Shown here one piece after another: positions 1-34,941 of a stretch of DNA of 34,941 nt (its first letter is position 1; the number at the start of each line of letters is the position of its first letter). Under the pieces are notes generated by a model. That model made no database searches. It had not been told where the DNA came from and was given only the letters and a program-made list of their open reading frames with translations. This DNA comes from a virus, in the IMG/VR virus record IMGVR_UViG_3300046170_000307, positions 1 through 34,941 of that record; one strand, given 5' to 3'. Made by a program: the position numbers and the translations under genes.

Positions 1-800
1 GCAAGAGCATAGCCGCAAGTGGACCACAGATATACTTCTTATCCGATGATGGTGTATTTACCCTGCAACAAGGGCTTGACCCCGCCAAGGGATTAGGAGT
101 CGCAATCTCGAAGGTAAGCGGAGAAGCAATCCCATTATCCCGCCCCATACAGGATCAATTTAAAGAAGTAAACTTCGCCTCTGCGGACAAAGCATGTGGT
201 ATCGTATTTGATAATAAATACTACCTCGCAGTCCCCACAGGTTCATCCACCGATAATAATAAAATCTTAGTATATGATATCCTTAACACAGCATGGACTT
301 CAGTAGATTCCTTCCCCGCAGGCTTTGTAATCGATGACTTTGTCACCGTATTGCATGGAAGCGATCCCACCAAGCGGAGACTCTTCGCAGTCAACGATAA
401 GGGATGGCATTTAATCGAGGAAAGCACCACCGACATCACGGGAACGGTAGGGAGCGCAAGCACCACCTCCACCGCGATAAGTGCCAAGCTGAAGACCCGC
501 TCCTTCACATTCGGAAATATCGATGTAAAGAGTTGGAAGAGGGGGCAGTTGGGATGCGAAGTGAGCAACGGGGATCAATTCACGATCAAGGTCAATACAA
601 CAGACCCGGATCGGACGAACACCGTACACACGGAGAATGCGACATCGAGCGAGGAGAAGCTGATACGCTTTGGGAGTGGACGCGCAAGAGGTTACGCCGC
701 AAATGTCGAGATCGATGTAACAGCAGGGCGGCCTAGCTTTCGCCATGTATCGCTTGAAGCGATAACGGGCGGAGCGAATGCACGGAGGGAGATTGCATAA
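1..800 (+). CDS. Tail/head-tail junction protein, C-terminal part (continues from right edge)
   Basis: The reading frame is open from base 3 with no start and ends at 800. It is the continuation of the gene opening at 34128: 814 bases at the right edge plus the first 2 bases here complete a codon (CGC), giving one protein of about 537 residues. The join reads GCVA-R-KSIAASG, then YFLSDDGVFTL. That 'GCVARKS...FLSDDGV' pattern is typical of a conserved beta-rich tail or stabilisation protein placed near fibre genes in short-tailed phages. The part here has repeated beta-strand blocks (IVFDNKYYLAVPTG, LVYDILNTAWTSVDS) that look like propeller blades. The next gene begins on the stop codon (TAATG). 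The assignment to a tail nozzle-like protein is an inference; the structural role is well supported by context. Confidence 0.75.
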   Translation, partial: KSIAASGPQIYFLSDDGVFTLQQGLDPAKGLGVAISKVSGEAIPLSRPIQDQFKEVNFASADKACGIVFDNKYYLAVPTGSSTDNNKILVYDILNTAWTSVDSFPAGFVIDDFVTVLHGSDPTKRRLFAVNDKGWHLIEESTTDITGTVGSASTTSTAISAKLKTRSFTFGNIDVKSWKRGQLGCEVSNGDQFTIKVNTTDPDRTNTVHTENATSSEEKLIRFGSGRARGYAANVEIDVTAGRPSFRHVSLEAITGGANARREIA

Positions 801-1111
801 TGGCGGTAACCGCCACAGTTACCCGTGGTTTTACCTTTGCCACAGGCGTGGAGACCGATGCCGCATCTCTTAATCAATTGGGCGAACCAACCGTCACCGT
901 AGATTCCATCTCCGCCACCTCCGTTACCCTGGAGAATTTTACCGTATCCTCACTACCCGCAAATGGAACAACGGGCAGAATGATATATGTGAGTGATGGA
1001 GACGGGGGCAACCCGTGCCTTGCCGTGGATAACGGCACGAATTGGTTGCGCGTAAACCTCGGTAGTGCGGTGAGCGCCACCGATGCAGACGAATACCTAA
1101 TGGCAGAATGA
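800..1111 (+). CDS. Small tail-fibre-like structural protein
   Basis: 103 residues, starting ATG on the last base of the preceding stop codon. The N-terminal half is Thr/Ser/Val-rich beta sequence (VTVDSISATSVTLENFTV). The C-terminal half has a GDGGNPCLAVDNGTNWLRV block, seen in many phage tail and fibre proteins as a short beta module. No signal peptide or membrane segment is visible. It sits between the large tail protein and the ejection-protein block and is coupled to the next gene through an ATGA overlap. It is probably a minor virion component; the exact role cannot be told. Confidence 0.6.
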   Translation: MAVTATVTRGFTFATGVETDAASLNQLGEPTVTVDSISATSVTLENFTVSSLPANGTTGRMIYVSDGDGGNPCLAVDNGTNWLRVNLGSAVSATDADEYLMAE

Positions 1112-1446
1112 ACATACTCGAACAAGCTAAGAGGTTTTACGATAAAACAGGCGGTAATATGTTTGCGGATATATCGGCATACTCTGCCAATGGATATGTA
1201 TTCATTACCCCCACCACGCTACTGCTTGGTAAATCGGTGAGGACAGATATTGATACCCACCCTGACGATCAATGGAATCCACCTGGAGCGGACGCATGGT
1301 ATGTGCGTACCGCGATAGGAGAGGACAGCATAAAAGAATTTATCTCACGCATACCATACCCATTACCGTTTGTTGGATGGATGCGTGAACTCAAACAAAG
1401 ACCAATTAAGTGGTACGACTTTAATAGAATTAATCGGAGGAAATAA
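1108..1446 (+). CDS. Conserved phage protein of unknown function in tail module
   Basis: 112 residues, starting in an ATGA overlap with the previous gene. The sequence is rich in aromatic residues and Pro (DDQWNPPGADAWYV, IPYPLPFVGWMRELKQRPIKWY). The C-terminus is basic. The N-terminal 60 residues look globular alpha/beta (FITPTTLLLGKSV). It has no transmembrane helix and no recognisable enzymatic motif. The preserved spacing and overlaps with structural genes suggest co-translation with the tail proteins. It could be a small assembly factor or a minor tail component. I do not recognise the family. Confidence 0.6.
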   Translation: MNILEQAKRFYDKTGGNMFADISAYSANGYVFITPTTLLLGKSVRTDIDTHPDDQWNPPGADAWYVRTAIGEDSIKEFISRIPYPLPFVGWMRELKQRPIKWYDFNRINRRK

Positions 1447-1449
1447 AAA

Positions 1450-3789
1450 ATGGGCGGAGGATCACCAACTTACAACTATCCTGAACAACCAACCTACGGC
1501 GAGGGCATGGCCGATGCTCTTAAAGCACAGGTCGAGCTACTTACGGGTACAGGAGACTTTGCTGATACAGGGTCACTTGAGTCCCTCCTTCCTCTCGAAG
1601 AGAGTATCCGTAAGAAGACTGCACAGACGGATACGGATATTTTAAGGCAAACCCTCTTAGGTAGTGAGCAAAAGGTGAATGTTGTCAAAGATCCCAAGAC
1701 AGGAAAATTTGGAATACCTGGCGGTAAAGTTGTATCAGATTTAGAAGGCACAGTTTCTAATCGGTTTCAGGTTTTTCTAGGTAAAGAGCATCCTAATCGG
1801 GGTCGCAAATACGAAATAATTGATACGGAGACAGGGGCAGTTGTTAGCCCAACACTCGAAGATTATTTATTGGGACAAGGAGCAATTAAGAAAAATAAAG
1901 ATGGAAAGATTGTTAAGGGCGATAAATTTGATGAGCTTTACCGAAGATCTAACTACAAAGATCCTGATAAATATTTTGATGGCCTAACAAGAGGGGGCAA
2001 TCTTAATAGATCTCACGATATTTATGAAGATGACGCATCAGGTTTTGCTGATTGGTATAAATATAAAACGGGTGGAGCATCTGAGCAGGACTTAGAAACA
2101 GTATTTGATTTTACAGATCCCAATACGGGCGAGCCTTTCGATATAACTGAAGGTAAACAAATTACTATTCGAGAAGGAGATGGAATGGTTGATCTTCTAG
2201 GCGATAATCGCACGGTATCCGAGTTTACCACTCGCGAAGCAACACAAGAAGATGTAGCCGCAGGACTCGCTTCTGAAGTAGGCGAATCAATCACGGAAGC
2301 AACAGGTGGGCGTAAGGCAGGTTTTGATGCAGACGGTAACTTCCTTGGTCTTGCCGCACTTTCCGAAGATATTCAACGCGGTAACTTATCCCGCCAACGC
2401 GAGGCTGACCTGGTGGATGTTGAGCGTTTATCTGATCGTTATCGCGGGGTAATGGAAGACTACAAACCCGCCGCTACTAGCGGATTGGATGATGCCCGCA
2501 TTCTGCTTGAGCAACAGCGCGAAAACCTCACAGGATTACGCAAACCAACACAGGCAGAACTTGATGCAGATCCTTCGCTTGATCCTGACAGTTTAATAAA
2601 CACAGGGACCGGATCGGATGGACCAATCACAATACCCACAGATGATACCTACGGAGGCGATGTAACAGCTGCAACGATGGATGCCGCAGAAGTTGCAGAC
2701 CCATTGGAGTTACAAGCAAACACACAATTTCAGGGAGAACTCGCAACAGGCACAGGTAATCAGGACACTCTAAGATCCGCACTTCTTGGAGATGCCAGGA
2801 CTGCGCTAGACACAGGACTTACGGATCGCGAGCAAGCACAAATCGCCAATGCCGCCCGTGCGAGACAAACCCTCATGGGTAGAACATTTGATCAAAGCGG
2901 TGCAATCGCAGAAGCAGAAGCTCGCGTCCAGGAGGATAATGCACGCCGTATGCAAAACCGTTCATTCGCCCAATCTGTACTCGGACAGGAAGCAGGATTA
3001 CAGCAGGGCGATATTACTCGCGGTATGGCACAGGAGAGCGAGCAGGCAGGATTACAGCAAAGAGCAGACCTTACACAGGCGCAGATGGATCAACAGGCAA
3101 ATGCGTTTGATGCTGATGCACTACAAAGATCCCGGATGGGAAATCAGGCACAGCGCCAACAAGCTAATCAGTTTGGCGTGGGTGCTGAAATGGACGCGGA
3201 GCGTCTGAACGAAACACTCCGTCAGCAGGGATTGTCGAATTACATAAATGCGGTGGGTAATCTCGCGCAGATGGAAGATAAGTTTATGCTCGATCCATTC
3301 CAGGCACTACTTGGAAGAGGAGGAGGAAATGCTCTGCAACAAGGACAGTCCGTATTCGGACAGGCGAATTATGGACTATCGAGCGGACCGCAATACCTAA
3401 ACCCGGAAGCGGGATTGGGATACATATCCAATATGGCGGCTAATCAGGCTAATATGTATGCCGCAAATGTAGCCGCAGATGCGAGCCGAAGTTCAGGATT
3501 GATGGGCGGACTAGGTGCAATAGGTGGGGGATTATTACAAGGGGCCGGAGCCGCCGCAAGCGGAGGTACATCATTACTTAGCGGTTTATGTTGGGTAGCA
3601 CGCGAAGTGTATGGTCCTGCAAATCCCGCATGGATGCAGTTCCGCGAGTGGATGTTCACCGAATCCCCGCAATGGTTCTTCGAGCTTTACCGCAAGTATG
3701 GCGAGCGCTTCGCATCCTGGATAAGCGACAAACCTCGCCTCAAAGGAATTATCCGTAAGTGGATGGACTCTAAAATAGGAGACAAATAA
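1450..3789 (+). CDS. Large internal virion / DNA-ejection-type protein
   Basis: 779 residues with a strong ribosome-binding site (GGAGGAAATAAAAA-ATG). The N-terminal 370 residues are mixed alpha/beta and acidic. Residues roughly 430-640 are a long Gln/Ala-rich helical stretch (ARRMQNRSFAQSVLGQEAG). A Gly/Ala-rich, possibly membrane-active segment follows near 690-725. The C-terminus is a compact aromatic module (CWVAREVYG, then MQFREWM, LYRKYGERFASWI) that recurs at the ends of phage structural proteins. Together with the next two genes it has the arrangement of the three internal or ejection proteins of podoviruses, lying just downstream of tail genes. No lysozyme or transglycosylase motif was found. 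The function is inferred from position and composition. Confidence 0.65.
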   Translation: MGGGSPTYNYPEQPTYGEGMADALKAQVELLTGTGDFADTGSLESLLPLEESIRKKTAQTDTDILRQTLLGSEQKVNVVKDPKTGKFGIPGGKVVSDLEGTVSNRFQVFLGKEHPNRGRKYEIIDTETGAVVSPTLEDYLLGQGAIKKNKDGKIVKGDKFDELYRRSNYKDPDKYFDGLTRGGNLNRSHDIYEDDASGFADWYKYKTGGASEQDLETVFDFTDPNTGEPFDITEGKQITIREGDGMVDLLGDNRTVSEFTTREATQEDVAAGLASEVGESITEATGGRKAGFDADGNFLGLAALSEDIQRGNLSRQREADLVDVERLSDRYRGVMEDYKPAATSGLDDARILLEQQRENLTGLRKPTQAELDADPSLDPDSLINTGTGSDGPITIPTDDTYGGDVTAATMDAAEVADPLELQANTQFQGELATGTGNQDTLRSALLGDARTALDTGLTDREQAQIANAARARQTLMGRTFDQSGAIAEAEARVQEDNARRMQNRSFAQSVLGQEAGLQQGDITRGMAQESEQAGLQQRADLTQAQMDQQANAFDADALQRSRMGNQAQRQQANQFGVGAEMDAERLNETLRQQGLSNYINAVGNLAQMEDKFMLDPFQALLGRGGGNALQQGQSVFGQANYGLSSGPQYLNPEAGLGYISNMAANQANMYAANVAADASRSSGLMGGLGAIGGGLLQGAGAAASGGTSLLSGLCWVAREVYGPANPAWMQFREWMFTESPQWFFELYRKYGERFASWISDKPRLKGIIRKWMDSKIGDK

Positions 3790-3791
3790 TC

Positions 3792-5162
3792 ATGGCTAGA
3801 CGACCATTCTTTTCAGGTAACTACGGATCAGCGCTCGGCTCGACCGCTAATGCCGCCAACCTCATCGCGAGGGCAGGGCAACAGCAAGGGCAGATGTTTG
3901 CCAATATGGGCCAACAGATAGGCGGTATGATTCAGCAGTACGGGCTTAATAAGGAGAAGCGTCAAAAAGAAGAAGATACTGCGATGGGTAATTTAGCTAA
4001 CTTTAGCCCGCAAGACTTACTTACACTTGAGCAAACCAATCCAAAACTTAGGCAGGCAATAAAAAGAGCAACATCCGATCAAGCAAGTCCAAGAGATTTT
4101 CAATTGATTAATTCAGCTACTGCTCCGTTTGTAGCTAATAAAGCAAGAGAGTTAGACACCAGGTTTAAAACTGCACAGATACAAGGTATTGAATTTAAAA
4201 ACAAACTTGATAAAGCCGATGAAGAAAATCGACTACTTCGCAGTACATTAGAAACCGAGTCGATGCAGACTCTTAATAAATATAAAGAACTACAATTAGA
4301 GGTATTAGGTATTGAGAGAGATATTAAGTCTAATGAAAGAGATGTTGATCGTGATAAAAAATACGCTGAACTAGAGCAAAAGAAACTAGCACTTGAAAAC
4401 TTGCGCCAAGATATTCAGTCTAAGAAAAACACCAATTCAGTATTTTCGGAAACTCTAGATCGAGAAAGAACAAAGTTTTCATTAGGTATTGCTGAAGCAA
4501 CTTCTCGATTAGCCTTGAATGCAAGAAAGATTGATGAGTTAGACGCTAATAGCACGATAGATACAAATATAAAGCAAGAGCAATTAGCTAAACTTAAAGC
4601 TGAGAGGCAGACTATTGAGCAAGATTTAACTAAAAAACAGCAGTTGATGGAATCGTTTAGGACAGAAAATCAAACAACTGATGACTTTGATCTTATTGAT
4701 GATATTAATATTGCGGATTCTGCTCAAGGTGATGCTAAAGGACTTGCCTTACGGGGCCTAGAGACGGTTGGTAGTTTTTTGGGACAAGACTTGACCCCTG
4801 AGACTACTGCACAGGCACAGAATATAGAGGCTTTAAATATGTACTTGAGACCTGCTCTTACAAAGCAGATTTCTTCAAGACCATCAAATTACACTCAGCA
4901 AATTGTAAATCAAAACCTGCTATCAAGGTCAGATGGAGACCCCCAACAAGCACAAAAGATTAAAAAGTTAATCCCAATGCTACAAAATAGATTAGAGGAA
5001 TCTATAACGACAATTCAAAACAGTAAAAATATCTCATCTGAATTTGTCACTGAAGCGTCAAAACAAGCAAGACTGTTACCTAAGTTAATTAATAAACTTA
5101 AAAAAGCGGTAGAACCAAATACTGAAGAAATTTCTGAAGAAGAACTACTAAATAGGTATTGA
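3792..5162 (+). CDS. Coiled-coil internal virion protein
   Basis: 456 residues, starting 3 nt after the previous stop. The N-terminus is Gly/Asn/Gln-rich with an amphipathic helix (NAANLIARAGQQQGQMFANM). Residues about 120-300 are dense in Lys, Glu and Gln, with heptad-like helices predicted to form long coiled coils (DKADEENRLLRSTLETES). The rest is helical and charged. No enzyme motif is visible. Position between two other large helical proteins, in one operon ending at a terminator, fits the second member of an ejection-protein trio. A plain structural scaffold role remains possible. Codon use is more AT-rich than in the preceding gene. Confidence 0.6.
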   Translation: MARRPFFSGNYGSALGSTANAANLIARAGQQQGQMFANMGQQIGGMIQQYGLNKEKRQKEEDTAMGNLANFSPQDLLTLEQTNPKLRQAIKRATSDQASPRDFQLINSATAPFVANKARELDTRFKTAQIQGIEFKNKLDKADEENRLLRSTLETESMQTLNKYKELQLEVLGIERDIKSNERDVDRDKKYAELEQKKLALENLRQDIQSKKNTNSVFSETLDRERTKFSLGIAEATSRLALNARKIDELDANSTIDTNIKQEQLAKLKAERQTIEQDLTKKQQLMESFRTENQTTDDFDLIDDINIADSAQGDAKGLALRGLETVGSFLGQDLTPETTAQAQNIEALNMYLRPALTKQISSRPSNYTQQIVNQNLLSRSDGDPQQAQKIKKLIPMLQNRLEESITTIQNSKNISSEFVTEASKQARLLPKLINKLKKAVEPNTEEISEEELLNRY

Positions 5163-5165
5163 TAA

Positions 5166-7928
5166 ATGATAACAAAAATACGCAACGAGAATGAAGCTAA
5201 GATAGTTGCCCAAGCTATCCGTGATGGGAAACTTACGGGAAGAAGAAAGCAAGCCGCTATCCAAGATTTGCGTAAGTTTGACGAGTATAAAGGTGAGATA
5301 GGAATCTTAAACCAACTTGATGCAGGAGCAAAGGGTTTCAATGTAGGTTTTTTAGCAAAAGTTGGTGGCGCTCCTGCTGAGATAGCTAATGCACTAATTA
5401 AAGGAGTAGATGCAGGACTTGAACTTATTGGTGTGCCGGAAGATTTTATACAGCCCGCGGATGAACCAATTGGGGGCGAGAAGTCAATAAGGAGAGCATT
5501 AACTGCGGGTAATATGGGTTACATGGATCTAAAGGATTTACCTGAAGAGCAAAGACCTATAGCAAGAGGTGGTGAAACAATAGGTGAAGTTGCGGGAATG
5601 GCAGCTCCTGTATTTGGTGCGGCAAGCAGAATGACTCCTGCTCGTGCCGCTATGCAGACAGCACCTAAGAAATCCACTTTGGCTAACATGGGTACTGAGA
5701 TGGTGAAATCAACCGCTAGAAGTCCTGGCAAGATGGCGGCTATTGAAGGAACATCTGCTGTTGGAGCAGGAACCTTTCGTGCCGGAGCAGAGGCGATTGC
5801 CCCTGATAATGAATTTGTTGGCATGATTGCTGAGGTGGCAGGCGGAGCGGCAGGGCCTGCACCTTTATTAAGAACGGGAATTGATAAAACCAAAGGATTA
5901 CTAGAAGGTTTTACTCCGCGAGGTCGCGAGGATGCGGCATCCCGTAAAGTTCGTGATATTTTAGAGCAAAACCAATTTCTCACGAAAGATCCTGAAGTAG
6001 ATGAGCGCAAAATGAGTGACTTGGTCGAGCAACTGCGTGGAGCCGAGGGATCAGGTACTACTGCCCAGGTGACTATAGATCCTCAAGCAAGGCAAGCCTT
6101 CACTGCAACAGAAAACAAACTTATAGCTGATTTAGGAGATGAGTTAAAAACTGCGATTAATACGCAAACCCAAAAGGCGGCAGATGAATTTAATAAAAAG
6201 ATTCGTAAGCTAAATAACTCGACTAACCCATTGGTGGTAAAAGAAGCGCAGGCAATGCGTATAGAGTTTAGCAATAAGAAACTCGGTGGGATGGTTGAAA
6301 AGGCACAGGACCGAGCAGTAAATGCTGTAAGTCGCGTACTTACTAAAAACAAAGATGATGCGGTAAAAGCAAGTGCCGAGGCCCGTCAGATAATCGATGA
6401 CGAGTTAAAGATTGCCCGCAATATGGAGACCCGTCTTTGGGATGAAGTGGACAAAGGAGTACCTAGTCCAACTGATAAAACAATCCAGGCATTCAACTCA
6501 ATCAAAGATGAGATTAGTCCTAACGAGCAAGTGATGAAACCGCTTGAGGGATTTATACAGGGGTTAATTAAAAGAAAAGATGCTACCTTAGCACAGCGTC
6601 CTGGTAGGGGTTTCTTAGCTACAGCACAAAGACAGGGATTTAAGCCTGTTGTAAGAGTTGGTGCTAAAGAATTATTCCGCAAAAGAAGCGTGGCGTTAAA
6701 CTTAGCAAGGCAGGCAAAAGCTACCGGGCGTTTTAATGATGCAAGAATGCTAAATAAATTAGCGGATGGTATGCTTGAGGATCTCAATCAAGTAACTGAT
6801 GCAACTGCAAATGTAGCTCGCGAGTTTTCACGGTCATTAAACGAGAAGTTTAACACAAAGCTTATCCGTGGATTGAGAGAAGCAGAACCTGGTGTGTTTC
6901 TCGAAAAGGCAGGGCAGGCATCTGATGCACAAAGAGCATTTAATTTCCAAGCGCTCAAACGAGCAACTGAAAGAACCGTAGATACAATGGAGACGGGAAG
7001 GACCACAGAAACCCTCAATAAGTTACAGCGCGACTTTATGGAGTCTGCGGCGGCAGAGGTCATTGATCCATTTACGAATCAAATAAAGCCTGCGGCCTTG
7101 TCACGCTTCGTGGATAACAATCAACTTACCTTGCGTGAGGTTGATATGCTCGATGATATTACTGATGTTGATAAGAAGGTAAAACTCGCCACAACACTCC
7201 AGGATACCGCTAAAAAGGGTAGGGCATTTATTGAGAAGAAGAGTCTTGCCGCACAAATTGCAAAAGGTTCTGACGATCTATCGGAAGTGCTTACAAAAGC
7301 TTTTGACTCAAATTATCAGACAGAAGCATTTAAGGATTTAGTAAGGACTGTGAAGCGCTCAAAGAATCCTGATGCAATTGAAGGATTAAGGCATGGCGTA
7401 TTTGACGAGTTAACTAAAAGAGCGACTATTACTAAGGGTGAGCTAGAAGGTTTGATTAGTGGTAACAATTTGGAGCAATTGCTAAACAACAAGGTTGGTA
7501 ATAAGACGCTAAGACAGAACTTGCTAGATACCGGGCTTATAACTCCTGAACAATCTGCGAATCTTACAAAGATTGCGGAGAAAGCTAAGATATTTGAAGA
7601 TGCCGCAACAGATCCGCGTAAGCTAAATACTATAATCAGCACAGGAGATGGCGTGATAAATTTAATTGCAAGATGGTCAGGTTCTCAATTGGGATCAAAA
7701 ACTGTTGCAGGCCAAGGCGCACCGCTGATGATGGCCGGAGCAGGATCAAGAGCTATGCAGAGAATGCTTGAGAAAGTACCTGCATTAAAGGTTCAAGGCG
7801 TACTAACAAAAGCAATACAAGATCCTAAGTTTATGGCATACCTTTTACAAAAAAGACCAAAGCCACAAAAGCAGTTAGATACTAGGATTAATGCTTATTT
7901 ACTACAAGCAGGACTGCTGCAGGATTGA
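5166..7928 (+). CDS. Giant internal virion / ejection protein, last gene of late operon
   Basis: 920 residues, starting just after the previous stop (TGATAAATG). Residues 40-110 have the pattern AKGFNVGFLAKVGGAPAEI...ALELIGVP, often seen at the N-terminus of large ejected podoviral proteins. Residues about 125-240 are Gly/Ala/Met-rich and hydrophobic (GEVAGMAAPVFGAAS), a candidate membrane-penetrating region. The rest is mostly alpha-helical with Lys/Glu-rich stretches. It is the longest protein in the genome and closes the late operon, followed by two hairpin terminators. No muramidase signature (Glu/Asp-Thr pair in a lysozyme-like context) was recognised. The ejection role is inferred from position, size and composition. 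Confidence 0.65.
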   Translation: MITKIRNENEAKIVAQAIRDGKLTGRRKQAAIQDLRKFDEYKGEIGILNQLDAGAKGFNVGFLAKVGGAPAEIANALIKGVDAGLELIGVPEDFIQPADEPIGGEKSIRRALTAGNMGYMDLKDLPEEQRPIARGGETIGEVAGMAAPVFGAASRMTPARAAMQTAPKKSTLANMGTEMVKSTARSPGKMAAIEGTSAVGAGTFRAGAEAIAPDNEFVGMIAEVAGGAAGPAPLLRTGIDKTKGLLEGFTPRGREDAASRKVRDILEQNQFLTKDPEVDERKMSDLVEQLRGAEGSGTTAQVTIDPQARQAFTATENKLIADLGDELKTAINTQTQKAADEFNKKIRKLNNSTNPLVVKEAQAMRIEFSNKKLGGMVEKAQDRAVNAVSRVLTKNKDDAVKASAEARQIIDDELKIARNMETRLWDEVDKGVPSPTDKTIQAFNSIKDEISPNEQVMKPLEGFIQGLIKRKDATLAQRPGRGFLATAQRQGFKPVVRVGAKELFRKRSVALNLARQAKATGRFNDARMLNKLADGMLEDLNQVTDATANVAREFSRSLNEKFNTKLIRGLREAEPGVFLEKAGQASDAQRAFNFQALKRATERTVDTMETGRTTETLNKLQRDFMESAAAEVIDPFTNQIKPAALSRFVDNNQLTLREVDMLDDITDVDKKVKLATTLQDTAKKGRAFIEKKSLAAQIAKGSDDLSEVLTKAFDSNYQTEAFKDLVRTVKRSKNPDAIEGLRHGVFDELTKRATITKGELEGLISGNNLEQLLNNKVGNKTLRQNLLDTGLITPEQSANLTKIAEKAKIFEDAATDPRKLNTIISTGDGVINLIARWSGSQLGSKTVAGQGAPLMMAGAGSRAMQRMLEKVPALKVQGVLTKAIQDPKFMAYLLQKRPKPQKQLDTRINAYLLQAGLLQD

Positions 7929-7961
7929 CAAAATCCAAGACAGCAACTAGCCTCTAATCAC

Positions 7962-7984
7962 AAGGTATATCATAGTACCTTTTC
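7962..7984 (+). terminator. Weak hairpin after late operon
   Basis: Arms AAGGTA and TACCTT form a 6-bp stem with an 8-nt loop, followed by a short T run. It lies 34 bases after the stop of the last late gene and just before a stronger terminator, so the pair may work in tandem. Confidence 0.4.
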
Positions 7985-7991
7985 TTTCTAC

Positions 7992-8026
7992 AAGGACCGT
8001 CTTTTAACCGAGGCGGTTCTTTTTTT
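7992..8026 (+). terminator. Rho-independent terminator of late operon
   Basis: Ten paired bases (AAGGACCGTC with GGCGGTTCTT, including two G-T wobbles), a 10-nt loop, then a run of seven T. It ends the long plus-strand late transcript and insulates the attP/integrase region. The following A run could also serve a minus-strand transcript. Confidence 0.8.
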
Positions 8027-8046
8027 AAAAAAAATCAGAAAAGTCC

Positions 8047-8076
8047 TTGACGACAAATAAATCATCTGATTGTAAT
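8047..8076 (+). promoter_or_regulatory. Putative sigma70-type promoter before attP/integrase
   Basis: TTGACG at 8047-8052 and TGTAAT at 8071-8076 are separated by 18 bases; each matches five of six consensus positions. It lies after the late terminators and about 170 bases before the integrase start, so a transcript would cross the attP core. Prediction by eye only. Confidence 0.4.
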
Positions 8077-8109
8077 CTCAACATGCTTTGCGCTTGATTG
8101 GAAGCAATT

Positions 8110-8178
<69 letters not shown>

Positions 8179-8198
8179 AGTGATCTTGGAGGCGTGGA

Positions 8199-8214
8199 GC
8201 GTAAATAATTACGC
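8199..8214. promoter_or_regulatory. Inverted repeat upstream of integrase
   Basis: GCGTAA and TTACGC flank a 4-base spacer. It overlaps the ACGCAAATAC sequence at 8211-8220 that recurs upstream of the SSB-like gene. It could be an integrase arm site or an operator. Confidence 0.35.
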
Positions 8215-8242
8215 AAATACCACATAGAAAGAAAATCACGCC

Positions 8243-8545
8243 ATGTACACCTTACAAGATTCTTTACAAGACTCCGAAGATTTTACACAATCCGCCACCC
8301 CCATGATATCTGACAACGGATTTATTCGCTTCGAAGGTGTACGGAAACATTTGCCCATTTCTAACTTCTTTGAAATATACAGAACGCAAACGCTTGTCGC
8401 AAAGCGACAGGCGAACGAGCGCACAAAAGGAAATAATATCCTGCGCATGGAGCAGATCCTAAGACATTACGGAATCGATCCCGCTACGGCAGACATATCC
8501 GCATTTGCTAGTAAAACGGGATCAGGGCATTCCGATCTGCGATGA
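8243..8545 (+). CDS. int: Tyrosine integrase, N-terminal fragment (frameshifted)
   Basis: 100 codons that stop early. The residues resemble the arm-binding/SAM-like N-terminal part of phage integrases (RFEGVRKHLPISNFFEIYRT...). From about 8523 the homologous sequence continues one base later in the third frame (QGIPICDDWVAHRGSNEM, then RQARSLFSKAWIKRYKQLG) until 8652. It then returns in the frame of the catalytic domain from about 8630. Removing one G from the GGG at 8518-8520 and one from the GGG at 8630-8632 gives a single uninterrupted integrase from 8243 to 9213, about 322 residues, a normal length. The gene is therefore broken as read here, either by sequencing error or by real inactivation. 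Confidence 0.7.
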   Translation: MYTLQDSLQDSEDFTQSATPMISDNGFIRFEGVRKHLPISNFFEIYRTQTLVAKRQANERTKGNNILRMEQILRHYGIDPATADISAFASKTGSGHSDLR

Positions 8546-8667
8546 TTGGGTGGCACATCGTGGTTCCAATGAGATGCGTCAGGCACGAAGCCTGTTCAGT
8601 AAGGCGTGGATAAAGCGTTATAAGCAGTTAGGGAATCGACTGCTCATGGTTTAGTAATTGGATCGCA

Positions 8668-9213
8668 TTGAGTTTGGAGGGCGTGCAAGTCACGCCATTT
8701 GATGCGAATCGTAAGGAGTTGGATAAAATCCGCGAGGCATGTGAAGCGCTCAAGGAGTCCGACCCTGCAATGTATTTGATGTACGCTTTGGCGTACGGAT
8801 TAGGTCTTCGTAGTAGTGAAATCCAACGGGCAAGGTTTGATGATCTACACGAAGATTTCGATGGAAATAAACTGATAAGGATACACAGTCCCAAAAGCGG
8901 TGGTGAATACCAGGATCGTCCCTGCGATCCATCGTGGTGGGAACTTATCGCCTCCTTTAAAACATCGAACGATGATTTAATCGTTCCTGTTCAGGAGGAC
9001 CGCATCACGCGCGAGTTTCCATCTTTTCTACGGCGGAAGTGCGGGGTGGTGGATGATCGCCCCGTACACCGCCTGCGAAAGTACTGCGGACACCGGGTGA
9101 TGAGGAAGAATGGGAATAATGCTTTTGTGGCGAGTAAAGCTCTCGGTCACTCAAGCGTGGAAGTTACCTCCCGTGTGTATGTTGGAATGCCTACGATCCA
9201 ACGGAGCTTCTAG
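8668..9213 (+). CDS. int: Tyrosine recombinase (integrase) catalytic domain
   Basis: The frame holds the whole catalytic domain. Counting from the TTG codon at 8668, the residues are Arg48 in GLGLRSSEIQR, Lys76 in the beta hairpin HSPKSGGE, His134 and Arg137 in VHRLRKYCGHRV, His161 in ALGHSSVEVTSR, and the nucleophile Tyr171. All catalytic positions of the family are present. In-frame sequence homologous to the core-binding domain extends upstream to about 8630 (CSWFSNWIALSLEG), so the TTG is not the real start: the true protein begins at 8243 in another frame. The enzyme would integrate the phage at the tRNA-Lys-type attP next door. No excisionase is certain; the HTH protein at 11.3 kb is one candidate. 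Confidence 0.8.
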   Translation: MSLEGVQVTPFDANRKELDKIREACEALKESDPAMYLMYALAYGLGLRSSEIQRARFDDLHEDFDGNKLIRIHSPKSGGEYQDRPCDPSWWELIASFKTSNDDLIVPVQEDRITREFPSFLRRKCGVVDDRPVHRLRKYCGHRVMRKNGNNAFVASKALGHSSVEVTSRVYVGMPTIQRSF

Positions 9214-9231
9214 CACTCAGTAGGACATAAA

Positions 9232-9247
9232 TTTCTTGCCCAAGAAA
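9232..9247. promoter_or_regulatory. Perfect inverted repeat between integrase and next gene
   Basis: TTTCTTG and CAAGAAA flank a CC spacer. It lies about 20 bases after the integrase stop and 35 before the next plus-strand ORF. There is no T run, so an operator is more likely than a terminator. Confidence 0.35.
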
Positions 9248-9282
9248 CAATGCGTTAAAAAAAATAGAAAAATTAACTACAG

Positions 9283-9525
9283 ATGACTACAATACATACC
9301 ACATCGGTAATGGATGGTCTTCGCCTGGAGTATAAGGGCGGGAACGAAATTACGATAACAGCAGAAACTCCCACGAAGGTGGGCATAGATGTTCTGATTA
9401 AAGAACTACTTACTTTTTTACCATCTTCAGATGGAGAGGGAGCGGAAGAGAATCATCTTCTGTCCCCTCATCAAGCGCCTTACAAGCGGCCTGAAGTAAG
9501 AGATCATATACCTGAGCCTGCATAA
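9283..9525 (+). CDS. Doubtful small ORF overlapping RHH gene
   Basis: 80 codons. The first 45 residues (RLEYKGGNEITITAETPTKV...) could be a small beta protein. The last 40 codons lie antisense to the end of the ribbon-helix-helix gene and are Pro/His-rich, like a shadow. No good ribosome-binding site precedes the ATG. A shorter real gene cannot be excluded. Confidence 0.3.
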   Translation: MTTIHTTSVMDGLRLEYKGGNEITITAETPTKVGIDVLIKELLTFLPSSDGEGAEENHLLSPHQAPYKRPEVRDHIPEPA

Positions 9526-9616
9526 GGCTCGTATTATCCGCAACGGCTTTAACTTTGTCTCTGACTGAAGGTGATAGCCTCAGAGATACAGGCTTTGTGA
9601 GTATTTGTCGTCCCAT
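9410..9616 (-). CDS. Ribbon-helix-helix (CopG/Arc-type) regulator
   Basis: 68 residues on the minus strand. The N-terminus TKPVSLRLSPSVRDKVKAVA is the beta strand and first helix of a ribbon-helix-helix DNA-binding fold, followed by a second helix (LMQAQVYDLLLQAACKAL). The C-terminal tail is acidic, then Lys-rich. It is transcribed divergently from the SSB-led replication operon and sits next to the integrase, a usual place for a phage repressor or a regulator of early genes. The 70-bp gap upstream is AT-rich and probably holds its operator and both promoters. A transcriptional role is well supported by fold; the target is an inference. Confidence 0.75.
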   Translation of the reverse strand: MGRQILTKPVSLRLSPSVRDKVKAVADNTSLMQAQVYDLLLQAACKALDEGTEDDSLPLPLHLKMVKK

Positions 9617-9688
9617 GTGGACAATAAAAACACATAACTACACGCAAATACAACAAAAAAATAACAACTAAAAATATACAAAATTATA
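9617..9688. promoter_or_regulatory. Divergent control region between RHH and SSB-like genes
   Basis: A 72-bp AT-rich gap between divergent genes. It contains ACGCAAATAC at 9642-9651, identical to 8211-8220 before the integrase, and a TATACA candidate -10 for the plus strand. No clear -35 is seen. Confidence 0.35.
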
Positions 9689-10255
9689 ATGGGATTCTTA
9701 GATAACATAAAAGATGTTCCGCAAAGCTCTTCGAGCGGTGGCGGTAATTACATGAAATTAAAGCAAGGTACGAATCAGTTTCGTATAGTCGGATCTTCCG
9801 ATGATGGTGGAGTAATCCAGGGTATGTTAGGTTGGGGGACTACCGCTGATGGTGGAAGAAAGCCTTATCGTTGGAAGATCGGAGAGAGTGTTCCCGAAGG
9901 CGTAGAGGATAAACCAAAACAATTCCTAGCAATGATTGTATGGAGTTATGACGAAGAAAGAATACAGATTCTTGAGATTCCACAAGTTGGGCTACGAAAA
10001 GAGTTAATCACGCTTGCAAAGGATGAAGAGTGGGGAGATCCGCGTAAGTATGACTTGAAGATTGTTAAAAGCGGTGAGTCAAAAGAAACATCCTATGCGA
10101 TGACTCCATCTCCGCACAAGAAGCGTAGTGATGAGATCAATGCGGCGGTGAAGGAGATGAAGATAAACCTCGAAGCATTATTCACCGGGGATGATCCATT
10201 TGCGGAGCCAACTCCTGAGCCTGAAGATAACGCAAAAGAGGAGGACCCATTCTGA
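9689..10255 (+). CDS. Single-stranded DNA-binding-like protein
   Basis: 188 residues. The N-terminal part (NYMKLKQGTNQFRIVGSS) and the following strands with KPKQFLAMIVWSYDEERIQI resemble the OB-fold phage SSB type. That type begins with a 'L-K-x-G-x-N-x-F-R-I' motif and is followed by a helical linker. The C-terminus is strongly acidic and ends in EEDPF, the classic SSB tail that recruits replication proteins. It heads the plus-strand replication operon and overlaps the next start by one base (TGATG). Role: coating single-stranded DNA during replication and recombination. Assignment rests on motif pattern and context. Confidence 0.65.
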   Translation: MGFLDNIKDVPQSSSSGGGNYMKLKQGTNQFRIVGSSDDGGVIQGMLGWGTTADGGRKPYRWKIGESVPEGVEDKPKQFLAMIVWSYDEERIQILEIPQVGLRKELITLAKDEEWGDPRKYDLKIVKSGESKETSYAMTPSPHKKRSDEINAAVKEMKINLEALFTGDDPFAEPTPEPEDNAKEEDPF

Positions 10256-10551
10256 TGGCGATTAGCGACATAAAAAAGATAGTGGCGGATTACATGGGAA
10301 CTACGGTTGATGAGATTAATTCCCGTAATCGTTTCAAGAATGTGGCACTAGCTCGTCAGATCGCGATGTTCTATTCGCATCTGATGGGTAACACACAGGA
10401 GGAAGTGGCTGAGAAGTTTGATCGAGTCCATACGAATGTGACCCATGCGGTGAAGAAGGTAAAGCAATGGCGGGAATGTGATCATGAGATCCGCGCAATG
10501 CTTGAAGGTATAGAGGCGAAGTATCCTCAACTGAAAGGCTTATCATGCTAA
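10255..10551 (+). CDS. DnaA domain IV-like DNA-binding protein
   Basis: 98 residues with an HTH that matches the C-terminal domain of DnaA. The helices run VDEINSRNRFKNVALARQIAMFYSHLM, then TQEEVAEKFDRVHTNVTHAVKKV, which aligns with the 'ARQIAMYL...IG..FGGRDHTTV.HA..KI' signature. There is no AAA+ ATPase domain; the protein is only the duplex-binding part. The signature Asp-His-Thr is replaced by Val-His-Thr. Standalone domains of this kind occur in phages and may bind the origin or mimic DnaA. It lies between the SSB-like gene and the exonuclease and overlaps both. Confidence 0.75.
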   Translation: MAISDIKKIVADYMGTTVDEINSRNRFKNVALARQIAMFYSHLMGNTQEEVAEKFDRVHTNVTHAVKKVKQWRECDHEIRAMLEGIEAKYPQLKGLSC

Positions 10552-11306
10552 AGGATGGTATATCTAACGCAGAGTACCACGGGTCGGGCGAGTTATCTCG
10601 CTCGACTGCGTGGAGTCTAATCAACACATGCCCCGCCAAGGTGAGGCACGATATGAATAATCGTAAGCCGAGCAGTCCTGCCCTGGTCATAGGGAGTGGA
10701 TTTCATACCGCTACATTGGAACCGGAAAAATTGGATGACGAGTTTGCGGTAAAGCCCAATGAGATAGACGGGCAGGGTCCACGAACCAAGCACTACAAGG
10801 AATCGTTTGAACTTATGCAGAAGAGTGAACCGGATAAGCAATGGCTCGCTCCTGCGGATTACGATCTGATTCTAGAGATGGCGGGAAGTGCGTTGGAAAA
10901 TCCTGTTCTTCGGCACTACATGGCGGATATTGATAAGGTAGTGGAAGGCACGGGATACTTCGAGATGGAAGGTGCCAAGTGTAAGGTAAGACCTGACTTG
11001 TATATCCCCGGCGCGGGTGTGGTGATTGATTTAAAAAGCACGCAGGATGCATCCAATCGTGGATTCACCAAGAGTGTGCGTCAGTTTGGGTACTTATTTC
11101 AAGCCTGTTGGTACATGCACGCATTACGATTACTCGGAGAGAAACCCAAGCAGTTCGTATTCATAGCGGTTGAGAAGACAGCACCGTATGCTACTGCCGG
11201 CCTACACCATAAAGGAGAGCGATATAAACAAGCAATTCTCCAACATGGAAAGAGCGTGCCAATTATGGGCCTCCTGCCAATCAAGTGGCATATGGCCTGG
11301 GTATAG
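10545..11306 (+). CDS. RecE-like PD-(D/E)XK exonuclease (frameshifted near 3' end)
   Basis: 253 codons as read. Motifs of the RecE/DUF3799-type nuclease are in order: YHGSGELSRS, GSGFHTATLEPE (His54), KVRPDLYIPG (Asp151), VVIDLKSTQ (Asp162, Lys164) and the YLFQACWYMHAL helix. After VEKTAPYAT the homologous C-terminus (AYTIKESDINKQ..., SGIWPGYSD) continues in the +1 frame from about 11203. The last 35 residues read here are therefore out of frame. Dropping one base of GCCGGCC at 11197-11203 restores it. The enzyme would make 3' single-stranded ends for recombination or annealing. It starts seven bases before the previous stop. Confidence 0.75.
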   Translation: MLKDGISNAEYHGSGELSRSTAWSLINTCPAKVRHDMNNRKPSSPALVIGSGFHTATLEPEKLDDEFAVKPNEIDGQGPRTKHYKESFELMQKSEPDKQWLAPADYDLILEMAGSALENPVLRHYMADIDKVVEGTGYFEMEGAKCKVRPDLYIPGAGVVIDLKSTQDASNRGFTKSVRQFGYLFQACWYMHALRLLGEKPKQFVFIAVEKTAPYATAGLHHKGERYKQAILQHGKSVPIMGLLPIKWHMAWV

Positions 11307-11310
11307 CGAC

Positions 11311-11523
11311 ATGGTGGAAACCTTGGATCTTGGTTCGCAGATTACGAATAACCGTCTAAACATTTCGCAATTGGCGGACAAGTTTGGGGTCAGTCGTACC
11401 TATGTTTACCGCATCATTGAGGAGCATGAGCTACACAGCGTCACCGTGGGCAATAGGCGGACGATTGACATTACCGATTTTGCCAATGCGGTGAGACGCG
11501 ACTCGGAGGGAAAGGCGGCATGA
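11311..11523 (+). CDS. HTH DNA-binding protein (excisionase/MerR-like), joined to exonuclease C-terminus frame
   Basis: About 70 residues from this ATG; the frame is open from 11170. Upstream codons in the same frame encode the missing exonuclease C-terminus, so the two are either fused or meet at a lost stop codon. The domain RLNISQLADKFGVSRTYVYRIIEEHEL is a clear helix-turn-helix. It is followed by VTVGNRRTIDITDFANAV, the wing of an excisionase or MerR-like fold. Such small proteins act as excisionases or as repressor-type regulators. The gene ends in an ATGA overlap with the next one. No convincing ribosome-binding site precedes the ATG. Confidence 0.6.
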   Translation: MVETLDLGSQITNNRLNISQLADKFGVSRTYVYRIIEEHELHSVTVGNRRTIDITDFANAVRRDSEGKAA

Positions 11524-11660
11524 ATTACCTGGACAACACAAAACAGGCACTTGCCATGGCGAGTGATAAATTAGCCAAGGCTGATCTATTCGGTGCGGTA
11601 ACGGTGATGCAAGCGGCGCCTCGAGCAAGTGGTCGCCCATTTGCGGAAAGAGGATCTTAA
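11520..11660 (+). CDS. Small acidic protein, frameshifted
   Basis: 46 codons as read, starting in an ATGA overlap. The residues DKLAKADLFGAVTVMQA are followed after a +1 shift at 11615-11616 by RLEQVVAHLRKEDLNNVSD..., ending at 11730 in an Asp/Glu-rich tail. The corrected gene is 69 residues and overlaps the next ATG as ATGA, the usual coupling here. That supports the longer reading over the short one. Function unknown; it lies in the recombination operon. Confidence 0.5.
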   Translation: MNYLDNTKQALAMASDKLAKADLFGAVTVMQAAPRASGRPFAERGS

Positions 11661-11726
11661 TAATGTGAGCGATCCTGATCTCATCCTGCACTTCGAGGAA
11701 GATTGCGGAGACGAGGAGGAGGAAGC

Positions 11727-11870
11727 ATGAAGCTTACGATTGGCATAGATCCCGGCAAGAGTGGTGGATACGCCATTGCATGGGGAGGACAGCATAAGAT
11801 TGCTCTGCATACCCTCGATGAAGACTTCGAGTTTGTTGAGCATATGCAGGACCTGAAAGATCATCCCTGA
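11727..11870 (+). CDS. RuvC-like Holliday junction resolvase, N-terminal fragment
   Basis: 47 codons. IGIDPGKSGGYAIAWGG is motif I of the RuvC/RNase H fold, with the first catalytic Asp at residue 8. The frame stops at CATCCCTGA, while the protein continues in the +1 frame (HPDVTSIEAVVEHVPPF). Removing one C from CCC at 11865-11867 joins the two parts into a 152-residue resolvase, the normal size of RuvC-like phage enzymes. Two consecutive genes with the same kind of lesion are suspicious. Confidence 0.7.
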   Translation: MKLTIGIDPGKSGGYAIAWGGQHKIALHTLDEDFEFVEHMQDLKDHP

Positions 11871-11871
11871 T

Positions 11872-12186
11872 GTGACAAGCATTGAGGCTGTGGTTGAGCA
11901 TGTTCCTCCCTTTGCCGGGAAGATGATTCCATCGAGTACTAGCTTTAAGCTTGGTAAATCATGCGGATTCTTGGAAGGCGTACTCAGAGCATTGGAAATC
12001 CCGTTCGTCCTGGTGCGTCCACAGGAGTGGCAAAAGGGATTAAGTGGGCTAAGTGGGCTAACCTCAAATAAGCGCAAGAAAGCGCTTATGAATCACGCAA
12101 AGCAGTTCTTTCCCTCAACCAAGGGACTCACATTAAAAACAGCAGATGCCATTCTAATTCTGAGGCATCATTTAAATAACAAATAA
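11872..12186 (+). CDS. RuvC-like Holliday junction resolvase, C-terminal part
   Basis: 104 residues if GTG is used, but more likely the continuation of the fragment before it. It holds the second catalytic acid (EAVVEHVPPF), the conserved SFKLGKSCGFLEGVLRAL helix, VRPQEWQKGL, and the last acid in KTADAILILRHHL. These match the RuvC-like crossover endonuclease family, which cuts Holliday junctions and can also process replicating phage DNA. A duplicated GLSGLSGL stretch (AGTGGGCTA repeated in DNA) lies in the middle. No ribosome-binding site precedes the GTG. Confidence 0.75.
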   Translation: MTSIEAVVEHVPPFAGKMIPSSTSFKLGKSCGFLEGVLRALEIPFVLVRPQEWQKGLSGLSGLTSNKRKKALMNHAKQFFPSTKGLTLKTADAILILRHHLNNK

Positions 12187-12200
12187 ATAAGGAAAATATT

Positions 12201-12776
12201 ATGATAACAGAACTTAAATTAACCAATGAAGAATTAATCTCACAGTTTAGAGAAGCAATAACCACAGGCATTAATGGCTTTGTCAGAGCAGGAGAATTGT
12301 ATGTGAAAGCAATTGACCAAGACCCAAAGAATGCGGAGAGAATGCAACTTGAGTTTGCTGATATTGTGCCATCAAAAGCATGGAAACAATTTGAGGCCAT
12401 TGGTAGAAAGTGGATACATCCGAAGTTAATTCTTGGAGGAATGTCAGATGCAAAGAAGACAAACATTGTAAAGCGATTACCCTACAGTTTACAGAACCGT
12501 GTGTTTGAGGGGGAGAAGTTTGAACTTCTCATATCAGGTGGTGATGTATTGGAAGTTAGTGCATTGGATGCAAGCACCGAGCAAGTTACGCAACTATTTG
12601 GGGATGGAAATCTTCGCACTCTGCGTGAACAAAAAGCATATATCGAGGACAGTAAGTTGCAGGATGATCTTAAGCCGCAGGAGTTACCCTACTATGTCTC
12701 CAAAGGTAAGATCATATTTCGTAAGAATACTGAACTTACAAGGGCAGAGATGAAGCAATTACTTGCACAACTGTGA
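12201..12776 (+). CDS. Conserved phage protein of unknown function, early operon
   Basis: 191 residues with a good ribosome-binding site (AAGGAAAATATT-ATG). It is mostly helical in the first half (EELISQFREAITTGINGFVRAGELYVKAI). Then come short strands and an acidic segment, and a final helix (NTELTRAEMKQLLAQL). There are no metal or nucleotide motifs. Its residues 65-110 (KWIHPKLILGG...NIVKRLPYSLQNRVF) look like a DNA- or protein-binding surface. The next gene starts on a GTGA overlap. Context suggests a replication or recombination accessory. Family not recognised. Confidence 0.65.
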   Translation: MITELKLTNEELISQFREAITTGINGFVRAGELYVKAIDQDPKNAERMQLEFADIVPSKAWKQFEAIGRKWIHPKLILGGMSDAKKTNIVKRLPYSLQNRVFEGEKFELLISGGDVLEVSALDASTEQVTQLFGDGNLRTLREQKAYIEDSKLQDDLKPQELPYYVSKGKIIFRKNTELTRAEMKQLLAQL

Positions 12777-13507
12777 GATCAGCAAAAAACAGAAATAAAT
12801 GCAGGCGTAAAAAAGAGCGGGATAGAAGACATCGAAAGTTCTACGGTTTCGTATATCGACTGCATAATAAAGACCTCAAGGATAATGAAAAAATTCCTTT
12901 AAAGTTCCAACTAGAAGTTAATTCATGGACGCTTGAAAACTGTTATCACCCTTTGAGGTATATTTCTCAGGAAGAAATAAATGCACATTACAACAATCCG
13001 GAAACATGGGAATCAAAAGATTTCAGAAATCCTTGTATTCAGGTTTATGTCAAATGCCCTTTTGCAAATCCGTATAGAGGGCGCAGGAATTGGTTTTGGA
13101 TTATAGATCGACCTGGTTACTACCGAGTGTACGCAGAGCCATTACGCGATAGTAGCGGTAAAGTATTTATGCTCAAATACAAGATGAACCATTACAATGG
13201 TATGCCATACTTTAATTATCATAACGATAGATGTCATAATAATTATGTCTCAAGAGCTTACCATGAAGTTCTTAAGCACTACAGGGATATTCGAAAACAA
13301 ATACTTAAAGATAAACAGGTTGTAGAAATGAGGAAAGTAGAGACATACAACAGACTTAAATACAAGCAGATGCTTAAAAGGGACCTAGAACGCATGGATT
13401 CTCGAAAAAGAAGTAAAAGTGTAAGTGGTGTAATGATAACAGAGCAGACCAAGTCTTTCTTTCAAGCGTTAGCAATGGGTTCTGCATTAAAGGAGAAAGT
13501 AGCATAA
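12773..13507 (+). CDS. Very basic protein of unknown function
   Basis: 244 residues starting at GTG within a GTGA overlap with the previous stop. The first 25 residues and the C-terminal 80 are extremely Lys/Arg-rich (NRNKCRRKKERDRRHRK). The core is rich in Tyr, Trp, Asn and His (GRRNWFWIIDRPGYYRVY). This composition fits nucleic-acid binding. No known enzyme motif is seen. AT content is higher than in its neighbours. The next gene begins on its stop (TAATG). Confidence 0.6.
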   Translation: MRSAKNRNKCRRKKERDRRHRKFYGFVYRLHNKDLKDNEKIPLKFQLEVNSWTLENCYHPLRYISQEEINAHYNNPETWESKDFRNPCIQVYVKCPFANPYRGRRNWFWIIDRPGYYRVYAEPLRDSSGKVFMLKYKMNHYNGMPYFNYHNDRCHNNYVSRAYHEVLKHYRDIRKQILKDKQVVEMRKVETYNRLKYKQMLKRDLERMDSRKRSKSVSGVMITEQTKSFFQALAMGSALKEKVA

Positions 13508-13623
13508 TGAACTACATAAAAAGCATGTTCAAACTATTCGCCCAAGGCATGTTATTTGCCATATGTGGGGTCGTATTTTTCACAATTATCATAGGACTTG
13601 TTTGCACAATTTTAGGATTATAA
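13507..13623 (+). CDS. Small single-pass membrane protein
   Basis: 38 residues: a short basic N-terminus (MNYIKSMFK) and one long hydrophobic helix (LLFAICGVVFFTIIIG-like) up to the end. It starts and ends in TAATG overlaps, so it is translated with its neighbours. It could be a superinfection-exclusion or membrane-anchoring peptide. The function cannot be inferred. Confidence 0.55.
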   Translation: MNYIKSMFKLFAQGMLFAICGVVFFTIIIGLVCTILGL

Positions 13624-14108
13624 TGACAGACGAAATACAGAAAAAGACAGAACTGCGCATCAAGGTTCCTCAATGGATAAGTGATCTTTTGAAAGAGCAT
13701 TGTGATCTTTATGGAGTGACCGCAGTTTCCACCATTACTCCACTCCTGGTGGAGTATCTGCGGCATCCCTCGCGCGTGCGCGACAATTGTTCCAATTGTT
13801 TTAATATTAATAATAGCGAAAAATCCGCGATTAGTGGAAAGAAGAAAACAAAAACGAGGGCATCCAAGATACCCTCTAATTTTGATCCTCCCAAAGAGAT
13901 TGCATTGAAGGAAGGACTCAATCACTCGGAAGCGGTTTCCATCTTCGTGGATTGGGCGAAGGGCAAGGGACATGTCCAAGCAGATTGGATTGCCACATAT
14001 CGCAATGCATGCAGGAGATGGATCAAGGATAAGATGCCCCAGGCAAATAACGATCCAATCCTCAAGGAGGTCACAATTCCTGAGTACGAGGACGAGGAAG
14101 AGTTTTGA
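13623..14108 (+). CDS. DnaT/replication-initiation-like protein (possible helicase loader)
   Basis: 161 residues. The N-terminal third (LRIKVPQWISDLLKEHCDLYG) looks like a helical DNA-binding or dimerisation region. A low-complexity Lys-rich linker follows. The C-terminal domain, IPSNFDPPKEIALKEGL then FVDWAKGKGHVQADWIATYRN and CRRWI, matches the DnaT-like/phage replication-protein module ('W...F..WL'). The gene directly precedes and overlaps the DnaB helicase (TGATG), the usual position of a loader. The role is inferred from domain pattern and synteny. Confidence 0.65.
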   Translation: MTDEIQKKTELRIKVPQWISDLLKEHCDLYGVTAVSTITPLLVEYLRHPSRVRDNCSNCFNINNSEKSAISGKKKTKTRASKIPSNFDPPKEIALKEGLNHSEAVSIFVDWAKGKGHVQADWIATYRNACRRWIKDKMPQANNDPILKEVTIPEYEDEEEF

Positions 14109-15367
14109 TGGACTTCCTTGTATCAGAGCAAGCGGTCCTAGCCGCATGTCTTAGGGATGACACAAATCTCTCCACCGCCACAGCGGTTGAGCGTTTAACG
14201 GAGGATGACTTCACCTCGCCCGCGCACCAAGCGATATTCCGTTTGATCGCACAGCGATCCGAGTTGAATGAGGTGGATGTGGCGATTGAGCTACCTGAGT
14301 ATTCCTCGGAAGCTCTAGAACTTGCGGAGAAGTATGGCGGTGGACAGGTGGAGAGATATGTGGATCAATTGGTGGAGTCGAGGAACAGACGCGAAGTGGA
14401 ACGAGCGCTCATGGTATCCACGGATATGCTCAAGGAGGGTAAACAATCAGATGAGATTGCCTCCGAGTTCAATCTCAGGGTAGCCAAAGCATTAGCATCA
14501 GGGAAGGGACAGGTAAAAGTGGGACCCGCCACCAAGGAAGCACATTCTGAGTTTCTTTCCATAGATGCGGGAGAATCATCCGCAGTAAGCACAGGATTCA
14601 AACGATTGGATTTTTGCCTAAGCGGAGGATTCCAACCGGGAAAGCTTTATGTCCTAGCCGCAAGGCCTGGGGTAGGGAAGTCAGGACTCGCATTGCATTT
14701 CTCTCATGAGATTGCCAAGAGGGGATACCGTGCAAGCTACGCATCCCTGGAGATGAGTGCTTCGGAATGCTCCGGGCGGTTACTCTCCCGCGAGAGCGGG
14801 GTTGCCCGCCCACGCATGAAAGGAGATCTTCTCCCCGCACATCGTAAGAAGCTAGAGGATGCCACAAAGAGGATGCAGGGATGGCCCATCACCTTCAAGG
14901 ATGACAACAAGGCCACGCTTGATTCCATCCGCGCCTTTCTCGCCCAGGAGCGAGTAAAAGGAGATGTGGGGTTGGCGGTGATTGATTATTTGCAATTAGT
15001 CTCCGCTCCAGGATACGAATCCCGCGTGCAGGAGATCACCGCCATTTCTCGCAGTCTCAAGCAGATCAGTATGGAGCTACAGATTCCCGTCCTCGCCCTT
15101 TCGCAATTATCAAGACAGTGCGAGATCAATAACAGAAAGCCAATGCTCTCCGATCTGAGAGACTCCGGGAGTATCGAGCAGGATGCGGATTGCGTGTTTC
15201 TCCTATCAGTTGAGGACAAGGTGGATGAAACCAAGGATCGCATCAATTGCCATATCGCCAAGAATCGCGGTGGAGAGACGGATCTCATGGTCACGCTTGG
15301 TTTTGAGAAGAGTACGGGCAATTGGAGTACAAGCTTAGGTGAAAAGAAAGAAACAAAGGCTTGGTAG
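14108..15367 (+). CDS. dnaB: Replicative DNA helicase, DnaB family
   Basis: 419 residues. The N-terminal helical domain (SEQAVLAACLRDD) is followed by a linker and the RecA-like ATPase core. Walker A is ARPGVGKS at residues 185-192. The GYRASYASLEM strand follows, and Walker B is VIDYLQLV at about 291-298. Then come the Gln/Arg-finger region (LSQLSRQCE) and the typical MLSDLRDSGSIEQDAD motif. It unwinds DNA 5' to 3' at the phage fork. It is the last gene of the early operon, with a hairpin terminator 16 bases downstream. The ATG is chosen because it overlaps the preceding stop. No primase or polymerase gene accompanies it. Confidence 0.92.
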   Translation: MDFLVSEQAVLAACLRDDTNLSTATAVERLTEDDFTSPAHQAIFRLIAQRSELNEVDVAIELPEYSSEALELAEKYGGGQVERYVDQLVESRNRREVERALMVSTDMLKEGKQSDEIASEFNLRVAKALASGKGQVKVGPATKEAHSEFLSIDAGESSAVSTGFKRLDFCLSGGFQPGKLYVLAARPGVGKSGLALHFSHEIAKRGYRASYASLEMSASECSGRLLSRESGVARPRMKGDLLPAHRKKLEDATKRMQGWPITFKDDNKATLDSIRAFLAQERVKGDVGLAVIDYLQLVSAPGYESRVQEITAISRSLKQISMELQIPVLALSQLSRQCEINNRKPMLSDLRDSGSIEQDADCVFLLSVEDKVDETKDRINCHIAKNRGGETDLMVTLGFEKSTGNWSTSLGEKKETKAW

Positions 15368-15383
15368 ACTACAGATGGATACT

Positions 15384-15428
15384 AAAAAGCACGATAGAGG
15401 CTCAGGAAGGCATCAAATCGTGCTTTTT
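15384..15428. terminator. Bidirectional terminator between convergent operons
   Basis: AAAAAGCACGAT and ATCGTGCTTTTT form a perfect 12-bp stem around a 21-nt loop. There is a T run on the plus strand and one on the minus strand. It closes the plus-strand replication operon and the minus-strand small-gene operon. Confidence 0.8.
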
Positions 15429-15476
15429 GGGGGTAGGGTCTGATAGATTAGACAGATTTTTACATCAAAACGCTTT

Positions 15477-15605
15477 CTAGGTACCTTCCTGCCGATTTCT
15501 CTTATTCCACCATTCAACCGCCCTGGGCGCGTACCTCATCACCAAAAAGATGATAAGGCCCAACGCCAGGCGTGCTATTGTGTCGGACTCGTTTGGCTTA
15601 GTCAT
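15477..15605 (-). CDS. Small membrane protein
   Basis: 42 residues, reading MTKPNESDT then a hydrophobic helix (LALGLIIFLVM) and a basic C-terminus (WWNKRNRQEGT). The ribosome-binding site AGGAG lies about 6 bases before the ATG, and the start overlaps the end of the upstream gene by 8 bases. It is the last gene of the minus-strand operon. A single-pass protein with a charged tail, function unknown. Confidence 0.55.
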   Translation of the reverse strand: MTKPNESDTIARLALGLIIFLVMRYAPRAVEWWNKRNRQEGT

Positions 15606-15816
15606 CCGTTTCTCCTTCTAGTTTCGCAATCAAATCCTTTACCTCTTCGCGAACAAACAAAGCGTAACCAAGAGGTCCGTCCATATCATCAACTTGTTTC
15701 CAATCGGAAATCATCTCGTCAATGCAAGACCAATCTTTCAAAAGGGTAATAACGCGAATTACATCTAGTTTATCGTCATCAGTCATTGGTTTCTCTTTCT
15801 CCTCAATAAGTCTCAT
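15598..15816 (-). CDS. Small acidic protein of unknown function
   Basis: 72 residues, starting in an ATGA overlap with the upstream gene and preceded by a purine-rich GAGGGGGGTGAGGG site. An internal ATG at 15786 with its own GAGGAGAAAG site could be used instead (62 residues). The sequence is acidic and helical (DKLDVIRVITLLKDWSCIDE, then a C-terminal EEVKDLIAKLEG). No motif recognised. Confidence 0.55.
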   Translation of the reverse strand: MRLIEEKEKPMTDDDKLDVIRVITLLKDWSCIDEMISDWKQVDDMDGPLGYALFVREEVKDLIAKLEGETDD

Positions 15817-16145
15817 CCCTCACCCCCCTCTACCTTGGCGAGAACCTCGCGGAGTTTGTCGCGCTCCAAATCTGCGCCACTATCCCCGCTATTGATCAAA
15901 TGGGTAAGCACTTTCTCGAATAGCTTGCATTGCTCCAATAACTCAGGCGCCGCCGCGATCAAACGCGCGTTGGCATTTGCAATCTCTACTTCTTCGCAAT
16001 CGTAAGCTACTTGCAATTCCTTGGGTATGATATCGCAAACGCATTTCTCGTTCCCATAAACCCCGCCTGAACTAGTTTCATCAGCAAGGGTATAATGCCA
16101 CGGTCCTGGCGTGTGTGTGGCGTGTTTCTCTTTTGTTAAGTTCAT
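15813..16145 (-). CDS. Widespread small phage protein (HTPGPW/ARLIAAAPELL type)
   Basis: 110 residues. HTPGPWHY near the N-terminus and IANANARLIAAAPELLEQCK in the second half are the two signatures of a very common phage family of unknown function. The C-terminus is Glu-rich. It is followed by the next gene through an ATGA overlap. A GAAAGAAAAATACT leader precedes the ATG. The family is well known to recur in accessory operons of phages, but no biochemical role is known to me. Confidence 0.7.
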   Translation of the reverse strand: MNLTKEKHATHTPGPWHYTLADETSSGGVYGNEKCVCDIIPKELQVAYDCEEVEIANANARLIAAAPELLEQCKLFEKVLTHLINSGDSGADLERDKLREVLAKVEGGEG

Positions 16146-16170
16146 AGTATTTTTCTTTCTGTTTTGTGGT

Positions 16171-16383
16171 TTAATTGAAGTTAAAATGTAACTGCACTTT
16201 CTCGCGCTCAGTCAGCCTCACATGTGCGCGTTTCTCTTTACGCTTAACGCGGATCTGCGAGACCGTTTCACGGTCGGAATGATCAAGCGCTTTCTCCTTC
16301 TCCTGGAGCGCTTTCCGCTGTTTCTCTCCCATCTCGATCAATTGACTGACCGCCTGAGCGAATATATCATTGGCGTGCTTCAT
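16171..16383 (-). CDS. Small charged helical protein
   Basis: 70 residues if started at the ATG that overlaps the upstream stop as ATGA (MKHAND); a longer frame reaches 16419. The AGGCGGGG before this ATG supports the choice. The body is one Lys/Glu/Gln-rich helix (EMGEKQRKALQEKEKALD) with a basic C-terminal half. Coiled coil likely. Function unknown. Confidence 0.5.
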   Translation of the reverse strand: MKHANDIFAQAVSQLIEMGEKQRKALQEKEKALDHSDRETVSQIRVKRKEKRAHVRLTEREKVQLHFNFN

Positions 16384-16481
16384 TGGTCCCCGCCTTTCTC
16401 GTATTGGATAAGGTCCCATGCAATGACCGCGAAAACCGGAACCCAGGGTAAAAAGAAAATTAGTTCAAGTACTGTATTCAT
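16380..16481 (-). CDS. Tiny membrane protein
   Basis: 33 residues: MNTVLELIFFLPWVPVFAVI forms one hydrophobic helix, followed by a short polar tail ending in EKGGDQ. It ends in an ATGA overlap with the next gene, typical of coupled translation in this operon. It was found only by reading below normal gene-length limits. Confidence 0.45.
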   Translation of the reverse strand: MNTVLELIFFLPWVPVFAVIAWDLIQYEKGGDQ

Positions 16482-16546
16482 GTGTATAAATGTGTAGTAT
16501 GTTTAATTAAATAAAAGCGCGTTTCTCGTTTGGATTAGAACCGCGT

Positions 16547-16732
16547 CTAGTCGAGCGCTTTCTCTAAATCAATAATGATAATATTTAGGTCTTGTTTTAT
16601 CTCGGCCATTGTATCCCAGGAAAAGCCTTTTTCCTCCATTTCTCTTATCATGGCTTGCAAGCTTATGAGTTGACCAAGCAAAGCGCGTGTTTGTTCCTTA
16701 TTCATGCGTTTTCTCTTATCCTTTCTAGCCAT
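16547..16732 (-). CDS. Small helical protein
   Basis: 61 residues from ATG 16732, which overlaps the upstream stop by 8 bases; ATGs at 16753 and 16705 are alternatives. A basic N-terminus (ARKDKRKRM) precedes two amphipathic helices (QTRALLGQLISLQAMIREME; MAEIKQDLNIIIIDLEKAL). It could be a small regulator or an inhibitor peptide. Function unknown. Confidence 0.5.
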   Translation of the reverse strand: MARKDKRKRMNKEQTRALLGQLISLQAMIREMEEKGFSWDTMAEIKQDLNIIIIDLEKALD

Positions 16733-17675
16733 GAATGCCAATGCCAATGACAACGCCGCGCAAACGGTTTGTGCCGCAACCGTGTTCTTTCCTAGCTATG
16801 CAATTGCCGCACGCTCCCGGGCAAGCAAACCTCTTTTCATGGCCCGCATCTTTTAGCGCTTCCAATACCTCTTTACGGTATTCTTTCGAGCCTTCATTGT
16901 CTTTATCCTGGTATGCCTTGCTAGTTATCCATTTTCTTGCTACCGGGACCGCTACAAATTCGCCGCGTGTGCAATCTAATTGCAAAACCTTATCTTTAAC
17001 TTTGGAACCGTACCGGGACCCGCTTGAAACATTTAAAAGATAATTACTAGGCCATTTGTAACCTTGTTTATCTAGCTCGAGGAAAAGCTTCCATGATTTA
17101 CTGTAACCGTAAACATCTAGATCCGGCCTTGTCTTGCAAGCTTCCATCCAAAACCGCAAAATTGCCAGGTTTGCAAAGTCCCCGTCGACATATAGCCGCA
17201 CGGTCCGGCCTTCCGGTATATCTGCAAATTTACTTGCAACGATTGCCCGGCCCGCTTTTGACCGTAACAAAATGCTATTTTGCAATTGACGGAAAAACGC
17301 CGCCGGATACCTCCATCCCGTAAATGAATAGCACCACCCTTTCCCAAAGTTTTCCGGCGTAAAATCATTGTCACCGTACAAACAAGCACCCGCACCCGGG
17401 CAATCGAAACCGGGCAAACTCGAAAACGCATAAAAGGGTAGTTTCATATTACCCGATTCTGCAAATACGGAAAAATACAAAGGCCCGCTTTGATCTTCAA
17501 ACCAAGCGAGAAAGCGCGTTGCATAGTATTTAGTCGTACCGCGTGCGCTCGGGTCCCCAGGAATCCTTGCAACTAGTTTTGAGAGTAAGGGTAAATCATT
17601 GGCAAGCGCGGCCCGCGCTAAATCAATTTTACCGGGCGTTGATAATTTGGGTGGAATCATAGTTTTTTCTTTCAT
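16725..17675 (-). CDS. GP88-like cysteine-rich phage protein
   Basis: 316 residues heading the minus-strand operon. The order GNMKLPFYAFSSLP, then CPGAGAC (Cys92, Cys98), GKGWCYSFTGWRYP (Cys115), LYVDGDF and YGYSKSW fits the phage 'gene product 88' family as I know it. The C-terminus adds a cysteine cluster, CPGACGNCIARKEHGCG (Cys285, 289, 292, 300), which could hold zinc or an iron-sulfur cluster. The activity of the family is unknown to me. It starts at ATG 17675 behind GGAAG; an internal ATG at 17660 is possible. A promoter and palindromic operator lie upstream. Assignment is moderate, since it comes from motif order only. Confidence 0.55.
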   Translation of the reverse strand: MKEKTMIPPKLSTPGKIDLARAALANDLPLLSKLVARIPGDPSARGTTKYYATRFLAWFEDQSGPLYFSVFAESGNMKLPFYAFSSLPGFDCPGAGACLYGDNDFTPENFGKGWCYSFTGWRYPAAFFRQLQNSILLRSKAGRAIVASKFADIPEGRTVRLYVDGDFANLAILRFWMEACKTRPDLDVYGYSKSWKLFLELDKQGYKWPSNYLLNVSSGSRYGSKVKDKVLQLDCTRGEFVAVPVARKWITSKAYQDKDNEGSKEYRKEVLEALKDAGHEKRFACPGACGNCIARKEHGCGTNRLRGVVIGIGIHG

Positions 17676-17682
17676 GCTTCCA

Positions 17683-17739
17683 TCTATAAACTACAGATAG
17701 CAACAATGTCAAACAGATAAAACAGATATTTGTATCTGT
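17683..17739 (-). promoter_or_regulatory. Promoter of minus-strand operon with ACAGATA operator cluster
   Basis: On the minus strand, TTGACA (17707-17712) and TATAGA (17683-17688) are 18 bases apart, eight bases before the GP88-like start. Around it, ACAGATA occurs at 17693, 17713 and 17722, and its complement at 17733. The last two form a perfect palindrome ACAGATA-TTTG-TATCTGT. This looks like a repressor-controlled promoter. Confidence 0.55.
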
Positions 17740-17911
17740 AGGTATACACTATAGAAACACGCTTCCTTACTACGCGGGCCACCGGGCCGGTTCCCGGCCA
17801 TATGGCCACCGGTTAAAACGAATACCAGGACCAAGCGCGGGAACCGGGGAAAGAGGGAAAGAGGGAACCCTGGAAACCGGGGAAAGCGATTGACGCAAAT
17901 CAACAGATTCA

Positions 17912-17966
17912 ATGCAAAGGTGACGCAAAGGTGATGCAGAGGTGACGCAAATGTGATACAAATGTG
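17912..17966 (+). repeat. Five 11-bp tandem iterons
   Basis: Units at 17912, 17923, 17934, 17945 and 17956 follow the consensus AYGCAAAKGTG (ATGCAAAGGTG, ACGCAAAGGTG, ATGCAGAGGTG, ACGCAAATGTG, ATACAAATGTG), in exact 11-bp phase. A partial sixth unit (ATGCA) follows. The phase of one helical turn would place bound proteins on one DNA face, as in iteron origins. Confidence 0.75.
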
Positions 17967-17998
17967 ATGCATTTCTTCCCCCTTCAAAGAATTTGCTA

Positions 17999-18212
17999 TA
18001 CATGTGTAAAGCAGATTGTGAAGCAACGCACAAAGGGTAGATACAACGCGATTATCCGAGCCATGAATCCGCAAGAATCCGCTTAAATACTAGCATTTCT
18101 TGTGTTAAACCTGGCGTGCAATTGCGTAAAGTGCTGATAGTCAACGCTATCGTATAGCATGTGACTTAGAATCACATGCTTTACCGCTTTGCATTACATA
18201 TGTAAAGCAGAT
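17999..18212 (+). repeat. 18-bp direct repeat pair
   Basis: TACATGTGTAAAGCAGAT (17999-18016) and TACATATGTAAAGCAGAT (18195-18212) differ at one base. They bracket the hairpin pair and the segment after the iterons. Confidence 0.6.
18136..18180. repeat. Two adjacent hairpin-forming inverted repeats
   Basis: GATAG/CTATC with a 6-nt loop (18136-18151) is followed, 4 bases on, by AGCATGTGA/TCACATGCT with a 7-nt loop (18156-18180). The second is a perfect 9-bp stem. No T run follows, so cruciform or operator use is more likely than termination. Confidence 0.6.
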
Positions 18213-18216
18213 CACA

Positions 18217-18229
18217 GGGGGGGAGGGGG
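18217..18229. other. G7AG5 tract
   Basis: GGGGGGGAGGGGG follows the second 18-bp repeat by four bases. It might stall polymerase or form a quadruplex with other G runs; it is also a likely sequencing trouble spot. Confidence 0.4.
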
Positions 18230-18286
18230 TCCGGCGCTCGTCCGCGCTAATTCTGTATTATCATCACCACCCCGCATAATTTTTTC

Positions 18287-18340
18287 GCCATACGGTTTCC
18301 CCGCAATCCCGCATCCCCTGCCATACGGTTTTCCCCGCAA
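18287..18340. repeat. 20-bp direct repeat pair
   Basis: GCCATACGGTTTCCCCGCAA (18287-18306) recurs with one extra T at 18320-18340, a 33-bp period. It sits downstream of the minus-strand nuclease gene. It may be a protein-binding site or a recombination remnant. Confidence 0.55.
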
Positions 18341-18445
18341 CTCGCACCATTTGCGCTATCCCCTCACATCAAGCGTTATTCCTCGCCCCTATACGCGGAT
18401 CGGTTCCCGATCATCCGCATTGTACGAAATGCTGTGCAAGTGGTT

Positions 18446-18865
18446 CTACGGGGTTTTAAAGAGATCCCACGCCTCGCGGTACTTTTCGTGCTTTGCCTTG
18501 GAGAGTGGGTTATGAGCGTAGAGGGATATGCGCAGGGCCTGGTTTAGTTCGAGGCATGGTATTATGTACCAAGTGGGTATAGCTTCGACATAAGCGGCGA
18601 GTATATCGACTTTCGTGCAATCTATGGTCATTTTCTTGGCAGTACCTGATGCGGTGGTGACCATATATCTGCCTTGTCCGCCATTTGCTTTATCGAATAC
18701 TTTATCCTTAGTGCCTTTGATTTGTACTTTGAATACTTTGCCCGCTTGGTTCATGACGAGGCAATCCTGAGGTAGGTAATCGCCCAGGGGGGTAAATACT
18801 TCGAGATTACGGGCTAGTGCTTCCGTGAAGAATGTTTGTTCGTAGAGGGAGCCTCTACGCTTCAT
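18446..18865 (-). CDS. PD-(D/E)XK endonuclease-like protein
   Basis: 139 residues. The N-terminal helix with Glu9 (SLYEQTFFTEALARN), then VFTPLGDYLPQDCLV (Asp34) and KVFKVQIKGTKD (Gln48, Lys50) follow the E...D...(E/Q)xK layout of small Holliday-resolvase-like PD-(D/E)XK enzymes. The rest is alpha/beta and Trp/Tyr-rich. It overlaps the upstream minus-strand gene by 11 bases. Role could be DNA processing near the origin next door, or defence or homing. A homing role is less likely, since no intron is seen. Family assignment is by motif. Confidence 0.6.
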   Translation of the reverse strand: MKRRGSLYEQTFFTEALARNLEVFTPLGDYLPQDCLVMNQAGKVFKVQIKGTKDKVFDKANGGQGRYMVTTASGTAKKMTIDCTKVDILAAYVEAIPTWYIIPCLELNQALRISLYAHNPLSKAKHEKYREAWDLFKTP

Positions 18866-19373
18866 CAGTTACTTCGATGACCTTATCCTTGGAGGCTTGC
18901 TTGGGGAGTGAATCTGTGGCCTTCTTGGCACCCTTGAGGATGGATCTTACTTTATCCGGGGTCATATCGGAGGAACCTAGTTTGACATTGGCGGAAGCGG
19001 TGATGTTGGTGGGTCTTCCGTTGATGGTCATTAGTTTGTCAAAGAGTACGGATAGGGTATAGGCGAGGTTTTGGGGAGGTATCTGATCGAGTTTTTCGTG
19101 GATCAGGTTGAGGTTGTCTCCGACTATGGCGGATAGTTTATTGGAAACTGCGTTTAGATATTCCTGTTCAGTCATTTCGAGGCGGTAGCGCAGAAAGTGG
19201 CGTGTATAGTCCTGGATATCCTTTTGTTTCTTTGTGGGGTTGTTTGCCTTTGCCTGGAGCTTTCGTGTCTCATTGGTGGCATCTGCTTTCTTCATGGCAA
19301 TCTTGGCGGCAGAATCGATGATATCGTTTTTTAGTTCTTTGCGTAGAGCTTTTACGGTGGCTTTGTTACCCAT
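18855..19373 (-). CDS. Helical phage protein, possible small terminase-type or DNA-binding protein
   Basis: 172 residues, mostly helical and charged. The central part, MTEQEYLNAVSNKLSAIVGDN, precedes LAYTLSVLFDKLMTINGRPTNI, a 'L...L.DK....G.PT' pattern found in small terminase-like and other phage DNA-binding proteins. The N-terminus is Lys-rich and the C-terminus is mixed. It is divergent from the HTH regulator at 19434. A terminase small subunit would normally sit next to the large one, and this gene is 3 kb away on the other strand, so the assignment stays tentative. Confidence 0.5.
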   Translation of the reverse strand: MGNKATVKALRKELKNDIIDSAAKIAMKKADATNETRKLQAKANNPTKKQKDIQDYTRHFLRYRLEMTEQEYLNAVSNKLSAIVGDNLNLIHEKLDQIPPQNLAYTLSVLFDKLMTINGRPTNITASANVKLGSSDMTPDKVRSILKGAKKATDSLPKQASKDKVIEVTDEA

Positions 19374-19397
19374 GATTTATTTTTTTGCACAAAAGGG

Positions 19398-19424
19398 TTG
19401 ACAGGTCAATGCGTAAACTACAAT
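19398..19424 (+). promoter_or_regulatory. Putative promoter and operator of the HTH/methyltransferase operon
   Basis: TTGACA (19398-19403) and TACAAT (19419-19424) are 15 bases apart, a short spacing. The -35 lies in a palindrome TTGAC-AG-GTCAA (19398-19409), ten bases before the -10 and 25 before the HTH start. It may be an autoregulatory operator shared with the divergent minus-strand gene. Confidence 0.45.
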
Positions 19425-19433
19425 AGGTGACAC

Positions 19434-19877
19434 ATGGATACGGAACGGGCGGGAAAGATATTGGAGAGGCATGGTCTTACGAAGAAGGCATTTGCTGACA
19501 TGATGGGGGTGAAGGCGAGTACTGCGAGGATGGCGTTCAGTCTGAAGAGGTTCAGCAAGAAGATGGTGGCTAAATTGGAGGAGTTGGAGGAGGAGTTGAA
19601 TATTCAGCGTGATTTAGCGGAAGTGGATGAGATGATAGATGAGGCCCAGGAAAAGAGGGTAAGTATTATTGAGGGTGTGGTGAGGCAGAGTACGGGGAAT
19701 GCTTTGGTGCAGGATGCGAAGGTATACGGGGTGCCTAAGAATAGATTTATTAGATTGATAGAATTTGCGGATGGTAGTCATGGGAAGTTTAGGAGCAAAC
19801 CGGGCAAGTATTTGAAGTTGGGGGAGAGCGTGAAGGTGAAGCATTTGGACAGGGATATGTGGGAAGTGGTTAGGTAG
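19434..19877 (+). CDS. HTH regulator with C-terminal beta domain
   Basis: 147 residues. The N-terminal HTH (ILERHGLTKKAFADMMGVKA, then TARMAFSLKRFSKKMVAKLEELEEEL) is XRE-like. A Glu-rich coil follows, then a C-terminal domain (YGVPKNRFIRLIEFADGSHG, then KYLKLGESVKVKHLDRD) of short beta strands. The C-terminal part resembles an OB or tudor-like fold and may bind DNA or a partner. It is the first gene of the operon and could repress its own promoter. Its stop abuts the methyltransferase start. Confidence 0.7.
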   Translation: MDTERAGKILERHGLTKKAFADMMGVKASTARMAFSLKRFSKKMVAKLEELEEELNIQRDLAEVDEMIDEAQEKRVSIIEGVVRQSTGNALVQDAKVYGVPKNRFIRLIEFADGSHGKFRSKPGKYLKLGESVKVKHLDRDMWEVVR

Positions 19878-20744
19878 ATGTGGATAATACCCAAAACATT
19901 ATCAGCTTTTGTACAGGATACGGAGGGATTGAACTTGGACTTAGACGAGCGGGCGTGGATGTTCGAACAGTCTGCAATGTGGAGATCGAAGCCTTCGTCC
20001 AAGCCAACATTCTTGCGAAGACTGAAGAAGGGAGGATGGATAACGCCCCTATCTACTCGGATCTTAAAACCTTCCCTGCACGAATCTTTCGAGGAAAAAT
20101 ACACGGGATCATTGGAGGATATCCCTGTCAGCCATTTTCAAGCGCAGGGAAGCGAAAAGGAGAAAAAGACCCAAGGCACTTGTGGCCCTATATCCGAGAG
20201 CATGTCCGGGCAATTAGACCTGTTTGGTGCTTTTTCGAAAATGTCCGAGGCCACACCACGATGGGGCTATGGCGAGTCCTGTCCGATTTGGAGGAAGATG
20301 GTTACCGAACGGAGTGGGGATTGTTCAGCGCGGAGGAAACAGGCGCGCCTCACCAACGCATCCGATGCTTCATCTTGGCCCACACCGCGAGCCGGGAACC
20401 CCGGCAGTCGCAAGCCCGGAACGGGGGGCAAGATATTGGCGGAGGAAGCGAAGATACACGCTGGCCCGCCCGCCCCGGAGAAGAGCAGTACGAGTGGGAA
20501 GAACCACGGGTCGTGGGCAACACCGCAAGCGGAAGATCACAACTCGACAAGTTGCAGAAACAAAACGGACAGCAATCAGAAGTGTTTAGGCAGGGATATG
20601 ACGAGGCAAGGACTGTCACCGAAGCTCAATCCGAATTGGGTGGAGCAGTTGATGGGTCTGCCTGTGGGGTGGACGCAACTGCCAACCGCGTGGATAGATT
20701 ACGACTCCTCGGAAACGGAGTTGTCCCCCAAACCGCAGAAATAG
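19878..20744 (+). CDS. Overprinted ORF within the methyltransferase gene
   Basis: 288 codons starting ATG directly after the HTH stop and lying two bases before the methyltransferase GTG, in another frame. The first ~110 residues look like a shadow of conserved enzyme motifs. From residue 112 the sequence looks real: LDLFGAFSKMSEATPRWG, a SWPTPRAGNPGSRKPGTGGK block, SWATPQAEDH, and LNPNWVEQLMGLPVGWTQL near 249-268. These are features I associate with proteins found beside or at the ends of phage cytosine methyltransferases. An internal ATG at 20202 is a possible start for a shorter product. Its expression and role are unknown. Confidence 0.55.
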   Translation: MWIIPKTLSAFVQDTEGLNLDLDERAWMFEQSAMWRSKPSSKPTFLRRLKKGGWITPLSTRILKPSLHESFEEKYTGSLEDIPVSHFQAQGSEKEKKTQGTCGPISESMSGQLDLFGAFSKMSEATPRWGYGESCPIWRKMVTERSGDCSARRKQARLTNASDASSWPTPRAGNPGSRKPGTGGKILAEEAKIHAGPPAPEKSSTSGKNHGSWATPQAEDHNSTSCRNKTDSNQKCLGRDMTRQGLSPKLNPNWVEQLMGLPVGWTQLPTAWIDYDSSETELSPKPQK

Positions 20745-20785
20745 CGTGGAAAACTTTATGGGAAAAACTTTCAGAGCAATCCTAG
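19880..20785 (+). CDS. dcm: DNA (cytosine-5-)-methyltransferase
   Basis: 301 residues with a GTG start two bases after the preceding ATG. Motif I is SFCTGYGGIELGLRRAG. The catalytic motif IV is GGYPCQPFSSAGKRKG, motif VI is FFENVRG, motif VIII is QRIRCFILA, and motif X is LLGNGVVPQTAEIAW. The target-recognition part between VIII and X is hydrophilic. The enzyme transfers a methyl group from S-adenosylmethionine to C5 of cytosine, probably protecting phage DNA. No cognate restriction enzyme is visible, so it is an orphan type. A second ORF covers nearly its whole length. Confidence 0.9.
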   Translation: MDNTQNIISFCTGYGGIELGLRRAGVDVRTVCNVEIEAFVQANILAKTEEGRMDNAPIYSDLKTFPARIFRGKIHGIIGGYPCQPFSSAGKRKGEKDPRHLWPYIREHVRAIRPVWCFFENVRGHTTMGLWRVLSDLEEDGYRTEWGLFSAEETGAPHQRIRCFILAHTASREPRQSQARNGGQDIGGGSEDTRWPARPGEEQYEWEEPRVVGNTASGRSQLDKLQKQNGQQSEVFRQGYDEARTVTEAQSELGGAVDGSACGVDATANRVDRLRLLGNGVVPQTAEIAWKTLWEKLSEQS

Positions 20786-20864
20786 TTTTGGGCCGCAAGG
20801 CGATAGGAAAACGAGGGATACCTCCACGACACTCGGTGGGCTAGGGTTGCTCTATTTTTATGTG

Positions 20865-21086
20865 ATGGATGATATGGATTATATGTTTGGTACTCTTCTT
20901 AGTTCTGAGGAGATCAATCGTGGATGGCGGTATTTTTGGTCGAATTGCGAGTTACGCTACCGCGAGGGGGAACGAGATCCTGATTGTCCGGCAAATACCT
21001 GGAGGACGGATATTCCACGCAGGATGCCCAAGGCGCGAGCCGAATTAAATTTTAGAAATGAACGCAAAAAGAAAACTAATTCATGA
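20865..21086 (+). CDS. Small protein of unknown function
   Basis: 73 residues from ATG 20865 (a GTG lies just before it). The sequence starts acidic (MDDMDYMFGTLLSSEEINRG) and has a WRYFWSNCELRY aromatic patch and a Lys/Arg-rich end. The ending overlaps the next start by 29 bases. Domain not recognised. Confidence 0.5.
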   Translation: MDDMDYMFGTLLSSEEINRGWRYFWSNCELRYREGERDPDCPANTWRTDIPRRMPKARAELNFRNERKKKTNS

Positions 21087-21258
21087 GTTAAAAAATACTT
21101 TCCATCGATGGGAAGAGGAGAGTGATCTGTTTGATGATAGTATTATTGATGCCTGCAAGAAGGCATTGCGCGAGTACTATGATGAGCAGGTGATCGTATT
21201 CGATAGTGATATCGAGTTGGTGGATGACGAGGAGGAAGAGGAGGAAGAGGAGGAGTGA
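21058..21258 (+). CDS. Small acidic protein with poly-Glu tail
   Basis: 66 residues starting at ATG 21058 inside the end of the previous gene. A helical first half (RKLIHELKNTFHRWEEESDL) is followed by an acidic end of nine consecutive glutamates, built from a GAG/GAA triplet run at 21229-21255. Such a tail may mimic DNA or recruit basic proteins. The repeat may also vary in length. Function unknown. Confidence 0.55.
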   Translation: MNAKRKLIHELKNTFHRWEEESDLFDDSIIDACKKALREYYDEQVIVFDSDIELVDDEEEEEEEEE

Positions 21259-21443
21259 ATGTGTATAAGCCAACAGGGGAGAAGCTTGAGAATTGGCCCC
21301 AATGGGTGGGTCGTTTATCCGAGGAGAACCTGGAACTGAAGAAGAGGGTGGATCAGTTGGAGAGGGAGAATGCGGAGTTAAAGAGAAGATGCTGTGATTT
21401 ATTCAGCGAGGTGATTGAGGCAAAGGCGAGTCATGCGAAGTGA
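21255..21443 (+). CDS. Coiled-coil small protein
   Basis: 62 residues with a GTG start in a GTGA overlap. LENWPQWVGRLSEENLELKK then RVDQLERENAELKRR is a leucine-heptad helix and likely dimerises. It could be a small DNA-binding or scaffolding cofactor. The short operon of overlapping small genes here resembles a nonessential late-early cluster. Confidence 0.5.
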   Translation: MNVYKPTGEKLENWPQWVGRLSEENLELKKRVDQLERENAELKRRCCDLFSEVIEAKASHAK

Positions 21444-21646
21444 AAGTACCACCGGGATGGAATCCGATCTTTTGGAAAAAATATGGGCGAGCAATACCAC
21501 TATCCGTTCAAAGCTTACCACGACCCGACTTGAAAAAGTTGGGTCCCCCACCATCGAAATTAGACCAAGAGACATTGGAACGGATACGCAGGGATTCAGC
21601 GTTGGAGAAGCGCAAATCCCGGTCCAAACGCTCAAAGAAGGGATAG
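21440..21646 (+). CDS. Small basic protein
   Basis: 68 residues, GTG start overlapping the previous stop as GTGA. A Pro/Trp-rich beginning (VPPGWNPIFWKKYGRAIPL) leads to a Lys/Arg-rich end (ALEKRKSRSKRSKKG). Another frame, open from 21415 to 21678, looks like its shadow. The chosen frame keeps the coupled-start pattern. Function unknown. Confidence 0.45.
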   Translation: MKVPPGWNPIFWKKYGRAIPLSVQSLPRPDLKKLGPPPSKLDQETLERIRRDSALEKRKSRSKRSKKG

Positions 21647-21674
21647 TGGTGGGCATGGAGATACAGGCGAGAGG

Positions 21675-22106
21675 ATGAGAAAGAGGTACGAGACACAGCA
21701 GGACCTCGATAATGAGAAGGAGGTATGTGGATTTTTGAGCAAGGTATGGGACTGCGTATTTCATAAGCTCAATCCTATTAAGTACAAGGTGGACTTCCTC
21801 ATTGAGAAGGGTGACCACTACGGATGGGCGGAGTTAAAGTGTTTAAATATTAACTATGGGCAGTATCCGTTCATGATTTCGTACAAGAAGATCGAGGCGG
21901 CCAAGCAGTTATTTGAGACGAGCGGTAAGAAGTTTACTCTGATTTTCAGATGCAAGGATGCATTATGTTTTCATACATGGGATTTTAACAGGGACTATAA
22001 GTTTGAGTTGGGAGGCAGGACGCGAGCAACCCGCGATCCACAGGATATAGAACCCATTTTCCGCATAGATCCAAAGGATTGCACGATAGTGGAGGGGTAT
22101 GTATGA
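21675..22106 (+). CDS. PD-(D/E)XK-like nuclease or small unknown phage enzyme
   Basis: 143 residues. YKVDFLIEKGDHYGWAELKC (Asp40, Glu53, Lys55) has the D...ExK spacing of a PD-(D/E)XK core, preceded by a helix with Glu14 or Glu16. A following helix with SYKKIEAAKQLFETSG is also typical of that fold. It is the second nuclease-like gene of the genome and lies just upstream of terminase. It might help packaging or DNA turnover. The match is by core motif only, and catalysis is unproved. Confidence 0.5.
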   Translation: MRKRYETQQDLDNEKEVCGFLSKVWDCVFHKLNPIKYKVDFLIEKGDHYGWAELKCLNINYGQYPFMISYKKIEAAKQLFETSGKKFTLIFRCKDALCFHTWDFNRDYKFELGGRTRATRDPQDIEPIFRIDPKDCTIVEGYV

Positions 22107-22312
22107 GGGATTTAGACTTAATGGAAGAGGCTCTTGAGGAGTTTTTAATTGAGGCAAAGGATAAATTCATAGCAGGAGTAAAGGAGCATAACCCCGATGG
22201 CACGAAAGGACTATCACGGATGGAGGTACGGGATAAGATAAAGGCTATAAAGGAGGAGATATTTGATCTTTGGTTTTATGTTTACGCCATAGAGAAGGAT
22301 ATAGATGCCTAA
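22103..22312 (+). CDS. Small helical protein before terminase (MazG-like or terminase accessory?)
   Basis: 69 residues starting in an ATGA overlap. Helices DLMEEALEEFLIEAKDKFIAG and DKIKAIKEEIFDLWFYVYAIEK resemble the small helical proteins sometimes seen before the large terminase in marine phages, and loosely a MazG-type helix. No catalytic signature is firm. A small terminase role is possible from position alone. It overlaps the terminase start by 8 bases. Confidence 0.45.
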   Translation: MRDLDLMEEALEEFLIEAKDKFIAGVKEHNPDGTKGLSRMEVRDKIKAIKEEIFDLWFYVYAIEKDIDA

Positions 22313-23984
22313 GATAACCTACGCAGATGAGGTAGATGCCCACTTTGGTATTCCGTGGATACCTGACCTGAAGTATGAGAAGGGCGAGCTTGCCTGTGCA
22401 TTATCAGGCGAGGAGATAGATGCCCTACCGCAGGAGCGCGCAGAGACTTTGTCCCGTTTGATATTGGACCAACCGGAGTCGGAGAAGGAAGATCCAATCC
22501 AATGGGGTTGGACTCTTCCTGGATGGAGGCGGGTGATGGATAATTGGAAGGATAATAAGATCCATGTGGTGCTTGGTGGAAACCGGAGTTCCAAAACAAC
22601 CTTCGCTTCCCGTCTCCTTGTGCATATGGCACAGACTATTCCTGAAGCGGAGATTCGTTCTTTGCATGTATCGGAGGAGCGCAGTATTTCGGATGCCCAA
22701 CGGTACATTTGGGAAGCACTCCCCATGAGGTACAAACGGGCAAAGAAGAAGAGCGAGAACCATTCCTTGCAGTACACACAGAAGAATGGATTTAATTCCG
22801 CCAAGGCGATCCTACCACCAACCACACCAGGTGCGGAACGGGGGAGTACAATATCTTTTAATAATTACAGGCAGTATCAGGCAGATCCGCAGATATTCGA
22901 GGGATGGTCAGCCCATTGTATTCATATGGATGAGGAGGCACCTGAAAGTATCTTCGAGACATTGGTGGGCGGTAGAACCGTGGACTATCATGGACGGGTA
23001 CTGTTGACCTTCACGACCTTGCAGGGATGGACCCCATTGATTAATAGTTTATTGAAGGGTGCGGAGACCGTGGAGTCGAGATATAGCGAATTGATGGGGC
23101 GTGAGTTACCTGTTGAGCAGATATCCACCAATTGGCCTGATTGTCGGATTTATTACTTTTGGTCTGAGATGTCCCCTTTTGTTGACTACAACGAACTGAT
23201 CCGAACCTACTCCAAACAACCGCAGGAAGTGAAGCTTGCCCGTCTTTACGGGATTCCAAGCAAGGCGATGGAGGGGAGATTCCCTAAGTTTAATAGAGAC
23301 ACTAATGTTGTCCCCCATGAACGAATCCCCTTCATCGCTGATCCTACGGTACGGACCACCCGGTACTTTGTCTGCGATCCCGGTGGATCAAAACCTTGGG
23401 TCGCGATATGGGCGGCAGTCCTGGAGGATGGCACGATCTATGTGTACCGGGAGTTCCCTGATTCATCGATGGGTCAATGGGCATTGCCACATGTGAATGG
23501 TTTGGGCAAGAGCGTGGGTAAACCAGGGCCTGCACAGCGTCCGCTAGGATGGGGGTATGCCGCATACAAGGAGCATTTCGAGGCTTTGGAACAGGGCGAG
23601 GATATCTTCGAGCGAATCGTTGATCCCCGTATGGGAGCCGCCACGGTGCGCGAGAAGGAGGGGGAGAGTAATATTATTAACACTATGGCGAATCTTGACT
23701 TTGTTATGCGACCCGCACCGGGCGTGGAAGTGGAGGCGGGTATTGCAAAAATCAATGATGCACTAGCATGGGATGATACGGAACCAATGACAGAGAAGAA
23801 CAGACCCAAACTCTTTGTATCTGACAGGTGTGACAATTTTATTAGCTCGATGCTTGAGTATACGGGCAGTTCCCGCCAGGAGCATTTTAAGGATTTTGTG
23901 GATACTATCAGATATTTAATGGTCAGCGGACCTGACTATATTGGGGGTGGAAGCCTGATGTGTACAGGTGGCGGGGGATATTGA
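22305..23984 (+). CDS. terL: Terminase large subunit
   Basis: 559 residues. Walker A is GGNRSSKT (residues 91-98), following VVL. Walker B is CIHMDEE (205-211), in line with the packaging ATPase fold. The nuclease domain has Asp358 in YFVCDPGGSKP and Asp440 in IVDPRMGA, with a third acid near the C-terminal KDFVDTIRYLM. It cuts concatemers and drives DNA into the prohead by ATP hydrolysis, bound to the portal. The next gene is the portal. The C-terminal tail is Gly-rich. Confidence 0.92.
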   Translation: MPKITYADEVDAHFGIPWIPDLKYEKGELACALSGEEIDALPQERAETLSRLILDQPESEKEDPIQWGWTLPGWRRVMDNWKDNKIHVVLGGNRSSKTTFASRLLVHMAQTIPEAEIRSLHVSEERSISDAQRYIWEALPMRYKRAKKKSENHSLQYTQKNGFNSAKAILPPTTPGAERGSTISFNNYRQYQADPQIFEGWSAHCIHMDEEAPESIFETLVGGRTVDYHGRVLLTFTTLQGWTPLINSLLKGAETVESRYSELMGRELPVEQISTNWPDCRIYYFWSEMSPFVDYNELIRTYSKQPQEVKLARLYGIPSKAMEGRFPKFNRDTNVVPHERIPFIADPTVRTTRYFVCDPGGSKPWVAIWAAVLEDGTIYVYREFPDSSMGQWALPHVNGLGKSVGKPGPAQRPLGWGYAAYKEHFEALEQGEDIFERIVDPRMGAATVREKEGESNIINTMANLDFVMRPAPGVEVEAGIAKINDALAWDDTEPMTEKNRPKLFVSDRCDNFISSMLEYTGSSRQEHFKDFVDTIRYLMVSGPDYIGGGSLMCTGGGGY

Positions 23985-23990
23985 CTTGCC

Positions 23991-26105
23991 ATGTCAACTA
24001 CAAAAGGTTACATTATGCTACGCATATGCAGTCTGCCGCCGATGACGAATTACTTTATGTCAGTAAAGAGCCTGATGTCGACTACCTTGCGGAAACCTTA
24101 CCGCAGGACACAGTCGGAGTTGGGCGAATGGTTAGACCGTAGACAGCGCGATTACGATGTAAGAAATTGTTTATGGGCAGGAAAGTCCGATGATTTCAAG
24201 AAGCATTCCCATCTGAGCCAAACCGGAGAGGTATTCCCCTGGGATGGTGCGAGTGATCAAGAGATCCGCATGGTGGATAATCAGATAAATAAGTGCGTGG
24301 CTATGACTACAAATGCGGTAAGATCCGCACATATCGTGGCTACCCCTGTGGAATCAGGTGATGTTGAGCGTGCTAATGTAATATCCATGTTCCTTCGTTG
24401 GTTAATGAACTCCAAGATGGAGGAGTTTTACGATCAATTGGAATTAGGATTAAACCACTTTTTCGAGAAGGGCCTGATGGTCCACTATGTTTATTGGGAC
24501 TCCAAGGAACTTAAACAGCAACAAACCATCCGCTTGGATGAGATCGCACAGGCACTTCCACAGATCGCACAAGTGATCCAGGATGGAAGTATGGATGAGG
24601 AGTTATCCGCCGCGTTAAAAGACCAATTTAAAGTATCCAAGTCCAAAGCAAAAGCGATGCTCCGCGAGCTACGCAAGGATGGCACAACCACAGTCCCCGT
24701 TACCCGCCAGGTCGTAAATCGACCCCGCATCAAAGCATTGGCACCGGACGAGGATGTTATTTGGCCTAACTATACTATTGATCCGCAGGAGGCACCTTAT
24801 TGCTTTCATGTATTGCACATGACTCCTGAGCAGTTGGAATCCAAGGTTAGCTCCGAAGGATGGGATGCCGAGTTTGTGGAGAAGGCAAAGCATTTAGCCA
24901 AACATACACAGGCAGACAATAGTCTTTATAATGTGCGTCAGGAAGATGCGATCATTCGTGATGACGATGAGACTATTAGAATAGTGTACTGTTATCAAAG
25001 ACTGCTTGATGAGGATGGAGTTCCCGGTATCTACTGCACAATCTTACATCCCGATATTCCTGAGTTGTATGCCAAGCATGAACTCATGGATTACGCTCAT
25101 GGTAAGTATCCATTCGTGGTTACGAAATATGAGAATGTAAGCAAGAGACTTTACTCATCCCGCTCAATCCCTGAAGTGGGAGAACCTCTTCAGCAGGTAG
25201 CGAAGATAGAGACAGATGCTCTGATTGATCGTCAATCATTGGCAACTTTACCACCTTTGGAACATCCACTTGGGAGGCCCCCATCCCGGTACGGCCCCGG
25301 TGTTCGTATTCCGTATCGTACACCTGGCGAGATCCGTTGGGCAAGCACACCCCCATTTGATGGCGGAAATGTGGAAGTCCGTAGATATATACAGGAATTA
25401 TTCGACCGCTATATGGGGAATAACGCTCCAGGCGTTGACCCCGTGGAAGCGCAGAACAAACAGCAGGCCATGATCAATAAGGTATTTAACCACCTTAAAT
25501 ATGTGATCGACCAAGTATGGACGCTGTATCAGCAGTATGGACCCGATGCAGAGTTTTTCCGAGTTACCGGAATGCAGGACATACAGAAGTTTAATAAGGG
25601 CAAAGCAGGTGAAAGATTCGACTTTTACTTGCAGTTTGATGTGGCAACCCAAGATCCTGCACAAATGCTTGAGCGCGTAAAAGCGGTTGCCGAGCTTGCC
25701 CCTGCACTCGATAGATCAGGCACTCTTGATACCGAGAAGATGCTTCAGATCGCAGTTGGGCAGATCATGCCTGGTGCGTCTGAGAAGATCATGATCCCCA
25801 AGGAGACAGCATCGCAGAAAGCGGTGGATGAGGAGAGGCAGACAATTGCAGAGTTAGTGGCAGGAGTACCGCCCAATGTTCGTCCGCAGGATGCACATGA
25901 GATGAAGATGCAAGTATTTCAACAATGGTTATCACAGCCTGATATTCAACAGAAGGCACAACAAGATCCGGCCTTGCAGGAGCGTATACAGAACTACATG
26001 CAACAGCGTCAGATGCAGATCACACAGAAGCAAAATGCTCAGATCGGCAGACTCGGTGCGGCTCCCACGCAATTCGGACAAACCGCTCAAACAGAAGCGG
26101 CATAG
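23991..26105 (+). CDS. Portal protein (N-terminus frameshifted)
   Basis: 704 codons in this frame, but the first ~43 residues look out of frame. The neighbouring frame, from ATG 24026 to about 24120, reads MQSAADDELLYVSKEPDVDY... and ends in GVG. It then rejoins here at EWLDRRQRDYDVRN. Removing one G from GGG at 24120-24122 gives the natural N-terminus. The body has portal features: MVDNQINKCVAMTTNAVRSA, the helical wing, YFF-type aromatic blocks, and a Gln-rich C-terminal crown. It forms the dodecameric ring at the head vertex. The segment 180-250 has a stem-like helix. Position between terminase and scaffold agrees. Confidence 0.85.
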   Translation: MSTTKGYIMLRICSLPPMTNYFMSVKSLMSTTLRKPYRRTQSELGEWLDRRQRDYDVRNCLWAGKSDDFKKHSHLSQTGEVFPWDGASDQEIRMVDNQINKCVAMTTNAVRSAHIVATPVESGDVERANVISMFLRWLMNSKMEEFYDQLELGLNHFFEKGLMVHYVYWDSKELKQQQTIRLDEIAQALPQIAQVIQDGSMDEELSAALKDQFKVSKSKAKAMLRELRKDGTTTVPVTRQVVNRPRIKALAPDEDVIWPNYTIDPQEAPYCFHVLHMTPEQLESKVSSEGWDAEFVEKAKHLAKHTQADNSLYNVRQEDAIIRDDDETIRIVYCYQRLLDEDGVPGIYCTILHPDIPELYAKHELMDYAHGKYPFVVTKYENVSKRLYSSRSIPEVGEPLQQVAKIETDALIDRQSLATLPPLEHPLGRPPSRYGPGVRIPYRTPGEIRWASTPPFDGGNVEVRRYIQELFDRYMGNNAPGVDPVEAQNKQQAMINKVFNHLKYVIDQVWTLYQQYGPDAEFFRVTGMQDIQKFNKGKAGERFDFYLQFDVATQDPAQMLERVKAVAELAPALDRSGTLDTEKMLQIAVGQIMPGASEKIMIPKETASQKAVDEERQTIAELVAGVPPNVRPQDAHEMKMQVFQQWLSQPDIQQKAQQDPALQERIQNYMQQRQMQITQKQNAQIGRLGAAPTQFGQTAQTEAA

Positions 26106-26120
26106 AAAGGGACATATATT

Positions 26121-26231
26121 ATGCCAATGGTAGGAAAGAAAAAATTCGGTTACGGCACAAAAGGTAAAGCGGCGGCTAAGGCTTATGCGAAGAAGACCGG
26201 GAAGAAGATGGTCAAGCGCAAGAAGAAGTGA
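26121..26231 (+). CDS. Lys-rich micro-protein
   Basis: 36 residues, about half of them Lys, Arg or Gly (GKKKFGYGTKGKAAAKAYAK), behind a GAAAGGG site. It shares a GTGA overlap with the next gene. Similar tiny basic proteins occur between portal and capsid genes of marine phages. Likely DNA- or RNA-binding. Confidence 0.55.
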   Translation: MPMVGKKKFGYGTKGKAAAKAYAKKTGKKMVKRKKK

Positions 26232-26476
26232 GTATCACTTATCGCAATGAGCGATTTTCAGGATATAACAAACCTAAGCGAACTCCTGGAAAGTCTAAAA
26301 AGTTTGCCGTACTTGCCAAGGAAGGTGACAAGGTACGCCTTGTTAGATTCGGAGATCCTAATATGCGAATACGAAAATCCGAACCCGCACGGCGTAAATC
26401 CTTCCGAGCAAGACATAAGTGCGATGAAAAGAAGTCTAAATTAAGCGCCGGATATTGGTCTTGTAAGAAATGGTAG
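26228..26476 (+). CDS. Small basic phage protein of conserved family
   Basis: 82 residues with a GTG start in the GTGA overlap. The signature VRLVRFGDPNMRIRKSEPAR, then RRKSFRARHKCDEKKSKLSA and YWSCKKW, recurs in many marine phage genomes next to the following gene. Basic, with two conserved Cys. It may coat DNA or act in the head. Biochemical role unknown. Confidence 0.65.
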   Translation: MSITYRNERFSGYNKPKRTPGKSKKFAVLAKEGDKVRLVRFGDPNMRIRKSEPARRKSFRARHKCDEKKSKLSAGYWSCKKW

Positions 26477-26477
26477 G

Positions 26478-26828
26478 ATGCCAAAGGACGCTTGCTATAA
26501 GAAAGTAAAGGCACGGGTAAAAGTATTCCCGTCTGCCCGTGCGTCTCAACAAATCGCCAAGTGCCGTAAGGCTAAAGGTCAGGTAAAGAAGTCCGCCAAA
26601 GGTGCATCCCTCAAAAGATGGAAGGACGAAAAATGGAAAGACACCCGCACAGGTAAACCATGCGGACAGGGCGGTAAGAACGAATATTGCCGACCCACCA
26701 AAAGAGTTTCTAAGAAAACCCCAAAAACAAAAAGCGAAATGTCCAAGAGTCAGCTTGCCCGCAAGAAAGCGGAAAAGCGAAAAGTAGGAATGGGCAGGCG
26801 CGTAAAACCCGTGAGAAGAAGAGCATGA
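26478..26828 (+). CDS. Basic phage protein, DUF5872-type
   Basis: 116 residues. The N-terminus (MPKDACYKKVKARVKVFPSA, then RASQQIAKCRKAKG) matches a family I know as DUF5872 in phages. The middle has CGQGGKNEYCRP and the end is Arg/Lys-rich. Paired with the preceding protein, it may bind DNA in the capsid or guide packaging. Function not established. Confidence 0.6.
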   Translation: MPKDACYKKVKARVKVFPSARASQQIAKCRKAKGQVKKSAKGASLKRWKDEKWKDTRTGKPCGQGGKNEYCRPTKRVSKKTPKTKSEMSKSQLARKKAEKRKVGMGRRVKPVRRRA

Positions 26829-26832
26829 GAAG

Positions 26833-26955
26833 ATGTCTCATTTGCAGAAGGAAATCTATTGGATTGTACTGCTCGCGATGTTCTTCATCGAACGAGATGT
26901 GATCCTGGACACCATGTTTGCGATCCTAAATATTATTTACGACAATTTTAAATGA
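26833..26955 (+). CDS. Small membrane protein
   Basis: 40 residues with hydrophobic segments (IYWIVLLAMFFIE and MFAILNIIY). It begins 5 bases after the previous stop and its own stop overlaps the next ATG. It could be a holin-like or assembly peptide. Its position in the packaging region is odd for lysis. Confidence 0.45.
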   Translation: MSHLQKEIYWIVLLAMFFIERDVILDTMFAILNIIYDNFK

Positions 26956-27182
26956 GCAAAACGAATCACGAAATTAATCATGAAGATGCAATTAGAGCGC
27001 TGTCCGCTCTCAAAAACGACCCCCACTTCAAGCGATATATTGAAATGCGTGAAAGTATGCGTGAAGAAACTATCCGGGCGTTGCAGGCTCCTGAGAGCAT
27101 TGCGGACACAAACAGACACTTTTACATCACAGGGAAGCTCGAAGCGATAGACGAGGAATTGGACATTTTCTACAAGCTTTAG
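26952..27182 (+). CDS. Small helical protein
   Basis: 76 residues, acidic and helical throughout (NHEDAIRALSALKNDPHFKR, YIEMRESMREETIRALQAPE, AIDEELDIFYKL). No motif recognised. It is the last gene of the portal operon, with a terminator 20 bases downstream. A small head or assembly protein is a possible role. Confidence 0.55.
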   Translation: MSKTNHEINHEDAIRALSALKNDPHFKRYIEMRESMREETIRALQAPESIADTNRHFYITGKLEAIDEELDIFYKL

Positions 27183-27202
27183 CTCGTTCCACAGAGATAA
27201 TA

Positions 27203-27236
27203 CCCTCTGCGCTAGGGGTGGCGCAGGGGGTTTTTT
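27203..27236 (+). terminator. Rho-independent terminator after portal operon
   Basis: CCCTCTGCGC and GCGCAGGGGG form a ten-pair stem (one T-G) with an 8-nt loop, then six T. It separates the packaging genes from the head and tail operon. Confidence 0.85.
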
Positions 27237-27242
27237 ATTGCC

Positions 27243-27261
27243 ATTGTCAAGACAATATACT
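27243..27261 (+). promoter_or_regulatory. Putative late promoter with palindrome
   Basis: TATACT (27256-27261) is a good -10; no good -35 is present. ATTGTC-AA-GACAAT (27243-27256) is a perfect palindrome just upstream, suggesting an activator site. It lies right after the terminator and before the scaffold gene. Confidence 0.45.
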
Positions 27262-27296
27262 ACATTTTGCTACACTAGGCTACTGCCTTGATTATT

Positions 27297-28394
27297 ATGG
27301 AAACATTAACCGAAGAGGTTGTCTCGGAGTCCTCTGAAAATTCCGTGGAAACAGAAACGAAAGCAGACGGGAATGTCTCGATGGCCGAATTTGCGGATCA
27401 GTTATTGAAACGCAAGCAAGTTACCGAAACGGAACCGGAAGCTACCACCGAGGAGATGGACGAACCCGCTGAAGAATCTGCGGAGCCTACGGAAGTCGCC
27501 GAGGAAACTACCGCCGAAGAAACGGATGAAACAGAAAATGTGCCGTCCCCACAATCTTCGGAAAATGTTCTTTTACAAAAATATGGTATCGACCTGGACA
27601 ACTTGTCCGAAGAGGAAAGTCGCGAACTCGCGAAATCGCTGAACGCATCTGCGGTTAAACGGTTTGGCAGACTTACCGCTCAGAAGAAAGCACTCCTTGC
27701 TGAAAACGCTGAACTGCAAGCGCAAGCCGAGCAGGCACAGCAAACGCAAGAGACTGACACTCCTGGGTTCCTCAAGGATAACGCTCTTCACAATGTGGCT
27801 AATGAGCAGGCACTCATGAAAGAAGTCGAGAATCTAAACACTCTAATCGAGTGGGCAGAGGATGGGATGGAAAACGAAACCCAATATGACGATGACGGAA
27901 ATGAGTATGTCCTCAAGGATGGTGACAAAACTTACACCAAGGCCGAACTGCGGAGAATACGATCCAATGCGAAGAAGATAATTCGCAAGGATGCCCCCGC
28001 AAGACAGGCATGGATTAAGGAGCGTCAAGCATCTGATCAGCAGGCCCTACAAACCTTCGAGTTTTTAGGAGACGCGGAGAGTGATGACTACAAGCTCTTC
28101 ATGCAAGTGAAGAACAACAAGTTGTACAAGCCATTGGTGGATCATTTACCAAATTCAAACTTTGCCTTGGCACTCATGGTGGAGGGATTGAATGCGGTAA
28201 AGGCACGCCAAGGTGAACAGGCGAAACCCGCCCCCAAGCCAAAAGCACCCGTGGCATCCACGGAGGCAGGAGCGGCAAGGGCAAAGACTCCACAAGCACA
28301 GAAGACGAAGGCTGTGGAGGCGGCATACAAAAAGTACGAACAAACCGGATCTATGGCGGACTATCAATCTTATCTAAAACTTAAAAGGAATTAA
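27297..28394 (+). CDS. Scaffolding/assembly protein
   Basis: 365 residues from ATG 27297 (an in-frame TTG at 27288 is also open). The first 100 residues are very acidic, Glu/Thr-rich and low complexity. The middle is helical (RFGRLTAQKKALLAENAELQ), then an Asp/Lys-rich segment, and the C-terminus is basic and Ala/Pro-rich (KPAPKPKAPVASTEAG). Such an acidic-to-basic helical composition just before the major capsid protein is typical of scaffolds. No protease motif is visible. No strong ribosome-binding site precedes the start. Confidence 0.7.
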   Translation: METLTEEVVSESSENSVETETKADGNVSMAEFADQLLKRKQVTETEPEATTEEMDEPAEESAEPTEVAEETTAEETDETENVPSPQSSENVLLQKYGIDLDNLSEEESRELAKSLNASAVKRFGRLTAQKKALLAENAELQAQAEQAQQTQETDTPGFLKDNALHNVANEQALMKEVENLNTLIEWAEDGMENETQYDDDGNEYVLKDGDKTYTKAELRRIRSNAKKIIRKDAPARQAWIKERQASDQQALQTFEFLGDAESDDYKLFMQVKNNKLYKPLVDHLPNSNFALALMVEGLNAVKARQGEQAKPAPKPKAPVASTEAGAARAKTPQAQKTKAVEAAYKKYEQTGSMADYQSYLKLKRN

Positions 28395-28400
28395 TAAAAA

Positions 28401-29366
28401 ATGGCATCTACAAAAACATATTCAGTAGCCGGAAACAGGGAAGACCTCAGCGATATCGTCACCTTGTTAGAACCCGAATCCACTCCATTGGTATCAATGG
28501 CTAAAAAAGCAAACGCCACAGGTACATTCTTTGAATGGCAGACCGATGACTTATCAGAGGTTTCATTTAATGGAGTACTTGAGGGCGAAGACGCATCATC
28601 TTTTGATGACAAAGCCGCTAACCGTGCAAAGCTTGGTAACTATGTACAAAAGCTTCGCAGAACTTACGCAGTTTCCGATCTTCAGGAAATCGTTGATACA
28701 GCCGGAGTTGCAAGCGAGTACGCAAATGCCGAAAGCAAAGCTGTTCGCGAACTTAAAAGAGATCTTGAATCTGCTGTTTGTTCCGCACAAGACCGTGATG
28801 CTGACGATGGAACAAATCCATACAAAACTCGCGGTATGCTCAAATGGTTAGGAGTTGGTGGTCAGCCTTCTGATGTCCCTGCTGCATTCCAAAATGTCGC
28901 TAATGACACAACCGGAACTCAGACTGAGACTACTTTCAATAATGTACTCCAAGAGCTTTACGAAGCCAATGGAATGCCTGGTGGACAACTCACCTTGATT
29001 GCGGGTCCTGGACTGAAACGCGAAATCTCAAACTTCGCTCGTCAGGAAGGTACTACAACATCCTTAGCATTCTCTGTAACTCAGCCTGCTGAAAGTAAGA
29101 AGATCAGTCTTACAGTTTCAGTATACGAGGGAGATTACGGGGTTGTGAATATCCTGCCATCCGTGTTCGTTAATAGGACATCCGGAAGTGCTACTATCGA
29201 TGCAGACGCAGGACTTCTTATCGATCCTGAGTATGTAGGTATCCACATGCTTAAAGCTGAGTCTACATCTGAGCTTGAGAATCGTGGCGGAGGTCGCAGA
29301 GGTTTCGCAGATCTCGTAGCAGGCCTTGCTTGCTATAGCCCAAAAGCACACGGTTACTTCAACTAA
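28401..29366 (+). CDS. Major capsid protein, SU10/DUF5309 type
   Basis: 321 residues. The opening YSVAGNREDLSDIVTLLEPE, followed by TPLVSMAKKANATGTFFEWQ and TDDLSE, is the signature of the SU10-like major capsid family, which has the HK97 fold. Later strands and the C-terminal basic end agree. It builds the icosahedral head and is expected to be the most abundant protein. It lies right after the scaffold and has an AGGAATTAAT-type site before ATG. A hairpin follows the stop. Confidence 0.88.
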   Translation: MASTKTYSVAGNREDLSDIVTLLEPESTPLVSMAKKANATGTFFEWQTDDLSEVSFNGVLEGEDASSFDDKAANRAKLGNYVQKLRRTYAVSDLQEIVDTAGVASEYANAESKAVRELKRDLESAVCSAQDRDADDGTNPYKTRGMLKWLGVGGQPSDVPAAFQNVANDTTGTQTETTFNNVLQELYEANGMPGGQLTLIAGPGLKREISNFARQEGTTTSLAFSVTQPAESKKISLTVSVYEGDYGVVNILPSVFVNRTSGSATIDADAGLLIDPEYVGIHMLKAESTSELENRGGGRRGFADLVAGLACYSPKAHGYFN

Positions 29367-29380
29367 TCGGGTTTTTAACG

Positions 29381-29409
29381 GAGGGGGGTTCGCGATGCGG
29401 ACCTCCCTC
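29381..29409 (+). terminator. Hairpin after capsid gene, partial terminator
   Basis: GAGGGGGGT pairs with ACCTCCCTC (one G-T) around an 11-nt loop. Only scattered T follow, so it may stabilise the capsid mRNA or lower downstream expression. Confidence 0.5.
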
Positions 29410-29424
29410 TAACCTTTACTAAAA

Positions 29425-29772
29425 ATGGCGGAAATATTCTTACCAAGTTGGAAAAGCGGAAACGGATCGCAATTTATGAAGAACCTCGACCGTTATTTGC
29501 GTTACGAGGTGGACATGGAAAAATCACAGTTAGCTATGCGTGAAGCACAATGTCGCAAGGAGAACCGCGAGATGGGTTCCGCCAAGATGGAAGGGCTTGG
29601 ACAATTAAAAGCATCCATCCCTGCCCGCGATTATTTTCGTTGGCATCAATTTAAGCCAGGATGTTGGGGCGATAAGAGCTTTATCAAAGAGTACCTTCGC
29701 GACAACCCATCCTTCAAGGCTGAGTCCTTAACCAAGAAATCCTTTAGCGGACCAAGTTTTAAAGCGGCATGA
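29425..29772 (+). CDS. Conserved phage head-module protein of unknown function
   Basis: 115 residues. It is Met/Lys/Glu-rich and helical at first ([20 protein letters not shown]), then has [20 protein letters not shown], a motif pattern seen in phages after the capsid gene. It ends in an ATGA overlap with the next gene. A completion or decoration role is possible. Family not named. Confidence 0.6.
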
Positions 29773-30599
29773 GAGAAGTAGCGGTCAGTACAATGCTCAC
29801 CAACCTGAAGCACCTGGTGGGCGTGGACTCGTTACTTACGACAGAACAGAATGCGGCAATCCGTAGCTTCAACCGCTTTGGACGGTTGGCATGGGAACGC
29901 ACAAGATGGCCCGATACTGTACGCTTGGAACAAAAGACACCTGATAATCAGGTACGCAATGTATCCGTAGGCACAGGAGGCACAGGATATACATCCGCCC
30001 CAACCGTTAGCTTTAGCGGGGGAGGGGGAAGCGGAGCCACCGCAACAGCGACAATAGACTCCAATGGATCAGTGAATGGAGTGGCAGTCACCGCAGGAGG
30101 AACAGGTTACACATCTGCCCCCACGGTATCCTTTTCAGGAGGAGGGGGGAGCGGAGCAGAAGCAGTATCCACAATCATGAATGTGATTGATTTTAATACG
30201 GATATTGGCGAAGTCCTCCGCATCTCAAACAATGATCCATACGATACAGGATTTACGGATGAGGTAGCATTTCGCGTGGAGTATGCGAATAGTGGGTATG
30301 GTAAGGTTGTACTTACAAATCGCAGTAGCACGAAGCCCATCTTCTTACTATTCCGCGCTCCCTATATTGACTACACATCTAGCAGTACGGACTTCCCTTA
30401 TGTGTTTTCCGAGTATGCCACATACGGAGCATACGGAGACTTCTTAAATTCAGACGGGCAAACAGACAAAGCCCAGGTCGCTTTTCAGCAGGCCGAATCA
30501 CTTCTTTCTATGGAGCATGACAAGTTGGAGCGCCAACAGGGTCAGCAGAACTTTATACAATTCGTAACATACGGAACAACATACCAAACCAATATTTAA
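29769..30599 (+). CDS. Head-tail connector/adaptor protein with inserted glycine-rich repeats
   Basis: 276 residues. The N-terminal helices ([20 protein letters not shown]) and C-terminal block ([20 protein letters not shown], then [12 protein letters not shown]) resemble podoviral head-tail adaptor proteins. Between them, roughly residues 66-135, lie two copies of a [20 protein letters not shown] repeat about 36 residues apart, with matching DNA. Such repeats are usually seen in fibres or surface proteins, so this looks like an insertion into a connector. It starts in an ATGA overlap. Confidence 0.65.
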
Positions 30600-30601
30600 T
30601 C

Positions 30602-30856
30602 ATGGCTAACGAATACAGAGGATTAGGACTTAACGGAGGAAAGTACATCAATGACACCTCCGCAAATACAGGCAATTGGTTCGCCATTGTGGCGACTGAG
30701 GATACAGTTATCGACAGCATTACGAGTAATGTGGAAAACCTTAGCGATATTACCGCAGGGCAGGACAATACGACACTATCCGCAAACACAGCAATCTACG
30801 GAGGCATAACCGGAATCACTCTGAGTAGTGGTGCGGTCATTGCCTATAATGTGTAA
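30602..30856 (+). CDS. Small virion protein
   Basis: 84 residues, beta-rich (GNWFAIVATEDTVIDSITSN, TLSSGAVIAYNV). A similar sequence type is common after connector proteins in marine phages. It could be a decoration or fibre-base protein. It overlaps the next ATG by one base (TAATG). Confidence 0.55.
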   Translation: MANEYRGLGLNGGKYINDTSANTGNWFAIVATEDTVIDSITSNVENLSDITAGQDNTTLSANTAIYGGITGITLSSGAVIAYNV

Positions 30857-31005
30857 TGTTCGCAATTGATCTATCACTAAGTGCAGGCAGACCCTCGACT
30901 GCGAGCGGTGTGCCACCATCTTTTGGCGCACCTGATGGCGTTATCCAATCAGAGGCAGGAGCATTTTTACAGGTAGAGGCAGGACAGTATTTAGCATTCG
31001 ACTAG
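30856..31005 (+). CDS. Short protein in tail-fibre block
   Basis: 49 residues (MFAIDLSLSAGRPSTASGVP, then a VIQSEAGAFLQVEAGQYL end). It starts on the preceding stop and ends 13 bases before the next ATG. It looks like a real small virion protein. Function unknown. Confidence 0.5.
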   Translation: MFAIDLSLSAGRPSTASGVPPSFGAPDGVIQSEAGAFLQVEAGQYLAFD

Positions 31006-31018
31006 GAGATAAAACAAA

Positions 31019-31642
31019 ATGGCAAATAAGAAGATATCATCTTTAAACTCACTCGGCGGAACACCCGATGTGGCGGATATTATTCCGATCACCGATGTCT
31101 CGGACACTACGGGATCGGTAAATGGTACTACGAAAAAAGTAACGGTAGCCAACCTGGTAGCCGCCGCTCCCCAGGGCGATCTAGTCGCAAGTAATAATCT
31201 TAGCGATGTTGCTAGTGCATCGTCATCGAGAACTAACTTGGGATTAGGAGATGCGGCCACGAAAACAGTTGGAACTGCTGATACAAATGTGATCGCAGTA
31301 TCAAGCGGTACAGTTGATTTGGGCGGTAACAAGCTCGAAGACTTTGACGCTTCTATCAATGATCAAACAGGAACTGCATATACTCTACTCGCTAGTGATA
31401 ATGGTAAGGTTGTTACTTTAGATAACGGATCAGCGGTAACAGTTACGATTCCTAGTGGACTAGGTGTAGGATTCAATTGTTCATTCATTCAAAAGGGTGC
31501 TGGTCAGGTTAGCTTTAGTGCTTCAGGTACTACTATTTACAATCGCCAATCTCACACAAAAATTAATGGTCAGTTTGGAGTTGCAAGCATAGTTGCTTAT
31601 GTCGCTGACACTTTTGTTTTAGCAGGAGATACAGCATCCTAA
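31019..31642 (+). CDS. Tail fibre protein
   Basis: 207 residues with an AGGAGATAAAACAAAATG start site. The N-terminus KKISSLNSLGGTPDVADIIP, then ITDVSDTTGS, is a known fibre N-terminal pattern. The middle is fibrous Ser/Thr/Asn/Gly repeats (LVASNNLSDVASASSSRTNL). The end DNGKVVTLDNGSAVTVTIPS resembles the C-terminal beta-fold of phage fibres. It likely makes part of the host-contact apparatus, and overlaps the next start. Confidence 0.7.
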   Translation: MANKKISSLNSLGGTPDVADIIPITDVSDTTGSVNGTTKKVTVANLVAAAPQGDLVASNNLSDVASASSSRTNLGLGDAATKTVGTADTNVIAVSSGTVDLGGNKLEDFDASINDQTGTAYTLLASDNGKVVTLDNGSAVTVTIPSGLGVGFNCSFIQKGAGQVSFSASGTTIYNRQSHTKINGQFGVASIVAYVADTFVLAGDTAS

Positions 31643-31854
31643 TGTTCGTACTTCCTACATTTAATTTAGGAGTGGTAGGTAATGTTAGTCAGGTGCCTGT
31701 TTTTAATATTACAACAAGAAATACCGAAGCGAACATTTTAGCAAGCACACCTACTAATCCTAGCGGAGAAGTTAATATAGCATTCGGTACAGATACCTAC
31801 GATTACTATATCTACAGTAGTGGGGTGTGGTACATTTTCAACAATGATTCTTAA
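31642..31854 (+). CDS. Small fibre-associated protein
   Basis: 70 residues starting on the preceding stop codon (TAATG). The C-terminal GTDTYDYYIYSSGVWYIFN resembles the tail tip module found at the start of the next gene (KFIIYDGTNWRSF). It could be a fibre-tip or adaptor. Role unproved. Confidence 0.5.
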   Translation: MFVLPTFNLGVVGNVSQVPVFNITTRNTEANILASTPTNPSGEVNIAFGTDTYDYYIYSSGVWYIFNNDS

Positions 31855-31860
31855 TTAGTT

Positions 31861-32718
31861 ATGCCAACAACAATTCCAACAACAACTTCATCTACTCGCC
31901 CAGGTAGTCCCTCGACAGGTGATGCTTATTTTGAAACAGACACTAATAAATTTATCATTTATGACGGAACAAATTGGCGATCATTTTTAAATGACGGAGC
32001 TTCAATTTCAGGGGTAACCAATAATTTTAGCGGTTCATTTGATGGAACCGATGACTATGTGGAAATAGGAAATATAAGTGCTTTTAATTCAGCTTCTAAT
32101 TTTACAATAAGTGTATGGTTTAAGAGGGCAAGTGCTAGACAAGATATGCTACTAGGTGGAGCAGGTCCTATTAGCACGGGTATTGGTATGTATCCTTGGA
32201 GTGATGGTAATTTCTATGTGCATTTAGGCACGAATGGGACATTACATGCATCATTACCGGGAGAGAATCAATGGATAAATGCTGTAGTAACTTACGCTTC
32301 AGGAGGTAATTCTATTTTATACTTCAATGGCACACAGGCGGCTACCATATCTTCTGCGACTCCTCATGCATCAGCAGGCAATAGTTTCCGAATAGGTACT
32401 TTTACTGCCACAACCCAAGACTTCCTTGGAAACATTGATGAAGTAGCAATTTGGGATTCTACTGTATTAGACGCAAACAATGTGGATCAAATTTACAATG
32501 CAGGTGATCCAATTGATTTATCCACTAATGTCGCAAATTATACACAGTCATCCAACTTGACACATTGGTATCGTTTCGGTGACCACGCAAGTGACACAGG
32601 TTCAGGGGGAGTTTCTAGCGGAAACACAATTACCAATATTGAAAACGCCGCTAACCCAGGAACAAATGACGGCAGCACGATTAATGGCACACCTTCATTT
32701 AGCAACATCGTACCATAA
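31861..32718 (+). CDS. Receptor-binding-type fibre with LamG-like domain
   Basis: 285 residues. A TPTT-rich start is followed by GDAYFETDTNKFIIYDGTNW, a fibre N-terminal module. Residues 55-205 form a concanavalin/LamG-like jelly roll: FDGTDDYVEIG, FTISVWFKR, WINAVVTYASGG, ILYFNGTQAAT, GNIDEVAIWDSTVL. That fold commonly binds sugars, so this may contact surface glycans. The C-terminus is Asn/Ser/Gly-rich. Its place at the end of the fibre genes fits receptor binding; ligand specificity is unknown. Confidence 0.75.
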   Translation: MPTTIPTTTSSTRPGSPSTGDAYFETDTNKFIIYDGTNWRSFLNDGASISGVTNNFSGSFDGTDDYVEIGNISAFNSASNFTISVWFKRASARQDMLLGGAGPISTGIGMYPWSDGNFYVHLGTNGTLHASLPGENQWINAVVTYASGGNSILYFNGTQAATISSATPHASAGNSFRIGTFTATTQDFLGNIDEVAIWDSTVLDANNVDQIYNAGDPIDLSTNVANYTQSSNLTHWYRFGDHASDTGSGGVSSGNTITNIENAANPGTNDGSTINGTPSFSNIVP

Positions 32719-32720
32719 AT

Positions 32721-32948
32721 ATGAAAATATTTGTAATATTAAATACTGAAGAATTAAATACCGTGGATTTTAGCCAAGTTGCGGAAATAAGTGCAGAAAC
32801 TTGTAGGAAATCAACCGATGGTACTAAAACCTTCGTAAAGTTCGAGGGTGACACACCATCGTTCCTAGAAGGTAAAACCGCCAACACGCATTCCGAGATG
32901 CTTGAGATTCTAGCAGGCGAGGAGTGGACTGCACCGATTGAACCTTAA
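32721..32948 (+). CDS. Conserved small phage protein
   Basis: 75 residues. MKIFVILNTEELNTVDFSQV, then CRKSTDGTKTFVKFEGDTPS and an EILAGEEWTAP end, are a pattern I know in many marine phages near the fibre and lysis genes. It may be a fibre-assembly helper. No catalytic motif. It ends with an overlap to the next ATG. Confidence 0.6.
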   Translation: MKIFVILNTEELNTVDFSQVAEISAETCRKSTDGTKTFVKFEGDTPSFLEGKTANTHSEMLEILAGEEWTAPIEP

Positions 32949-33292
32949 TGGCAACTGAAGTCGGAGATAATGTACAGGTCAAAGCAAACTTGGCATTCAT
33001 GGCGAAAGTCATCGCCATTGTTGGCACCGCTGTGTGGGGCTACTCCGTCATTTGGAACAAAATTAACGAACTCGATAATAGCCTGGGGCGAGTGCAACAC
33101 GAAGGCACTCTGCTTGGCGATTTATCTGCTAGGATGATGCACCTGGAAAAGTTCGCAGAGCAGGCAAAGGCGGATCTCGATCATTTGGTGGAGATGCAGG
33201 ACGCACCAATCACCTCCGACTATCAGCAGTTTGAGCGCTTAAAGTATATAGAAAAGGAGTTGGACAGGCTTCGCGACAGGGTGGAGAAGTGA
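32948..33292 (+). CDS. Membrane-anchored coiled-coil protein
   Basis: 114 residues: a polar N-terminus, a transmembrane helix (FMAKVIAIVGTAVWGYSVIW), then an extended helix (LDNSLGRVQHEGTLL... KYIEKELDRLRDRVEK). It pairs with the next gene, which has a similar design. The layout recalls holin/spanin or anchor proteins of a lysis cassette. No lipobox is seen. The topology is N-in or N-out, unresolved. Confidence 0.55.
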   Translation: MATEVGDNVQVKANLAFMAKVIAIVGTAVWGYSVIWNKINELDNSLGRVQHEGTLLGDLSARMMHLEKFAEQAKADLDHLVEMQDAPITSDYQQFERLKYIEKELDRLRDRVEK

Positions 33293-33293
33293 G

Positions 33294-33518
33294 ATGGAGA
33301 TTTCACACTACATGTTTGCAGGAGTTGGCGTGGCCATATCAATCCTTGCATTCTTCATCAAGCGTAACAAGTGGGAGATCGATGACATGAAGGAGCGTCT
33401 CCGACAAATCGAGATTAGCGATGCCGGGCAATCCAAGGATGTTGAGCATCTGACCAAACTCTCCGAAGACCGCAGGCGGGATGTACAGAAACTATTTGAG
33501 AAACTAGATGCTAAATAA
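33294..33518 (+). CDS. Membrane-anchored coiled-coil protein, spanin- or holin-like
   Basis: 74 residues. The N-terminal helix YMFAGVGVAISILAFFI is a signal-anchor. The rest is a polar coiled coil (DDMKERLRQIEISDAGQSKD, HLTKLSEDRRRDVQKL). A single-pass i-spanin-like design is possible; no outer-membrane partner gene with a lipobox was found. It overlaps the following ATG. Confidence 0.55.
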   Translation: MEISHYMFAGVGVAISILAFFIKRNKWEIDDMKERLRQIEISDAGQSKDVEHLTKLSEDRRRDVQKLFEKLDAK

Positions 33519-33982
33519 TGTTCGAGCTACTTACACTATTTTTGACGGGTGGAGGATCAGCCGCAATGGGCAGTATCCTCAAGGGCGTGTTTGGAATGCT
33601 CACAGATTCGAGGCAACAGAAGTATGAGATTGAAATGGCAAGAGAGGCTCGGAATAACGAGTTTGCAATTAAGTTCCAGGAAAGCCTCAACAGCGGTGAT
33701 GGCGGTGCTTTTACTCGCGCAACTCGTAGGATGCTCGCGCTCATTGGGATGGGTACAATCTCATTCGTCACATGCATCACAGCTATTTTCCCATCAGTCC
33801 CACTCCTCAGTACAACAAATATTACAGGGGAAGGAAAAACAGAGATACTTTTCGGACTCCTCAGTTTTCCGGCAGAGCAAGCCAATTTGGTCGTCACTAC
33901 AGGACACCTCTGCCTCTTCCAAACATCAGTCGTGTTGCCGATGATTGTGGGGTTTTACTTCACACCGGGAGGGCGTAGATAA
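33518..33982 (+). CDS. Holin-like membrane protein (3TM type)
   Basis: 154 residues with hydrophobic stretches near the start (ELLTLFLTGGGSAAMGSI), near residues 71-90 (RMLALIGMGTISFVTCITAI) and at the end (VVLPMIVGFYFTPG). An amphipathic helix of EIEMAREARNNEFAIKFQES lies between. The order and the TRATRRMLA-type basic stretch before the second segment resemble the 3TM holin group. It would form pores to let lysis proceed. No endolysin gene is recognised beside it. Probable but not certain. Confidence 0.6.
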   Translation: MFELLTLFLTGGGSAAMGSILKGVFGMLTDSRQQKYEIEMAREARNNEFAIKFQESLNSGDGGAFTRATRRMLALIGMGTISFVTCITAIFPSVPLLSTTNITGEGKTEILFGLLSFPAEQANLVVTTGHLCLFQTSVVLPMIVGFYFTPGGRR

Positions 33983-34128
33983 TGCTTGATCGCGTATCAG
34001 TAGCAGGCATGAGCGGAACTGCCGCAACCTTTGGATTATCTACAATAGATACATTCTTAGGAATTGCAGTAGGGGCAGTCACACTCGTTTACATGAGCAT
34101 AAAACTCTATCAGGAGTTAAAGAAGTAA
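33982..34128 (+). CDS. Small single-pass membrane protein near holin
   Basis: 48 residues with a hydrophobic helix (FLGIAVGAVTLVYMSIKLY) and a basic tail. It starts on the preceding stop (TAATG) and its stop is the first base of the next ATG. It could be a holin partner or antiholin. Function inferred from design and position only. Confidence 0.5.
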   Translation: MLDRVSVAGMSGTAATFGLSTIDTFLGIAVGAVTLVYMSIKLYQELKK

Positions 34129-34941
34129 TGGCTAGGTACGAACCAATAGGCAGAATGGATGATCCTATTCTCACCGATGGGGATCGTGGATTTCGTGGTA
34201 TTGATAGTTACCTGGAGCCTACTACTCTACAGGGCGGTACTGTTGAAACATCGCAGAATATGCGACTAGACGGAGATATTGCATCTGTACGCAAAGGCAT
34301 AGAATTTAAAGCAGGGGATGTCAGCCTAGCGTACTCCGCCAATGTCGATCAGGTATTCGCATCCATTTTATTCAGCGATCCGGTAACGGGAAACGAATTT
34401 ATCGCCTGTGCCACAAAGGATAAAGTAATCCTATGGAATGATCAGAATAATAGCGGTATCGATATCGCATATCCTGGCGGTCAAACGGTAGCAAGCGGGG
34501 ATAATGCGAGCTTCGTGCAGGCGATGGAGAAGCTCATCCTGTTTCGTGGAGAAAATAAAAGCCCGTTGGAGTGGGATGGCGACTATACTACACCAACTGC
34601 ATTCGTAGTGAAGCAAAATGCATCACCCACAGCGGGTAGGGTACAATGCCCAAATACTAACTTTGGCACCTTCTTTGCAAACAGACTGATCGTACCACAG
34701 CCAAGTGATTCGCAGTATACCGTAATCATGTCCGACCTCCTGGATACGGATAACTTTTATCCCGCAGAATCGCAGTTCCGTATTAATCGTGGAACTGCTG
34801 ATTTTCTAGTGGGATTTACTCCATACCTGGAGAATCAATTACTCGTATTTTTCCGCAACTCGATCCACATGATAAACAATGTGGCAATATCCTCTGCGGC
34901 AGGAGTCTTTGAGATTACCCGCCAACGCGGATGCGTGGCCC
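34128..34941 (+). CDS. Tail/head-tail junction protein, N-terminal part (continues at left edge)
   Basis: 271 codons to the window edge, then continuing at bases 1-2. The sequence is beta-rich (NFGTFFANRLIVPQPSDSQY, VGFTPYLENQLLVFFRNSIH). It begins with a low-complexity ARYEPIGRMDDPILTDGDRG and has EITRQRGCVA at the edge. Those features belong to a tail-stabilisation or tubular-type virion protein. It follows the small membrane proteins in one operon and precedes the fibre-like 800-1111 gene. The role is the same as for 1-800, of which it is the first half. Confidence 0.75.
   Translation, partial: MARYEPIGRMDDPILTDGDRGFRGIDSYLEPTTLQGGTVETSQNMRLDGDIASVRKGIEFKAGDVSLAYSANVDQVFASILFSDPVTGNEFIACATKDKVILWNDQNNSGIDIAYPGGQTVASGDNASFVQAMEKLILFRGENKSPLEWDGDYTTPTAFVVKQNASPTAGRVQCPNTNFGTFFANRLIVPQPSDSQYTVIMSDLLDTDNFYPAESQFRINRGTADFLVGFTPYLENQLLVFFRNSIHMINNVAISSAAGVFEITRQRGCVA

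Follow-up and report, generated by a model that had tools for sequence, protein, structure and literature searches.

What task is served by five short direct repeats, set head to tail in the longest gene-free stretch of an uncultured phage genome, is the question raised by the locus described here. An initial annotation, made from this one genome, read them as the iterons of a replication origin or as a cooperative operator. We have approached the question through the repeats themselves, the non-coding region around them, the same region in related contigs and the proteins which might bind there.

The phage genome and its relatives

The window, i.e. the whole 34,941-bp stretch of DNA analysed, is an IMG/VR virus record with a podovirus-like genome. 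Its two ends meet within one uninterrupted tail-protein reading frame (34941/1), and the 34,941 bp therefore map as one complete circle. The record has no end repeats marking it as circular. Genes present in the window include those for TerL, portal (assigned by position and size), capsid, SSB, DnaA domain IV, exonuclease VIII, DnaB and integrase. There are also two PD-(D/E)XK nuclease-like genes, PDDEXK_5 at 18446-18865, which adjoins the control region discussed below, and PDDEXK_14 at 21675-22106.

Relatives were collected via TerL, gp88 and the most conserved DNA block of the control region. Many metagenomic viral contigs carry close TerL relatives and a close TerL is also found on contigs of two MAGs, both assigned to the Verrucomicrobiota, which is probably the host group of this phage family. 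The annotated phage genomes searched contained no relatives of the DNA region, of gp88 or of the candidate initiator, the sole match in that collection being one remote TerL, and a provirus search by TerL returned two remote matches of ~30% identity, both of them without the control region. A G-run in L202 was considered as a trace of the region and dismissed, since it sits within a coding stretch. Near-complete contigs of relatives break at differing places and contig ends are scattered over the map, with no evidence for fixed physical ends at the region.

An 11-bp array in the largest non-coding gap

The array lies in an intergenic gap of 770 bp, compared to 314 bp for the next largest, and the long non-coding setting given in the initial annotation is thus confirmed as the longest gap of the genome. 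Its five units are ATGCAAAGGTG, ACGCAAAGGTG, ATGCAGAGGTG, ACGCAAATGTG and ATACAAATGTG, starting at 17912, 17923, 17934, 17945 and 17956; they follow one another head to tail at exactly 11 bp without indels, have the consensus AYRCARAKGTG, and are directly followed at 17967 by a degenerate sixth unit, ATGCATTTCTT. TRF reports 17912-17971 at period 11 with a score of 78, the top score in the window, and no second cluster of the 11-bp unit was found elsewhere in the window. The self-match of the array at period 11 is 37/44. Among 2000 dinucleotide-shuffled versions of the gap the best value was 26 at this period and 28 when all periods between 5 and 24 were allowed; among 100 shuffled genomes, at periods 8-13, it was 30. 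That the five-unit array exceeds chance is well supported, TRF and the shuffles agreeing on the strictly spaced units first proposed for 17912-17966. The unit as then written, AYGCAAAKGTG, is exact in three of the five, whereas units 3 and 5 are each one base off.

Table 1. Features of the control region and of the replication genes discussed in the text, with the basis on which each was recognised.
Feature	Position	Strand	Basis
Entire non-coding control region, flanked by the gp88-like and PD-(D/E)XK genes	17676-18445		largest gap
Nested hairpin, inner N6-TTC-N6 (17785-17799), outer GGCC/GGCC	17777-17807		compensatory changes
T-poor spacer with purine-rich direct repeats, to the left of the array	17839-17886	+	repeat family D2
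Conserved ATTGACGCAAATCAACAGA holding an AYGCAAA half-site	17889-17907	+	alignment
Five-unit 11-bp array (7-bp core AYRCARA plus 4 bases)	17912-17966	+	tandem-repeat and shuffle tests
Invariant anchor ATGCATTTC, degenerate last unit, sets the 11-bp register	17967-17975	+	alignment
Palindrome TGCTATACATGTGTAAAGCA	17994-18013		position taken by other palindromes in relatives
Symmetric core AGCATGTGA-CTTAGAA-TCACATGCT (9-7-9, 25 bp)	18156-18180		alignment
Second copy of the 17994 palindrome	18188-18209		repeat family D5
G-run GGGGGGGAGGGGG	18217-18229	+	GGGGGGG[AC]GGGGG in nearly all relatives
Most conserved block TAATTCTGTATTATCATCACCACCCCGCATAATTTTTTCGCC, near-invariant	18248-18289	+	alignments of relatives
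Second TTC-loop hairpin GATCGG-TTC-CCGATC	18398-18412		repeat search, alignment
Single-strand DNA-binding protein	9689-10255	+	phrog_1607 6.9e-08, phrog_1192 8.8e-08
Stand-alone DnaA domain IV protein, candidate binder of the initial annotation	10255-10551	+	PF08299 3.8e-18
Predicted initiator, N-terminal ribbon-helix-helix and C-terminal DnaT-like domain	13623-14108	+	alignment, model, profiles
DnaB-like replicative helicase	14105-15367	+	PF03796 8.5e-65
Helix-turn-helix regulator, second candidate of the initial annotation	19434-19877	+	phrog_4779 1.1e-07, HTH_3 0.0017

Conserved elements of the control region

The control region is kept in ~50 related metagenomic viral contigs, in which its layout recurs. 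A TTC-loop nested hairpin, a T-poor spacer, ATGCATTTC (or ATTCATTTC), a palindrome and conserved stretches are followed by the symmetric 25-bp core, the G-run, the TCTGTATTATCATCACC... block and, in some relatives, the second hairpin. Common to the relatives are the block TCTGTATTATCATCACCACCCCGCATAATTTTTTCGCC and, alongside it, the invariant anchor just right of the array, which is identical in 19 of 19 aligned sequences and takes the form ATTCATTTC in a more distant group. The G-run together with the TCTGTATTATCATCACC...AATTTTTTCGC block, at 18217-18289, is the most conserved non-coding sequence of the phage family.

Pairing in the inner stem of the nested hairpin is retained through about eight different stem sequences, and the outer GGCC tetramers are jointly replaced by GATC on both sides in some relatives. 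At the position of the first palindrome, the unrelated palindromes TGCTATACATGTGTAAAGCA, TTGCAAGTTACTTGCAA and ATCAACATATCATGATGCGTTGAT swap among relatives, as if fold or symmetry were kept there and not sequence. Averaged over the relatives, the left 110 nt contain 15% T. The purine-rich repeat upstream of the array (17839-17886) and the direct repeats and hairpins downstream of it, which had been part of the initial description, were all found.

Array and phase across relatives

Between one and five units are present in 13 of 40 non-redundant sequences, the window included, and the array is absent in the other 27. Four units occur in L154 and L032, three in L112, L115 and L095, two in L014 and L149, and a single one in five other sequences. 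The close relatives L002, L004 and L005 have no array and retain the anchor with one AYGCAAA ~20 bp before it, the distance between this half-site and the anchor peaking at 19-20 bp in array-less relatives. As it can be absent, the array is optional relative to the anchor, and it cannot be essential, because L004 and L005 have none while possessing an identical ribbon-helix-helix domain in the protein considered below.

Where units are present in relatives, they always stand in exact 11-bp steps from the anchor. Counting cores at 11, 22, 33 or 44 bp from the anchor, with the window and L095 left out, gave 26 matches. The 5000 shuffles averaged 0.95 and never exceeded 6, and other periods from 6 to 17 gave seven matches or fewer. 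The 24 ATGC-type units have A, T, G, C, A/G, A/G and A at positions 1-7, with few exceptions, and are variable at positions 8-11, giving a unit core of ATGCRRA (7 bp) followed by four free bases. Such a 7-bp core and 4-bp spacer, repeated one turn apart, look like phased protein-binding sites lying side by side. In L158, a remote relative on the same contig as L050, ~five 9-bp units, GTTTAGAGR, occupy the same place as the 11-bp array, at ~2790-2840 and just left of ATTCATTTC, which counts against the explanation favoured below. The earlier description of an iteron or cooperative-site make-up thus holds for the 11-bp phase, which is kept in relatives as cooperative binding of a protein would predict, but the array is no constant, essential element of an origin.

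The repeats might instead have expanded in tandem as a neutral change, within a T-poor spacer that is under no constraint, and to this we assign a minor though real share of the probability. It would account for the sharp copy-number differences between close relatives and for the further short repeats in the same spacer (8-bp GGGAAAGA and 9-bp GTTTAGAGR), and slippage holds register unaided. However, in both L032 and L154 the last four bases of the unit change from one unit to the next inside a single genome while positions 1-7 stay constant, and distant relatives with different units show the same 11-bp phase and core. Neutral decay or slippage alone would not spare seven positions, which disfavours this explanation.

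The symmetric core and the integrase

The 25-bp symmetric core is a possible tyrosine-recombinase core site, or attP core. Its 7-nt centre differs between phages, the outer AGC and the inner GA/TC being mostly kept; its arms are not always fully complementary among relatives, and it resembles a tRNA anticodon arm. The phage encodes a site-specific recombinase (PF00589, 4.5e-09). In the window this integrase gene (8243-9213) is frame-disrupted into an N-terminal part, 8243-8545, and a catalytic part, 8668-9213, and it forms one open frame of ~319 aa in L083, L086, L090, L138 and L102.

The whole control region could accordingly be read as an attP, the 25-bp core serving as the core site of the integrase and the 11-bp repeats as arm-type or accessory sites, a reading with a small chance of being right. 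The 9-bp arms around a phage-variable 7-bp centre and the anticodon-arm likeness argue for it, as do the presence of a tyrosine integrase in all relatives seen to cover the integrase locus and the termination of four relatives' contigs (L015, L087, L068 and L065) at or near the core. Against it, the window's core has no tRNA or chromosomal match in 177 genomes of the MAG host's order, a weak test given the uncertain host, and no close relative was found in integrated form. The integrase gene is moreover 9 kb away, its intact ~319-aa form has no obvious arm-binding domain, and the array is at least about 190 bp from the core. A single core match in the 177 genomes was considered as an attB and rejected, as it lies in a sequence in which no tRNA was found. 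The core may yet be an attP in a region which is otherwise an origin, and this would be compatible with the explanation we favour.

Candidate binding proteins

The initial annotation named the DnaA domain IV protein (10255) and the helix-turn-helix regulator (19434) as binders of the repeats. Neither gained specific support; a search allowing one mismatch located no DnaA box in 17676-18445, and over the genome as a whole such boxes are about as frequent as chance predicts. The replication genes on which that proposal drew are present, namely those for the DnaA-domain-IV protein and DnaB (Table 1), and no polymerase was matched among the proteins scanned, all large ones included.

The most likely initiator is the protein predicted from the gene directly upstream of dnaB, ~4 kb from the array. 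An 18-member alignment of its family has a ribbon-helix-helix pattern, the N-terminus, TELRIKVPQWISDLLKEHCDLYGVTAVSTITPLLVEYL, being strand-helix-helix and the C-terminal domain of DnaT type. AlphaFold models two helices behind a strand segment (pLDDT ~80-87) and a separate C-terminal helical domain (pLDDT ~88-92). In a PDB fold search with this model the top four matches were Arc and CopG, at E-values above 0.7, and further ribbon-helix-helix proteins were among the lower matches, also with weak E-values. The primosomal protein phrog_3992 is matched by 13 of the 18 family members (best 3e-07) and a replication initiation family by 11, while five match plasmid copy-control RepB (PF10723) weakly (best 0.0014). 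No known Rep-family initiator is encoded beside the repeats, where the neighbours are GP88 and PDDEXK_5, nor is the 13623-14108 protein itself a known Rep.

Binding to direct repeats is known for ribbon-helix-helix proteins. The ribbon-helix-helix protein ParR of plasmid R1 requires at least two 11-bp direct repeats (PMC9426499). The domains predicted for the phage protein fit both the binding of such sites and the loading of a helicase. Across relatives the strand of its ribbon-helix-helix domain goes with the class of repeat, VE[LIV]RLK-type strands with ATTCATTTC and TELRIKVPQW with ATGCATTTC; this apparent covariation of binding domain and repeat is suggestive only, being confounded with descent.

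The binding of 11-bp direct repeats by R1 ParR (PMC9426499), the ribbon-helix-helix domain predicted at the N-terminus of the 13623-14108 protein and a genome which maps as a circle would also suit a partition site, in which the array is a centromere-like, parC-type element. We regard this as improbable. None of the proteins scanned was a ParM, TubZ or ParA; the ribbon-helix-helix domain forms one protein with a DnaT-like domain, encoded next to dnaB; and close relatives can do without the array.

A putative replication origin

We consider it an even chance that 17676-18445 is the replication origin of this phage and that the array supplies optional phased sites, which an initiator would bind. 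Origin-like traits of the region are that it is the largest gap, contains no gene, holds structured elements and is kept in the relatives covering it. To the right of the region lie two minus-strand genes whose third positions, read on the plus strand, are G- and T-rich (GC3 skew +0.38 and +0.44), against -0.07 in the minus-strand gene to the left; in relatives of <85% identity the corresponding values are +0.29 and +0.30 on the right and +0.06 on the left. Skew right of the region fits rightward leading-strand synthesis, and gene-specific codon use could also cause it. We infer both the start of replication at this region and its direction. Between 3.8 and 15 kb the plus-strand skew turns positive once more, which does not fit a simple bidirectional origin. 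A skew check at 17.9 kb, suggested with the initial annotation, thus returns a strand-composition switch across the region but no simple two-arm pattern genome-wide.

The array has the tandem direct repeats at constant helical spacing which characterise iteron origins. No AT-rich unwinding segment adjoins it, the AT content around the array being 0.50-0.65 compared to a genome mean of 0.54, and an AT-rich stretch (0.69) lies ~150 bp away at 17685-17765. Lacking DnaA boxes and an AT-rich segment next to the array, the region falls short of the full classical definition of an iteron origin. The conserved structured gap, the switch in strand composition and the kept phase nevertheless agree with the origin first proposed, and that interpretation is partly supported: it was right in direction, with the provisos that a different protein is the likelier binder and that the array plays a lesser part.

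In the mechanism we propose, the initiator would be the ribbon-helix-helix/DnaT-like fusion, whose gene immediately precedes dnaB. It would bind the invariant ATGCATTTC (17967) plus nearby AYGCAAA half-sites and, where extra 7-bp cores are available, would spread leftward over them, every 11 bp and along one helix face, into a larger complex. The phage would next load its own DnaB, and the host polymerase would be recruited. Whether this represents a new type of phage initiator, in which a ribbon-helix-helix domain sits on phased 7-bp sites, a DnaT-like domain hands over DnaB and origins tune their strength through gain and loss of 11-bp sites in register with an invariant anchor, is a more tentative matter, and we regard it as possible though doubtful.

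Rightward leading-strand synthesis would also be consistent with priming by RNA, in which a promoter near 17745 directs a long structured transcript that forms an RNA-DNA hybrid at the G-run, as in ColE1. Folding of the plus-strand RNA is more stable than that of shuffled sequences (z -5.1), and the purine-rich spacer is followed ~500 nt downstream by the G-run and the conserved block. Covariation is nearly absent from the anchor to the conserved block, however (covariation term -0.52, 2 pairs), and none supporting one consensus RNA fold was found; variants of hairpin 1 pair without G-U, as fits a DNA structure, and there is neither an Rfam match above cut-off nor a convincing promoter, leaving this route quite improbable. 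A cooperative operator was the other reading offered initially; as a control site of the leftward gp88 operon it is scarcely credible: the array is in the gp88 5' region and the phage encodes regulators, but gp88 starts ~240 bp left of the array, 480 bp without a gene follow it, the next ~1.5 kb holds no rightward gene, and relatives whose genes are arranged identically have no array.

Comparison with known systems

Iteron-type origins are known from phages, as in the ori and O protein of lambda. With the iteron origins of plasmids and phages the putative origin shares direct repeats in a large non-coding region and a replication module that the phage encodes itself, in which a DnaB-type helicase but no polymerase was found. 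It differs in an array whose copy number runs from 0 to 5 among relatives, in having no adjoining AT-rich segment, and in a candidate initiator which is a ribbon-helix-helix/DnaT-like fusion encoded 4 kb off. Repeat units of quite another kind are seen in the iterons of PLE RepA, which are semi-palindromes of ~30 bp (PMC8263062).

On chromosome II of Vibrio cholerae, the initiator RctB likewise binds short 11/12-mer direct repeats set about one helical turn apart; the 12-mers are mentioned in PMC5395669. Unlike there, no RctB-like protein was found in the phage and the unit is no GATC-bearing 12-mer. Similarly, parC/ParR of plasmid R1 combines 11-bp direct repeats with a ribbon-helix-helix protein (PMC9426499), of the kind predicted in this phage, whereas no partition motor was found here, the candidate protein carries a DnaT-like domain, and the recognised part of the unit looks like 7 bp plus four free bases. 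Phage attP regions likewise pair a symmetric core, variable over its central 7 bp, with direct repeats nearby, and the difference here is that no chromosomal partner was found and the integrase gene is distant.

Meaning for the phage family

If the proposed origin is correct, it would mark the origin of a whole uncultured phage family, probably one infecting Verrucomicrobiota, for whose members the phage genome collection searched contains no close relative. It would also provide a candidate initiator that is poorly captured by any one family model. Those relatives that share the anchor and a nearly identical initiator, and differ in carrying from none to five units, would then offer a natural series in which the number of phased sites may be related to origin strength.
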